Below, one piece after another: positions 1-64,000 of a stretch of 64,000 nucleotides of DNA. A model generated the notes under the pieces. That model was given only the letters and a program-made list of their open reading frames with translations, searched no databases and was not told the DNA's origin. Source of the stretch: Anaerocolumna sp. (GTDB lineage: Bacteria > Bacillota > Clostridia > Lachnospirales > Lachnospiraceae); contig JAQSXJ010000004.1 in assembly GCA_029256725.1 (NCBI GenBank), forward strand, positions 26,890 through 90,889, read 5' to 3'. A program made the translations under genes and the position numbers. The first letter of the stretch is position 1; every line of letters begins with the position of its first letter.

Positions 1-585
1 GAGGAGATTTTTGAAAAGTCCGTTACAGAGATTTCAATTAAGACCAGAATCGGAAAAGAACAGCCGGATGAATTCTATGACCTGATTCAGATCTATAATA
101 AATATCCTCTTAAGGAGCTGATCATTCATCCAAGAATTCAGAAGGATTTCTATAAAAACAAACCTAATCTAACGGTCTTTGCGGATGCGCTAAAGACGAG
201 TAAGAATCCTGTCTGCTATAATGGAGATATCTTTACACTGAAGGACTTTAAAGAATTCAATCAAAAATTTCCGGAAGTAGATACCTTAATGCTTGGCAGA
301 GGACTTCTTGCCTATCCGGGATTGATTGCTGCAATTAAGGATAATAAGCAGCCGGACAAAGAAGTATTCAGGCAATTTCATGACAAAGTATATGAAGATT
401 ACCGTAAGGTCCTCTCTCCTGACAGAAATGTACTGTTTAAGATGAAGGAATTATGGATCTATATGAGCACTGTTTTTACCGATTATGAGAAATACCTGAA
501 GATGATTAAGAAGTCAGAGCAGTTAGACCGTTATGAAGAAACGGTTGAGAAGCTATTTCGAGAGCAGGAAATTGTTATAGAATAA
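1..585 (+). CDS. dus: tRNA-dihydrouridine synthase, C-terminal part (5' end outside window)
   Basis: Open frame from base 1 reads EEIFEKSVTEISIKTRIGKEQPDEF...ELIIHPRIQKDFYKNKPNL...VCYNGDIFTLKDF...TLMLGRGLLAYPGL, typical Dus family; ORF track gives only the part from 289. Confidence 0.85.
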   Translation, partial: EEIFEKSVTEISIKTRIGKEQPDEFYDLIQIYNKYPLKELIIHPRIQKDFYKNKPNLTVFADALKTSKNPVCYNGDIFTLKDFKEFNQKFPEVDTLMLGRGLLAYPGLIAAIKDNKQPDKEVFRQFHDKVYEDYRKVLSPDRNVLFKMKELWIYMSTVFTDYEKYLKMIKKSEQLDRYEETVEKLFREQEIVIE

Positions 586-617
586 ATATTATGGTTTGAA
601 CGTTAGTTTTTCGCAAT

Positions 618-836
618 GGGACGGCAATTTGCATAAAACAGAAAGACTCATACTTCGATTACAAGGTATAAGAAGTCCTAATTCTCTGAAAATTTTGCGC
701 TTGATATATTATAGAACAGATAACTCGCTCCGCTCAAACAATCTGTTCTATAATATAGCACAAAATTTTCAGAGAAAAGGACTTCTAATACCTTTCCATA
801 GGCGTATTCGTTCTTTCTATTTTATGCAAATTGCCT
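618..836 (-). repeat. Long-hairpin dispersed repeat, copy 1
   Basis: Reverse complement matches copies 2 and 3 (GCCTATGGAAAGGTATTAGAAGTCCTTTTCTCTGAAAATTTTGTGCTATA...AGAGAATTAGGACTTCTTATACCTTG...GCCGTCCC); arms of ~100 nt are imperfect inverted repeats. Confidence 0.85.
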
Positions 837-973
837 GTGCTCATATGGACGTTAGACTTTGTTCAAATAAATATATAAAATTAGTAATATTAAGAAAACA
901 ATATAACTTAATCAGGTTGGTAAGATTTACTCTTTATAGTATTTTGAAATATCTACCAACCTGATATAAAATG

Positions 974-1855
974 CTAAATCAATTGATGCTGTTCCAGATA
1001 GGTCTTATAAGCATTGGCAAGAAAATCGGAAGCTCCTTCACCATATATTCTGTCTGTAGCTTCTCTGACAGCCTTGTCAGTGGTAAAGCCCTCTAGTACA
1101 AGATTCCAGTAGTTATCACCCATGTCTATTCCGTTTAAGGTCTCCTCCATTAAGTCCATTAATTCTTTTACTATACTCTGTATTTCTGCTGAAGAGGGGT
1201 CTTTTCTGATGTCAGAAGTCAATTTTTTATGCAGTTCTGTATTTTTAACCACATAATCCTTGGATGGATCCGCAAGTGAATTCATTCTGTTCATAGTACC
1301 TTTAAAGTCTTTCAGGTTTTGTTTCATTGCTTGGGTATATTTCTCAATACTGCCATATTGCTTTATAGCCAATTGACCCATTTCTGATTCCTTTTCTTTC
1401 ATGGTCTCAAATATCTCATCGAACTTCTCCAGGCTGCCCCAGTAAGTTACAATCTCATCTAAGTGGTTTTCCTTAAAATCCTCCAAAGCAGTAAAATATT
1501 CCGTCATATCGAATTCCTTAAAGCTCATATCCTGTTCTCCTTTCAAAAGCCTGTCGATTAAACCAAGCAGATTACCAAGTCTGTCTGCCTTAGCCTGGAT
1601 AAGCTTTCGCTGATCCTTTAAAGCTTTAAGCCTGTCAAACTGTGGATTTTGCATAATTGCTTTTATATCCTTTAAAGGAAAGTCCAGTTCTTTAAAAAAC
1701 AGTATCTGTTGAAGGGTCTCCAGAGCTGCCTCATTATAGAGCCTGTATCCGGCGGCTGTAGTATCAGATGGTTTTAGCAGACCGATTTCATCATAATACT
1801 GCAGGGTACGAACACTTACTCCTGTAAGCTCAGAGACCTGTTTTACTGTCATCAT
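974..1855 (-). CDS. MerR family regulator with TipAS-like C-terminal domain
   Basis: MMTVKQVSELTGVSVRTLQYYDEIGLLKPS MerR HTH; long C-terminal helical TipAS-like region. Confidence 0.85.
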   Translation of the reverse strand: MMTVKQVSELTGVSVRTLQYYDEIGLLKPSDTTAAGYRLYNEAALETLQQILFFKELDFPLKDIKAIMQNPQFDRLKALKDQRKLIQAKADRLGNLLGLIDRLLKGEQDMSFKEFDMTEYFTALEDFKENHLDEIVTYWGSLEKFDEIFETMKEKESEMGQLAIKQYGSIEKYTQAMKQNLKDFKGTMNRMNSLADPSKDYVVKNTELHKKLTSDIRKDPSSAEIQSIVKELMDLMEETLNGIDMGDNYWNLVLEGFTTDKAVREATDRIYGEGASDFLANAYKTYLEQHQLI

Positions 1856-2120
1856 GGCGGTACCTCCATAACTAGAGATTATATTTAGGTTAGTTGATTT
1901 TATATTTATAGGTTAAATTGCTAACAGCTGTTTTTATTACTTCTAATCTCTGTAATAAACATACGCTATCACGTCGGGTGATAGTCAAGAGATTATTTCA
2001 ATATTTTTATGCCATATTTAAAATCCAATTATGCTATATTTTTAGCCTTATCTATCTAAGTTTCTCTTTTTTTAAATTCTCATTATCGATTCAATTGTCA
2101 AAAGCCTTGCTACCACACGA

Positions 2121-2364
2121 TTTCAGGCGAAGTGCAGAAAACAGAAAGAACGAATGTGCCTATGGAAAGATATTAGAAGTCCTTTTCTCTGAAAATTTTG
2201 TGCTATATTATAAAATAGATTGTCTGAGTACACATAGTGTACTCATGCGTAGCGAGTTATCTATTTTATAATATGTCAAGTACAAAATATTCAGAGAATT
2301 AGGACTTCTTATACCTTGGAATCGAAACATGAGTTCTTTCTGTTTTCTGCAATTCGCCGTCCCC
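2121..2364 (+). repeat. Long-hairpin dispersed repeat, copy 2
   Basis: Left arm GGCGAAGTGCAGAAAACAGAAAGAAC...TTAGAAGTCCTTTTCTCTGAAAATTTTGTGC pairs with right arm ...GTACAAAATATTCAGAGAATTAGGACTTCTTATACC...GTTCTTTCTGTTTTCTGCAATTCGCCG. Confidence 0.88.
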
Positions 2365-2534
2365 TTGTGAAAAACTGTCCTTTTCTAACTTCAAGGCATA
2401 AAAAAAGAGACAGATTTTCAATCAATCTACCTCTTCCTGTATATATATTACCACAAAATCCTGATTTTTTCAAGTCTTGTAATAGATTGGAAGCTGCCCT
2501 ATAATGAGATACCATCTTGGAAGGAGGATTATTT

Positions 2535-3077
2535 ATGGAGGACAATTTATTTGAATTAATGCAGCTAAAAAAGCAGGAAGCTGAAGTAACAGCGCTCCTG
2601 GCAGTTAATGAAAAAACAGAAAGCTTCGGGTTGACATTATCCTATGAAGAGGCTAAGGAATTGGTGGTATTAAGAAATGACAGTCTTAAGAACACCCAGA
2701 GAGTGGAATTCGGGGAAGGAATCCTGTCAAAACTTATATACCATTTCTGTGATTCCCAGTACATTACACAGGATAATTATATGCAGACGCTGACGGATCT
2801 CCAGGATATCTTTTATCAGTTTAAGAATGAAGCGGAGGATAATCTCACGGATGATGAACTGTTTACCTTTATGAAAGAGCAGTTTGAAGAGGTATGTACA
2901 GGTGACTTAGAATATCTTGCCGGTACTTGTCTGGAGAAATTCACAGAAGCTATCAGGGCAGGTTATCGAGGCTATAAACAGACTGGCGGCAGCGGGGAAT
3001 TCAGCCAGTTTGATGATGTTACACGATGGGACAGAGAATTGTATCTAGAAGTTTTAAAAGAAATCTTTTGGGATTAA
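2535..3077 (+). CDS. Uncharacterised protein (DUF6323-like)
   Basis: Start MEDNLFELMQLKKQEAE after GGAAGGAGG; followed immediately by a second uncharacterised gene. Confidence 0.65.
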   Translation: MEDNLFELMQLKKQEAEVTALLAVNEKTESFGLTLSYEEAKELVVLRNDSLKNTQRVEFGEGILSKLIYHFCDSQYITQDNYMQTLTDLQDIFYQFKNEAEDNLTDDELFTFMKEQFEEVCTGDLEYLAGTCLEKFTEAIRAGYRGYKQTGGSGEFSQFDDVTRWDRELYLEVLKEIFWD

Positions 3078-3088
3078 CAGGAGGCTAT

Positions 3089-3955
3089 ATGGATATGGAT
3101 TATACGATGGAAGAACTTCTGCCAGTAGTGGAGAAGCTTACCTTTCAATTCACCTCGGGAGACAGCAGTTCAGTGACCTATGAGACAGCCAGAATGCTGA
3201 TGGAAGCAATTCTTTACTGCATAGAGGAGTATGAAAAAGAAGGTAATGAGTTCGGTGTCAGAAGCGAGAATAGACAGGAAGCAGCTTATGTCTATAAGCT
3301 GGGTTATGAGGCAGTAAGAGAGAAGGTATATAAAGCGAAAGAGTTATATGAGAATATTCTTAAAGATTTTAAGGATTACGGTTTACGAAATTTAAAAGAA
3401 ACCTTTCTAGACGGAATGCCAGCTTTTTTTATTCGTTATGATCCGAAATTCAAACCCCAGGACCACTTATTAACATTGGATTATCCAACTGTGGGTGTAA
3501 TCACCAACCTGAAAGGGATAGATGCCATATATCAGTATTTATGTAATATCAAGCTTGAGAATGATTTCTTACAGGTATTTGCTCCTGAGAATATTGCAAG
3601 ACGGTTAGAAAGGCTAATGCCTGACTACAAAGAAGCATATTATGATAATATGTGTGACGCAGTGCTCCTAACGATAATAGGCTGTTATATTGCAGATAAA
3701 TCCATAGGTCAGCTTGATTTAAGGGATGAGGATATGATTGCAGTACAGGAGTATTTTGAAGGGAATGATATTGAAATTATCGAAGGAAAGATTCAGCATA
3801 TATTAGCGGTTTTATTTCAACAGGTCTTTTCCGGTAAAGAGGAAATGAAAGCGTATTTTATGCAGAGCAGCAGAAACTATGCAGTTAGGATTATGAATGG
3901 TATCCAGAATAATTCTCTTTCCGGAGTATTTGGGTTGTATCATCAGTTTGGTTAA
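3089..3955 (+). CDS. Uncharacterised protein (DUF6179-like)
   Basis: Start MDMDYTMEELLPVVEKL after ACAGGAGG; the ORF-track start at 3026 overlaps the previous gene and is probably too early. Confidence 0.65.
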   Translation: MDMDYTMEELLPVVEKLTFQFTSGDSSSVTYETARMLMEAILYCIEEYEKEGNEFGVRSENRQEAAYVYKLGYEAVREKVYKAKELYENILKDFKDYGLRNLKETFLDGMPAFFIRYDPKFKPQDHLLTLDYPTVGVITNLKGIDAIYQYLCNIKLENDFLQVFAPENIARRLERLMPDYKEAYYDNMCDAVLLTIIGCYIADKSIGQLDLRDEDMIAVQEYFEGNDIEIIEGKIQHILAVLFQQVFSGKEEMKAYFMQSSRNYAVRIMNGIQNNSLSGVFGLYHQFG

Positions 3956-3984
3956 GAAAAATTATTAATTTTGATGTTGAAAGG

Positions 3985-4035
3985 AAAAGAAGGTTCATTG
4001 CTGCTGAACAAACAGCAGAGAACCTCCTTTTTATA
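3985..4035. terminator. Rho-independent terminator
   Basis: AGGTTCATTGCTGctgaacaaaCAGCAGAGAACCTCCTTTTTAT. Confidence 0.7.
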
Positions 4036-4196
4036 TGGTAGGTCTATGCTATACTTGTCTTTTGCTTAGCACAATTACCTTCCTTAGGGATGATTGCCTA
4101 GAACAAAGCAATCTATATAGGTGATACTTTTAAAATGAGTAATTCTCATATGCCTGAGAAGGTTATAATAAGAGGATGTATTTACTAATTATTTAA

Positions 4197-4916
4197 TCAA
4201 AAAATAAAATAATATACAACCGGTACTAAGATAGCAGGGAGAAGATTGCCAACCCGTACTTTCTTACCAAGTAACAGATTGATCCCCACACAAAAAATTA
4301 AGATAGAGCCAATGCAGGATAAGTAACCGATTAAAGTCTCATTCATATAACCTGAGACCAGAGCGGCACACAAAGTAATTGCACCCTGATAAAGCAACAG
4401 GGGAACCGCAGAGAACATAACACCGATACCAAGAGAAGAGGCAAATACCATAACAATAATAAAATCCAAAAAGGCTTTGGCAAACAGCATGGTATAATCG
4501 CCTGTTAGTCCATCCTGAATAGAGCCTACTATTGCCATAGCTCCAACACAGATAACCAGAGTGGAAGTTACAAAACCCTCAACAAAACTGCTATCATTTG
4601 AGGCTTTAAAGAGACTTTTTAGTTTGTTACCTAGATTTTCCATGCGGTTTTCCAGATTCAGCGCTTCTCCGACCAAACCACCGATTACCAGAGATAATAC
4701 TAATAACATGGTATTGGTAGTCTCAAAACTGCCCGTATCGGATAATTTCAAAAGCCCTGCCATGGCACCGCCTAAACCGATAAATAAGGTTGCCGTACCG
4801 CAGGCTTGCATAAGAATTTCATGAAATCTCTGCTTCAACCCACTTCTGAACAATAGCCCTACACCGCTTCCAAAAATAACAGCCAAAAAGTTTACGATGG
4901 TACCTAAGCCTCTCAT
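4197..4916 (-). CDS. DUF554 (YqgA-like) membrane protein
   Basis: GTIVNFLAVIFGSGVGLLFRSGLKQRF...GIGVMFSAVPLLLYQGAITL. Confidence 0.8.
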   Translation of the reverse strand: MRGLGTIVNFLAVIFGSGVGLLFRSGLKQRFHEILMQACGTATLFIGLGGAMAGLLKLSDTGSFETTNTMLLVLSLVIGGLVGEALNLENRMENLGNKLKSLFKASNDSSFVEGFVTSTLVICVGAMAIVGSIQDGLTGDYTMLFAKAFLDFIIVMVFASSLGIGVMFSAVPLLLYQGAITLCAALVSGYMNETLIGYLSCIGSILIFCVGINLLLGKKVRVGNLLPAILVPVVYYFIF

Positions 4917-5032
4917 GTTTTTCTCCTTTGTCCTTCAAATATCACAATTCTACCACAAACCCGTTGGAAAGGAAATTAATAATTCTTGTAACGGATGAAG
5001 AAATTGGCATTACTTATTTATAAATTTTTTCT

Positions 5033-5060
5033 TGCGCATTAAAATAGAATTTTGTATAAT
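5033..5060 (+). promoter_or_regulatory. Predicted sigma-A promoter for GGDEF gene
   Basis: TTGCGC - 17 bp - TATAAT. Confidence 0.55.
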
Positions 5061-5076
5061 ATAACTGCGTTAATAG

Positions 5077-5140
5077 TAGCATTCCCGGATACTGTCACTT
5101 CAGTGGCGGATGGTTTCAGCGGGGGTGCTTTTCTTTCATT
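5077..5140 (+). terminator. Leader terminator/attenuator-like hairpin between promoter and GGDEF gene
   Basis: AGCATTCCCG ... CGGGGGTGCT stem followed by TTTTCTTTC; inner ACTGtcacttCAGT hairpin. Confidence 0.5.
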
Positions 5141-5164
5141 AGATACCTTTAGAGGAATTAAAAT

Positions 5165-6598
5165 ATGAAATGGATAAATGTTAGCAAAGAGCAATTAGAT
5201 TTCGAACGTTATAATAGTCTCATTGTATTAAGCAGGATTAAGCTTATATCCGCTGCTGTTGCTTTACTATCTTTTCTGTTCGTTTATTTTGACTGGACAG
5301 TCGTAAGGATAGGAACAGACACGGTATATCAGGTTACTTTAATTTCCATGCATTTAATCTGCTTACTTGCTTCGGTACTATTTCTTATATTCTATAAGCG
5401 TATTGTAAAACATACAAAGGAAGGCAAACGTTTCATATGTACGATACCTCAGGTATATTTTTTCCTGTATGTTCTAGTGGGAGCCCTATCGTCTGTGAAC
5501 AGCCAGCGTTATACAGGAAACATCTATTCTTATATCATTCTCTCTCTCATTGCCGGAGCTGTTCTAACCTTGAAGCCTGTGGTAATGGTTTTATCATATC
5601 TTATCAGTCATGCTATATTTCTATACGGCATCAGCCTGCTCAATGAGGATGCAGGACAAGCTCTTACAAAACAGTTCAATGCAACTATTATGATTGCTAC
5701 TTCCCTATTTATGAGTATAATGTTTTACCAGCACCGAATGAAGGAATATTTTACGAAGCAGAAGTTAAAGGAAAATGAAGAAAATTTTAAAAAGCTGTTT
5801 TATGCCAACCCTTATCCGGTGTTCATTACAAGACTTGAGGATGGTAAAGTTATCAAAGCCAGTAAAAGAGCTATAAGTCTTATGGGTCTAAGCGAAGATG
5901 AGACAAAAGGTTATAACAGTATAAACTGGTATATCCAGGAGGAAAACAGATTATCCCTTTTAGAAGAACTAAGAAATAACAATTCCGTTTATAACCGGAT
6001 TGTTGCTTATGATTTTAAAGGTAAACGTATGTGGGTAACTGCTAATTATGAATTAATAGATTATCATGGTGAGAAATGCATACTCACAGGTATTATGGAT
6101 ATCACTGAAATACACAGAGTGGAAGAGGAACTTTCACGTCAAGCTTCAACAGATGTGCTGACAGGAATCATGAACCGCAGAATGGGAATGATAAAGTTAG
6201 AAGAACTTATGGAAAAAGGAAAAATGAGCTTTGTGGAGTTCGTTCTCTGTTTTGTGGATATCAATGACTTAAAAAAGATAAATGACAGCTTAGGCCATGG
6301 TGAAGGTGACAGATATCTTATGACCTTTTGTAATCAGACGAAGGAAAAGATCGGGGAGAAGGATCTGTTCTTTCGAATGGGAGGAGATGAATTTATTATC
6401 GTCTTCTTAAACAAATCCTTTTCACAGGCAGAAATGATATGGAGCAAACTGATAGAACATCTTGGTACCTATGAGATCTCTGCCAGTCATGGTATGGCTT
6501 ACTATAGTTCCGGTATGGACCTTGAGCTGGAGGATATTATTGAAAGAGCCGATAAGAGAATGTATGTAGAGAAGTTAAAATACAGAAAAGAAAGCTAA
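5165..6598 (+). CDS. Membrane-anchored PAS-GGDEF diguanylate cyclase
   Basis: N-terminal TM helices, PAS-like NFKKLFYANPYPVFITRLEDGKV, FRMGGDEF. Confidence 0.9.
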   Translation: MKWINVSKEQLDFERYNSLIVLSRIKLISAAVALLSFLFVYFDWTVVRIGTDTVYQVTLISMHLICLLASVLFLIFYKRIVKHTKEGKRFICTIPQVYFFLYVLVGALSSVNSQRYTGNIYSYIILSLIAGAVLTLKPVVMVLSYLISHAIFLYGISLLNEDAGQALTKQFNATIMIATSLFMSIMFYQHRMKEYFTKQKLKENEENFKKLFYANPYPVFITRLEDGKVIKASKRAISLMGLSEDETKGYNSINWYIQEENRLSLLEELRNNNSVYNRIVAYDFKGKRMWVTANYELIDYHGEKCILTGIMDITEIHRVEEELSRQASTDVLTGIMNRRMGMIKLEELMEKGKMSFVEFVLCFVDINDLKKINDSLGHGEGDRYLMTFCNQTKEKIGEKDLFFRMGGDEFIIVFLNKSFSQAEMIWSKLIEHLGTYEISASHGMAYYSSGMDLELEDIIERADKRMYVEKLKYRKES

Positions 6599-6618
6599 AT
6601 ACACAAAAGGAGAATGGA

Positions 6619-7005
6619 ATGGAAGAGAATAAGCAGGATTTTACCACAATTGATGAGTATATTATGTTATATCCGCCAGAAATTCAGAAGAAGCTTAATG
6701 CTCTTAGAGCGCAGATCCATTCAGCAGCACCGGAGGTTACAGAAGCAATAAGCTGGAGAATGCCAACCTTTAAACTGTATGGTAATCTGGTACATTTTGC
6801 GGTTTTTAAGAACCATATTGGTCTCTATCCGGGAGAGAGTGGAATAAGAGTATTTGAAGACAAGATAAAGGACTATAAAAGTTCCAAAGGAGCAGTCCAG
6901 TTTCCTTTAGATAAACCACTTCCGTTAAAGCTGGTAGAGGAGATTGTACTCTACAGAGTAAAAGAAAATACAGAGATTGCCTTAAGTAAAAAGAAAAATA
7001 AATAA
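6619..7005 (+). CDS. DUF1801 (YdhG-like) protein
   Basis: IDEYIMLYPPEIQKKLNALRAQIHSAAPEVTEAISWRMPTFKLYGNLVHFAVFKNHIGLYPG. Confidence 0.85.
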   Translation: MEENKQDFTTIDEYIMLYPPEIQKKLNALRAQIHSAAPEVTEAISWRMPTFKLYGNLVHFAVFKNHIGLYPGESGIRVFEDKIKDYKSSKGAVQFPLDKPLPLKLVEEIVLYRVKENTEIALSKKKNK

Positions 7006-7009
7006 ATGC

Positions 7010-7037
7010 TTGACAAAACAGTTAGAAGAAGTATAAT
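7010..7037 (+). promoter_or_regulatory. Consensus sigma-A promoter
   Basis: TTGACA - 16 bp - TATAAT. Confidence 0.65.
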
Positions 7038-7049
7038 TTGCTAGTCAGT

Positions 7050-7235
7050 TACCGCTTGGGTGTGTCTGAAAACGCATTGCAGCTACGTACTGAAAGATTT
7101 ATTTTGCGGTATTATGTGTTATAATTTTGGACATGTAGCTCCAATATGTATTCAAGATCACGCTATGTCGCTCCTATAGAGGAACGGCCGGCTCATTGAA
7201 AGCAGTTTTCAAACACACATCCTAGCACTATCTTG
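7050..7235 (+). repeat. Long-range hairpin element / structured leader
   Basis: GGGTGTGTCTGAAAACGCATTGCAG pairs imperfectly with TGAAAGCAGTTTTCAAACACACATCC; internal AGCTACgt/acatGTAGCT and other dyads. Confidence 0.6.
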
Positions 7236-7298
7236 CCTTTGTGCCTATATTAGAACAAATACAAAGCAGTGTAATAATAAATACAGGAAGTTAATGAC

Positions 7299-9311
7299 AT
7301 GAACATAAAATCCAACAGATTCAATTTTGTACATTATTTTGCAGGTACCCTGCTGTCAGCATTTATATTAGAAATCATACTGGAAAGTTTAAGCCGGTCA
7401 TCTCTTATTAAGGCACTTTATTTCCTATGGCAGGAGCCTCTTTTATTCTTTTTAAATTTATCTATTATACTGCTGACTTTATCTATAACACTTTTTACAG
7501 CAAAAAGAAGATTCTTTTTCTCTATCGTTGCCGGAGCCTGGATTATTATGGGAATAGTTAATAGAATCATACAATGTTTTCGATTGACGCCCGTATCGGC
7601 CATGGATTTTTATCAGGTGAAGGAAGCTCTAAAAAATCTGCCAATGTATATGAATACCATTAATATCTTACTTCTGGCAATCCTTGTTCCGGCAGTGATT
7701 GCTTTGAGTGTCATTCTGTGGAAGAAAATCAAATTTCAAAAGAGACTGTTGGCAGTGCCTATAAGCCTTTTGGCCTTTTCATGCATACTGTTAGGAGCTA
7801 TCACCTTTACGGCAACCAGGACAAAAGTGCTCCAAAACGAATTTGATAATTTGCGTGATGCTTATTTTCAGTATGGTTTTGCCTACTGTTTTACTAACAG
7901 TATCTTTGAAAGAGGTATTGATAAGCCTTCGGATTACTCTGCCAAACGTATGGGAGAAGTCACGGATAAATTAGAGAATGCAGCTGATGTACTGTATAAG
8001 GGGGATGAGGCTCAGGTGGAAAACCCCAATATTATCATGGTGCAGCTGGAATCCTTCTTTGATGTGAATTATTTGAAGCATTATACTTTTTCTGAGAATC
8101 CGCTGCCTAATTTTACTGCTTTAAAAGAGAACTATACTTCCGGCTTTCTGACTGTTCCCGTATATGGTGCCGGTACAGTAAATACGGAATTTGAGGTTAT
8201 TACAGGGATGAGTATGGAGTACTTTGGAACGGGTGAATATCCTTACAGAACCATCCTTAAATCCAAAACCTGCGAAAGTGTTCCCTACAATCTGAACAGA
8301 GAAGGATACCGCAGTTATGTAATACACAACAATTCTGCTACCTTTTACGACCGTAAAGATGTATTTCCCAGACTTGGATTTGATAACTTCGATTCCATAG
8401 AATTTATGAGCGGATTATCATATAATCAGCTTGGCTGGGCAAAGGACAGTGTGTTAACAGGTGAAATATTAAAGGCACTGAAAGCTGAGGAAGCTAGAAA
8501 TTACATATACACTATTTCTGTACAGCCTCACGGAATCTATCCGGATAACGAACCGCAGGTGCCATACAAGATTCAGGTAACACCGGAATCTGAGGCTCCC
8601 TATTCTACTGCTGCTTATTCTTCACTTGAAGCTTATGTTAACAGTATGGAATACTACGCAAATGAACTGAAGGAGACTGATCAGTTTGTTGGAGAGCTGA
8701 CCAAGGCACTAATGGATTATGAGGAACCAACTGTAGTAGTATTTTATGGAGACCATCTGCCACCTCTGTCTCTGGAACAAAAGGATATTACAAACGACAG
8801 ACATCAGACTGAGTATGTGTTGTGGAGTAATTTCAAGCTTGATAAAGCGGATAAGGATCTTACTGCTTACCAACTAAGTGCATATGTGCTGGACAGACTT
8901 GGAATGGATCAGGGTATCTTAACCCAATTTCATCAGAGAGCTTCAGCTAACGAAGATTATAAGGAAGAGCTTAAACTTCTGCAATATGACCTTTTATACG
9001 GCAAGAAATATGTGTTTGACAAGAGTAACCCTAATGAAGTAAAAGATATGAGTATGGGAATCACACAACCTGAGATTACAGAGGTAACAAGGCAGGGAGA
9101 TATGCTTCTTATAACCGGAAGTGGTTTTACCGAATCCAGTGCTGTTGTGGTTAATAACAAAAAGTACGAAACGGAGTATATAAGCGATACGAAGCTGAGT
9201 ATTCCTGATATTTTAGAAGAAGATTGTAACATCTATGTAGAACAGCTGGCAGGAAGTAAGGTAGCACTTGGAAAAAGCAAGGTCTTTCATTATCAGTCAG
9301 CCAAAGAATAA
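7299..9311 (+). CDS. LTA synthase-family sulfatase (phosphoglycerol transferase-like) with C-terminal IPT/TIG-like domain
   Basis: TM helices then NIIMVQLESFFDVNYL..., YGAGTVNTEFEVITGMSMEYFG, VVVFYGDHLPPL; C-terminal ITEVTRQGDMLLITGSGFTESSAVVVNNKKYET. Confidence 0.88.
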   Translation: MNIKSNRFNFVHYFAGTLLSAFILEIILESLSRSSLIKALYFLWQEPLLFFLNLSIILLTLSITLFTAKRRFFFSIVAGAWIIMGIVNRIIQCFRLTPVSAMDFYQVKEALKNLPMYMNTINILLLAILVPAVIALSVILWKKIKFQKRLLAVPISLLAFSCILLGAITFTATRTKVLQNEFDNLRDAYFQYGFAYCFTNSIFERGIDKPSDYSAKRMGEVTDKLENAADVLYKGDEAQVENPNIIMVQLESFFDVNYLKHYTFSENPLPNFTALKENYTSGFLTVPVYGAGTVNTEFEVITGMSMEYFGTGEYPYRTILKSKTCESVPYNLNREGYRSYVIHNNSATFYDRKDVFPRLGFDNFDSIEFMSGLSYNQLGWAKDSVLTGEILKALKAEEARNYIYTISVQPHGIYPDNEPQVPYKIQVTPESEAPYSTAAYSSLEAYVNSMEYYANELKETDQFVGELTKALMDYEEPTVVVFYGDHLPPLSLEQKDITNDRHQTEYVLWSNFKLDKADKDLTAYQLSAYVLDRLGMDQGILTQFHQRASANEDYKEELKLLQYDLLYGKKYVFDKSNPNEVKDMSMGITQPEITEVTRQGDMLLITGSGFTESSAVVVNNKKYETEYISDTKLSIPDILEEDCNIYVEQLAGSKVALGKSKVFHYQSAKE

Positions 9312-9326
9312 AATAAATATAAGAAA

Positions 9327-9401
9327 AAGGTATGCTATTAACCCCTAATAATCATTTCTATTATGAAAGTGATACTTCATGGTTGCGGCATACCTTTTTT
9401 C
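9327..9401 (+). terminator. Rho-independent terminator
   Basis: AAAGGTATGC...GCATACCTTTTTTC. Confidence 0.7.
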
Positions 9402-9651
9402 TTGCAATAAATTCACAGATTTTCTCTCATATTTTTACAATATTTATTATAGCAAATACTAATTATAAAATATAGTAAGATGATATATTACTATAGATTC
9501 ATATTAATTTGCTTCAGAAGCCAATTAATTACAAAAATATGAAAAAAGTATTGTAAGTTTTACAATGAGAACTTATAATATTGGATAATAATGAGGAAGA
9601 TTAGTTTAACATCAGATGGAGTAGGTGTAACATTTGAGAAAAGAGGTCGTC

Positions 9652-11121
9652 ATGGTAGGTACGAGAGATGAGGCGGACAGGTTATTTTATAAAAGTCTGG
9701 AGGAATTAGAATCCCATCACCTAGAGGAAGCTGTTAAGAGCTGTATGGAAGCAATTAACGGTTATGAGGTGCTGGGGGAATACTTCTGGTGTGCCAGATG
9801 CCAGAACCTTCTTGGCGTAATATATGGTGCCATGGATAATGAAACCATGGCTGTTGACTGCTATCTAAACGGTATTGAATACTGCACTAAACATCAGGTA
9901 AAAGGACTGATCCATCTCTTTTACTGCAATATCGGAAACAGATATATGGAACTGGGGGATACAGACAAAGCATTAGAGTTTTTTAAAAGAGGTAAAGAGG
10001 ATCTGCTTGAGAATGGAAAAGAACTTCAGGAACTATATGAGAAATGGCTTGTAGTGAATGATCTGAATCTAGGGGGAGCCTATTTTAAGCTTGGAGAGTT
10101 AAAAGAGGCGGAAGAGAATCTGTTGTCTGCTTTAGAAACAGCAGAAAAGACAAAAGATGATACCTATCTGTTTACCATAATGTGCTGTCTGTCTAAGTTA
10201 TATATGGCAAGAGGTTCAGAAGATTATGTTAGAAAGAATCTGCAGACCATGATGGAATTTGTTCAGTTAAAAGCAGCACCGGTCAATGACTTTATGCAGG
10301 ATATGATTAATTTTACCTTTGTATTGAGAAATCTGAAGGAATATGAGCTGTGGAAGGAGTGTCTGGAGATATTCGACCAGTTATCAAATGAAGTCAAGTC
10401 TCCTACTGTCATGCTTCAGGCAGTGGAATTCTGGTTGGATTACTACAAAGACAGAGGGATGCAGAAAGAACATGATAATATGTGCATCCGCCACACCAAA
10501 CTGTATATGGAATTAAAGAAATTCATTAACCAGGATAAAATTATGGCTCTGAATGCGAAACTGGAGCTGCATCAGGCAGAGGATGATATAAAGGCAACCA
10601 AAAGTAAACTGGAAAAGGATAATGTTACAGGGCTTAAAAACCGTTATGCATTGCAGCAGCATGGAGCTAAGAAGCTGGAAATGGCACACAAAACCGGAAC
10701 CATGATTGCTATAGGTGTTCTGGATATAGATCATTTCAAAGAATTAAATGATAGCTATGGTCATTTAAATGGTGATAAAGCATTAAAGAAAGTAGGTAAA
10801 ATCCTTAAAAACTGTCTGGACGGATATGGAGAGGTATATCGTTATGGCGGGGATGAATTCGTACTAATTATACCAAATGGAACCCTAGAGGTTGCTGAGA
10901 AGCTGTCCAGGAAAATTCAAAATAGTGTTATTAACAGTCATATCCCTAACAAAACCGCCCCTATTAATGGTGAACTAACAGTATCTATCGGAATCTGCTG
11001 CTGCACCCCCTCTGAAACAGACCGGCTGGAGGATGTCTTCGATATAGCAGATGGTATCTTATATCAGGTAAAGAATAATGGCAGGAATAACTACGGGATT
11101 AAATATATGCCGACAAAATAA
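9652..11121 (+). CDS. TPR-repeat GGDEF protein (cytosolic diguanylate cyclase)
   Basis: TPR-like helical repeats; LDIDHFKELNDSYGHLNGDKALKKVGKIL...YRYGGDEFVLII. ORF track starts at TTG 9634; ATG 9652 also possible. Confidence 0.88.
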   Translation: MVGTRDEADRLFYKSLEELESHHLEEAVKSCMEAINGYEVLGEYFWCARCQNLLGVIYGAMDNETMAVDCYLNGIEYCTKHQVKGLIHLFYCNIGNRYMELGDTDKALEFFKRGKEDLLENGKELQELYEKWLVVNDLNLGGAYFKLGELKEAEENLLSALETAEKTKDDTYLFTIMCCLSKLYMARGSEDYVRKNLQTMMEFVQLKAAPVNDFMQDMINFTFVLRNLKEYELWKECLEIFDQLSNEVKSPTVMLQAVEFWLDYYKDRGMQKEHDNMCIRHTKLYMELKKFINQDKIMALNAKLELHQAEDDIKATKSKLEKDNVTGLKNRYALQQHGAKKLEMAHKTGTMIAIGVLDIDHFKELNDSYGHLNGDKALKKVGKILKNCLDGYGEVYRYGGDEFVLIIPNGTLEVAEKLSRKIQNSVINSHIPNKTAPINGELTVSIGICCCTPSETDRLEDVFDIADGILYQVKNNGRNNYGIKYMPTK

Positions 11122-11123
11122 TA

Positions 11124-11175
11124 ATAACCGGTATCTTTCTTTTTAATAGCAGGAAAGGTACCGGTTATTTTATAC
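11124..11175. terminator. Bidirectional terminator
   Basis: AATAACCGGTA...TACCGGTTATTTTA. Confidence 0.7.
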
Positions 11176-11205
11176 GGATGTTAGAACTTCAAAAATCTTT
11201 AATAG

Positions 11206-12315
11206 TTATTTTAAATAGATAATGCTGCTGTTCCATTGTGTTCCGTTATACTCTGAGAAGAACAGTTCTTTTCCTGTAGGGCCAAAGGCAGTAATTGCGT
11301 TTTCTGTATCTACTGCTATCTGTGTGGAGGTTCCGGTTAAAACATCATATATATAAAGACCTTTTGTGGAAGAGCCGTTAACATCTGCCTGAAGATTATA
11401 GGCTATTAACCTCTGATCAGGTGACCAGGAAACGCCGCCAAGTTCAGTTCCTTCAGCAATAGCTTTTTGATTGTTTCCATCAATACCTGTAAGCAGTAAG
11501 CTCTGTTTGGAACCGTTATACTGTAATACAAGCATCTGATTTTTATCAGGTGAAGGAATGATATCAGATACACTTTTAAGCTCTAAGCTGGACTTTTCTT
11601 TTGTAGCAGTGTCATACACTTTCAGGGTTTCATCAGAATTGGTATTGTAATAAATTTTATCTTTAATTCTATCAACAAGAACCAGGGATTCCTCCTCAAG
11701 GCCTTTCAATACGCTGATATCGCCGGAGGTTGTTGCTGTATAAGCGCCTCCGATATAAGCAGCTCCGATAACTTCATTATCAGCCCATTTTGCACTCATT
11801 GCCCCTGCAATACTTTCATTCTGCAGCCCGAAGGTTTTAAGTGTATCCATATCCAATACATAAAAGGCAGGATCGCCTAAAGTAAATTCGGTAAATAATA
11901 GGTGCTTTTTATCAGCTGATAGAACAGCACTGCTTAAGTTAGTATCTTTTTGTTCTTTTATTAATTTGTATTCTTTGGTTGTAAGGTTATAAAGGTACAA
12001 GCTTTTCGGATAAGAATCGGATAATTCAGCCAGGCTCATTTTGCCCAGTGATTCATTATCTTTTGATACGATTACAGTTTCTTTATCAAGCCAGTCAGAA
12101 ATATTGATATTTTCATACCGGTCGATTTTGTCTACGGTTACAGCAGGTGTTTCTGCTTTGGTATCATTATCAATGACGGTTATACTCTTACCGGGTTCCT
12201 TAATGGTTACCTTGCTGTTGTTGTCCTCGCTCTTTCCACACCCAGTGAAAGTTAAGATTAAAGCTGCTACTAAAATAGAACTAATAAATTTTGAATTTTT
12301 CATATTTTCCTCCAT
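11206..12315 (-). CDS. Lipoprotein with beta-propeller (TolB/WD40-like) repeats
   Basis: Lipobox LTFTGC; repeated SADKKHLLFTE / SPDQRLIAYN / GPTGKELFFSE blades. Confidence 0.75.
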   Translation of the reverse strand: MEENMKNSKFISSILVAALILTFTGCGKSEDNNSKVTIKEPGKSITVIDNDTKAETPAVTVDKIDRYENINISDWLDKETVIVSKDNESLGKMSLAELSDSYPKSLYLYNLTTKEYKLIKEQKDTNLSSAVLSADKKHLLFTEFTLGDPAFYVLDMDTLKTFGLQNESIAGAMSAKWADNEVIGAAYIGGAYTATTSGDISVLKGLEEESLVLVDRIKDKIYYNTNSDETLKVYDTATKEKSSLELKSVSDIIPSPDKNQMLVLQYNGSKQSLLLTGIDGNNQKAIAEGTELGGVSWSPDQRLIAYNLQADVNGSSTKGLYIYDVLTGTSTQIAVDTENAITAFGPTGKELFFSEYNGTQWNSSIIYLK

Positions 12316-12605
12316 TCCGCCGCTCTAAACGGCACACAATCTGGTAAAAGAAGCTATAAGCTTCTTTTAGAGTGAAAGGCTTTTCTCTCACTCTGTACCT
12401 CCTTGATATAGACATCTTACCAAGTATTTGTATCCATAAGATATACAGATGTATCTAAAATGTAAACAAATGTATCAAGTCTGTTAAATCCCAGGATTTT
12501 ATGAAGGTTTAAAATTTATATTAAGCATGTGGCACTTAAAATTTTCAGCAGTTAAATCGTTCTGTATACAAAAGCTAAAGGTTGATAAATGCGTATATTT
12601 TTATT

Positions 12606-14063
12606 CTAAGCAGGATATACCGGAAAAGCAACACGAAACATAGTTTCATCAGAGCCTGTATTAACTAAAGCAATACTGCCGCCAAGTATTTCAGCATGTT
12701 CTTTGGCAAGAGACAATCCTAAGCCGGCACCTCCGTTTTGTCTTGCTCTGTTTTTGTCTACCGTATAAAAAGGTTCAAAGATCTTCTCTGCCGATTCCCT
12801 TGGAATTCCTGTTCCGGTGTTGGTAATCTCTATTATAACCTGATTTGCAGCTTTATAGTTCTTGATCTGAATGCTGCCATTTGTTCTATTATATTTAATA
12901 GCATTATCCACCAGATTTATAAGAACAATAGTCAGGCTGTCCTTATCCACTTCCACATAAGCTTCTGTAAGGTCAATGTCCAAACGGAGCCCAAACTTAT
13001 CGATTTTACCCTGTACACTTGCAACCACGGACAACAGCATCTGTCTTATATCCATTGGTTCTTTGTTAAGTTCAAATTCGTATTTATCAAGAGCAGCTAA
13101 TTTAAGAACCTTCTCCACCATTTCATATAACCGTTCTGTCTCACTCTTAATGTTTAGCTTAGCCGTATGAAGCAATTCCTCATCATCCGGATACATCTCC
13201 AGCAGATCAATATAAGCTTTAATAGAGGTAAGCGGGGTCTTGAATTCATGGGTAACGCTACCGATAAACTGTTTCTGCTGTTTATCCAGCATAGATAACT
13301 TATTAACGGCTAGGGTCAATTTCTTTTGTTCTTCTTCCATATTATCAATGTTCTTCTTAATCTTCTGACTCATTTTCTGAATACCGATACTCAGTCTGCC
13401 GATTTCATCTCTGCGGGAAAAGGCTGAAGTCTCATAATCGCCTTCCCCAATGCGTTCAACGGTCTTTACCAGTCCTATGATTCCGTTTGCAAATACATTA
13501 AAATAAAAGTATGCAAATAAAAAGCTAAGCAGAAAAACCGTACCGCCGATATAAATAAACATTTGCTGTATCTGATGATAGAAACGCTGGTTCTCCGTAA
13601 GGGAATAATAGAATTGTATCACTCCTGCCTGTTCATTATAGGTTTTTAATGGAGACAGGTAATAGAGTGAGTCATTTTCTATCATATAGGCAGTCTTATT
13701 ATTTAGAGCGTATGCAAGAGTAGTTTTCATATTCTCAGTGTCAGCAATGGACAGCTTCTTATTAACTGCCAGACCGTCATTATCATATAAGATTACCTGC
13801 TGACCGCTAATTAAGGTAAGCTGGTCTGCAAAATCCTTTCCTTTATTGTGCAGAAAGCTTTGAGAATCCTTATTGGATTCTGCAAGAATAGTCTGAAGAA
13901 AATAAGTATTTGCAGTCTCTGTCAGCCTTGCTAAATACTGTTCGTATTGCCCTTGCTGATTCGTCCTGATTCCTCTTAATACTAACAGGCTTAGAATGAA
14001 AACCGTAAACAGCAAAAGAGCTGCAAGAAATATACTAAATTTAATCTTTATGCTGGTTCTCAC
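12606..14063 (-). CDS. Sensor histidine kinase
   Basis: HAMP, FIGSVTHEFKTPLTSIKAYIDLLE, NAIKYNR, GGAGLGLSLAKEHAE. Confidence 0.93.
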   Translation of the reverse strand: MRTSIKIKFSIFLAALLLFTVFILSLLVLRGIRTNQQGQYEQYLARLTETANTYFLQTILAESNKDSQSFLHNKGKDFADQLTLISGQQVILYDNDGLAVNKKLSIADTENMKTTLAYALNNKTAYMIENDSLYYLSPLKTYNEQAGVIQFYYSLTENQRFYHQIQQMFIYIGGTVFLLSFLFAYFYFNVFANGIIGLVKTVERIGEGDYETSAFSRRDEIGRLSIGIQKMSQKIKKNIDNMEEEQKKLTLAVNKLSMLDKQQKQFIGSVTHEFKTPLTSIKAYIDLLEMYPDDEELLHTAKLNIKSETERLYEMVEKVLKLAALDKYEFELNKEPMDIRQMLLSVVASVQGKIDKFGLRLDIDLTEAYVEVDKDSLTIVLINLVDNAIKYNRTNGSIQIKNYKAANQVIIEITNTGTGIPRESAEKIFEPFYTVDKNRARQNGGAGLGLSLAKEHAEILGGSIALVNTGSDETMFRVAFPVYPA

Positions 14064-14064
14064 C

Positions 14065-14763
14065 TTAACCCCCTATACTTTTATAACCTATGCCGTGGAC
14101 GGTTTGAATGATATCAGAGTGTTCGTTTCCTAATTTTTTGCGAAGTCGCTGGACATGAATATCTACAGTACGGGTTCCACCAAAGTATTCCATTCCCCAT
14201 ACCAGATCCAGAAGCTGTTCTCGTGTATAAACCCTGTCAGGGCTTGATAATAATAAGGCCAGCAGGTCATATTCTTTTGGAGTCAGATCCAGTAATTGTT
14301 CTCCTGCATAAGCAGTTCTATTCCCGGTATGAAGTTTGACACCGCCAACATGTATATTAGAAGATTCTTTCTTTTCACCGGCAGTCTGCATTCTTCGTAG
14401 GAGAGATTTAAGTCTTGCAAGCAGCTCTCTCATGTCAAAGGGTTTGGTCATATAGTCATCTGCCCCAAGCTCAAGGCCCAATATTTTATTTACAATGTCC
14501 TCTTTGGCCGTAAGCATGATTACACCTTTATTGCCTTTGTCCGGCAGCTTTTTTAAGATATCATAACCATCCATACCAGGCAGCATGACATCAAGAATAA
14601 TGGCGTCCGGATTAAAATCCTTCAGTCTGCCGATGGCTTCATCACCTTGGTAAACGGCTTCTGTAATATAACCTTCTCTTTTAAGCGCATATATAATAGC
14701 ATCCGAGATTTTTTTTTCATCTTCGATTACCATGACCTTTTCATTCATTGCCTCACCATCCAA
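14065..14763 (-). CDS. OmpR-family response regulator
   Basis: Receiver DAIILDVMLPGMDGYDIL; winged helix YTREQLLDLVWGMEYFGGTRTVDIHVQRLRKKL. Confidence 0.95.
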   Translation of the reverse strand: MDGEAMNEKVMVIEDEKKISDAIIYALKREGYITEAVYQGDEAIGRLKDFNPDAIILDVMLPGMDGYDILKKLPDKGNKGVIMLTAKEDIVNKILGLELGADDYMTKPFDMRELLARLKSLLRRMQTAGEKKESSNIHVGGVKLHTGNRTAYAGEQLLDLTPKEYDLLALLLSSPDRVYTREQLLDLVWGMEYFGGTRTVDIHVQRLRKKLGNEHSDIIQTVHGIGYKSIGG

Positions 14764-14924
14764 TCTGTTTTGAATAAGTTTTAAGTATGCTATATCAATT
14801 TTATCTTATGTTATTAGATAGTATAAGTCAATTGCTCCCATGTAAAACATTGATTGGCACAGCAATTAATTATCACAAACCCTTCAGAAAATAAATTAAA
14901 AAATATCAAGAAAATTTTTGATAT

Positions 14925-14966
14925 GTAACATATGTTACGGAATTTATTTTCCCATCCTGTTATGAT
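14925..14966 (+). promoter_or_regulatory. Predicted Crp/Fnr-type class II site plus -10 box for hcp
   Basis: Perfect palindrome GTAACATATGTTAC (14925-14938) centred at -41.5 relative to the TSS predicted from TATGAT (14961-14966). Confidence 0.6.
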
Positions 14967-15037
14967 ATACACATCAAAGCGCAGTACTAGTTCAGCAGAT
15001 GCGCTAAATTAATCAAATTATACAGGAGGATTTAAGA

Positions 15038-16903
15038 ATGGATAACAAGATGTTTTGCTATCAATGTCAGGAAACAGCAGGAAACAGTGGATGTACACAG
15101 TCAGGTGTCTGTGGTAAGTCACCAGTAGTTGCAGGTATTCAGGATCTTTTAATCTATGTGACAAAAGGCATCTCTGAAGTGACTACTAAGCTTCGTGAAG
15201 AAGGCAAAAAAGTAAGCACTGATATCAACCACCTTATTACCTTGAATTTATTTACTACTATAACAAATGCAAACTTTGACGAGGAAGCAATTGCTTCACG
15301 TATCGTTTCAACAATAGATGCAAAAAATGAATTAATCAGCCAGTTAAGCGATAAAGCTTCTTTAAGCGATGCAGCTTTATGGGCAGGTTCAAATGTAGAG
15401 TTTACTGGAAAAGCTGCTACTGTAGGTGTTCTTGCTACTGAAAATGAAGATATCAGAAGCCTTCGTGAGTTAATTACTTACGGATTAAAGGGACTTTCCG
15501 CTTACAGCAAACACGCTAATGCACTTCTTAAGGATGATGAAGAAGTAGATGCCTTCTTACAGAGAGCACTTGCTAAGACACTTGATGATACCCTTGGTGC
15601 AGAAGAACTTGTAGCACTTACTTTAGAAACCGGTAAATACGGTGTTAACGGTATGGCTCTTCTTGATGCAGCTAATACAACAGCTTATGGCAATCCTGAA
15701 ATTACAAAAGTTAATATCGGTGTTGGTACCCGTCCTGGTATCTTAATCTCCGGTCATGATTTACGTGATATGGAATTACTTTTACAGCAGACAGAAGGTA
15801 CAGGGGTTGATGTATATACTCATTCCGAGATGTTACCTGCACATTACTATCCTGCATTTAAGAAATATACTCATTTCGTAGGAAACTATGGTAATGCATG
15901 GTGGAAACAGAAAGAAGAGTTCGATAGCTTCAACGGACCTATCTTAATGACAACCAACTGTATCGTTCCTCCTAAGGACAGCTACAAAGACAGACTTTAT
16001 ACAACTGGCGCTGCTGGTTTCCCTGGCTGCAAGCACATTGGTGGTGAAATTGGTCAGGAGAAAGATTTCTCTGAAATCATTGAGCATGCTAAGAAGTGTG
16101 CAGCTCCTACAGAAATCGAAACTGGTGAAATAGTTGGTGGTTTCGCACACAATCAGGTACTTGCACTTGCAGATGCAGTAGTAGGCGCTGTTAAATCCGG
16201 AGCTATCAAGAAATTCATAGTTATGGCTGGTTGCGATGGTAGAGCAAAATCCAGAAACTATTACACAGATTTTGCAAATGCTCTTCCTAAGGATACGGTT
16301 ATTTTAACAGCAGGTTGTGCAAAATATAAATATAACAAATTAGAGCTTGGTGATATCGGTGGAATTCCTAGAGTCTTAGACGCTGGACAGTGTAACGATT
16401 CCTACTCACTTGCAGTAATCGCATTAAAGCTTAAGGAAGTATTCGGTCTGGAGGATATCAACGATCTGCCTATCATCTACAATATCGCCTGGTATGAGCA
16501 GAAAGCCGTTATCGTATTATTAGCTTTATTACACCTTGGTGTTAAGAATATCCACTTAGGACCTACATTACCTGCATTCCTTTCACCTAACGTTGTCAAG
16601 GTACTGGTAGAGAACTTCGGTATTGCCGGAATCGGTACTGTTGAAGAGGATATGGAACTGTTCTTTGGTAAGGAAGAAGAAGTTGCTGCAACAGTAGAAG
16701 TAGAAGGAGCTATCACAAAGGATATGTTAATCGGTGATATTCTTCGTATTGATTCTAACCTTGCGCCTATCCTTTTAGAGGTTGGTATGCACTGCTTAGG
16801 CTGCCCTTCCTCACAGATGGAATCCTTAGAAGATGCTTGTGGAGTTCACGGAATGGACGTTAATATAGTACTTGAGAAATTAAACAGCCAGTTAACAAAG
16901 TAA
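15038..16903 (+). CDS. hcp: Hybrid cluster protein (hydroxylamine reductase) fused to C-terminal DUF1858-like redox-disulfide domain
   Basis: [34 protein letters not shown]-terminal [49 protein letters not shown]. Confidence 0.95.
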
Positions 16904-16971
16904 TAAGTCACTATTTAAATGCTTAACTCCCCCTTTAGAATATAGATTCATCCATGTAACACACTCCCCCC

Positions 16972-17058
16972 TGAGAATACCGCAAGCTTTCTTGCGGTAT
17001 TCTCAACCACCTATCTATATCCTGGGGCTGTCTTATGCGAATTACAGTAGGCAGCCCC
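16972..17058 (+). other. Two tandem hairpins in the hcp-17105 intergenic region
   Basis: TGAGAATACCGCAAG-cttt-CTTGCGGTATTCTCA (15 bp perfect) then GGGGCTG...CAGCCCC; neither followed by a T tract. Confidence 0.75.
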
Positions 17059-17104
17059 ACCTTATAGAATAATGTTTCTTATAGATAATAAGGAGAAGAA
17101 AAAG

Positions 17105-17713
17105 ATGAGTGCATTTTTAGGACCGATCCATTATTGGGTATATAATAAGATTAAACTTCAGGAAGAACTTGTTAAGGATATTGTAGAACTCAGTGCAGTA
17201 AATGGCTGGGATAATGAATTAGAAGATAAGCTTGCTAAGAGGTTTGGAACTATCAGCAGTGAACCTCTGGAAGATATTATAGATGGTATGAACATACATG
17301 GCTGGTTACAGTCTAAACTCTCTATTACAGAAGGAAGACTTGCCTTAGCAGTAACCGAAATCTTAAATCAGGATGTTAACAGAAAAGAAAAACTGATTGA
17401 AACTGCTTTTGAATTTGGTAAGAAACATAGCATTCCAAACACTGCTGATGCAGAAGATGCGTTTCAGGTTATCAGTGACAGTCTTATAGATGGAATGCCC
17501 TGCGACCATGTAAATGAAATATTGGAGCAAGGTTCATCTTTTACAAGCTGGCAGCAGGCTGAGTGTGTACACGGCAGATACTGGGAACTGGTAAACGGTT
17601 CCATAGAAGTATATTATGAACTTCGTAAGGCAATAATTGAAGGATTGATAAGCGGAACAGCAATTAAATTTATTGTGAAACCCGATGATGCTTTCGAACT
17701 TACATTAAACTAA
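17105..17713 (+). CDS. Uncharacterised protein in hcp/hemerythrin cluster
   Basis: MSAFLGPIHYWVYNKIKLQEELVKDIVELS...; SD AAGGAGAAG; ORF-track start 17072 probably too early. Confidence 0.75.
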   Translation: MSAFLGPIHYWVYNKIKLQEELVKDIVELSAVNGWDNELEDKLAKRFGTISSEPLEDIIDGMNIHGWLQSKLSITEGRLALAVTEILNQDVNRKEKLIETAFEFGKKHSIPNTADAEDAFQVISDSLIDGMPCDHVNEILEQGSSFTSWQQAECVHGRYWELVNGSIEVYYELRKAIIEGLISGTAIKFIVKPDDAFELTLN

Positions 17714-17741
17714 AAATAATATTTTAAATAATACAGGAGGT

Positions 17742-18311
17742 ATGGATATGTACAGTGTAGAATTAATGGTAGCAGAACATGATAATATTTTAAAGCTTAT
17801 CCAGGTGATAGAAAATGCATGCTGCAAAATCATAGATGGTGAAGAACCGGTACCTGAGGATTTTGAGAAGATGATATATTTTGCTAGAAATTATGCAGAT
17901 AAGCATCATCACGGAAAAGAAGAACAGGTACTGTTTGCTGAAATGACAAATAACTTAGGCAAGATAGGAACCAATCTGATTCAACACGGTATGTTGGTAG
18001 AACATGATCTGGGACGCCTGCACATATCCGACCTTGAAAATTCTATTACTCTTTACAGAGAAAATCCTGCAACACTTCATAAGCTGGGAATGATAGCAGG
18101 AGCATCCGGTTACGCAGTTCTGTTAAAAAGGCATATCGGGAAAGAAAATGAAGTTATCTATCCTTATGCAGAGAAAAGCCTATCAAAAGAAATCCTCGAC
18201 TCCGTTGATAAAAGAGTCAGAGCCTTTGAAGAGGAAGCGACAGAGCAAGGTGTACAAGAGCACTGCCTTGGAATACTAAAGGAACTTACCGGGAAATACG
18301 GAGTAGAATAA
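17742..18311 (+). CDS. Hemerythrin HHE-domain protein
   Basis: EHDNILKLI, KHHHGKEEQVLF, QHGMLVEHD, RHIGKENEVIYPYAE. Confidence 0.88.
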   Translation: MDMYSVELMVAEHDNILKLIQVIENACCKIIDGEEPVPEDFEKMIYFARNYADKHHHGKEEQVLFAEMTNNLGKIGTNLIQHGMLVEHDLGRLHISDLENSITLYRENPATLHKLGMIAGASGYAVLLKRHIGKENEVIYPYAEKSLSKEILDSVDKRVRAFEEEATEQGVQEHCLGILKELTGKYGVE

Positions 18312-18334
18312 AGGTTTAGAACAGAGGTGTTACA

Positions 18335-18757
18335 ATGATTAATCTGGAACAGTTAAAAAAACAGCATGCCAGCATTGAAGAAGAGTTAGACATCATACTA
18401 AGTCTTACTTTTAAAGAGGAGTATATTGATTTACTGAGTGATATCACTCTCCATATCAATAAACTGGCAGGACTACTTAATATTCATCTGCTGTCTGAAG
18501 ATGATTTTATGTACCCTGCTTTAAGGGATAGCAAAGACACAGAAATAAAAAATATGGCAAGCTCCTACAGTGATGAGATGGGAGGTCTTGTTACAGAATT
18601 TACTGCTTATAAGAACCGGTTCAACACGAAAAGCAAGGTACTTGCAGCAGAAGCAGAGTTCCGACCCATGACGAAAACAGTTCTTGGTAAGATTAAAAGC
18701 CGTATGGACAAAGAAAATAAAAATTTGTACCGTTTAATTGCCGAGAAAAATTTATAA
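18335..18757 (+). CDS. Divergent hemerythrin-like protein
   Basis: QHASIEEEL, HINKLAGLLNIHLLSEDDFMYPAL, RMDKENKNLYRLIAE (final His of HxxxE replaced by Arg). Confidence 0.7.
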   Translation: MINLEQLKKQHASIEEELDIILSLTFKEEYIDLLSDITLHINKLAGLLNIHLLSEDDFMYPALRDSKDTEIKNMASSYSDEMGGLVTEFTAYKNRFNTKSKVLAAEAEFRPMTKTVLGKIKSRMDKENKNLYRLIAEKNL

Positions 18758-19309
18758 GTTATACTTTGCAATTAGATTTAGCTAATAAATCATGTAAAAT
18801 TCAATATCTGGCATAATAAGTTGTCATTGTTCAGATTATTAATGGGCTTGTAAGCACTCATTTAGTGCAGTTTACGTCGCACTCATAAAATGCATCCGAT
18901 AGTTCCTAGATTTATCATCTAATAGATTATAATTAGCTTATAAAGAATAGACCACCTAGAGGACGTTCGTTTTTGCATCGTATCAACATGTAGTAGAATA
19001 TATCGTGTGATATCAATTGGACTGAGCGGATATAGATGACATATGAAAGAGAACAATCACTGCTGAGTATAGATAGAGAGCTTTTATAGACTTTAAAAAA
19101 TACTCGATATTGAAAGAGTATCAAGTTCCGTGTAATCGGTAAAACCAATGTAAAATATGTTGATAATTATTAAGGACAGAGCCTAATTTTTGGGTTTCTG
19201 CCCTTGCTTGTGTTATAAGACGATTTTTGAGTATTTAAGAAAATCATCTTAAAATCATAATAATTCCGAGATTATCTTAATAATTCTTCAAATATATCTT
19301 AAGCTAGGA

Positions 19310-19890
19310 ATGAATCGGCCCCAATCTTAACGGTGGCCTGTCCGCTTTTGCTTACCTTACAGAGTTGCTGATTCAATCCTTCTATGGCATTGGTGGTGTA
19401 AATAAGCCTACGATTTCTTTAGGTTATTTGTAATAAGTGGAAAGGTTAGCCCAACTATCTCTCCAGGACTTTGCTATTGTAGGGTATTTTCTTCCTCATT
19501 TCCCATCAAAAAATCCAATTCACTAAGTTCTATATCTTCTGTAGGTGCTGCATAGACATGTTTTAAATCGGACATGAGAGGCTTTATATCCTTATATGAT
19601 TCAAACTTTACCGTATTCCTTATTTGGTGGATAATTCACTGATATATTTCCGTTTCTAAGAATACAGCTTCATTGCAAGAAGGTCATATTATCTGCACAA
19701 ACTATCAAGATATCCTGTACTCCACGATTTTTTAAACTGTTCATGATGAATAACGAGAATTTTGCATTTTCATTTCGCCTACCTACATACAAGACATCTT
19801 TGTGTCCATTCATATCGATACCGATGGCTATATAAAAGGCCTTTTTCATAATCCTGCCTTAGTTTCTTACATGAAAATGTATGGCATCCA
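19310..19890 (-). pseudogene. IS256-family (Mutator-type) transposase remnant
   Basis: Reverse strand fragments YPTIAKSWRDSWANLSTYYK, LMSDLKHVYAAPTEDIELSELDFLMGNEEENTLQ, MNSLKNRGVQDILIVCADN, GIDMNGHKDV in different frames with stops. Confidence 0.8.
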
Positions 19891-20153
19891 TGAACATTAT
19901 GGTGATGCGAATGAATCCTTATTCAATAAATTTGTAAAAAATGGAGTCAGAATCATTATCAGTAAAGTATTTTGCCAATTCAAAAAAAGTATACAGTTTG
20001 ACATAACCAACTAATATCATAAATCTTAGTTGGAATCGTAAGTAATGCAAGTCAATCATATAAATCAGTTGACAAATAAAACCAAATACAATAAAATAAG
20101 TAGAATAATTCCATATTTTAATATAAAATAACATAATAAAACATATAGGAGAA

Positions 20154-20948
20154 TGAAAAGTTATATGGATCTATCATCTTTACTTACAGGACCACTACAT
20201 ATAAATATAGATATTACCAATAAATGCAACTTCTTTACTTAATGATGAGATTATTCATCAGTTATATGACTTAAATATAAGTTTAGTTGGATGTACTCTA
20301 TTTTCTCTAAAAGATGAAATACATGATTCAATAACACAAGTTAAAGATTCACTCAAAAAAACATTACACAATATTCAATTACTTCGCAAGTATAATATAC
20401 CTGTTGAGGTAAAGTGTGGAGTTACAAAATTTAATGTATATGAATGGGAGAAAGTAAGAGAGTTTTGTTGTTTAAATGGATTCACCTTTACACCTTATTA
20501 TGACATCAATCGTAAAAATAACGGAGATATTACACCAGAATCTTTTAGAGTTAATAAGGAAGAACTAATTAATATAATCGAAAAAGAAAAAGATAAGAAT
20601 TTAATTGGATTATTTCATAGATATAATCATGATTATGCATGTGAAGAGTTAAGATATACTCTTTCGATTAGAAGTGATGGTACAATAAATCCTTGTCCAA
20701 GATTTTTCCTAGAGTTAGGTAACATAAAACAAAATAGTATAAAAAATAATTGGTATGAATCAGAATATTTAAAAATAATCCAAAGTATAAAATGGGGTGA
20801 TCTCCCAGAATGTTCAATTTGTAGTCAACAAATATACTGTAAACGTTGCCCAGGCATAGCTTTTATAGAATCCGGTAATTTTTTTTATAAAAGTAGTATG
20901 AATTGTTTTATTGCTCAATGTAAGTGCGAGGTTTCTAACGCTAAGTAA
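20154..20948 (+). pseudogene. Radical SAM/SPASM protein, internally deleted and frameshifted
   Basis: MKSYMDLSSLLTGPLHINIDITNKCNFFT* then, +1 frame, LNDEIIHQLYDLNISLVGCTLFSLKDEIHD...CGVTKFNVYEWEKVREFCCLNGF...RYTLSIRSDGTINPCPRFFLELGNI...LPECSICSQQIYCKRCPGIAFIESG; not in ORF track because the long frame has no ATG. Confidence 0.75.
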
Positions 20949-21005
20949 ATACTAATGTCAATTTGTAATAGCATTTTAAAGTGAAGAAGGGAGAATTTAT
21001 TGAAT

Positions 21006-21473
21006 ATGGCATATAAAAAAATAGATGAAACTAATAAACATATTTTTCATAAATTAATGTTAGATTATTATAGAGAAGGCTGTGATGAAAATACACCGCA
21101 GAATATATTAGATGATTTTATTATTTCATTATACAATAATATAGTTACTAAATCTATGTATGGTAGATTAATAGAGTTAGATAAGAAAATAATAGGTTTT
21201 GTTATTTGGATGATTGATGTAGATGGTAACGATTATAGTGAAATGCCTGGATATGGAACAATAGCAGAAATTGGTATTAAGGCAGAATATAGAAATCAAG
21301 GGATTGGGAAGAAAATTGTACTATTTGCAGAAAAGAAAATGATGGAAATGGGAGTTAAGGGGTTCTATGTTACAGTATATGAACCAGCAACTAAATTCTG
21401 GAGTAATTGTGGGTACACTAATACGCATAATAAAGGAAATAATAATTTGGAAATATATTCCAAAAAAGTGTGA
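21006..21473 (+). CDS. GNAT N-acetyltransferase
   Basis: GTIAEIGIKAEYRNQGIGKKIVLFAEKKMMEMGVKGFYVTVYEPATKFWSNCGYT. Confidence 0.85.
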   Translation: MAYKKIDETNKHIFHKLMLDYYREGCDENTPQNILDDFIISLYNNIVTKSMYGRLIELDKKIIGFVIWMIDVDGNDYSEMPGYGTIAEIGIKAEYRNQGIGKKIVLFAEKKMMEMGVKGFYVTVYEPATKFWSNCGYTNTHNKGNNNLEIYSKKV

Positions 21474-21848
21474 TGAAGTCTTGTTGAATTAATTAGAAAG
21501 AAACTGTGATATTAATAGCTTATAAACTAATGGTTTTATACTCTTGTAGGGGAAGTTCCTGTTAGATCTGTTTATACAACATCAATCAGATATTTACATA
21601 GTATATTATTAATGAAGATTAAGTGGGCTATGAAATAATATTTTTGATTCAAGATAATATTGAAACAGAATCTGCAGTCAGTTATTTGTCTTATTTCCAA
21701 TAAACAAATAAGTTTTTTCTAAATCTTACAGGTATTGAAACACTATATAAGTTATTTGCAGGAAGATAAAGTTAATATAACTAAAATAGGTCATAAATTT
21801 TTAAAATAATTCTTGAGGTTTCCTTCACGTTTATAAACTGATACACTA

Positions 21849-21877
21849 TTGTTATAAGATAAACCATCTTATATAAT
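21849..21877 (+). promoter_or_regulatory. Predicted promoter of ABC-F leader
   Basis: TTGTTA - 17 bp - TATAAT. Confidence 0.55.
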
Positions 21878-21903
21878 GTATGACACGGAAGGAGTTGTAA
21901 GGT

Positions 21904-21939
21904 ATGACACCTGAAAATTGCAACTATGGATCAATTTAA
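21904..21939 (+). CDS. Putative 11-aa leader peptide MTPENCNYGSI
   Basis: ATG preceded by GGAAGGAG at good spacing; below ORF-track length threshold. Confidence 0.5.
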   Translation: MTPENCNYGSI

Positions 21940-22097
21940 TAGTATTTTTATAATGGATTTATTATAAGAAAGCATTTGAAGGGATATACTTTGCTGAACT
22001 CATCGTAAGGAAACCTTGGATTATAAGTTGAAGATTGATAGATCTTTAATTAAAATATAATCAGATTGTGATCAGGTTAAATATATAGGTTGACAGC

Positions 22098-22130
22098 ACT
22101 GTAGAAGGAGTATTCTTCTGCAGTTTTTTA
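22098..22130 (+). terminator. Leader terminator upstream of ABC-F gene
   Basis: ACTGTAGAAG-gagtatt-CTTCTGCAGT followed by TTTTTA. Confidence 0.7.
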
Positions 22131-22291
22131 TGCCCTGAAATAGTAATGCTTTCTTTCTTGAAACCTTTCGCTGATAGGAAAAAAATAAAGGAAAGGATGC
22201 CACCTTATAGTTTTTCAGTCGGGATGCGGCAGGAAAAAGGCATATGATGGCAGTATCGGAGGCCGTCCCCCGATATCAGGTTTAATTAAAA

Positions 22292-24244
22292 ATGAAAGAC
22301 ATATTTGTTAATGGTGTAAAAAAATATATGAATACCACATTGGTATTAAAAAATGTAACCTTTATGGTAAATGAAGGCGAAAGAGCAGGAATGGTCGGTG
22401 AGAACGGAAGTGGTAAGACCACGGTCATGAAACTGATTGCCGGTAAACTGACTTTAAATCATTGTGCAGGTTATCCTTATGCTCCTGTACCTCCGGGTTA
22501 CGATGAAGGCTGGGTCATTCTGTCAAAGGACACTACCTGTGCTTATCTGGATCAGATACCGGATTATGAAGCGGGGGTTAAGGTAATAGATGTGCTTAAT
22601 ATGGCTTTTGAAGAGGTGTTCCAGTTAGAGTCAGAGTTAAGAAGTCTTGAGCTCGAGATGCAGCAGGCGGAAGGCACAAATCTTGAGAAAGTGTTAAATA
22701 AATATGATAACTGTTTAAAGCAATACGAAAGCAAAGGCGGATACCAGGTAACCGAGAAGCTTAACAGGATCTGCAAAGGATTAAAGTTCAGTGATGAATT
22801 CTTAAAGAAAGATTTTAATATACTAAGCGGCGGAGAGAAGACAACAACCGCACTGGGTAAGCTCTTAATGGATAATCCCGATGTACTGCTTTTAGATGAG
22901 CCCACCAATCATCTGGATATGGAATCAGTAGAATGGCTGGAGGAATATATTAAGACCTATAAGGGGACGGTTATTATTGTTTCCCATGACAGGTATTTCC
23001 TGGATCATACGGTAACGAAAATAATTGAGATTGAAGTGGGAGAGGCAGAGACGTACAACGGAAACTATACGGAATTTCTACGTCAGAAGGAAGAGAATTT
23101 CAGGCTATGGCAGGAGCATTACAAAGATCAGCAGAAAAAAATCAATGACATGGAAAAGTCCGTGAGACAGTTAAGAGAATGGGCTTCGAAAGGCGGTAAC
23201 GAGAAGTTCTTCAAAAGAGCTGCAAGTATTCAGATAAAGCTGGATAAAATGGAGCGGATCGACCGTCCTGGTTCGAAAGATAATAATCTGCGTCTGAAGG
23301 TTTCAGAAGCAGAAAGGTCAGGAAATATAGTAGTAAAAGCCAAAGAGTTAAAGAAAGCCTTTGGTGAGAAGATATTATTTAATGAAGCGGATGCAGAAAT
23401 CTATTTCAGAGAGCGAGTTGCTATGATCGGACAGAATGGCAGCGGTAAAACTACCTTTCTTAAAATGCTCTTAAAAGAAATAGAACCGGAGCAAGGCAGT
23501 ATAGAGTTTGGCAGTAATGTTAAGATGGCTTACCTGCCGCAAAATCTGGCTTTTCAGAATGAAGAAATTACTCTGCTGGAATGCTTTCGGGAGGACATTT
23601 CAATCCTTGAAGGAGCAGCCAGAGAATATCTAGCCAGGTTCTTATTCTTTGGAAGTACTGTTTTTAAGAGGGTAAAGTATCTGTCTGGCGGTGAACGAGT
23701 ACGTCTTATGTTGAGCAAACTTCTATTTACTGATGTGAATCTGTTGATACTTGATGAACCGACCAATCATCTGGATACTGTGTCCATCGAGAATATTGAG
23801 AATACGCTGGAGACATTTAAGGGAACCGTGTTCTATATTTCCCATGACAGGTACTTTATTAATAAAACGGCAACCAGGATATTGGAACTTAACAATGGGA
23901 AACTAAAGAGTTATGACGGTAACTACGATGCATATAAAGCGGAAAAAGAAAAGTTAGAGAGTTATTTATTGACTTCTGATACAAATATGAATAGCGCCAA
24001 TCCAGCTAACACCAAAGATAAACAAGTCTCAAAAGAAGGAAAAAAGGTGAATCCAGTCCATACAGCTTACCTTGAGAGGAATATAGAAAATCTGGAAAAT
24101 GAGCTAAAAGCAGTAAATGACCGTATGAATTCACCTGAAATACCGTTAGAGGAACTAAATACACTATATAGCAAGCATCAAGAGCTATCAGCCGAGCTTG
24201 AAGAGGTTATGGAGGAATGGTTATCCATAAGTAATCAAGTATAA
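22292..24244 (+). CDS. ABC-F family ATPase (possible ribosomal protection/antibiotic resistance type)
   Basis: Two NBDs (GENGSGKTT ... LSGGEKTTTALGKLL; GQNGSGKTT ... LSGGERVRLMLSKLL), no TM helices, long linker. Confidence 0.92.
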   Translation: MKDIFVNGVKKYMNTTLVLKNVTFMVNEGERAGMVGENGSGKTTVMKLIAGKLTLNHCAGYPYAPVPPGYDEGWVILSKDTTCAYLDQIPDYEAGVKVIDVLNMAFEEVFQLESELRSLELEMQQAEGTNLEKVLNKYDNCLKQYESKGGYQVTEKLNRICKGLKFSDEFLKKDFNILSGGEKTTTALGKLLMDNPDVLLLDEPTNHLDMESVEWLEEYIKTYKGTVIIVSHDRYFLDHTVTKIIEIEVGEAETYNGNYTEFLRQKEENFRLWQEHYKDQQKKINDMEKSVRQLREWASKGGNEKFFKRAASIQIKLDKMERIDRPGSKDNNLRLKVSEAERSGNIVVKAKELKKAFGEKILFNEADAEIYFRERVAMIGQNGSGKTTFLKMLLKEIEPEQGSIEFGSNVKMAYLPQNLAFQNEEITLLECFREDISILEGAAREYLARFLFFGSTVFKRVKYLSGGERVRLMLSKLLFTDVNLLILDEPTNHLDTVSIENIENTLETFKGTVFYISHDRYFINKTATRILELNNGKLKSYDGNYDAYKAEKEKLESYLLTSDTNMNSANPANTKDKQVSKEGKKVNPVHTAYLERNIENLENELKAVNDRMNSPEIPLEELNTLYSKHQELSAELEEVMEEWLSISNQV

Positions 24245-25413
24245 CATAAAAAGATTCCAGCCTCCTTCGTCACCATTAACCCCTTTTTACCAAGCTTTGC
24301 AGCAAGGAATTTCTCAAAATCCTCCTTGGAATCTTTTAAGAAACGCATCTGATTACCATGGCAGGAGTAAATAAAATCTGCGAGAGGTTTGACCTCTTTT
24401 ACCAACAGGCTGTCGGAATAGCAATGCTTTTCCACAGCCTGAAATAATTCCTCTAATTCTTCCGCCCCCTTATCAAGGCCGAAGATATCAAAGAGTTTCA
24501 CTTCTGATAAGGCAATTCTCTCATCGTATTCCTTTGCCAATGCTTCAATTTCCTGCAGATGCTTTCTGCCGTAAGTACTAAGACAGAGACATCCTGAGGG
24601 CTTTAAGACCCGTTTAAGCTCTGCCAAAGCTTTCTTACGGTCTTTGGCATAAAAGAGTACATGATTAGCAATTACAACATCAAAGGTTTCAGACGAATAA
24701 GGAATCTCCTGCATATCAAATTGTTTATATTGATAATCACCAGGGATACCTTTTAATCGTGAAGCTGCATTTCTTAACATACCAGAAGAGATATCAGATA
24801 GCAGAACGGTAATATCTGAGGGGAGGCGGTCTCGATTCTCATACCACAATTCACCGTTTCCACAGCCAACCTCCAGAACCTTGCATCCTCTGTTAAGGGG
24901 AAGGTTACCGTAAATCCATTGATACCAGCTCTCAGGGTTTCTGGAATAGCGCTTATGAAGGTCAATTCGCACCTCCAGATTTTTTGAGGTCTTATATTGA
25001 TCGATAAGAGTTTCTTCCATACTAAGAAGATGAATTAAGGAAACCATGTGATTCCAGTCAGGTTCTTCTGATTCAGGCAGAGCCTGTGCTGTCTTTTTAA
25101 TAATCTGCTCCATTTGCTTTAAAGCAGCAATCTTGTCTTTTAGCAGCTTCTGCTGAAGGTTTAAGGATTCCTTAACATAGGCTGAGTCAGTGTAATTAAC
25201 GGAGATTTCTTTTATTTCCTCCAGAGAAAAACCAAGCATTTTAAGGGCAAGGATTCTTTGAAGGACGGCAAAATCCTTGTCTGTATAGAAACGGTAACCG
25301 GATTCTTTCATAAGGGAGGGTTTTAATAGCCCTACCTCATCATAATAGCGGATTGTCCGTACCGATACATTTGCTCTTTTGGAAAATTCTCCGGTTGTAT
25401 AAAGGTTCTCCAT
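24235..25413 (-). CDS. MerR-family regulator fused to SAM-dependent methyltransferase
   Basis: MENLYTTGEFSKRANVSVRTIRYYDEVGLLKPS; then CKVLEVGCGNGELWYENRDRLPSD...FDVVIANHVLFYAKDRKKALAELKRVLKPSGCLCLSTYG. Confidence 0.9.
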   Translation of the reverse strand: MENLYTTGEFSKRANVSVRTIRYYDEVGLLKPSLMKESGYRFYTDKDFAVLQRILALKMLGFSLEEIKEISVNYTDSAYVKESLNLQQKLLKDKIAALKQMEQIIKKTAQALPESEEPDWNHMVSLIHLLSMEETLIDQYKTSKNLEVRIDLHKRYSRNPESWYQWIYGNLPLNRGCKVLEVGCGNGELWYENRDRLPSDITVLLSDISSGMLRNAASRLKGIPGDYQYKQFDMQEIPYSSETFDVVIANHVLFYAKDRKKALAELKRVLKPSGCLCLSTYGRKHLQEIEALAKEYDERIALSEVKLFDIFGLDKGAEELEELFQAVEKHCYSDSLLVKEVKPLADFIYSCHGNQMRFLKDSKEDFEKFLAAKLGKKGLMVTKEAGIFLCYT

Positions 25414-25463
25414 TATGGTATTTTCTCCTCTCTATAACGAGCCTGTTCACTATGACTGGTATG

Positions 25464-26456
25464 TCATAGTTTTAAGAAGTCCTTGTTGTTAAGATACCAA
25501 TCGATGGTTTTCTTGATTCCCGCATCAAAAGAAATCTTTTGCTGCCACCCAAGCTCTCTTTGTATTTTAGAAGAGTCCATGGAATATCTTCTGTCATGAC
25601 CTTTTCTATCCTCCACATAGGCCAGGGGAGGTATATTTAGGTGGTATTTCTCTTTTAAGACAGCTGTAATCTTATGAACTACCTCAAGGTTAGTATAATC
25701 TTCTTCGGCACCTATATTATATACTTCTCCCAGAGTACCTTCCTTAAGAACCAGGTCAATTGCTGCCAGGTGATCTTCAACAAAAAGCCAGTTTCTGATA
25801 TTCTGTCCGTCTCCGTAGATAGGGATAGGATTGCCCGAGAGACAGTGAAACAGGCAATTGGGTATAAACTTCTCCTGGTATTGATAGGGACCGTAGTTAT
25901 TGGAACATCTTGTAACCAGAACCGGAAAGCCATAAGTTGTGAAATAAGCTCTTGCCATATGGTCGGCTCCGGCTTTGCTTGCAGAGTAAGGATTTCTCGG
26001 ATTAACAAGAGTTGCTTCGGTAAATTGGCCCTCTGCTTCCAGTTCTCCATACACCTCATCTGTGGAGATATAGAGGAATCGCTTACCCTCATAATGATCT
26101 CCCCAGTGATTTCTGGCAGCTTCCAGCAAATTAAGAGTACCGCTGACATTTACATCAGCAAATATTCTGGGAGACTTGATACTTCTGTCCACATGGGTAT
26201 GTGCGGCAAAATGAACCACATAATCTATGGGATATTCGGAGAAAAGGGAAGTAATAAGTTCTTCGTTTCTTATATCACCCTGGATAAAATGGTAATCTGC
26301 ACTTCCTTCGTAAGTGTTCAGGTTCTCTTTTCTGCCGCAGTAGGTGAGTGCATCCAGATTGAGTATCTGTATTTCCTCCTGTGATTTCTCCATAAGATAA
26401 TGAATATAGTTGGAACCTATGAATCCGGCTCCTCCGGTTATAAGATAAGTTTTCAT
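25464..26456 (-). CDS. rfbB: dTDP-glucose 4,6-dehydratase
   Basis: MKTYLITGGAGFIGSNYIHYLMEK...FLYISTDEVYGEL...PYSASKAGADHMARAYFTTYGFPVLVTRCSNNYGPYQYQEKFIP. Confidence 0.92.
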   Translation of the reverse strand: MKTYLITGGAGFIGSNYIHYLMEKSQEEIQILNLDALTYCGRKENLNTYEGSADYHFIQGDIRNEELITSLFSEYPIDYVVHFAAHTHVDRSIKSPRIFADVNVSGTLNLLEAARNHWGDHYEGKRFLYISTDEVYGELEAEGQFTEATLVNPRNPYSASKAGADHMARAYFTTYGFPVLVTRCSNNYGPYQYQEKFIPNCLFHCLSGNPIPIYGDGQNIRNWLFVEDHLAAIDLVLKEGTLGEVYNIGAEEDYTNLEVVHKITAVLKEKYHLNIPPLAYVEDRKGHDRRYSMDSSKIQRELGWQQKISFDAGIKKTIDWYLNNKDFLKL

Positions 26457-26489
26457 GATGATTGTAACCTCCTAATGTGTGATAATTAC

Positions 26490-26520
26490 ATTGTAGAAGG
26501 TTACGCAGCGTGAGAGTCAA
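26490..26520 (-). promoter_or_regulatory. MerR-type promoter with 19-bp spacer
   Basis: Minus strand TTGACT-ctcacgctgcgtaaccttc-TACAAT. Confidence 0.7.
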
Positions 26521-26625
26521 GTGTTAATTATAAATATTATTAAGCCTTATTCGGTGCATTATTTATTGCTTTATATGACAGATCTAATCTCAATAAAACC
26601 GAATTAAAATTACGTTTATTATAAC

Positions 26626-27870
26626 TTATGAAAGGATAGCGTCAACGACTCTTTGATACTGTATCTGGTCAGCGGAGTCCAGATTACCAAAGGAACTCTG
26701 CCTGCTTTTCTCCAGGCAGGCAAAAGATACAGGAAATACGGTTTCCATATGCTTTACATAATCGGTACGAAAGTATTCCTTGCTTCTATTTAAAGACATA
26801 GCAATCAGCTGATAGCTGCTGTTTAGTACAAACTGCAGAAAAGCAGTATTTTCAGGGTAGAAGGAGAAACAGAGATTACGGACAAAATGAAGAAGCTTAT
26901 TTACAAGCTTTTCAAGAGCTTCCTCCTGCAAACTTATAGTAAACAAGGTCTGCCCGCCTCTTTTGGAATCTTCTTTGATATCCTGCAGATCATCCGCCAA
27001 TTGCAGAAAGAATCCGAAGCCAAGGTAGAAGAGAAAATCTTCCCTGTTCATTTCTTTTGCTACATAGTAACGATCAATTAATACGGATACACCGCCTTTG
27101 TAAAGTGATATTGCAAGTCTTTCTTCCAGCGTTAAAGGGTTTTCTGACTTTTGCTGTTTTAGACTTTCCGCCTGGGCATCTAACATCAAGAGGAGTAAGG
27201 TACGGGCAGTATCAGAGTCGGAACAGTCAACTACTGTAGAAGCGGCTGAGAGAAAGTGTAAAGTTTTCGTATCGTATGTACAGGTTGGTATATGTTGTTT
27301 TTTATTTAGAAAATCTTGTATCAGTGCATTATATCGCTCTTTATTAACAGCAGAGTTCCCCGGATTATCTATGTAATTATCCGTATAAGGGTAGAGCATA
27401 CTGTAACCGTAGCAGGTTCTTGAAAATGGTGAATTATCTTCATGTATTTGCTTAAACATCATATAAACAATATAATTCCTTAGTGCCTGCCCCATGTCAG
27501 CAAAGGAGAGCTCCGGTGTATAAGACCTCACCTCTCTAAGAAAATCCTTTATTTCTGTGACAAAAGCATCTATTTTCTCAGGAGAGAGGTACTTATGAAG
27601 ATCTATAATAGCTTCTGATAGAAGAACCTGGGATAGAAGGGAATCTATCTGATTTCTCCAACGCCTTCGTATAAAAGGGAAACGAGGGCATTTCTTTACC
27701 AGCAGCGAGAATTTAGTAGATATGTCCTGAACATAATTTTCGTTGGAAGCTTTCTCCTTGTCTGTCATTTCTTTCAGAAACGCAGGAAAGGTATCTTCTG
27801 CAGACAGCCATTGTTCTCTTATAACAGGAAGAAAAGAAGTTTTTATTATATCTTTCTTAAAATAGTCCAT
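26626..27870 (-). CDS. Putative class I isoprenoid/terpenoid-synthase-fold protein
   Basis: Two aspartate-rich motifs: YPYTDNYIDNP and FFLQLADDLQDIKEDSKRGGQTLF; all-helical composition. Confidence 0.6.
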   Translation of the reverse strand: MDYFKKDIIKTSFLPVIREQWLSAEDTFPAFLKEMTDKEKASNENYVQDISTKFSLLVKKCPRFPFIRRRWRNQIDSLLSQVLLSEAIIDLHKYLSPEKIDAFVTEIKDFLREVRSYTPELSFADMGQALRNYIVYMMFKQIHEDNSPFSRTCYGYSMLYPYTDNYIDNPGNSAVNKERYNALIQDFLNKKQHIPTCTYDTKTLHFLSAASTVVDCSDSDTARTLLLLMLDAQAESLKQQKSENPLTLEERLAISLYKGGVSVLIDRYYVAKEMNREDFLFYLGFGFFLQLADDLQDIKEDSKRGGQTLFTISLQEEALEKLVNKLLHFVRNLCFSFYPENTAFLQFVLNSSYQLIAMSLNRSKEYFRTDYVKHMETVFPVSFACLEKSRQSSFGNLDSADQIQYQRVVDAILS

Positions 27871-28304
27871 GGATGCGCACCTCTGTATTTAATACCGGAA
27901 TAAATTCAAGGTATTCTAATTATTGTCATTAAACGTATTATAATGAACAAACAATTGAATATCAACAGTTAATTCTATTGAAGGACAGGGTTTATTTTTG
28001 TATAATTAAACAGATTATGTTTGAATACATTCTGGAAAACAAATCTTTTGTTAAGAGTACCTATCATTCGGTGAGCAAAGAGCATCTGGAGCGTTACCTG
28101 CATCATGAGTCCTCCTGCAAGGTAATTTTATGTATGCCCTGGGAAAATACGAAAGAAAGGCAAAAAATCAAGCCTGTACTTTACAAGGCTTGCTACTAGA
28201 GATATAATAGTTTTAAATACTACATAAGGTGGCTTGTATGTCGGTAAGGATGTAATTACAGCCCTTTATCAGGAAAATATAATACAGTATCAGGAGGATA
28301 GAAG

Positions 28305-29192
28305 ATGTCTGACTTTATTATTACCTGCTGTTCAACAGCAGATATGCCCGTGGAGTTTTTTGAGGAGAATCAAATCTCCGTCATTCATTTTCACTATACA
28401 ATGGAAGGCAAGGAATATGTGGATGATATGGGAAAATCCATGCCTTTTGATATTTTCTATAACAAAATAAAAGAAGGCGCTGCTTCTACCACATCTCAGC
28501 CCAATGCAGAACAGTACATGGAAGTGTGGGAACCTATTCTAAAAGCAGGAAAGGATGTTCTGCATATCAGCCTTTCCTCCGGTATATCAGGTGCCTATAA
28601 CTCGGCTTGTATTGGCAGAGATATCTTAAATGAGAAATATTCAGACCAAAAGGTTGTTGTACTGGATTCCCTTGCAGCTTCTTCCGGATACGGATTGCTG
28701 ATAACTCTAGCTGGAGAAAAGCAGCAGGAAGGCTTAGAGCTTGAATCCTGTTACAATTGGTTAGAGGAGAACAAACTTAAGGTAAATCACTGGTTCTTTT
28801 CCACAGACCTAACCAGTTATTACCGCGGCGGCAGAATATCAGCAACCTCAGCTGCCTTTGGAACAATCTTAAAGATCTGCCCTCTTTTAAACGTAGACCA
28901 TGAAGGAAAGCTTATACCAAGAGATAAATACCGTGGTAAACGTAAGGTTTCAGAGGAAATGGTAAGACGTATGGAGGAATTTGCACAGGACCGACAGGCT
29001 TATAGTGGAAAGTGCTACATTTCTCAGTCGTCCTGCTATGAAGATGCCAGATTGGTGGCTAATATGATAGAAGAAAGATTCCCTGCACTGAAAGGGAAAG
29101 TCCTGATAAATAATATTGGTACAGTAATCGGTTCACATACAGGGCCGGGAACAGTAGCCCTCTTCTTTATTGGTGATAAGCGAGTAGATTAA
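28305..29192 (+). CDS. DegV family protein
   Basis: MSDFIITCCSTADMP...LHISLSSGISGAYNSACI...VVLDSLAASSGYGLLI...IGSHTGPGTVALFFIG. Confidence 0.92.
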   Translation: MSDFIITCCSTADMPVEFFEENQISVIHFHYTMEGKEYVDDMGKSMPFDIFYNKIKEGAASTTSQPNAEQYMEVWEPILKAGKDVLHISLSSGISGAYNSACIGRDILNEKYSDQKVVVLDSLAASSGYGLLITLAGEKQQEGLELESCYNWLEENKLKVNHWFFSTDLTSYYRGGRISATSAAFGTILKICPLLNVDHEGKLIPRDKYRGKRKVSEEMVRRMEEFAQDRQAYSGKCYISQSSCYEDARLVANMIEERFPALKGKVLINNIGTVIGSHTGPGTVALFFIGDKRVD

Positions 29193-29219
29193 GACGATAT
29201 AAGTAGTTGTTGTTAAAGC

Positions 29220-29268
29220 AATGAATAGCCGGAAGAAACCTGAGGGTATCATCCGGCTATTCATTCAA
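29220..29268. terminator. Bidirectional hairpin between convergent genes
   Basis: ATGAATAGCCGGA...TCCGGCTATTCAT. Confidence 0.6.
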
Positions 29269-29288
29269 TGGAACAGCTCTTGTATAGT

Positions 29289-29636
29289 CTATTTTTTACT
29301 TTCCAGTAAACCTTTTAAGAGACTTATAAATAATGCCGCCAGCAAGGAATTGAAGAACCCGCCCATGGAGATTCCCCGTACAAAATGATCAGCAATCATA
29401 ATGGACCAGGCATTTACCACAAAGCTAAACAGACCTAAGGTCAAAACATTAAGAGGGAAGGTTACCAGCAAGAGTAAGGGTTTTACCAGTAAGTTCACAA
29501 ATAACAAGACCAGGCCAACTGCCAATAACGCACCGGTGCTGTAAATGGTAACACTGGGAATAGCCATGGATAGTAAATATATTACGGCAATATAAGAGAG
29601 ATAATTAAAAAGTACTTTTTTCATGATAACCCCCAT
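29289..29636 (-). CDS. YvlD-like / phage holin family 4 membrane protein
   Basis: VLLFVNLLVKPLLLLVTFPLNVLTLGLFSFVVNAWSIMIADHFV. Confidence 0.85.
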   Translation of the reverse strand: MGVIMKKVLFNYLSYIAVIYLLSMAIPSVTIYSTGALLAVGLVLLFVNLLVKPLLLLVTFPLNVLTLGLFSFVVNAWSIMIADHFVRGISMGGFFNSLLAALFISLLKGLLESKK

Positions 29637-29822
29637 CTGTGTGCTTTAACACACGTAAATTCAGGAATATAAAAATGCAATGCATTTTTTAATCTAACAC
29701 AACAGTATTGTAGTGCATTATACGGATGTATGGCAGCAAAAAGATTTGCCTTCTATCAGAAATTTGAAGAATAATTCCTAATAATTTTATAATTCAAATG
29801 TCACAAGCCTTATTTACATTCG

Positions 29823-30048
29823 ATTTCAGGCAAATTACACAACTCAGAAAGAACAAATGCGCCTATGAAAAGGTATTAGAAGTCCTTTTCTCTGAAAATT
29901 TTGTGCTATACTATAAAACAGATTGTTTGAGCGTAGCGAGTTATCTGTTTTATAGTATGCCAAGCACAAAATCTTCAGAGAATTAGGACTTCTTATGCCT
30001 TGGAACCTGCGCATGAGTTTTTTCTGATTTGTGTAATTTGCCGTCCCC
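29823..30048 (+). repeat. Long-hairpin dispersed repeat, copy 3
   Basis: Same organisation and sequence as copy 2; additionally flanked by ~50 bp imperfect direct repeats (29748-29803 and 30063-30115). Confidence 0.88.
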
Positions 30049-30137
30049 TTGTAAAAAAACCAGCCTTCTATTGAATTTGAAGAGTAATTACTGATAATTT
30101 TATATTATGACATTTACCAGTATTTGAAAACTATTTT

Positions 30138-30347
30138 CTAAAGCATTTTTATCAATACCCGAACATTTAGGTCTGACAGCTTAAGCTTCTTATCTGGAAT
30201 GAACCAAACTGCAATAGCCAGAAGGTCCTGGGCACAATCTATCAATTCTTCTAATACAAAGAAGGAGATAGGAAGAGAAAGTGAGAATTTCTTCTCTTCC
30301 CTAATCCTTATTGAAATCCAAAGGACTGGGTAGAACTTACTCAACAT
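30138..30347 (-). CDS. Small conserved-looking protein, overlaps 3' end of upstream yvlB-like gene
   Basis: WISIRIREEKKFSLSLPISFFVLEELIDCAQDLLAIAVWFIP; 11-bp overlap suggests translational coupling. Confidence 0.5.
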   Translation of the reverse strand: MLSKFYPVLWISIRIREEKKFSLSLPISFFVLEELIDCAQDLLAIAVWFIPDKKLKLSDLNVRVLIKML

Positions 30348-30786
30348 ATATCTTTACCCGAATATTTCCGTTACTTTCATCATCCCAAACTTCAACATCG
30401 ACAATGTTAGGATCATCCAAAGTACCATTAATCAACTCTTTGATAATACCAGAAAAGTCGATTTCGGATAAATTAACGCCATTACTCTCCATTTTACTTC
30501 TGGCCTCAGCAGGAATGTGAACCATAATCTTTCCTGCAACTTCGCCAAGAGTAGTGATTAGACCAAGGGGAACATTAACATTGACGTTTAACGATTTTTT
30601 ATCCGAAGATACTTTTATCCGTAGAAACTTGTAATTGGTCTTTCTGGTGTCAGGATAAGCTACGGCAGTTGTTGGTGTGCTTTCAACTTCTTTGGCAGTG
30701 CCTAAGGCTTCCAGCAATTCCATTCCTTCAGAAGCCGTAATCTGGCCTTTTTCGATCATTTCAAGAATTTTAAGTTGTTCGTTCAT
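30337..30786 (-). CDS. YvlB/SHOCT-like-domain protein
   Basis: MNEQLKILEMIEKGQITASEGMELLEALG; start at 30786 more likely than 30837. Confidence 0.75.
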   Translation of the reverse strand: MNEQLKILEMIEKGQITASEGMELLEALGTAKEVESTPTTAVAYPDTRKTNYKFLRIKVSSDKKSLNVNVNVPLGLITTLGEVAGKIMVHIPAEARSKMESNGVNLSEIDFSGIIKELINGTLDDPNIVDVEVWDDESNGNIRVKIYVE

Positions 30787-30917
30787 GTTATAACCTCCCA
30801 TATAATTTATAATATTTTTGAGAAACTCAATATACATATACAGTTTCTATGTTCTTACGGGTGACAATCCAATTTGAAGCCCATATGGATAGAAGCCTCC
30901 TTATGAGTTGAGCCTCT

Positions 30918-31313
30918 TTATGAGTTGAGCTTTTTGATACGTTCAGCAGCATCCTTAGGTGAAAGCTCTTTTCTGGAGACCTGCTCAAGAATTTCATTTT
31001 TCGCTTCCTTTAAAACTTCCATATCTCTTGCTGTTTCTTTGGCAGGCACTTCAAAGCCTAGATTTTTGATAACAGTATCCAGCTTTCCTCTTACTGTAGG
31101 ATAGGAAATTCCAAGTTCCTTCTCTACATCTTTAATATTACCCCTGCATTTAATAAATACTTTAACAAATAAAAGATCTTCTTCCGGGAGTCTGCAGAAT
31201 TCGCAAGGTTCAAAATCTCCTTCCAGGGAGGTATGACACCTTGGACAGCCTAACTTGGTAATCGTGAGCTTTTCACCGCAGACAGGACATATTCCGGGAG
31301 CTTTATATTTCAT
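30918..31313 (-). CDS. DUF2089-like regulator with zinc ribbon
   Basis: CPVCGEKLTITKLGCPRCHTSLEGDFEPCEFCRLPEEDLLFVKVFIKCRGNIKDVEKELGISYPTVRGKLD. Confidence 0.88.
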   Translation of the reverse strand: MKYKAPGICPVCGEKLTITKLGCPRCHTSLEGDFEPCEFCRLPEEDLLFVKVFIKCRGNIKDVEKELGISYPTVRGKLDTVIKNLGFEVPAKETARDMEVLKEAKNEILEQVSRKELSPKDAAERIKKLNS

Positions 31314-31844
31314 GGAAAATACCTCCTATTTTGTCTGATTTATTTATAATATACTATTAATGCTTCTATATGTCAATAATAAAATTAATAATATTAATAT
31401 TAAAATTAAATATATTGATTTTATAATTGAATATATTAAAATAAATATATAAACCTTTAATATGTGAAGCTTAAAATGTTAACTGGTGATATATGAAAAC
31501 AATAAAATTAGTATTAATAGGACAAGATTTATTGAGCTGTTGAGTAAGTTATAGTAGAAAAGCCATAAACGAGAGTAAATAGATATAATCAATCGATTAG
31601 ATAAAAAGGAAGCTGGAAAGGTTTAAAATGAGGAGATTAGTATAATAACTATTGTAAAACCAAGTTTTTAGCATTAGAAAAGCATAATAGACCAAAATTA
31701 ATTTTATACAGCAGCAGGAATTCCAATTTGTAAACTTCGTAAAAATATCTTATAATATTAACCAATGCAACTATAAAATAAGAATAATACAATGAATACT
31801 GAAATTAATCATAATGAGATTTCAGTAACGAAAGAAAGGACACT

Positions 31845-32660
31845 ATGTACGATAAAGTAGCCCAATCAGCAGAATATATAAAGAGCAGGTTAAAATTATC
31901 ACCGGACATTGCCATTGTCCTGGGGTCAGGCCTTGGTGATCTGGTAGATTCCCTGACAGAAACTGAAATCATCAACTATGAAGATATCCCTCATTTCCCG
32001 CAGTCCACTGTTGCCGGACATGCCGGACGTCTGGTGATAGGTAAATTAAAAGAAACTCCCGTACTAATCATGCAAGGAAGATTTCATTTCTTTGAGGGAT
32101 ATTCCATGAAAGAGGTGACTTATCCTGTCTTTGTAATGAAATTACTTGGTATCAGTAACTTGATACTTACCAATGCCTGCGGAGGTATTAAGGAAAGCTT
32201 CTCACCAGGAACCCTAATGTTAATTGAAGATTTTATCAATCTTATGCCATCCAATCCTTTGATTGGAATAAATGATGAAAGATTCGGACCTAGATTTCCG
32301 GATATGACAGAACCTTATAGCTTAGAGCTTCTTCAAGTAGCCAGAAATGCAGCTAAAAAGCTTTCCATTCCTTATGGAGAAGGAGTTTATGCAGGCTTTC
32401 AGGGACCATATTATGAGACCGCTGCTGAAATACGCATGATTAGGAACCATGGAGCAGATGCAGTAGGTATGTCGACTGTTCCGGAAACAATAGCAGCTAA
32501 TTATCTTGGTATTAAGGTTCTTGGAATTGCCTGTATCACAAATATGGCAACCGGAATACAGAAGGTCAAGCATTCTCATGATCGAGTGATTGAAATTGCC
32601 AAAAAGGCCTCCAGTGATTTAAGCCTTTTGATAAACGCAGTCGTTGAAGATATGAAGTAA
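31845..32660 (+). CDS. Purine-nucleoside phosphorylase
   Basis: IVLGSGLGDLVDSL...GHAGRLVIGKLKETPVLIMQGRFHFFEGYSMKEVTYPVFVMKLLGISNLILTNACGGI. Confidence 0.95.
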   Translation: MYDKVAQSAEYIKSRLKLSPDIAIVLGSGLGDLVDSLTETEIINYEDIPHFPQSTVAGHAGRLVIGKLKETPVLIMQGRFHFFEGYSMKEVTYPVFVMKLLGISNLILTNACGGIKESFSPGTLMLIEDFINLMPSNPLIGINDERFGPRFPDMTEPYSLELLQVARNAAKKLSIPYGEGVYAGFQGPYYETAAEIRMIRNHGADAVGMSTVPETIAANYLGIKVLGIACITNMATGIQKVKHSHDRVIEIAKKASSDLSLLINAVVEDMK

Positions 32661-32724
32661 TTTAACTGGGATAAAGCAAGGAGATAAACATATATTGTAT
32701 TAATCGGTCTTAAGGTGCTTGTAT

Positions 32725-33621
32725 ATGTCTAATAGAAGATATGTTATTATTTCCGCTGCATTAATAGCTCTGCTTATTATATTGACAATTCCATTGATTA
32801 ATATTTCGCCAGGGCAGATTGCCACCTCCTCAAAGGAAACTGCCCAGGAGGTGGATAATACGGAAGACAGAATATATCTGCCAATTGTAATGTACCATGA
32901 TATTAAAAAATCAAATTCCGGTAAGGATATCATAAATCCCAACGAATTTGAAAGTGATTTAAAGTACTTAAAAGAGAATAATTATACTACCATAACAATG
33001 GATGATCTCCTGGACTATGTATATGAAGATAAATCTCTACCTGAAAAGCCCATAATGCTGACCTTTGATGACGGATATCTTACCACCTATCGATATGCTT
33101 ATCCAATTATGCAGGAATATGATATGAAAATTGTATTATCCATAATCGGAAAAAGCACAGATGATTTTACAAGAGTTGGAGATGATCATCTGGAATATGC
33201 TCATTTGACCTGGCCGCTCTTAAATGAAATGCTGGAATCAGGACTTATAGAAATCCAGAATCATACATATAATCTCCATAAGTCCCGAGGGGGAAGAATC
33301 GGCAGTAAGCAGAAGAGGGGAGAGTCCTTAGAAGAATATGAAAAGGTTCTCTCTGAGGATGTTATGAAACTACAGCAGGAGGTAACAGAGATGACCGGTA
33401 ATACTCCTACAACCTTTACCATTCCATATGGAGAATATAGTGATGATACCATTGAAATAATTAAAAAACTGGGATTTAAGGCAGCCTTAACCTGTGACTA
33501 TGGTTTAAATAAGATTACAAAAGATAAGGATACTTTGTTTTCTCTAAAAAGGATATGCCGCTCCCATAAGTATTCCATAGATAAATTATTAGAGGACGCA
33601 GAGAAGACTATAAAAAAATAA
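32725..33621 (+). CDS. Polysaccharide deacetylase family protein
   Basis: PIVMYHDI...KPIMLTFDDGYLTTYRYAYPIMQEY...IEIQNHTYNLH. Confidence 0.92.
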   Translation: MSNRRYVIISAALIALLIILTIPLINISPGQIATSSKETAQEVDNTEDRIYLPIVMYHDIKKSNSGKDIINPNEFESDLKYLKENNYTTITMDDLLDYVYEDKSLPEKPIMLTFDDGYLTTYRYAYPIMQEYDMKIVLSIIGKSTDDFTRVGDDHLEYAHLTWPLLNEMLESGLIEIQNHTYNLHKSRGGRIGSKQKRGESLEEYEKVLSEDVMKLQQEVTEMTGNTPTTFTIPYGEYSDDTIEIIKKLGFKAALTCDYGLNKITKDKDTLFSLKRICRSHKYSIDKLLEDAEKTIKK

Positions 33622-33661
33622 TAAAAACAAAAATTTCTTTGATACAATAAGAGGAGTCAGG

Positions 33662-34174
33662 ATGAGCTTACAATTTAAGAAAGCACAAACAGAGGAAGAT
33701 ATTGAACAGATAGCAATAGCAGCTGAAGAAATTTGGCAGGAGCACTATATAACCATAATCTCAAGAGAACAGATAGATTATATGGTGGAACATTTTCAGA
33801 GTGAAGATGCTGTTAAAGCCCAGATAGAGAAAGAGGGTTACCGTTATTATCTGCTCTTAGATCAAGGAGTAATGGCAGGTTATATAAGTATCAAAATAGA
33901 GGAAAAGGATATCCCCTCAATGTTTCTAAGCAAACTCTATATAAAAAAGGAACACAGGGGAAAAGGCTTTGGGAAAGAGGTCATGGGCTTTCTGGAAGCG
34001 ACTTGCAACGAATATAAACTAAGGAAAATATGGCTTACTGTAAACCGTAATAATATTAACAGCATAAACATTTATGAGAAATTAGGTTTCAAAAAGATAA
34101 GTACACAGGTAAATGATATCGGGAACGGCTTTGTTATGGATGATTTTGTCATGGAAAGAGAACAAAGTTTTTGA
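33662..34174 (+). CDS. GNAT N-acetyltransferase
   Basis: FLSKLYIKKEHRGKGFGKEVMGFLEATC...NINSINIYEKLGFKKI. Confidence 0.9.
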   Translation: MSLQFKKAQTEEDIEQIAIAAEEIWQEHYITIISREQIDYMVEHFQSEDAVKAQIEKEGYRYYLLLDQGVMAGYISIKIEEKDIPSMFLSKLYIKKEHRGKGFGKEVMGFLEATCNEYKLRKIWLTVNRNNINSINIYEKLGFKKISTQVNDIGNGFVMDDFVMEREQSF

Positions 34175-34348
34175 TGTTATGTCTTTACATCGTGAAATTG
34201 ATATGCTATCCTTTAAAAGTTACTATATAAGTTGAATAAAAGCTTTTTTAGCTTCCAGAAATAAAAAGGCTTAATATGTAGAGTTTTATATTTGGAAGCG
34301 AATAAAATATATTCCGCTTATATATAAATAGCTTATATAGGAGAGCTT

Positions 34349-34762
34349 ATGCAGCCACATATCAATTTTTTCGGTCAGTACGTTGCGCTTTATAATTCTT
34401 ACATCAGCCGGCTGAACAATTGTCTGTCTGCTTACCATTTAGACGGTAACCAATATGCAGTAGTCTATTATTTGTTCCATGAAGGACCGAATGCTTTTGA
34501 GAATATTGAAAAATGCCAATATATTAAAGCAAATCCCCTTACCAGGAACATAAAACAGCTGATAAAAGCAGGCTATATCATTGATGTATCGGAAGAAAAG
34601 AAAAAACACATTTACAGTCTGACGCCCTTAGGTGAAAGAACCTACAGAGAAACAGAACCTCTTGTAATCGCCCTCTTAGAACAAGCGCTTGGAGGCATTA
34701 CCGAAGAGGAACAGTTAATAATCTTAAAAGTATTCAGCAAGATGAAAGATAATCTTGCGTAA
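34349..34762 (+). CDS. MarR-like transcriptional regulator
   Basis: winged-helix pattern NPLTRNIKQLIKAGYIIDVSEEKKKHIYSLTPLGERTYRETEPLV. Confidence 0.75.
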   Translation: MQPHINFFGQYVALYNSYISRLNNCLSAYHLDGNQYAVVYYLFHEGPNAFENIEKCQYIKANPLTRNIKQLIKAGYIIDVSEEKKKHIYSLTPLGERTYRETEPLVIALLEQALGGITEEEQLIILKVFSKMKDNLA

Positions 34763-34789
34763 ATTCAAGTCTATTATCCCAATAAGTTC

Positions 34790-34867
34790 GCAAGGAAGAG
34801 ACCTGCATGACGGGTTATCTTACTGTCATTATTAATTCATAAGAAAGGCAGACTGCCTCTTCCTTGC
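34790..34867 (+). terminator. Long-stem hairpin downstream of MarR gene
   Basis: GCAAGGAAGAG ... CTCTTCCTTGC, no clear T tract. Confidence 0.45.
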
Positions 34868-35149
34868 TTAGTGATTGTCTGATCATCTCATTTATCATAA
34901 ACAATATCAATCTGAAAAACTCAATTAATAATTTTCAAATTCAATTTATCTATAAAACTTTTTGAAATAATAAATTCAAATTATTCTAATCATTTTAAAT
35001 CATTTTATCTCCAAGTAATAATCAAAGTTTATAAACTTGTTGCAGCTTACAGGCTGAAAATGTTAACTTGCCGTTTTTTACTTTTCATAATATTCCTTTT
35101 AATGTATGATATATCCAGAGGTATAACTGAGAATTAAGGGGGCGAATTC

Positions 35150-35605
35150 TTGAAAATAACCGTGGAAGAGATCAAGGGTATAACAGAAACGGAAATTATC
35201 GTAAAGTGCGGCAAGGCAGATGCCAAAATAGAAGAATTACTTTCCCTTCTTAGGTTTTATGACGATACCATAACCGGTAAAAAGAACGGGATACTCCATA
35301 TAATAAGACCGGATGAAATTTATTACATAGATACAGTAGATGACAAGGTGTTTATATATACTGAAAAAGAAGTGTATGAGGCAGATTTAAGGCTTTACGA
35401 AATAACAGAACGATTTGAGAAAGTAGGATTAATCCGTATCAATAAATCAACAGTGGTTAATTTGATGAAAATAAAGAAAATAAATTCTGTACTTAATGGA
35501 AAAATCAAAGCTGTCCTTGCGAATAACGAAGCTGTCCTGGTATCCAGACAATATGTAGCGCAATTAAAGGAGAAGCTGGGAATTGGAGGTGGAAAGAAGG
35601 GATGA
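35150..35605 (+). CDS. LytTR DNA-binding domain protein
   Basis: LHIIRPDEIYYIDTVDDKVFIYTEKEVYEADLRLYEITERF..FIRINKSTVVNLMKIKKI-type LytTR. Confidence 0.88.
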   Translation: MKITVEEIKGITETEIIVKCGKADAKIEELLSLLRFYDDTITGKKNGILHIIRPDEIYYIDTVDDKVFIYTEKEVYEADLRLYEITERFEKVGLIRINKSTVVNLMKIKKINSVLNGKIKAVLANNEAVLVSRQYVAQLKEKLGIGGGKKG

Positions 35606-36069
35606 AATTAAAAGAGAATGACAAGCTTAAGAAAATTTATCGTTTCTTTCTTGGGTTAGGAATATCCTTTTCCGTATCGGTAATTGCAATCACCATAGCA
35701 ACAGGGTTGAATGGAGGTGAAAGCATACAGGCGGTAATGATCTATGAATGCCTTGGTCTTTCCTCCTGCAGTGCTTTGGCAGGAGCCGTATTCTCCTCAG
35801 AAAAACTGGATTTTAAATGGCAGCTTTTACTTACCTATATATCGGTGCTAGGTGTATTGATTCTTTTTGCTAACATATTTAAGTGGTATGACCTTGAAGG
35901 AAATTGGACGGTATATTCCTTCTTTTCCCTGCTTATAGGTCTATATACGGTATGCTTCCTTGTAACTGCAGGTATTTTAGCTATGGTAAGAAAGCGGGAA
36001 GACAGTAAACTCAACCGGAAGTTAAAAGAATACCAGGATAAATATGCAGTTAGAAAGGAGAAAGTCTAG
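35602..36069 (+). CDS. DUF3021 membrane protein
   Basis: Four TM helices, overlaps LytTR gene by ATGA. Confidence 0.8.
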   Translation: MKLKENDKLKKIYRFFLGLGISFSVSVIAITIATGLNGGESIQAVMIYECLGLSSCSALAGAVFSSEKLDFKWQLLLTYISVLGVLILFANIFKWYDLEGNWTVYSFFSLLIGLYTVCFLVTAGILAMVRKREDSKLNRKLKEYQDKYAVRKEKV

Positions 36070-36965
36070 TGGATTCGGTGCTTAGGATAAACAATCTGGT
36101 TAAAGGCTATAAAGGCACAGAGGTACTGCATGGAATCAGTTTTCATGTGTTAAAGGGAGAAATATTTTCCTTGCTGGGAGCAAATGGTGCGGGTAAAACT
36201 ACCACTCTGGAATGTATGGAAGGAGTTAGTCCCTGGGATAAAGGTGAAATCTGCTATACGAAACTAATTAGAGGAGAGAGTCTGAGGGATTATATCGGAA
36301 TTCAGTTGCAATCCTCCTCCTTACCAGAAAGTATGACCATGAGAGAAATCTTTCAGTTGTTTCAAGCTGCGGCAGTAAGAAAGACAGATAATGGGTTACA
36401 GGAGAGATTCGGTCTTGCCCAGCTAATGAATAAACAATACGGTCATCTCTCAGCCGGACAGAAGCGAAGACTCCATCTTGCACTGGCACTTATTAGAAGG
36501 CCTGAAATACTGTATCTGGATGAACCAACGGCGGGACTTGACATTGAGGGGCAGATGTCCCTTCATGAGGAAATCAAAGTGTTCAAAACGGAAGGAAAAA
36601 CAGTAATCATGGCATCTCATGATATGGCTGAAATCGAAAAGCTCTGCGACCGGATTGGTGTCATAAGAGAAGGCAGAATGGAGTATGAAGGCACAACCGG
36701 TGATTTTGTTGAACTCTTAGGGGATAAGATTTATACAGAGCTGCGCATTACGGGAATGGAAGAAAAAGCTCTGACTAAGCTGCCGGGCTTTGAAGGAAGA
36801 AGAGATAGCTATTGCAGATTTCGTCTACAGGAAGTGGGAGAAGACCTATATTACCTGCTAGGCGAATTAAGAGGTAATGGTGCCGATATTTTGGATATTA
36901 GAATTGAACATCCCACCTTGGAGGAGAAATTTCTGGAGTTCTTAAGAAAGGAGAATGCGAGTTGA
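36069..36965 (+). CDS. ABC transporter ATP-binding protein
   Basis: GANGAGKTTTLECMEG, LSAGQKRRLHLALALIRRPEILYLDEPTAGLD; GTG start. Confidence 0.93.
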   Translation: MDSVLRINNLVKGYKGTEVLHGISFHVLKGEIFSLLGANGAGKTTTLECMEGVSPWDKGEICYTKLIRGESLRDYIGIQLQSSSLPESMTMREIFQLFQAAAVRKTDNGLQERFGLAQLMNKQYGHLSAGQKRRLHLALALIRRPEILYLDEPTAGLDIEGQMSLHEEIKVFKTEGKTVIMASHDMAEIEKLCDRIGVIREGRMEYEGTTGDFVELLGDKIYTELRITGMEEKALTKLPGFEGRRDSYCRFRLQEVGEDLYYLLGELRGNGADILDIRIEHPTLEEKFLEFLRKENAS

Positions 36966-37696
36966 AACTGCTTTGCGTAACGATCCTACTGCTGTGGAAG
37001 AAGGATATCAGGAACAGGAATATATTGTTGGTGTATTACCTTATACCTTTAGGTTTCTGGGCTTTTATGGGAGCTGTCTTTACTGCGATTAATCCAGCCG
37101 CAGCTGAGACACTGACCTCAATGCTGACTGTATTATCTGTATCAACGGGAGCATTACTGGGGGTTCCGGTATCTATTGCGGAGTTTATGGCACCAACAGT
37201 TCAAAAAGCTTATAAGGCAGGGGGAATTCCTATGGGGGTTCTCCTTGCAGGAAATATTGTATCTGCCTTTTTGCATATCAGTCTTGTAGCAGTAATTATA
37301 TATTTTCTGTCACCTCTTGCATTTAAGGCTGCATATCCTTTAAACATACCGGTTTATTTCATAAGTCTTCTGCTCTTTCTTATAGCCTCTATTGCACTTG
37401 GTACGTTGGTTGGAATTGTGGTAAAGAATCAGGCTAAGATAACCCTGATCTGTCAGGCGGTATATATGCCTTCTATCATGTTATCCGGTGCAATGTTTGA
37501 CAGTAAATTGCTGCCGGAAGGAATACAATATGCTGGAAGGGCACTACCGGCAAGTTGGGGTTATGCCGCCATGACAGCTTCTGACAAATGGATGCAGGCA
37601 ATTACAGTACTGTCTGTTATGACGTTAATCTTAGCTATAATCAGTATTATATATACCAGAAGGTATTTAAGACCGGCAGATATGGTAAGGATTTAA
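36962..37696 (+). CDS. ABC-2 type transporter permease
   Basis: Six TM helices, ABC-2 pattern, 4-bp overlap with upstream ATPase. Confidence 0.88.
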   Translation: MKLLCVTILLLWKKDIRNRNILLVYYLIPLGFWAFMGAVFTAINPAAAETLTSMLTVLSVSTGALLGVPVSIAEFMAPTVQKAYKAGGIPMGVLLAGNIVSAFLHISLVAVIIYFLSPLAFKAAYPLNIPVYFISLLLFLIASIALGTLVGIVVKNQAKITLICQAVYMPSIMLSGAMFDSKLLPEGIQYAGRALPASWGYAAMTASDKWMQAITVLSVMTLILAIISIIYTRRYLRPADMVRI

Positions 37697-37699
37697 TAT

Positions 37700-37771
37700 A
37701 AATCCTCCTTATGCTTTCCTTTTACACTAGATTGCAGTATGATGGTGTTAAGGATAATATAAGGAGGATTT
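37700..37771 (+). promoter_or_regulatory. Hairpin that masks the Shine-Dalgarno of the DUF4886 gene
   Basis: AAATCCTCCTTAT (37700-37712) is perfectly complementary to ATAAGGAGGATTT (37759-37771), which contains the SD; extra inner pairing TCCTT..ACAC/GTGTTAAGGA. Confidence 0.65.
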
Positions 37772-37775
37772 TGTT

Positions 37776-38522
37776 ATGAAAATATTGGCTATCGGAAATA
37801 GTTTCTCAGAGGACGCAACAGCATATCTGTATCAGATAGCAAAAGCCGGCGGATTTGATATCAAGGTAGTGAATCTCTATATCGGAGGCTGTTCCCTGCA
37901 AAGACACCAGGAAAATGTAGAAGGAAATATAGCAGACTATGATTACCAGTTAAACGGAGAGTATACCGGCAGGAAGGTATCCATTCAGGAGGCTCTTTCA
38001 GAAGATAATTGGGATGTGATAACGTTGCAGCAGTGCAGCGGTCTAAGCGGCCTGCCAGACAGCTATAATCCCTATCTTGAGAAGCTTTCCCAATACGTAT
38101 ACAGCCAGGCTCCAGGTGCGAAGCAGTGGATTCACAAAACCTGGGCTTATGAGAAGGATTCGAATCATGGAGAATATGGATATTATGATAAAAGCCAGGA
38201 AAAGATGTATACTGAACTTACAAAAGCTTATGATATAGCCGCGAAAAAGCTCTCTGCAAAGATTATTCCCTGTGGTGATGTTATCCAGTATTTAAGGAGC
38301 TTACCGGAATTTGATTATGGAAATGGCGGAAGGAGCCTGTGCCGGGACGGCTTTCATATGAATATACCCTACGGACGTTACGCCCTTGCATTGACTTGGT
38401 ACAAGACCTTGCTTAACGGTGATATTGCAACGAATACTTTTGTTCCTGAAAAGGAAGAGGAAGCGGTGGATACAGAACTTCTTTCAATGATAAGAGGGAA
38501 GGTATCTGAATTCTTAAAATAA
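37776..38522 (+). CDS. DUF4886 (SGNH-like) protein
   Basis: MKILAIGNSFSEDATAYLYQIAKAGG...DVITLQQCSGLSG...FHMNIPYGRYALALTWY. Confidence 0.85.
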   Translation: MKILAIGNSFSEDATAYLYQIAKAGGFDIKVVNLYIGGCSLQRHQENVEGNIADYDYQLNGEYTGRKVSIQEALSEDNWDVITLQQCSGLSGLPDSYNPYLEKLSQYVYSQAPGAKQWIHKTWAYEKDSNHGEYGYYDKSQEKMYTELTKAYDIAAKKLSAKIIPCGDVIQYLRSLPEFDYGNGGRSLCRDGFHMNIPYGRYALALTWYKTLLNGDIATNTFVPEKEEEAVDTELLSMIRGKVSEFLK

Positions 38523-38611
38523 TACTATTATAAATACGTGGAGACTACAGCGCCGGAGAGCAGCTTGTTCAATGGGTTCATATATTATTTAAAGAAATGT
38601 TTACCTTTACC

Positions 38612-38740
38612 TGTTATATCAGATAATATATCACCTGATATCAAATCTCCGGATATTACCAAGTGTTAAATTACCAGATATTAAATCACCAATGTTAAAT
38701 CACCAGATATTAGATCACCAGATATTTAATACCACCCGGA
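38612..38740. repeat. Degenerate ~15-bp tandem repeat
   Basis: Consensus AAATCACCAGATATT repeated with drift. Confidence 0.75.
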
Positions 38741-38844
38741 TAATAAAATGATGTTTTTAGATCTGACTCAGTTGGTGATTATCAGTAAAAACTTGCAGAC
38801 AGATGTACACAGTATAGGTGCAGGTATATAGAGGAGATAAAATC

Positions 38845-39633
38845 ATGGATTTTGGAATGCCTACCTTAATTGAATATGACACACTGGTTGAAAATGCTAA
38901 ACTATCTAAGGAAGTAGGGCTTGATTTTATTGAACTGAACATGAATCTGCCCCAATACACATTGGAACGGTTGAAAGAAATCCAGTATCTTAAAGCGTTA
39001 TCCGAGGAGTATGGTCATTATTACACCATTCATCTTGAGGAGAATCTAAATATCTGTGAATTCAACCAAGGTGTGGCAAAAGCTTATGAAAACACGGTCT
39101 ATGAAACCATTGAAACAGCTCTGGCGCTAAGGGTTCCGTTATTAAATATGCATATGCATAGTGGTATCTACATTACCCTGCCAGATAGGAAGGTATATCT
39201 GTATGAGAAGTATAAGGATATCTATTTAAAGAAGCTGGAAGTATTCCGGGATAAATGCCGGAAGCTTATAGGAAGCTCAAGTCTTGTAATATCTCTGGAG
39301 AATACGGACGGATTTCGGCCTTTTCAAAGAGAGGGAATCGAATTATTACTTGAGAGTAAGGTATTTACCCTGACCTGGGATATCGGTCATTCCCATGCTG
39401 CGAATGGTATAGACGAAGAATTTCTGTTAGAACATAAGACAAGGTTACAGCATTTTCATATTCACGACGGATTAGGAAAACAGAACCATATGACCCTCGG
39501 GCAGGGAGAAATCAATCTAGCAGAAAGACTTTCCCTGGCTGAGGAAACCGGCAGCAGATGTGTACTGGAAACAAAAACAGCAGAAAGCCTGAGAGTTTCA
39601 GTGGATTGGCTTAAAGTCAGAAGTTACATCTAA
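38845..39633 (+). CDS. Sugar phosphate isomerase/epimerase (AP endonuclease 2-like TIM barrel)
   Basis: GLDFIELNMNLPQ...VPLLNMHMHSG...LVISLENTDGF...FTLTWDIGHSHAANG...HFHIHDG. Confidence 0.85.
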   Translation: MDFGMPTLIEYDTLVENAKLSKEVGLDFIELNMNLPQYTLERLKEIQYLKALSEEYGHYYTIHLEENLNICEFNQGVAKAYENTVYETIETALALRVPLLNMHMHSGIYITLPDRKVYLYEKYKDIYLKKLEVFRDKCRKLIGSSSLVISLENTDGFRPFQREGIELLLESKVFTLTWDIGHSHAANGIDEEFLLEHKTRLQHFHIHDGLGKQNHMTLGQGEINLAERLSLAEETGSRCVLETKTAESLRVSVDWLKVRSYI

Positions 39634-39725
39634 ATGTAATCGACCATCAGCTTCATTCACTTTAGGAATATAATTGCATAAGTACGACCAACAATTCATA
39701 GGAATTCATACAACACTCCTTTCTT

Positions 39726-40286
39726 TTAAAGACTACGTGCAAATGTAATTAATTTATTGTACAGATAAAGATCATCTTCTGAAAAGTATTCTGCTGTAAA
39801 CTTATCAACTGAAAACCAGTCCACCCCGGTGTTTTCTTCTTCACAGATATGAAGGGCATCTTTTTCTTCTGCGATTAAGATAAAAGCAACCGATAGGTGC
39901 AGGTGTGCATTGACGAACCTGGAGTGCTTTCTGTGTCTGAATACAGGAAGTATGTCAACGGAGGCTATGTCTTCTGATAAAGGTTCTATGTGGGTTAGGC
40001 CGGTTTCTTCTTTTGCTTCCTTTATTGATATATATAACATATCTTTGTCACCGTCAGCATGTCCACCGGTCCAGGACCAGACATTTCGGATATTATGGTG
40101 TACCAATAATACCTTATCCAGTGTACGGTTCATAATAAAACCGGAACTGGTAAGGTGGGCAACTTCGTTATCCCGAAGTAATACATTATCTCCAAAACAT
40201 TCTATATAATCAAGGATTACTTTCTTATCCTGTGCTTCCTGTTCATTAACAGGTTTGTAATTTTCAATAGCATTTCTATAATCCAT
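39726..40286 (-). CDS. NUDIX hydrolase
   Basis: WTGGHADGDKDMLYISIKEAKEETGL Nudix box. Confidence 0.9.
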   Translation of the reverse strand: MDYRNAIENYKPVNEQEAQDKKVILDYIECFGDNVLLRDNEVAHLTSSGFIMNRTLDKVLLVHHNIRNVWSWTGGHADGDKDMLYISIKEAKEETGLTHIEPLSEDIASVDILPVFRHRKHSRFVNAHLHLSVAFILIAEEKDALHICEEENTGVDWFSVDKFTAEYFSEDDLYLYNKLITFARSL

Positions 40287-40398
40287 AGTTTACTCCTTCG
40301 TAATTGCATTCATGATAATGGGCTTTACAACACATACAATCCCTTTTATCATTTCTTATTCTCTGTTTAGAAGCAGTCTTTAACTGTAAGTGCAAAAT

Positions 40399-41418
40399 CT
40401 AATACTCCCCTTTTATTACTCTTTCATTTACACTTATAACAAATTCTTCCACCTTTTTATAATCGGGATTCTCAGGTAAACCAGTGTTTTCTTTTGCATA
40501 TATGAATCTCTTTTCATATTCATTTAATAAATCCCAAAACTCTTGCCTCATGTTTCCGTTGTCTTGCATAAACTTACCACCACGAATATCCATAAGTAAG
40601 TCATGTTCTTTCTCTCTATAGGTATTAATTTCTTCTTTTTCAAGAATGTCCAAACACATCATATATAATCTAATCAGATGCATGCAGTGCTTATTGAGGT
40701 GTAACTCATCTTTCTTATTATTTCTTTTACCTATTTTGCTATATTCTTTCACCACATTATTCATTTCAGACCAAAGGTTTTTATAGTCTCTCAGTGGATA
40801 ATGGTTCAAAGAGATATCCATGAATATTTCCGTATCCATTTCTTCTTTAGCTGATTTGTCTATGTATAATTTAACTGAACCATCTTCAAACTGTTCATAT
40901 CTTGTCTTAATATCAAATAGCATATCTTTTATAGTGTTAAGGATATGCCCCTCCGTTTCGGGCTGGGTCAAGGTATCTCTTGCAATAGCATTCTGCAATC
41001 TTCTAAGCTGTTGGGTAGCATATCCGCCAAAGGAATGTATACATCTTCGGGATAAAAATAATTTCTTCTTGTCAAGTAATTCTTCTCCAATTGGGGTTGC
41101 CAGCAGATAATGTTCCGGTTTTAGCCCTAACATTTCTATTGTATTTGGATTTGTATTAAGTAATAAACCAATGATTTTATTAAAAGCGTATATGGTTGTA
41201 TCCGTTGATTCATTTACTCTCTGCTCGAAATTGCTCATACCGATTAGATCAGATTTACTATTTAAAGCAATCCCTCTAATATCAACGTCACTAGTCTCAA
41301 TGTTAGTCCCATAAGCGTGTGAACCACCTAATCCCAGCAGAATAATTTTATCTCCTAAATGCCTGTCAGTCTTTAAAAATTCATATTCTTTTGTTTCCAG
41401 CAATCTACTGATATTCAT
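40399..41418 (-). CDS. Predicted nucleotidyltransferase (YcgL-like)
   Basis: LGLGGSHAYGTNIETSDVDIRGI. Confidence 0.88.
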   Translation of the reverse strand: MNISRLLETKEYEFLKTDRHLGDKIILLGLGGSHAYGTNIETSDVDIRGIALNSKSDLIGMSNFEQRVNESTDTTIYAFNKIIGLLLNTNPNTIEMLGLKPEHYLLATPIGEELLDKKKLFLSRRCIHSFGGYATQQLRRLQNAIARDTLTQPETEGHILNTIKDMLFDIKTRYEQFEDGSVKLYIDKSAKEEMDTEIFMDISLNHYPLRDYKNLWSEMNNVVKEYSKIGKRNNKKDELHLNKHCMHLIRLYMMCLDILEKEEINTYREKEHDLLMDIRGGKFMQDNGNMRQEFWDLLNEYEKRFIYAKENTGLPENPDYKKVEEFVISVNERVIKGEY

Positions 41419-41490
41419 AATCTACTCCTTTGTCTATGAGTATGAAATAATTAAGTGTTGTATAATTATATGACATTTCTTTATTTGTTA

Positions 41491-41745
41491 CAATCTTACA
41501 TTTCTATTTTAGAATGCTTAATCCATAACACCTTTTAGTTCTTGACATGAAACCATAATTCATTCACCTTACAGTACTATTATGAGGCCAAAATCCAAAC
41601 ACCTTACATTTCTTTATATGAAACCAAAATCTATTACACCTTACAGTTTTTCATTGATTCCATAATCCATTGCTCCTACAGTTGTTTATATGAGATGGAA
41701 TCCATTAAATCTTACAGTTCTTCACTTGCTTTCATAATTTATTAA
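41491..41745. repeat. Degenerate ~36-bp tandem repeat (about 7 units)
   Basis: Units of the form CACCTTACAGTTCTTnATATGAAACCATAATCCATTA at ~41491, 41529, 41565, 41600, 41637, 41672, 41708. Confidence 0.75.
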
Positions 41746-41843
41746 GTGATATTGAAAATATGTTAATCCGTATATTGTAGGTGGTATGTAAGAAGCATTG
41801 TATTTTATTACTTATAAAAAGGTTATTACATAATAAAAAAGTC

Positions 41844-41891
41844 TTGACATTATCGTTCATACTGTATATATTGTTTATATACAGTATGAAC
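41844..41891 (+). promoter_or_regulatory. Promoter overlapped by perfect operator palindrome
   Basis: TTGACA-17-TATATT promoter; GTTCATACTGTATATA-ttgtt-TATATACAGTATGAAC (41855-41891), 16-bp perfect arms. Confidence 0.85.
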
Positions 41892-41941
41892 GAGTTCTTA
41901 TAAAGATAAAATAATTTATTCAAAGAGATAGGAGTGATTAA

Positions 41942-42319
41942 TTGGATATTATTATAAGCAATTCCTCCAATGTGCCTATTTATGACCAGATATGTAAATC
42001 TATCAAAGATATGATTATATCCGGTAAACTGGAGAGTGGCGAAGCACTTCCTTCCATCCGTAGTCTGGCGAAGGATCTGCGTATAAGTGTTATAACCACA
42101 AAGCGGGCATATGACGAACTGGAACGAGAAGGATATATTGACACCATTCCGGGAAAAGGTTGTTTTGTTGCCACAAGAGGAGTTGAGCTTCTAAGAGAGG
42201 AAAATCTGATGAGAATAGAGGAACATATGCAGGAGGTAGCAAGACTGGCAGTATCCATTAACCTGACAAATGAGGATCTGATGGAAATGTTTCGCACGCT
42301 CCTTAGTGAAGCAGATTAA
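41942..42319 (+). CDS. GntR-family regulator (YtrA-like)
   Basis: PIYDQICKSIKDMIISGKLESGEALPSIRSLAKDLRISVITTKRAYDELEREGYI; TTG start. Confidence 0.92.
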   Translation: MDIIISNSSNVPIYDQICKSIKDMIISGKLESGEALPSIRSLAKDLRISVITTKRAYDELEREGYIDTIPGKGCFVATRGVELLREENLMRIEEHMQEVARLAVSINLTNEDLMEMFRTLLSEAD

Positions 42320-42339
42320 TAAATAAAAATAAGAAGATG

Positions 42340-42540
42340 TATTAAAAGAAAGAAGAAAAATTAAAAGTAAAAAGATAAATTATAAGAAAGAAGACGAATT
42401 AAAAGAAAGAAGACGAATTAAAAGAAAGAAGACGAATTAAAAGAAAGAAGACGAATTAAAAGAAAAAAAGACGAATTCAAAGAAAAAGACATTTAAAGAA
42501 AAGAAGACATATGAAAGAAAAGAAGATGTATTAAAGGATA
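42340..42540. repeat. 19-bp tandem repeat between GntR and ABC genes
   Basis: GACGAATTAAAAGAAAGAA repeated at least 4 times near-perfectly with degenerate flanking units. Confidence 0.9.
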
Positions 42541-42565
42541 GAATTATCAGAAAGGAATAAAACCT

Positions 42566-43411
42566 ATGAATGCTTTAGAAATAAAAAATCTTAATAAATC
42601 CTATAAGGATTTTAATCTCAACAATATTAGTTTCTCCCTACCCCAGGGAGGCATTATGGGACTTATCGGTGAGAACGGTGCCGGAAAAAGTACCACTATC
42701 AAACTAATTATGAATTCTATCAGACGGGACAGCGGTGAAATAACTGTATTGGGAAAAGATAACAATACAGATTTTACAAGTACCAAAGAAGACATTGGTG
42801 TGGTGCTTGATGAAGCTTATTTTCCTGAATGTATGACACCGGTACAGATTAATAAATGTCTGAAATATACCTACAGGAACTGGAGCGAGAAACAGTTTCT
42901 TGATTATATGGAGAAGTTCGGACTTCCCCTTAAAAAGAGCTTTAAGGAATTCTCAAGAGGAATGAAGATGAAGCTGTCAATTGCAGCAGCAATGTCACAT
43001 GATGCGAAACTGCTCATTCTGGATGAAGCCACCAGCGGTCTTGACCCTATGGCAAGAGAAGAAATTCTGAATATTTTTTATGATTATACGAGAGAGGAGA
43101 ATCACACAATCCTTATCTCCTCTCATATTATTTCAGATTTGGAGAAGCTGTGTGATTATATAACCTTTATTCATAAAGGCAAAGTACTATTCAGTGAGGA
43201 GAAGGACCAGCTTTTGGAGGAGTATGCAATTCTTCGCTGCGGCAATGAGGATTTGAAAAGAATTCCCAAAGAGCAGATTCTTGGTAAGAGAAGTTCTGCC
43301 TACAGCGCAGAAGTCCTTGTAAAACGCAGTAAGGAGCTCAAAGAATTCAATCTGGATAAAGCCGGAGTCGAAGATATTATTCTCTTGATGACAAAGAAAG
43401 AGGTGGCGTAA
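42566..43411 (+). CDS. ABC transporter ATP-binding protein (YtrB-like)
   Basis: GENGAGKSTTIKLIMN, FSRGMKMKLSIAAAMSHDAKLLILDEATSGLD. Confidence 0.92.
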   Translation: MNALEIKNLNKSYKDFNLNNISFSLPQGGIMGLIGENGAGKSTTIKLIMNSIRRDSGEITVLGKDNNTDFTSTKEDIGVVLDEAYFPECMTPVQINKCLKYTYRNWSEKQFLDYMEKFGLPLKKSFKEFSRGMKMKLSIAAAMSHDAKLLILDEATSGLDPMAREEILNIFYDYTREENHTILISSHIISDLEKLCDYITFIHKGKVLFSEEKDQLLEEYAILRCGNEDLKRIPKEQILGKRSSAYSAEVLVKRSKELKEFNLDKAGVEDIILLMTKKEVA

Positions 43412-44034
43412 TGAAAGGATTGTTGTTAAAGGATTACTTTGTATTGATGAAACAAAGCAGAATATTTGTACTGCTTCTTGTTGTATATACCATTCTAGCA
43501 GCTACAGGATCAAATTCGTTCGGTGCATTCACCGCAATCTTTATATCAATGCTGCCAATGACGCTGATGAGTATTGATGAGAAGAGTAAGTGGGATAACC
43601 TGGCTGTAACTATGCCTTATGAGAAGAAGGATTTCGTCATCAGTAAGTATCTCATAGTAGTGGCTATGTTATTTTGCACATCACTTTTATATGCCTGTAC
43701 TAAAATTATAATGCAGTTAGGTGGCATGCATTTTGAAGAAATGTTCAGTATTTCCTACATTACTCTCATGCTGAGTATTGGGCTTTTGTATCCTGCCATA
43801 ACTCTTCCTTTCATGTTCAGGCTTGGAGTAGAGAAAGCAAGACTTTGGTTTATCGCAATAACCGCAGCCCTGGGTGGCGGTACAGGAGCTTTTTTCGTAA
43901 ATAAGTCAGCGGATAGCTTTGACATTGTATATAGAATCATGCAAAAGCCTTGGGCTATTCTGATAATGGATGTATTGCTCTTTTTATTATCAGCAGCTAT
44001 CTCTATACGATTATATGAAAAAAGAGAATTCTAA
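43411..44034 (+). CDS. ABC-2 transporter permease
   Basis: Multiple TM helices, 1-bp overlap with ATPase. Confidence 0.85.
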   Translation: MKGLLLKDYFVLMKQSRIFVLLLVVYTILAATGSNSFGAFTAIFISMLPMTLMSIDEKSKWDNLAVTMPYEKKDFVISKYLIVVAMLFCTSLLYACTKIIMQLGGMHFEEMFSISYITLMLSIGLLYPAITLPFMFRLGVEKARLWFIAITAALGGGTGAFFVNKSADSFDIVYRIMQKPWAILIMDVLLFLLSAAISIRLYEKREF

Positions 44035-44053
44035 GATTTCGTTGCATGGTATT

Positions 44054-44389
44054 TTACACAAATACAAACTGAACCAGAGCCATGTAGAGAATGGTACCGC
44101 CTGCAATACTAAGCAGAGTGTTTCTCTTCCATACATGTAATAATAAAATAAATAGAACAGCAGCACTTTCCGGGATACCGTAAGGTGACTGTATAAAAGA
44201 TATACCCTTCATGCAGTAGACTACCAAAAGGCCGATTATGGCACAGGGGAGAACCTTCCCAAGGTAGGTAACATATGCTGGGGGTGTTTTCTTTTCGGGA
44301 AATAATATAAAAGGCAGGAATCTGGTAAGCATGGTTCCCAGAGCAATTGCCGCGATAATAATCAAGGTCTGAAGAGGCGTTAAGTACAT
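44054..44389 (-). CDS. azlD: Branched-chain amino acid transporter AzlD-like
   Basis: small 3-4 TM protein LGTMLTRFLPFILFPE. Confidence 0.85.
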   Translation of the reverse strand: MYLTPLQTLIIIAAIALGTMLTRFLPFILFPEKKTPPAYVTYLGKVLPCAIIGLLVVYCMKGISFIQSPYGIPESAAVLFILLLHVWKRNTLLSIAGGTILYMALVQFVFV

Positions 44390-45150
44390 GGCTGATTATC
44401 TCCTTTGTAGTATTTTTTATAAACTGTAAGTACGAGAAGTATTAAAACCATGGAAGGAATGATAAAGTTCTTTGCTCCAAATATGAGCAGACAAATAATA
44501 GAGCAGATAACACCGGACACGGCTGAAAAGTGGTTCTTTCCTTCCAGCCACTGTTCAATAAAGATCACTACGAACAAAGCTGTTAATACAAAATCAAGGC
44601 CTTTGGTTTCAAACTGTATCACACTGCCAAGTAAACCGCCCAGAACCGAAGCGCATACCCAGTAGAAGTAATCCAGAAAGGAAATAAAGAAATAAAAGGA
44701 AGCTCTATCCACTCCTTCCGGCGGTTCCTTGCTGTTGACTACGGAAAAAGTCTCATCGCAGAGCACATAAATAAGAAAAGGCTTGATTTTTCCGATACCT
44801 TTATATTTCTCCAGCATAGAAAGACCGTAAAATAAATGTCTGGCATTAACCATCAGTGCTATATAAAGAGCCTGAAAGGGCTGAAATGGACTGGTTAACA
44901 GAGTAATTGCGACAAACTGCATACTGCCGCAGAATGCAATAGAACTCATAAGAAAAGACCATAAAGGACCGTAACCGCTGGTACTCATAAGCAAACCGTA
45001 GGCAAAGCCCAGAAATGCAAAACCTGTAAGGATAGGCAGAGTACAAGGGAAAGCCGCAAGAAAGGCATCTCGGTATTTGTGTTGCTTCTTCAAGTCAGAA
45101 CCTCCTAAAGTTGATTTAGCACAGCAATAGGATAAAGTATTGCATTGCAC
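44380..45150 (-). CDS. azlC: AzlC family permease
   Basis: AFPCTLPILTGFAFLGFAYGLLMSTSGYGPLWSFLMSSIAFCGSMQFVAI; 10-bp overlap with azlD. Confidence 0.88.
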   Translation of the reverse strand: MQCNTLSYCCAKSTLGGSDLKKQHKYRDAFLAAFPCTLPILTGFAFLGFAYGLLMSTSGYGPLWSFLMSSIAFCGSMQFVAITLLTSPFQPFQALYIALMVNARHLFYGLSMLEKYKGIGKIKPFLIYVLCDETFSVVNSKEPPEGVDRASFYFFISFLDYFYWVCASVLGGLLGSVIQFETKGLDFVLTALFVVIFIEQWLEGKNHFSAVSGVICSIICLLIFGAKNFIIPSMVLILLVLTVYKKYYKGDNQPCT

Positions 45151-45415
45151 TGTATGTAATTCTAAAATTGTTTTTAGTATTTGTCAACCGCAGTTAGTGT
45201 GAAATATTTTTATGTCAGAAGTATTGGTCTTGGGTATATACTCCTCTAATGGAGTCGTGTTAATCCAACCTCAACAAACGGTTAAAAAGGCGATAAGTTA
45301 GGATAAAATGCCTTCACTTAAGCAGAACAATTAATAATGTTTTGTTCTATCAAGTGAAAGCATATCCGTGAATAAGCAGTTTTGGTTAATCCGAATAAAT
45401 TAATGAACGATATAT

Positions 45416-46702
45416 CTATATTTCCATAACACCATTAACTTTAGCGTGTTCATCATTATCCATAGGTATGATAATACATTTTCTGCCATCAATGGTTTGG
45501 TAAGTTATCTGGTCAACTTTATCTTCCTTAACTTGAAGAAGAACAGCATAGTCCTGGTTATTGTCTGGCTCTTCAGCAGATGGAGAGTCAGAGGTTTCAT
45601 CAAAATCCCAGGAGACAGTCGGTATGGGAGCTTTTGTTGCTTCTTCCAGTTTTCCCTGTAACACCTGTATTTGCTCTACCAGTGCCTTATTTGTTTTATT
45701 CTTCTCATTTTCAGTTAAGATTTTCTTATCAAGGAGATATTCTACAGCAGGAGGTTCTTCGTTGAAGGTTTCTTCGTAGGAGAGCTGAATTTTCTGCGTA
45801 ATATCCTCAGATAAACCGCTTTCTGTAAGGATTTCCTGTACAGACTCACTGGTCAGTAAGACCGGCTCGTCCGGTTCTTCTGCTGTAGCTGCCTGCTCCT
45901 CTGCTATCATACTAAGACTTTCCTGAATCTCACTAATAACCTTGTTTGTTTGTTCTGAATCATTGATGGCATTCTTTATAATAGAATGGAAGGTATTTTT
46001 TTGTTCTGCAGCCGTTGCTTTTGCCGGACATCCTAACACCAGTTCTGCCAGCTCTCTGTGCGGTTCCAGAGGATTTTTGGTATAAAACATAGCGGAATGG
46101 ATATCTGTACTGCGCTCTGTAAAAGCCGGGAAGATAAAACCTGTCTCAGGTACGGTGACAATCCAGTCTCTGTTACGGGAACCGATCTTATTCGTATCTT
46201 CCAGGTAACCAAGGCCTGGTTTTGATAAAGTGACAGGACAGATAGCACATAACAAATATTCATAAACTTCTTCTGATTCATCGAGTTTTGCCTGATCGGA
46301 TGTCTTTGTCATAATATCATAAGCATCGTGAAAGACTAAAATCAGATAATTTCCGGAATATTCATAGCTGTCAATAACAAGCTGGTAGAAGGTATTAAGC
46401 AGGCCTTCATTTTTCAGCTTACTCTCTCTTAAGCCCATAAGAAATTGCTGTTTGCCGTTTTGCTCCTCTTCGGTTAATGGAAAATTTAATTCAAGCAGGT
46501 TATTTCCAACGGAACCGGACAGAACTTTTTTGGCAAGTTCTAAATATTTATAAAATTCTTCTTCCTCCAAATTTAAAAAGGTCTCCTGAAAGTTGACCAG
46601 AATTTCTTTTTCTGAATTGACATAACAGCCACACATCTTTGTAAAGGTACATCCAGTCTTTTTGAGTCGATTTTTTAACTCTAATGTATCTTTCTTATTC
46701 AT
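45416..46702 (-). CDS. DUF4317 family protein
   Basis: MNKKDTLELKNRLKKTGCTFTKMCGCYVNSEKEILVNFQETFLNLEEEEFYKYLELAKKVLSG. Confidence 0.8.
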   Translation of the reverse strand: MNKKDTLELKNRLKKTGCTFTKMCGCYVNSEKEILVNFQETFLNLEEEEFYKYLELAKKVLSGSVGNNLLELNFPLTEEEQNGKQQFLMGLRESKLKNEGLLNTFYQLVIDSYEYSGNYLILVFHDAYDIMTKTSDQAKLDESEEVYEYLLCAICPVTLSKPGLGYLEDTNKIGSRNRDWIVTVPETGFIFPAFTERSTDIHSAMFYTKNPLEPHRELAELVLGCPAKATAAEQKNTFHSIIKNAINDSEQTNKVISEIQESLSMIAEEQAATAEEPDEPVLLTSESVQEILTESGLSEDITQKIQLSYEETFNEEPPAVEYLLDKKILTENEKNKTNKALVEQIQVLQGKLEEATKAPIPTVSWDFDETSDSPSAEEPDNNQDYAVLLQVKEDKVDQITYQTIDGRKCIIIPMDNDEHAKVNGVMEI

Positions 46703-47114
46703 AATTTACCCCCATTGCATCCACTTCTTATGGCAGCCTTTCATTTTCAAAATTTCTGTAATAGACGCTGCAGTTTTCTATTCTGCAACGCATCAAGTCT
46801 CTTAATTATAAGACAAAACCAAAAATAAATCAAAGAGTGGAATTAAAATTTTATAATTATTTTCTTTACGAATTCATGGTTGGTAGATTTTTCAATATTC
46901 ATAGAACTTTAAAATGGTAACGTTACTCTAATGAGTAAAGTTCGTTCATTATAATTAGCATATATAGAAGGGAAAATATTGTAACTAGATAATTTATTTC
47001 TGAAAGTGCAGAACTAAAAATTGATATAATACAGGACAAAGCTTTAAGTATGTTAATTATAACTAAAAAAGTAAGAAAAAATTCCTATATTTATACAAAA
47101 TAACGATAAAGTAC

Positions 47115-47188
47115 TTGCATATAAAAATAAGCCATGATAATATAAAATCATGGAGTAAGGATTAAGTTTATAAGGTTTAACGTTAAAC
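47115..47188 (+). promoter_or_regulatory. Predicted promoter and downstream palindromic operator for GH87-like gene
   Basis: TTGCAT-17-TAATAT; CCATGAT..ATCATGG dyad around -10; perfect palindrome GTTTAACGTTAAAC at 47175-47188. Confidence 0.55.
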
Positions 47189-47397
47189 TATCCTCTCTGT
47201 GCGGCCTGGAATTCCAAAAATATATTGAGACTGGTAAAAATTATGAGAGCTCTTTAACAAAATTGAAGAAAGGAGGGTATGTAGAAGCTAAGAAGTTCAA
47301 AGGTTTTAAAGGATAGCAATAACTGTCTCCGGAAACAGTTATTACTGTCTTACATAATTACATGTGGGTTATTTTTGAATGATGTGGAGGGTAGCAA

Positions 47398-50300
47398 ATG
47401 AAGATGAACGGTAAAAAGAAACTGTTAAGGATTCTTATAGCATTAATATTAGTTATTAGCCAGATATTTGTCTATACGCCAGTTACGGATGTCAAAGCAG
47501 CAGGTACACCGGATCTTATTGTTACAGATATTAGCTGGACACCAGCCAGTCCTGTAGCAGGTAACAGTGTAGTCTTTTCTGCAACCATTAAGAATCAGGG
47601 AACAAGTGCAACACAGGCAGGTGTTATTAACGGTGTCAGTTTCTTTGTGGATGGAACTCAGGTAAGTTGGTCAGATACCAATACCGCTTCCATTCCGGCA
47701 GGAGGTTCTGTAACTGTAACAGCTAACAGCGGTCCTGCGGGAACTGCATCCTGGAATGCAACAACCGGTACTCATACCATTATGGCATGGGTGGATGATG
47801 TGAACCGGATAGCAGAAACCAACGAAGACAATAACCAATACAGCAAGAGTCTGAGCGTATCAGGAAATAATCAGGGAGGTGGAACACCGGATCTGGTAGT
47901 TACGGACATAACCTCCTCTCCTGCAACGCCCTTGTCTGGAAATGCAACAACTTTCAGTGCAGTGGTTAAGAACCAGGGAAATGGAGCAACACCTGCAGGA
48001 ACCATTATAGGAGTCAGTTTCTTTATTGATGGAACACAAGTTAGCTGGTCAGATAATACAACAACAGCTCTGGCAGCAGGTGCTTCTGTTACGGTAACAG
48101 CAAATGGCGGACCTTCTGGTACAGCTGCCTGGACAGCTGCAACGGGAAGTCATACAGTAATGGCCTTCGTTGACGATGTAAATAGAATTACAGAATCCAA
48201 TGAAGACAACAATAAGTACTCAGAGAATCTGGTAGTAACAACTTCACCTATGGCTGACCTGATCGTATCAGGATTAACCATAAGTCCGGCTTCACCTACA
48301 GCTGGTGATCCCTTAAGCTTTACGGCTACTGTGAAGAATCAGGGTACTGCAGCAGGTGCACCAGGAGTATTAACGATCAGCGTGGATGGAAATACTGTTT
48401 ATACTTCCTCCAATAATACAGCTGCATTGGGAATAGGAGCCACTACAGCCATATCAGGAACTCTGGCAGGGCTTAGTACAGGCAGCCATACCATTACAGC
48501 AACGATAGACAGTGCAGGAACTACGGCTGAGAGCAATGAAACGAACAACATTTACAGCACCAACCTTACAGTTAATCCAAAAGCTGGTATTGACTTTATT
48601 GTAACTGAAGTAAGCTGGTCACCTTCTTATGTGACGGTAGGCAACAAGGTTACTTTCAGTGCAGTAATAAAGAATCAGGGAACGGTAGCAGGAGCTGTTG
48701 GAACAGTTGCCTTTAAAGTGGACGGAACCCAGGTAGCAACAGCAAGCAGTACAACCTCAATTGCTGCAGGAGCAACAGTAACGGTTGCAGCTTCCGCCAC
48801 CTGGACTGCTACAAGCGGAGCACACGTTATTACAGCAGTAGCTGATAGTTTAACGGCGGTTACTGAAACAGATGAGACCAACAATAGTTTAAATGCCAAC
48901 CTTACTGTAGGCAGTGGCGGCAGAGGAGCGACTGTTCCTTATACCAGATATGAATCAGAAGATGGACAGACCGGAGGAGGAGCAATACTTCGAACTGCAC
49001 CGGACTTTAACTATGCGCTCATTGCTTCAGAAGCTTCTAATCAGGCTTATGCTGCACTGCCCTCCAATGGTTCTTATGTAGAGTGGACGATTAATCAAGG
49101 CGGAGCAGGTGTTAATATGCGATTTACCCTGCCGGATTCATCAAGTGGTATGGGCTTAAACGGTTCTCTTGACTGTTATGTCAATGGAAGCAAGGTTTCT
49201 ACCATTAATCTGTCTTCCTACTGGTCCTGGCAGTATTTTATCGGTGATCAGCCGGGAGATGCTCCCAACGGCGGGCAGGCAGCTTTCCGTTTTGATGAAA
49301 TCCATTGGACGCTTCCTACAGCATTAAAAGCAGGTGATAAACTGCGTATTCAGAAAACAAACGGTGACAGCCTGGAATACGGTGTTGACTTTGTGGAGGT
49401 TGAACCGATACCCTCTGCTATTTCACAGCCGGCTAATTCTTTGTCAGTAACCTCCTATGGAGCCGTAGCAAATGATGGTGTGGATGATTTAAGTGCCTTT
49501 AATGCCTGCGTTAGTGTAGCTGCAGCCCAAGGTAAGACTGTATATATCCCTGCGGGAACCTTCCATCTTGGAGGTATGTGGACAATTTCCGCACAGAATA
49601 TTACAATTACCGGTGCCGGAATGTGGCATACCAATCTGCAATTTACTTCACCTAATGCACAGAGTGGAGGAATCTCCTTCCGTATAACCGGAACAGTAGA
49701 TTTTGGTAATGTATATATTAATTCCATGCTGCGTTCAAGATATGGACAGAATGCTATTTACAAATGCTTTATGGATAACTTTGGAACCAATTCCAGAATA
49801 CATAATTTCTGGGAAGAGCACTTTGAAGCTGGCTTCTGGGTTGGAGATTATGCTCACACACCTGCCATTGCAGCAGATAACTTATTAATAGAGAATGGAA
49901 GAATAAGAAACAATCTTGCGGATGGAGTTAACTTCTGCCAGGGTACAAAGAATTCCACTGTTCGTGACTGCAATGTAAGAAACAACGGAGACGACGGGCT
50001 TGCCATGTGGCCGGACAACACCATGGGAGCACCTATGGAAGTTAACAATGCTTTCCTTTATAACACCATAGAGAATAACTGGAGAGCAGCAGCTATTGCT
50101 ATCTTTGGCGGCTCAGGACACAAAGCTCAATATAATTATATCAAAGATTGCTTTATGGGATCAGGAATTCGTCTGAATACCGTATTTCCAGGGTACCATT
50201 TTGAGAATAATACAGGAATCCTGTTCTCGGATACGACCATTATCAACTCCGGTACCAGCAAGGATTGCTACAGTGGCGAAAGAGGAGCAATTGACCTGGA

Positions 50301-50604
50301 GGCCTCCAATACAAGTATTAAGAATGTGACGTTTGAGAATATTGATATTATCAACAGCCAGAGAGATGCCATCCAGATGGGATACGGCGGTGGCTTTGAA
50401 AATATTGTATTCAAGAATATCAATATTAATGGAACGGGTAAAGATGCAATCACTACCTCAAGATTCTCAGCACCACATTTAGGAACCGCAATCTATACCT
50501 ATACCTCAAATGGTTCGGCAACTTTTATCAATCTTACTACCAGTAATATTGAAGCACCTGAAAAGTACCTTATCATGAATGGATTTAATGTGGTTTTTCA
50601 ATAA
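47398..50604 (+). CDS. Secreted multidomain glycosidase: signal peptide, 4 CARDB repeats, CBM-like domain, GH87-like beta-helix (alpha-1,3-glucanase/mycodextranase)
   Basis: Four PDLIVTDI..SPASPVAGNSVVFSATIKNQGT repeats; VTSYGAVANDGVDDLSAFNACV; ADGVNFCQGTKNSTVRDCNVRNNGDDGLAMWPDN. Confidence 0.8.
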   Translation: MKMNGKKKLLRILIALILVISQIFVYTPVTDVKAAGTPDLIVTDISWTPASPVAGNSVVFSATIKNQGTSATQAGVINGVSFFVDGTQVSWSDTNTASIPAGGSVTVTANSGPAGTASWNATTGTHTIMAWVDDVNRIAETNEDNNQYSKSLSVSGNNQGGGTPDLVVTDITSSPATPLSGNATTFSAVVKNQGNGATPAGTIIGVSFFIDGTQVSWSDNTTTALAAGASVTVTANGGPSGTAAWTAATGSHTVMAFVDDVNRITESNEDNNKYSENLVVTTSPMADLIVSGLTISPASPTAGDPLSFTATVKNQGTAAGAPGVLTISVDGNTVYTSSNNTAALGIGATTAISGTLAGLSTGSHTITATIDSAGTTAESNETNNIYSTNLTVNPKAGIDFIVTEVSWSPSYVTVGNKVTFSAVIKNQGTVAGAVGTVAFKVDGTQVATASSTTSIAAGATVTVAASATWTATSGAHVITAVADSLTAVTETDETNNSLNANLTVGSGGRGATVPYTRYESEDGQTGGGAILRTAPDFNYALIASEASNQAYAALPSNGSYVEWTINQGGAGVNMRFTLPDSSSGMGLNGSLDCYVNGSKVSTINLSSYWSWQYFIGDQPGDAPNGGQAAFRFDEIHWTLPTALKAGDKLRIQKTNGDSLEYGVDFVEVEPIPSAISQPANSLSVTSYGAVANDGVDDLSAFNACVSVAAAQGKTVYIPAGTFHLGGMWTISAQNITITGAGMWHTNLQFTSPNAQSGGISFRITGTVDFGNVYINSMLRSRYGQNAIYKCFMDNFGTNSRIHNFWEEHFEAGFWVGDYAHTPAIAADNLLIENGRIRNNLADGVNFCQGTKNSTVRDCNVRNNGDDGLAMWPDNTMGAPMEVNNAFLYNTIENNWRAAAIAIFGGSGHKAQYNYIKDCFMGSGIRLNTVFPGYHFENNTGILFSDTTIINSGTSKDCYSGERGAIDLEASNTSIKNVTFENIDIINSQRDAIQMGYGGGFENIVFKNININGTGKDAITTSRFSAPHLGTAIYTYTSNGSATFINLTTSNIEAPEKYLIMNGFNVVFQ

Positions 50605-50637
50605 AAATAAGTTTGGTTTAAATTGAAGCTACATACG

Positions 50638-50675
50638 ATAAAGAGCAGATCTCAGGATCTGCTCTTTTTATCAGC
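50638..50675. terminator. Bidirectional terminator
   Basis: AAAGAGCAGATCtcagGATCTGCTCTTTTTATC. Confidence 0.8.
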
Positions 50676-50880
50676 ATTCATTATAAGTTCTTTTTCTAAG
50701 ACATCGGCAAAGTTCTGAAGATATTTTCCCAGAGTTTCACACCATTGTAAGACAGGCTCTTCGCTTTTATATTTATAAGGATTATTTCGGATAGAGATAA
50801 CTTTCTCCATTACATGAGCATCGGGAACCAATTCATCCTTCAGTGCACATTTGTAGTTAGATATTATTTCGTAAGGAAGG
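50660..50880 (-). pseudogene. Truncated C-terminal gene fragment, unknown family
   Basis: Open reverse frame NLPYEIISNYKCALKDELVPDAHVMEKVISIRNNPYKYKSEEPVLQWCETLGKYLQNFADVLEKELIMNADKK with protein-like composition but no N-terminal part. Confidence 0.5.
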
Positions 50881-51071
50881 TTTCGTACTATAAGGAAACA
50901 AATTGATTTTATAAAATTTAGTGTTATAATAGATATATTACAGCTAGATAAAACAAAAAGATTTAATAAATAAATAACCTTGATCCAGCGAAGTTATCAC
51001 GAAGTGTTAAGATCACGAATGTATAAATAATTAAGTACTACAAAGTATAAATATATAAAGGAGGGAATCGG

Positions 51072-51854
51072 ATGAAAGCAACAAAGAAAATGCCGGTATT
51101 ATTTGTAGGTCACGGTTCACCTATGAATGCCATTGAAGATAACAAATTTACAAGAGGCTGGGAGGCAATTGCAGGAAAGATTCCTACGCCCAAAGCTATA
51201 TTATCCGTGTCAGCCCATTGGTATGTGCCGGGTACTGCAGTCCTAACAGAACATAACCCCAGGCAGATCTATGATATGTATGGTTTTCCACAGGAATTAT
51301 ATGATTTGAAATATGAGGCTTCAGGTTCACCGGAATTCGCAGCTAAAGTCTTGGAGTTGCTGGAGGGAGAGGCTGTGGCAGATAACAGTTGGGGACTGGA
51401 TCATGGAACCTGGGCTGTGTTATGTAAGATGTATCCCGCAGCGGACATTCCTATTTTTCAGTTAAGCATTAACAGCAAAAAGGAAGCCGCCTACCATTTT
51501 GAACTGGGCAGAAAGCTAAGCGCCCTAAGAGAACAGGGAGTACTTATTATGGGAAGTGGAAATGTAGTTCACCACCTTGGTCGGATTAACTGGGAGATGG
51601 AGGAGCAGGGATTTCCTTACGCAGAAGAGTTCGATGGCTATATTAAGGATTGTATTCTTAGCAAGGATTATGACGGAGTAATTGATTATAGAAGATCCAA
51701 GGCAGCCGCGATGGCATTTCCTACACCGGATCATTTCTACCCTCTGTTATATACTTTGGGAGCTTCTTCTGAGGAAGATTCAGCAGAAGTCTTTAATGAT
51801 TCCTGCGTGTTAGGTTCTTTATCCATGACCAGCTATCTGCTTCAGGAAAATTAA
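51072..51854 (+). CDS. 4,5-DOPA-extradiol dioxygenase family (YgiD-like)
   Basis: MPVLFVGHGSPMNAIEDNKFTRGWEAI...AILSVSAHW...LDHGTWAVLCKMYP. Confidence 0.92.
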   Translation: MKATKKMPVLFVGHGSPMNAIEDNKFTRGWEAIAGKIPTPKAILSVSAHWYVPGTAVLTEHNPRQIYDMYGFPQELYDLKYEASGSPEFAAKVLELLEGEAVADNSWGLDHGTWAVLCKMYPAADIPIFQLSINSKKEAAYHFELGRKLSALREQGVLIMGSGNVVHHLGRINWEMEEQGFPYAEEFDGYIKDCILSKDYDGVIDYRRSKAAAMAFPTPDHFYPLLYTLGASSEEDSAEVFNDSCVLGSLSMTSYLLQEN

Positions 51855-51999
51855 CAAATATTATGAAAAAGGTCTCTAAAATACCTGTTTCATCCGATAC
51901 AGTATATACAGTTGTTGGTTTTTAAAACAACATGGAGTGTGTTTGAGCAATTTATAGAAACGCAGTCTGTTATGTACAGTATAGAAACAGGGTGGAGAT

Positions 52000-52365
52000 A
52001 TGATTGTAGACATTGAAATAAAGATTGCAGATGATAACGGAATTACCTTAAAGCATTACGTGAAACGTATGGAGGATATTAAGGACGGAACCATACGCTT
52101 GGAGGATATCACCGGAACGGGCACATCCTTTAAGGAATTATTAGACCGTTATCTGTCCCAAAGCGGCAGAAAGGTACGTGAGAAGCTTTTTCCTTCTGCC
52201 AGACTGTATAATGAGAACTTACGAACAGCGGTCAATATAAAACTACTGGAAGGAAGGAATCGGGAATTGATTCATCAAACACCTGCCCAGGCTGTACAGA
52301 AATATGAAGCCAGTTTTCATACGCTGGAAGAAGAGTCATTTCAAAACAACAATGAAACATTATAA
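52000..52365 (+). CDS. Hypothetical protein
   Basis: Good RBS (GGGTGGAGAT), followed by strong terminator. Confidence 0.6.
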   Translation: MIVDIEIKIADDNGITLKHYVKRMEDIKDGTIRLEDITGTGTSFKELLDRYLSQSGRKVREKLFPSARLYNENLRTAVNIKLLEGRNRELIHQTPAQAVQKYEASFHTLEEESFQNNNETL

Positions 52366-52375
52366 ATACAAAAAC

Positions 52376-52415
52376 TAATTGCGATATCTGTAGTCATACA
52401 GTATCGCAATTTCTA
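52376..52415 (+). terminator. Rho-independent terminator
   Basis: ATTGCGATATCTGTagtcatACAGTATCGCAATTTCT. Confidence 0.7.
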
Positions 52416-52619
52416 TTAAAACATATAAGAGGTTATCTGTTATAATAACGGTATAAAATCCATTTATTGCACCGATTTGACTGATATCTTTGAGGTAGGT
52501 TTTTGATGAAATATTGAGTTCACTATATATCTATGAGCCCAAAGCTATGCTTTTACCTATGCAAAGTGAAATCAACAATGCAAACAGTATTCAAACACGC
52601 CCTAGAAATGGAGGTAAGA

Positions 52620-53036
52620 ATGTCTGAAAAAGATAAGTCTATTGAAAAGATAAAGAAATATATTGATGATAATTTATATGAAGAATTGGAACTTGAAAAG
52701 CTGGCTCAGCAAGCCGGTTATTCCAAATATCATCTGGAGAGGCTTTTTACGAAAAATTATGGCAGCACTCTTTCGAAATATATTCGGGAAGAGCGCTTAA
52801 AAGATGCAGCAGCCAGACTGATATTTACGAATACTCCAATCCTTGAGATAGCTTTGGAGGCCTGTTACGAGTCACAGCAGGCATTTACCCTGGCTTTTAA
52901 ACGACTTTACCAGGTACCCCCGGGTGTATACAGAGGTATAGTGAAACAGGAAGCTTACAGGCTTAAGGCAGTAACTGGACAGAAGGGTAAGTGGTTAATG
53001 ACAAATAATTATTGGAAAGGTAGGGCTGCGGCATGA
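52620..53036 (+). CDS. AraC-family regulator (HTH only)
   Basis: [78 protein letters not shown]; start downstream of ORF-track start (52533). Confidence 0.88.
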
Positions 53037-53614
53037 GTTTAGTTCCATATGTAGTTGAACAGACATCCAGAGGCGAGAGAAGCTATGATATTTATTCCAG
53101 GTTGTTAAAGGATAGAATTATATTTTTAAATGAAGAGGTAACAGATGTATCTGCAAGCGTGATTGTAGCACAGCTGCTATTTTTAGAAGCGGAGGATTCC
53201 AGTAAAGATATACATCTTTATATCAATTCTCCCGGCGGTTCCGTCACAGCTGGTTTTGCAATTTATGACACTATGAATTTTATTAAATGCGATGTGTCAA
53301 CCATATGTATCGGTATGGCAGCCAGTATGGGCGCCTTCCTACTCTCAGGTGGAACCAAAGGAAAACGCTTTGCCCTTCCCAATGCTGATATTATGATACA
53401 TCAACCTTCCGGCGGTGGTAACGGTACTGCCAGTGACATAAGGATTATCAGTGAACATATTCAGAAGAATAAAAAGCGTTTAAATGAGATACTTGCAAAA
53501 AACACTGGGCAGACTGCTGAGGTTATAGAAAGAGATACAGAAAGAGATAACTTTATGACCGCAGAAGAAGGCAAAGCTTACGGTCTCATTGATGAAATAT
53601 TGGTGAAAAGATAA
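53033..53614 (+). CDS. clpP: ATP-dependent Clp protease proteolytic subunit
   Basis: [14 protein letters not shown] (Ser), IMIHQPSGG (His), [20 protein letters not shown]. Confidence 0.95.
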
Positions 53615-53627
53615 AACACATCTAAGT

Positions 53628-53678
53628 TTTATTGCATCGTCCACAAATTAACTATTATAAGCTGGACGATGCAATAGT
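53628..53678. terminator. Hairpin between convergent clpP and EamA genes
   Basis: ATTGCATCGTCCA...TGGACGATGCAAT. Confidence 0.6.
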
Positions 53679-53726
53679 TCAATGGTTATCTGGAAGCCGC
53701 CTTCATAAATCTCATGCCTCGTTAGT

Positions 53727-54785
53727 TTAGTGATTATGGCTGTGGGTATGATGAAGGTCTGGTGTATGAGTATGCTCATGGGTAAGGGGATCATGGCTGT
53801 GTGGATGGCTATGTTCCCCTTTTATCTGTTCTGAATGGGTGTGAGTATGATGTCTGTCATCATGACTGTGCCGGTGTTCATGTACAAGGAGAGAATGGGT
53901 ATGAATATGTTTGTGCTTTTCACTGGAAGCTAAGTAGACTCCGCCTCCAAAGAAGAGCAAAGCAATGAGAAAGACCATATTGAGGGACTCATTATTAATA
54001 ATCACAGATAACAGAACGCCGAGAAAAGGGGCAAAAGCATAATAAGCACCGGTTCTTGCCGCTCCCAAGTCTCTTTGGGCACGTACATAGAAGAAAATAC
54101 TCAGACCATAGGAAAAAAATCCAAGGAGGCAGGCGGCTGCAATGGAAGGAATATGTAAGGTAATGCCACCGGTGATAAAGCAGATCAATAGAGCACCGAA
54201 GCCGGAACCAAATCCTTTTAAGATAACGATCTCCATGGGGTTCTTCAAAGAGAGCATTCGGGTGCAGTTATTCTCAAACCCCCAGCAAATGCTTGCCATT
54301 AGAACAAACAGGGAGCCTGAGGAAAAGGAGAAACTTGTAATATTCTCAACACTGAGTATCAGACAGCCGAAACATATCAGTGAAATTGACCACCAGAGCC
54401 TTTTTCCTATAACCTCCTTAAATACCAACAAAGCTATAATTGCCGTTGCCACGACTTCAAAGTTACCGAGAAGTGAAGCACTGGCTGCGGTTGTCATTGT
54501 TAATCCAATCATCAGAAATACAGGAGCTGCCACATCTAAAAGAATCATTCCAAGGATGTAGGGAAGCTCTTTTTTCGTAAGGCGTGCTTCCTTTACAGAA
54601 TGTGTATTCTGCCTGCTAAGGATATAAACGAATGACATACCGATACCGGCTCCCAGATATAACATAGCTGCCATTTGAGTGGGAGGCAGTTTCTCTAAGA
54701 GGATTTTAGAGAAAGGTGAACTTAAGGAAAATAAAAGAGCAGCTAGAATGGCGTAAAATATAGAGGAATGATTTATATATTTCAT
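53727..54785 (-). CDS. EamA/DMT transporter with ~60-aa His-rich C-terminal tail
   Basis: Ten TM EamA architecture; tail HKHIHTHSLLVHEHRHSHDDRHHTHTHSEQIKGEHSHPHSHDPLTHEHTHTPDLHHTHSHNH. Confidence 0.9.
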   Translation of the reverse strand: MKYINHSSIFYAILAALLFSLSSPFSKILLEKLPPTQMAAMLYLGAGIGMSFVYILSRQNTHSVKEARLTKKELPYILGMILLDVAAPVFLMIGLTMTTAASASLLGNFEVVATAIIALLVFKEVIGKRLWWSISLICFGCLILSVENITSFSFSSGSLFVLMASICWGFENNCTRMLSLKNPMEIVILKGFGSGFGALLICFITGGITLHIPSIAAACLLGFFSYGLSIFFYVRAQRDLGAARTGAYYAFAPFLGVLLSVIINNESLNMVFLIALLFFGGGVYLASSEKHKHIHTHSLLVHEHRHSHDDRHHTHTHSEQIKGEHSHPHSHDPLTHEHTHTPDLHHTHSHNH

Positions 54786-55357
54786 AGGTTAACTCCAATC
54801 ATATAATGAAATGTTTAAAAATACATCCCCCTTGGGGGGATGTATTAACCATAACACAATCTATTCTAAGATACAATCCATTTCTAAGAACAGGAGATTA
54901 CCTTGTGCTTAGGCTTGACCTTCTATCATAAGAAAGCAATTGTTTTTTTTCATGAGTATGCTATAATTCACTATATGTTAAAGTAGATTAATATAATAAA
55001 AGTAGATTAGTATAGTAAAAGTAGTTGAGTATAATTGTGAAATTACGAAGAAAGTATCTGAGAACACCTTATTTTGAAGAAATTATGCTTAGAGATACAC
55101 TATGTAAATATTTTAGAATTGAAGTTAAGAAACGTTATATATCAACAGTAAATATATAAATAGACAGAACGAGAGCCCCCGCGAAAACTGGTGTAAGTAA
55201 TTAGATTACTTGAAGTCCGGAGGCTCTTAAGGTTTTAGGTGATTTGAATTTTACAAGTACAGTATACTTCATTTTCAGCCATTAATCCAATTTATAGATT
55301 AAATGTGGGTGATAAATAAAAGTTATGGGTTGTAATTAATTAAAAGGAGGTGGCGGG

Positions 55358-56242
55358 TTGGAACTGCATTACTTAAGAATATTTCATACGATAGCAAAAT
55401 GCATGAGCTTTAAGAAGGCATCGGAGGCTCTTCATTTAAGCCAGCCTGCATTATCCATACAGATTAAGAAGCTTGAGAGCGGAACCGGAATGAAGCTTTT
55501 TAATAAAATAGGAAACCGGATTGTATTAAGTGAAGATGGAAAGATGCTATATGGCTATACTCAGAAAATATTTGCAATCGTTGAAGAACTGGAAAATCAT
55601 GTACAGAATCTTGGAAGTGAAATTGGCGGCAGCATTAACATTGGTGCCAGTAATACTCCTGGTGTATATATTCTTCCTAAGGTTATAGGGGAGATGAAGA
55701 AACGATATCCCGGTGTAACCGTTAATCTTCATGTTGCGGATACTTCTGAAATAACCAATCTTATTGAGAACGGTACCTTAGATGTAGCGGTTAACGGAGG
55801 TAATTGTAACTATAACAGCAGCATAGTTGTTGAAAAACTTCTGGATGACAGATTGGTGGTAGTTGCCTCACCTGATAATCCGCTGAACAATAAGGATACC
55901 ATCAGTATCAGGGAACTGGCAAAAACAGCTTTTGTTGTCCATAGCACAACCTCCCAGTTGTATACTTATTATAAGAAGTTTATTGAGCTCTATGGGATTT
56001 CTGAAAACATCGGCATGCATTTTGGAAGTATCGATGCCATAAAATACGCCATATATGCAGATCTTGGAGTCTCTATCCTACCTTTTTATGCGGTAAAATC
56101 AGAGATAGAGAAGGGAATGCTTACTCAGCTGAATATTAATTGCAGTAAGTTAGAATATCCTTATAGTCTTATCCATAATAAACACAAGCATCTTACCCAA
56201 GCCTCCGTTAAGTTTATTGAGGTATTAAAAGAGATATTATAG
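55358..56242 (+). CDS. LysR-family transcriptional regulator
   Basis: MELHYLRIFHTIAKCMSFKKASEALHLSQPALSIQIKKLESGTGMKLFNK; TTG start after AAGGAGG. Confidence 0.93.
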   Translation: MELHYLRIFHTIAKCMSFKKASEALHLSQPALSIQIKKLESGTGMKLFNKIGNRIVLSEDGKMLYGYTQKIFAIVEELENHVQNLGSEIGGSINIGASNTPGVYILPKVIGEMKKRYPGVTVNLHVADTSEITNLIENGTLDVAVNGGNCNYNSSIVVEKLLDDRLVVVASPDNPLNNKDTISIRELAKTAFVVHSTTSQLYTYYKKFIELYGISENIGMHFGSIDAIKYAIYADLGVSILPFYAVKSEIEKGMLTQLNINCSKLEYPYSLIHNKHKHLTQASVKFIEVLKEIL

Positions 56243-56357
56243 ATCATTGATAATTTCTAAATCAAATAATAAAGCAGCAAGTTCTAAATGCATGGAAATA
56301 AATAACGTTATAAGATACATTACAGTTAGAGAGACAATAAGAAAAGAGGTAGAACAA

Positions 56358-56897
56358 ATGAAATTAATGATAGCATCAGATATCCATGGGTCAGCCTATT
56401 ATTGTAATAAAATGCTGGAAGCTTATAAAAGAGAAAGTGCGGATAAACTTCTACTATTAGGAGACATCCTTTATCATGGCCCAAGAAATGACCTGCCAAG
56501 GGAGTATGAACCTAAGAAGGTTATTGAAATGTTAAATGCCGTGAAAGAAGAAATACTCTGTGTCAGAGGAAACTGTGATACGGAAGTAGATCAGATGGTG
56601 CTTCAGTTTCCGATATTGGCAGAATACTGCATTTTATACCTGAATAATCGTATGGTATTTGCTACACACGGACACCATTTTAATCCTGATAACAAACCTA
56701 TGTTAAAGAAAGGGGATATCCTGCTAAACGGTCACACCCATGTGCCGAAATGGGAGGAGAGAGAGGATTTTATTTATGTAAATCCGGGTTCTGTATCGAT
56801 ACCAAAGGAAGACAGTCCCAATAGCTATATTCTCTGGGAAGAGGAAGTTTTGTTTAAGAATCTGGAAGGTGAAATCTATAAGAGGGTGTCTTTATAA
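56358..56897 (+). CDS. YfcE-like phosphodiesterase (MJ0936 family)
   Basis: MKLMIASDIHGSAYYCNKML...LLLGDILYHGPRNDLP...VRGNCDTEVDQM...NGHTHVP...YVNPGSVSIP. Confidence 0.92.
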   Translation: MKLMIASDIHGSAYYCNKMLEAYKRESADKLLLLGDILYHGPRNDLPREYEPKKVIEMLNAVKEEILCVRGNCDTEVDQMVLQFPILAEYCILYLNNRMVFATHGHHFNPDNKPMLKKGDILLNGHTHVPKWEEREDFIYVNPGSVSIPKEDSPNSYILWEEEVLFKNLEGEIYKRVSL

Positions 56898-57259
56898 GAA
56901 AAGATAAATGAATATATATACATTGTATAATTGTATTCATGCATTAGGTGGTATGAGATTGTTTTTTCAATTACCACTTTGACCTAGTGTATATCCTAGT
57001 TTTGTTTGCAAATATGTGGAAATACTTTTTGCACTTCTCCGATAAATAATTACTTTATTTATTCATTGCAATCCAGGGGGATATGTGTTATCATAAGTAT
57101 CAAAATTTGTAATAAAATACTACAATGGAGTAATGCATCTTAGACAGATTGCTTCAAACAGCATGTATCGTGCTGTTATTTTTACGTTTATTTGTTCTTA
57201 CCCGCGGCATGTATTTGCTTAAAGGCCAGACTACAGATAGAAAGTTTGATATTTTAATT

Positions 57260-58594
57260 ATGGTGGAGGAAGATATGATTAAAGTAGTTAAATTCGGCGG
57301 GAGTTCCTTAGCAAGCGCAGAACAATTTAAGAAGGTCGGAAACATAATTCGTTCCGAAGAAGCAAGAAGATATGTGGTACCTTCAGCACCAGGAAAGCGT
57401 AATTCTCAGGATACCAAGGTAACGGACATGCTCTATCACTGCTATGACCTGGCAGTAAAGGGAGCGAACTTTAAAGAAGCGATGGAAGGAATTAAGACTC
57501 GGTATTTAGACATTATCAATGGGCTTGATCTTACCATGTCCTTAGATACGGAATTCGAACAGATTAGTACTGACTTTGCAGCGAAAAAGGGAGCAGACTA
57601 TGCAGCTTCCAGAGGAGAATATTTAAACGGTTTGATAATGGCTGAATACTTAGGCTATGAATTTATAGACGCGAAAGAGGTTATCTTCTTTGATAAAAAC
57701 GGTGTCTTTGATGCAGATAAGACCGATGCCATTTTAGCAGAGAAATTAAAGAATACACCAAGTGCAGTAATCCCCGGTTTCTACGGAGCTTTTGAAGATG
57801 GTGAAATAAAGACCTTCTCAAGAGGTGGTTCCGATATTACCGGTTCCATTGTAGCAAAAGCAGTACGAGCAGATATTTATGAGAACTGGACAGATGTATC
57901 CGGTTTTCTTGTGGCTGATCCAAGAATTATTAAAAATCCTGAGGTAATCTCCACTATTACCTATAAGGAACTTCGTGAATTGTCTTATATGGGAGCTACT
58001 GTTTTACATGAAGATGCAATCTTCCCTGTAAGAAAAGAGGGTATTCCCATAAACATCAGAAATACCGATGCACCGGAAGATCCTGGTACAATGATTGTAA
58101 AGAATACCGTTCTTAAGCCTGAATATACCATTACCGGTATTGCCGGCAAGAAAGGTTTCGTTGCCATAAATATTGAAAAAGATATGATGAATTCTGAAAT
58201 TGGCTTTGGGAGAAAAGTGCTCCGCGTATTTGAAGACAACGGAATTTCTTTCGAGCATATGCCCTCAGGCATTGATACACTTACCGTATTCGTTCATCAG
58301 GATGAATTTGTAGAAAAGGAACAGAGCGTTTTAGCAGGCATTGACCATGTTGCCAATCCGGATTCCATTGATCTGGAAAGTGATCTTGCCCTTATAGCAG
58401 TTGTTGGGAGAGGTATGCGTCAGACCAGAGGGACTGCCGGAAGAATTTTCTCAGCCCTTGCACATGCTAACGTAAATGTAAAGATGATCGATCAGGGTTC
58501 CAGTGAACTGAACATAATAATTGGTGTCAGCAACAAGGATTTTGAAGTAGCTATTAAGGCTATTTATGATATCTTTGTACTGTCCAAGCTGTAA
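57260..58594 (+). CDS. Aspartate kinase
   Basis: IKVVKFGGSSLASAEQFKKV...FSRGGSDITGSIVAKAV..; two ACT domains; ORF-track start 57149 is probably too early. Confidence 0.92.
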   Translation: MVEEDMIKVVKFGGSSLASAEQFKKVGNIIRSEEARRYVVPSAPGKRNSQDTKVTDMLYHCYDLAVKGANFKEAMEGIKTRYLDIINGLDLTMSLDTEFEQISTDFAAKKGADYAASRGEYLNGLIMAEYLGYEFIDAKEVIFFDKNGVFDADKTDAILAEKLKNTPSAVIPGFYGAFEDGEIKTFSRGGSDITGSIVAKAVRADIYENWTDVSGFLVADPRIIKNPEVISTITYKELRELSYMGATVLHEDAIFPVRKEGIPINIRNTDAPEDPGTMIVKNTVLKPEYTITGIAGKKGFVAINIEKDMMNSEIGFGRKVLRVFEDNGISFEHMPSGIDTLTVFVHQDEFVEKEQSVLAGIDHVANPDSIDLESDLALIAVVGRGMRQTRGTAGRIFSALAHANVNVKMIDQGSSELNIIIGVSNKDFEVAIKAIYDIFVLSKL

Positions 58595-58740
58595 CTCATT
58601 GACAGGCTTTCATTAATACGTATACATTGCTGTAATTCATTGATAGGCTTTAATAATACGTATACATTTATAGATAGAAGTGTCTATATTTTAAAATTAA
58701 CATATTGTAGTAATTCCATCACATATAAGGAATCTCTTGA

Positions 58741-58950
58741 ATGAAAACAAAACCTATTAGAATTTTTATAAACATATTATTTATTCTATCTTGTTTAATT
58801 TTTTTAGGGACAATAATAATAACTATGCTAGTTAAAGATTCAATATCACCTTATGATTTGGGCGAATTTATATCTACATTTGCTACTATACGTTTAATTT
58901 GTTTAGTTTTTATATTTATAAAATGTCATATAAATTACTTTATAAAGTAA
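58741..58950 (+). CDS. Small membrane protein, hypothetical
   Basis: Two predicted TM segments; weak RBS. Confidence 0.35.
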   Translation: MKTKPIRIFINILFILSCLIFLGTIIITMLVKDSISPYDLGEFISTFATIRLICLVFIFIKCHINYFIK

Positions 58951-58997
58951 CATAATTATTCCCCAAAAAGCAAATAAATAATTAAAATATGACCATA

Positions 58998-59043
58998 AAA
59001 AAACAACAACCTGTAAATTGAAATAGGGTTGTTGTTTTTTTAT
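58998..59043. terminator. Terminator
   Basis: AACAACAACCtgtaaattgaaataGGGTTGTTGTTTTTTT. Confidence 0.7.
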
Positions 59044-59075
59044 TATCCTCATACAATGCTAAAATAATCTGATAG

Positions 59076-59999
59076 CTAATCCTTTAGTAATGCCTTGGCT
59101 TTATTCTTACCTATTGGATTCTCTGATATTACAAGACCTGCAATGGTGAGTAGAGTACCAATCGCACCAATTAGTGTCATTTTCTCATCCAGTATCAAAG
59201 CAGAAGTAAGAATAGCAATAACAGGAATTACATAGATATAAATGCTGGTTTTAACAGCACCTAATACCTTGGTAGCCCAATTCCAGGTTACATAACAAAG
59301 AGCAGAAGCACCTATCCCTAAGAATAACAGATTGGCAGCATGGATTGGTTTGATCAGCTTAGCCAGATCGAATTCCGGACGGAATATAGGGAATAAGGGA
59401 ATCATGGTAAGCAGGCTGTACAGAAATATTTTTCTGGTGGCAATGATCATGTTATAGCCCAGGTCACTGATCTTTTTCGTAAAGATAGAATAAATTCCCC
59501 ATATAAAAGCTGCAGCCAATGCCAGTAAATCACCCATGGGATTTAGTGCTAAAGCAGAGCTGCCGTTATAGCTGATAAGTACGATTCCCGCCATAGCAGA
59601 GAGAAAACCAAGGAAGAAGGAAGGACGGAACTTTTCATTTTTTAGAAGGAAATGTGCCAATAAGGCTGTGAAAAATGGGGCTGTGGATACGATGACTCCG
59701 ACATTGGAGACACTTGTCATTGTTAGAGCATTATTTTCCATAAGAAAGTATAAGGTCACTCCGGAAAAGCCAGCGCCGAAGAAGAGCCATTCATGGGATT
59801 TCTTTTTTAGAGGAACCTTGGTATCTTTACCGGGTTTGATAAGCCAGAGTACGAGAAAACCGATCAGGAAGCGGTATACCAGAATTTCATAGGGAGTGAA
59901 ATCCTTAAGAAGTACCTTGGTTGATATAAAAGTGGTACCCCAGAAGAGAACACTGAATAATGCAGCTGCATGACCTTTTAGGGAATGGTTCGAGGACAT
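59076..59999 (-). CDS. EamA/DMT transporter
   Basis: HAAALFSVLFWGTTFISTKVLLKDFTPYEILVYRFLIGF. Confidence 0.9.
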   Translation of the reverse strand: MSSNHSLKGHAAALFSVLFWGTTFISTKVLLKDFTPYEILVYRFLIGFLVLWLIKPGKDTKVPLKKKSHEWLFFGAGFSGVTLYFLMENNALTMTSVSNVGVIVSTAPFFTALLAHFLLKNEKFRPSFFLGFLSAMAGIVLISYNGSSALALNPMGDLLALAAAFIWGIYSIFTKKISDLGYNMIIATRKIFLYSLLTMIPLFPIFRPEFDLAKLIKPIHAANLLFLGIGASALCYVTWNWATKVLGAVKTSIYIYVIPVIAILTSALILDEKMTLIGAIGTLLTIAGLVISENPIGKNKAKALLKD

Positions 60000-60161
60000 A
60001 GATAACTCCTTCTGTGCAGTGGGGTAAAATATGTATCAATCGTTTATTAAATGGTTGCCGAAAGACTGTTTTGATAACCGCCTTTCGGTCAACCTTTTCA
60101 TCTTATAAGAACGATTGCTTTACAATAAATTTTACCAAGCTAAATAAGATATGAATTAGTA

Positions 60162-61442
60162 TTATTTAATTACAGTCTTTCCACCCATGTAAGGCTGTAA
60201 TGCTTTGGGAATGTTGACAGAACCATCAGCATTTAAGTTATTCTCAAGGAAAGCGATAAGCATTCTGGGAGGAGCGACAACGGTGTTATTTAAGGTATGA
60301 GCGAAGTATTTGCCTTCTTCCCCTACAACACGAATCTTTAAACGGCGTGCCTGAGCATCTCCTAAGTTAGAGCAGCTTCCAACTTCGAAATACTTCTTCT
60401 GCCTGGGAGACCAAGCTTCCACATCTACAGATTTCACTTTAAGGTCGGCAAGATCGCCGGAACAGCATTCCAGAGTTCTTACAGGAATATCAAGTGAACG
60501 GAAAAGGTCTACCGTATTCTGCCATAATATATCAAACCACTTAGGGCTTTCTTTGGGATTGCAGACAACGATCATCTCCTGCTTCTCAAACTGGTGGATA
60601 CGGTATACACCACGCTCTTCAAGGCCATGTGCTCCTTTTTCTTTTCTAAAACAAGGAGAATAGCTGGTTAAGGTCTGAGGAAGAGTCTCTTCGGGAAGGA
60701 TAGTGTCAATGAATTTACCGATCATGGAGTGCTCGCTGGTACCGATGAGATAGAGATCTTCACCTTCAATCTTATACATCATGGCATCCATTTCTGCAAA
60801 GCTCATAACACCTGTGACAACGTCGCTTCTAATCATGTAAGGAGGGATACAGTAAGTAAAGCCTCTCTCAATCATAAAATCTCTTGCATAAGAAATAACA
60901 GCAGAGTGAAGTCTTGCTATATCACCCATTAGGTAATAGAAGCCATTTCCGGCTACTTTTCTGGCACTGTCTAAATCCAGTCCGTTGAATTTGTCCATGA
61001 TTTCAGCATGGTAGGGAATTTCAAAATCAGGAACTACAGGCTCACCGTAGCGTTTTACTTCAACATTCTCACTGTCATCTTTACCAATAGGTACACTGGG
61101 ATCGATGATATTAGGAATAGTCATCATAATTTTCTTGATTTTTTCTTCTAACTCTGCTTCTTTGGTCTCTAACTCTGCAAGCCTTTGGGATTCAGCATTA
61201 ACCTTTGCTTTCATTTCCTCAGCTTCTTCTTTTTTACCTTGTGCCATGAGACCGCCAATTTGTTTGGAGATTTTATTTCTGTCGGCTCTTAAGGTATCTG
61301 CTTCCTGCTTAGCAGCACGGGATTCTGTATCAAGGGTTATAACCTCATCTACAAGACCAAGCTTATTATCCTGGAATTTGTTCTTAATGTTCTGCTTAAC
61401 GATTTCTGGGTTTTCTCTGACGAATTTAATGTCTAACATAAT
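60162..61442 (-). CDS. serS: Seryl-tRNA synthetase
   Basis: MLDIKFVRENPEIVKQNIKNK...LIGTSEHSMIGKF...FRKEKGAHGLEERGVYRIHQFEKQEMIV...EVGSCSNLGDAQARRLKIR. Confidence 0.97.
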   Translation of the reverse strand: MMLDIKFVRENPEIVKQNIKNKFQDNKLGLVDEVITLDTESRAAKQEADTLRADRNKISKQIGGLMAQGKKEEAEEMKAKVNAESQRLAELETKEAELEEKIKKIMMTIPNIIDPSVPIGKDDSENVEVKRYGEPVVPDFEIPYHAEIMDKFNGLDLDSARKVAGNGFYYLMGDIARLHSAVISYARDFMIERGFTYCIPPYMIRSDVVTGVMSFAEMDAMMYKIEGEDLYLIGTSEHSMIGKFIDTILPEETLPQTLTSYSPCFRKEKGAHGLEERGVYRIHQFEKQEMIVVCNPKESPKWFDILWQNTVDLFRSLDIPVRTLECCSGDLADLKVKSVDVEAWSPRQKKYFEVGSCSNLGDAQARRLKIRVVGEEGKYFAHTLNNTVVAPPRMLIAFLENNLNADGSVNIPKALQPYMGGKTVIK

Positions 61443-61469
61443 TTCCTCCATTCTTAACACTGTGTTTGG

Positions 61470-61720
61470 CTATAAACGGTGAAAGCTTGTAAACAAGCCG
61501 CCATTTCACCTGGCATTGTACGGTTGCAGTTATGCTCTTACCTTATTGGGAAAAACATGTAAAGCTGCTGAAGGTTGATTCGGCTTCCTAACTTCATAAA
61601 CGAGTATCTGGTTTATGCATATTCACCGACAGCTCCAAAAGTGGAAAGATCTGAGCTTTCACCGATTTACACCAACCACCGGCTCTCTTTGGAAATCTCA
61701 TTAATCGTAGCTTTTATCAA
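61470..61720 (-). ncRNA. T-box leader (Ser), divergent antiterminator
   Basis: Minus strand AGAGAGCCGGTGGTTGGTGTAAATCGGTGAAAGC (stem I distal), TTTCCACTTTTGGAGC (putative UCC specifier), GGTGAAA-TGGCGG-CTTGtttaCAAG-CTTTCACC antiterminator-like. Confidence 0.7.
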
Positions 61721-62116
61721 CACCGTTAACAATATATTTGATTTTATTATACACAATTTCTTAGAAATTACAAGGGATATTTACAGTATGATTTATTTTA
61801 GGCCAATTGCGTTAAAATATATGGGGTTATTTAAAGCATCATATAGGGAGGAGTAAATAGTTACAATAATTATAATTTTTTAGATCTATTAAAGAGAGGT
61901 GGATACTTGGAAGGTTGACAAATTAGTAAAAAAGCTTTATAGTAAAATTGCTTTATAAAGATACTTTAAAAAGAAGCTATAAAAAGTGGATTTAAAAAGT
62001 GAGGTTAAAAAGTGGTTTTAGAAATAAATTCAGAAATTGAACAATACGCTTAATAAATCTGCTATAAATAATAGGAAGAAAACTGACAATCATATTTGAA
62101 AAGAAAGGAAATTTAA

Positions 62117-62728
62117 ATGAATCAAAAAGAGAGAATGCTTGCTGGTTTGCCATATAAAGCCTGGCTTGATGGGCTGCCTGAAGATAGGATGGAAAATAAG
62201 AAGAAGTTATATGAATTCAATAGGCTGCCCCCGGAAGAGGAAGATAAAAGAGAAGGATTAATTCAAGGAATCCTCGGAAAAGTAGGAGAGAATGCACATA
62301 TCGAAGCTCCTTTTCATTGCGATTATGGAAAGAATATTGAAGTAGGAAAGAACTTTTTTGTGAATTACAACTGTACGATACTCGATGTAGGTAAAGTGGT
62401 GATTGGAGATAATGTTATGTTTGCTCCCAATGTTTCAATTTATACAGCGGGACATCCCGTACACCCTGAATCCAGAAATACAGGTTATGAATATGGAATT
62501 GCTATAACCATTGGTGATAATGTCTGGATTGGCGGCAATGTTATCATTAATCCTGGCGTTACCATTGGAAACAATGTAGTGATTGGTGCTGGCAGTATCG
62601 TAACCAAAGATATTCCTGATAACGTGATAGCAGTTGGAAGTCCCTGTAAGGTAATTAGAGAAGTCACTGAGGAGGATCGAAAATATTATTATAAAGATAA
62701 AGAATTTGATGTTGAGGATTATCATTGA
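62117..62728 (+). CDS. Maltose/galactoside O-acetyltransferase (LbH family)
   Basis: MNQKERMLAGLPYKAWLDGLPEDRM...hexapeptide repeats VWIGGNVIINPGVTIGNNVVIGAGSIVTKDIPDNVIAVGSPCKVIR. Confidence 0.93.
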   Translation: MNQKERMLAGLPYKAWLDGLPEDRMENKKKLYEFNRLPPEEEDKREGLIQGILGKVGENAHIEAPFHCDYGKNIEVGKNFFVNYNCTILDVGKVVIGDNVMFAPNVSIYTAGHPVHPESRNTGYEYGIAITIGDNVWIGGNVIINPGVTIGNNVVIGAGSIVTKDIPDNVIAVGSPCKVIREVTEEDRKYYYKDKEFDVEDYH

Positions 62729-62802
62729 TAAAGTGACTGTGCTATGTATATCCTTTAATATAATATATGATAACCGAGTTATTTAGTCGGTGATTATTAT
62801 AA

Positions 62803-62860
62803 CCAATAAAAGGCTGATGGAAATTCTAAAAAACGTTGGAATATTCATCAGCTTTATTCA
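62803..62860. terminator. Terminator
   Basis: AAAGGCTGATG...CATCAGCTTTATT. Confidence 0.6.
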
Positions 62861-63111
62861 GGTGTAATTGCTCTTTCCAATGCTATAAGCCTGCCCCCCA
62901 CATTAAAACCACTATCTATTATTATTTTAGCGTAATATGAAATTATCTCTTTTCCCTAAAATGGCTACTGCTATGCATTAGTTCTTTTAGAAGATATAAA
63001 TTACTTTTAATTCTGTAAATTGTGATTAAATATTCAGTAATTTATTTTTAATCCCTTCTCTGTTATAATTGAATAAATCAGATTATGTTGATTGACAGAC
63101 GGGAGAAGTAT

Positions 63112-63759
63112 ATGGCATCCAGAATTATGCATTTGGCTATTGCTGATGGTATAGCCAAAGAAACAGATATAAAAGATATAAATCGATTTAAGCTCGGAAC
63201 TATTCTACCTGATGCATATTCATCTAAAGTAAGTACAGCAATAAGTCATCTTAAAACAACTATATTAAATGGAACAAAGAGAACCTATAAGTTAGCATAT
63301 TTTAGAGAAACATATGCCTATGAAATAATAAATGATAGCTTATATTTAGGCTACTATATGCATTTAATTCAAGATATTCTATATCGTCAATATGTTTATA
63401 GTGAACATAAATGGGACCCAATGCCGGAGGGAAATGTAGATCGACTTCATAATGATTATCGACTGCTCAATACATATGTAATTGAGAAATATAATATTTT
63501 AAACGAATTATATATTCCAAATGAAATAGAAAATGAAAGATTGTTTGATATTTATCCGTTTGATTTAGAACAATTAGAAAGTGATTTGCATAAAGATTTT
63601 ATTCCATACTATGAAGGAAATAGCTTCTTTTTCACCAAAATTATGGCAGATGAATATATTACAAGGACAATAGCAAGATGTGTGAAAGAAATGGATTCAT
63701 TAAGAAAAGGAAATTTTGTAATTGACGAAAATATATATGCATGGAATGCTTATCATTGA
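63112..63759 (+). CDS. Zinc-dependent phospholipase C-like / hypothetical hydrolase
   Basis: MASRIMHLAIADGIAKETDIKDINRFKLGTILPDAY...LGYYMHLIQDILYRQYVY metal-ligand-like spacing. Confidence 0.55.
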   Translation: MASRIMHLAIADGIAKETDIKDINRFKLGTILPDAYSSKVSTAISHLKTTILNGTKRTYKLAYFRETYAYEIINDSLYLGYYMHLIQDILYRQYVYSEHKWDPMPEGNVDRLHNDYRLLNTYVIEKYNILNELYIPNEIENERLFDIYPFDLEQLESDLHKDFIPYYEGNSFFFTKIMADEYITRTIARCVKEMDSLRKGNFVIDENIYAWNAYH

Positions 63760-63906
63760 TAGAAAAACTTAACTTTAATAATAAATCAAATACAGTAGAA
63801 ATCATAAATCATCTGATTTCTTGTATTTTTATGCAATGACTGAATAAAGAAACTATAAACATGTAGATTGTTTACGTATAAAAAGAAGCAAGCCCTCAGT
63901 GTGATG

Positions 63907-64000
63907 TGACCCCAATAAGTTAGACTTTATTGCGTAGTAGTTGAAAACTACTACGCAATTTCTTTATGCAGCTAAGTGATTAAGCCTGTATTCAACAGGA
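63907..64000 (-). mobile_element. IS3-family-like insertion sequence, 3' end (continues beyond window)
   Basis: Terminal TGACCCCAATAAGTTAGACTTT; reverse frame VEYRLNHLAA* is a typical IS3 OrfB C-terminus; 14-bp-arm hairpin ATTGCGTAGTAGTT/AACTACTACGCAAT between stop and end. Confidence 0.75.

Follow-up and report, generated by a model that had tools for sequence, protein, structure and literature searches.

The window, by which we mean the whole 64,000-nucleotide stretch of Anaerocolumna sp. DNA that was analysed, contains three copies of a large hairpin repeat, here called F1. It is slightly more likely than not that F1 is a single family within a large and so far undescribed class of giant-hairpin RNAs in Clostridia. 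Such a class would be defined by a fixed apex (UGUYUGAGC / GCGAGUU), base tags (CAG / CGTCC) in at least two families, arms of ~100 bp that are free in sequence but paired, up to ~70 copies per genome and an orientation to both gene 3' ends and replication.

A first-pass annotation of the sequence had identified three homologous segments (618-836, 2121-2364 and 29823-30048), and sequence and homology place all three there, although the conserved unit, running from CAG to AAAAACT, is slightly longer than these bounds. Copy 1 occupies 605..837 on the - strand (CAG 837-835, CGTCC 623-619) and is delimited by homology, fold, alignment and orthologs in two related genomes, G012 (Clostridium sp. KNHs205) and G014. 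Copy 2 lies at 2124..2376 on the + strand (CAG 2124-2126, CGTCC 2358-2362; sequence, fold, homology, orthologs and alignment) and copy 3 at 29827..30058, also on the + strand (CAG 29827-29829, CGTCC 30042-30046; sequence, fold and homology). A 50-copy alignment and anchored profiles set the unit as CAG to CGTCCCCTTGTGAAAAACT, with ends of the form CAG-stem-CGTCC. The annotation had described near-complete self-inverted repeats with arms of ~100 nt, and each copy is indeed an imperfect palindrome (~233-253 nt) that folds as a single extended hairpin [free energies of -113.7, -113.7 and -115.2 kcal/mol; z = -17.4, -15.4 and -16.0; matched by 0/200 shuffles for the three copies]. Both conserved sequence blocks that it listed are right; its terminal GCCGTCCC holds for one end, the other end being CAGG.

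The F1 consensus has 76 pairs over ~230 nt, with arms of ~100 bp. The stem retains its internal mismatches and an asymmetric loop, GCUAUA / AUGUCAAGC; conservation at these positions is mostly 95-100%, with two positions of the loop at 57% and 69%. The apex reads UGUUUGAGC-GUA-GCGAGUU and is near-invariant except for one U/C position and a variable loop insert, and save for the U/C position its columns are 88-100% conserved in 116 copies. It is found at 722..740 (- strand, TGTTTGAGCGGAGCGAGTT) in copy 1, where sequence and conservation define it and where it is common to other hairpin families, and at 29924..29942 (+ strand, TGTTTGAGCGTAGCGAGTT) in copy 3 by sequence. In copy 2 (2221..2258, + strand; alignment columns 99-138) a 20-nt hairpin insert separates its halves, TGTCTGAG..GCGAGTT. 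Outside the unit there is a poorly conserved inverted repeat (ATTCAAGTGTCAAAAG / CTTTTGACACTCAAAT) that decays between orthologs. The left flank of copy 2 (2090..2123, + strand, TTCAATTGTCAAAAGCCTTGCTACC..), weakly conserved in the profiles and likewise decaying, is one half of this type of imperfect outer inverted repeat, GAGTGTCAAAAG-like. In G012 (L157, G012:C3:1970900-1978500) tandem repeats of a ~37-nt unit (AAAACTAAAACCATGATTATATAAGGATTCAGGTTGTAA-like) stand in place of this flank, and a short version of the array is present in G014.

The high genome-wide copy number suggested by three copies in the window is borne out in the source genome, G000 (a draft of 5.5 Mb in 176 contigs with a contamination estimate of 6%). 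Full and partial copies there total at least 45: blastn with copy 2 as query returns ~40, and 55 distinct full, short or partial copies occur among the fetched loci, where some pieces may count separately; all F1 copy numbers are lower bounds. Within the genus there are dozens of copies in G012 and G014, ~12 long and short ones in G010 and a few in G004 and G009, and F1 was not found in the remaining congeners checked. Outside the genus, a search of 397 genomes of the same family with a short-form covariance model gave only weak matches; one recognisable copy lies in another genus (G199, locus L288). Phage and plasmid collections gave no match to F1, and viral contigs contain no exact F1 20-mer. 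Some of the short forms in G000 (L113, L112) derive from long orthologs by internal deletion. In G010 a short form of ~96 nt, consisting of the basal stem only (GAATGCGCCTTGGAACCAGCGCATGAG core; L081, L122-L130), has multiplied with strongly covarying stems and without the apex, so spread seems not to need the apex.

The terminal tags identify a second family. Across all fetched loci the pattern CAG-[8-bp arm]..[arm]-CGTCC picks out 99 distinct hairpins, compared with a mean of 0.37 and a maximum of 17 in 114 permuted-tag controls; we read the highest control as F1 shifted by a few bases. Thirteen of the 99 form F2, which is ~238 nt long, has a stem unrelated to that of F1 and shares with it both the ends and the apex UGUYUGAGC..GCGAGUU. 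Of the 78 pairs in F2, 42 occur as at least two Watson-Crick types, and on its + strand G-U outnumbers A-C by 31 to 5. Examples (CAGATGATT..AATCATCGTCC) lie 0.1-2 kb from F1 at L189:2478-2715, L140:2253-2493, L139:2241-2478, L010:2424-2662 and others. Where F1 and F2 occur within 2 kb of each other they are always arranged CAG-to-CAG with the tags outward. We rejected these inverted pairs as composite transposons, since the spacers are unrelated between loci and the arrangement would also fit two separate elements, each at the 3' end of one convergent gene. A hairpin in another genus (G176, L267:1501-1591) has an unrelated stem and the same ends, CAG-GATATGTAC..GTACATATC-CGTCC.

The window by itself could not reveal that other hairpin families, spread across Clostridia, have the apex and terminal tags in common with F1. 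Matches to TGTYTGAGCN{1,30}GCGAGTT are present in 78 of 397 genomes of the same family (maximum 69 copies, in G000), against 0-1 matches per genome to the reversed pattern. In the class Clostridia 68 of 391 genomes have them, with a maximum of 72 copies in G541. About 25 of the first 30 apex loci top long hairpins, mostly of -85 to -257 kcal/mol for ~280 nt, whose stems are unrelated to F1 and several of which end CAG..CGTCCC. Between the apex halves many of the loops form small covarying hairpins of their own (GAGCCTCGAAGAGGCGAG, GAGCAGCGAAGCTGCGAG). In 24/27 cases the + strand has a better fold than the complementary strand, a comparison that includes the apex itself. One such hairpin of another family had no match in phage and plasmid collections. 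The apex 19-mer also occurs in at least 80 stretches of viral contigs, with strong hairpins in 25/79 among the matches listed; because these viral 19-mers lie mostly outside strong hairpins (as in L332, L392, L337 and L353), the pattern needs a fold to be counted. In these four loci the 19-mer apparently coincides with the 3' end of a phage ORF (..CLSEAS-stop). We infer, short of proof, that all apex-bearing hairpins form one homologous class, and recurrence of the apex on unrelated stems in many Clostridia suggests a class of structured RNA repeats not described before.

Comparison with the sister species establishes that F1 copies are old and vertically inherited, which the first-pass annotation could not see. 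The DNA identity of G000 with G012 and G014 is 87-88%, and ~40 groups of occupied loci are common to the three genomes; most F1 loci are common to both sister species, with the flanking intergenic DNA scrambled. Both relatives have an element at the sites of copies 1 and 2; its core can be aligned from end to end and shows paired changes, and intergenic DNA beyond the element soon becomes unalignable. Over 49 one-to-one ortholog comparisons core identity is 0.90-0.96 vs 0.55-0.82 for the 40-nt flanks.

The compensatory substitutions in the arms that the annotation had proposed to look for are present between orthologs and between paralogs. Counted on 31 independent ortholog pairs, one per locus, two-sided changes in the arms number 128 vs 14.7 expected from the per-site rate, and pairing is kept in 115. 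Among 35 paralogs 98.6% of cells are paired and 32 pairs have changed on both sides, giving 138 two-sided cells vs 24.9 in shuffles (equalled in 0/500) and 6-19 when partners are slid. The covariation of F1 thus exceeds its controls, as expected of a structured RNA. It is also asymmetric between strands, G-U exceeding A-C on the + strand in each of three genomes [62:18, 75:26 and 46:10; cells among relatives are non-independent, and per-pair sign tests give p = 0.004-0.014 per genome]. In G000, where the routes were split, the excess arises through both G-C and A-U. A replication-linked C-to-T bias would be expected to push the opposite way for lagging-oriented elements. Because of the two-sided changes, the conserved mismatches and the excess of G-U over A-C, selection acts on the + strand structure, and F1 is neither a decaying MITE nor a self-correcting palindrome.

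The explanation we favour, at about an even chance of being correct, is that F1 is an old REP/MITE-like repeat, once mobile, that is now retained for a giant + strand hairpin, most likely an RNA. The hairpin is predicted to be transcribed. Its apex would consist of tandem G.A pairs, a typical RNA feature, closing a small G-C stem-loop, and would serve as a binding site for a protein or RNA, presented by a stiff dsRNA-like arm of indifferent sequence. The hairpin might act locally at gene 3' ends, by limiting read-through or convergent transcription or by fixing RNA 3' ends. Past mobility would have relied on a trans-acting enzyme that recognised hairpin and tags and inserted the element mostly in lagging-strand orientation, downstream of genes.

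The genomic position of F1 is shared ground between this RNA explanation and its nearest competitor, that the hairpin is kept as single-stranded DNA for an HUH/Y1 transposase, gyrase or a replication protein in the manner of REP/BIME elements, which we consider possible though unlikely. Like REPs (PMC3733652), F1 is found a short way from stop codons near the 3' ends of genes, in gaps between convergent or unidirectional genes. The CGTCC end is at a median distance of ~50 nt from the convergent right-hand gene's stop codon, and in ortholog-collapsed counts the right-hand gene is convergent in 41-42 cases vs 15 in the opposite orientation, the left-hand gene dividing 32 to 24. As seen from copy 1 the convergent right-hand gene is a 98-codon ORF (289..585, + strand; ORF calls are mechanical) that stops 20 nt from the CGTCC end. 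Orientation to replication is biased as well, with 25 lagging and 8 leading elements in G014 (dnaA at 3.01 Mb, terminus assumed opposite) and 9:1 lagging by GC skew in a sample from G541, of a different family of Clostridia. This bias favours a single-stranded DNA target; with most genes lying on the leading strand, however, orientation to genes and orientation to replication are confounded. No intrinsic terminator was called at F1 copies, and the left flank has no conserved strong promoter, just weak TATGAT-like conservation. At tandem-gene loci the + strand is not transcribed by any neighbour gene, and therefore an internal or weak promoter must be assumed.

The CGTC-type end tag and the inverted F1-F2 heteropairs with tags outward are likewise REP-like, and degraded IS200-type tnpA fragments lie ~20-280 bp from F1 in 3/3 degraded cases in G012 and G014 (L235:1450-1647, L241:1438-1593 and L244:1518-1691), each faced by the CAG end. 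The - strand end, GGGGACGG, is one base off GGGG[AT][CG]A[CG], a motif of transposase-linked inverted repeats (PMC3733652, PMC6006769). The tnpA remnants and this likeness are only a lead, because G000 and G010, despite many F1 copies, have no match to a Y1 transposase; the presence of such an enzyme does not track the element. No intact tnpA was found flanked by F1. Against the single-stranded DNA reading stand also the unrelated spacers between pairs, the tandem G.A apex and the retention of orthologs without transposition, which requires a function other than transposition. Against the RNA reading, recognition of single-stranded DNA would also favour G.T over A.C on one strand. An RNA is the best reading of the retained structure, single-stranded DNA being less likely.

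That F1 is a non-functional MITE, a dead transposon derivative whose palindromy reflects only origin and recent spread, is improbable. The first-pass annotation had offered a MITE-like element or a repeated structured RNA, and both halves find support: a MITE-like element from dispersal, copy numbers that differ by lineage and the imperfect outer inverted repeats, a structured RNA from strong compensatory evolution on one strand. F1 is multi-copy, non-coding and genus-specific, is absent from several congeners and includes truncated copies and the amplified short forms of G010, as a MITE would. However, most loci predate the split of the three species, the core is far better kept than the flanks, pairing is maintained by double changes and target-site duplications are lacking. 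The 7-bp ACGTTAG repeat (600-606, 849-855) that had been suggested to flank copy 1 is present but is not such a duplication: its left member is missing from both orthologs, and the GTTAG within it is the 3' end of the element itself (..AAAAACTAAC) in reverse reading. Pattern searches found no gene-bearing pair of the same outer repeats, hence no autonomous transposon with a transposase gene. An empty site in relatives was likewise sought; copy 3, a truncated remnant in G012, is absent in G014, but alongside a larger local deletion, so that there is no clean empty site. The ortholog data largely refute a dead MITE.

Compensatory change alone could also come from template switching or from conversion between paralogs; orthology of the flanks argues only partly against conversion. 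Self-correction of quasi-palindromes, in which template switching copies one arm onto the other and gives apparent compensation without selection, is an established mechanism for imperfect palindromes and would suit the many double changes relative to single ones, but here it is very improbable, because adjacent internal mismatches and asymmetric loops persist and because it offers no reason for a one-strand preference for G-U over A-C.

If this class exists, dozens of unannotated giant hairpins lie near gene ends in each of many Clostridia, including gut Lachnospiraceae and other families. Freely evolving paired arms below a fixed tip would then offer a natural handle for finding a binding protein, and would test whether high-copy palindromic repeats such as REPs are selfish or functional; in this case, retention through compensatory change can be measured directly at orthologous sites.

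No Rfam family scores above gathering at the hairpins of the window, the F2 loci or the loci in other genera, where there are weak chance matches only, and we found no description of this element in a literature search in which coverage of subscription papers was thin. The RAYT/TIRYT-flanking inverted repeats (PMC3733652, PMC6006769) resemble F1 in the near-match at its - strand end and the tnpA remnants beside some copies; F1 differs in that no intact tnpA was found flanked by it and that G000 and G010 gave no Y1 match. Closer are the CGTC-tagged REPs [Di Nocera et al. 2013 (PMC3733652)], which like F1 are dispersed intergenic palindromes with a CGTC-type tag at one end, adjoin the 3' ends of convergent or unidirectional genes, form opposite-orientation pairs and have no dedicated transposase. 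Those repeats are 20-40 bp long with stems of 8-9 bp and a CCA tail, whereas F1 has arms of ~100 bp, a conserved apex and conserved internal mismatches, and its hosts, Clostridia, are absent from the phyla listed for CGTC repeats (PMC3733652). F1 therefore falls outside the CGTC-tagged REPs by size and tail, and outside MITEs by target site and partner. The bcr1-bcr18 repeats of the Bacillus cereus group (PMC3446304 and references therein) are likewise clade-specific, dispersed and intergenic; in the parts of that source available to us some are MITE-like and some have conserved RNA structure and are transcribed in UTRs, and, compared by description only, none is described there with a giant, freely varying stem under a fixed class-wide apex. 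By analogy F1 appears to work like a REP/BIME or bcr-type repeat, being dispersed, palindromic and placed at gene 3' ends, and there is a substantial chance that this dispersed structured intergenic repeat heads a new RNA class.
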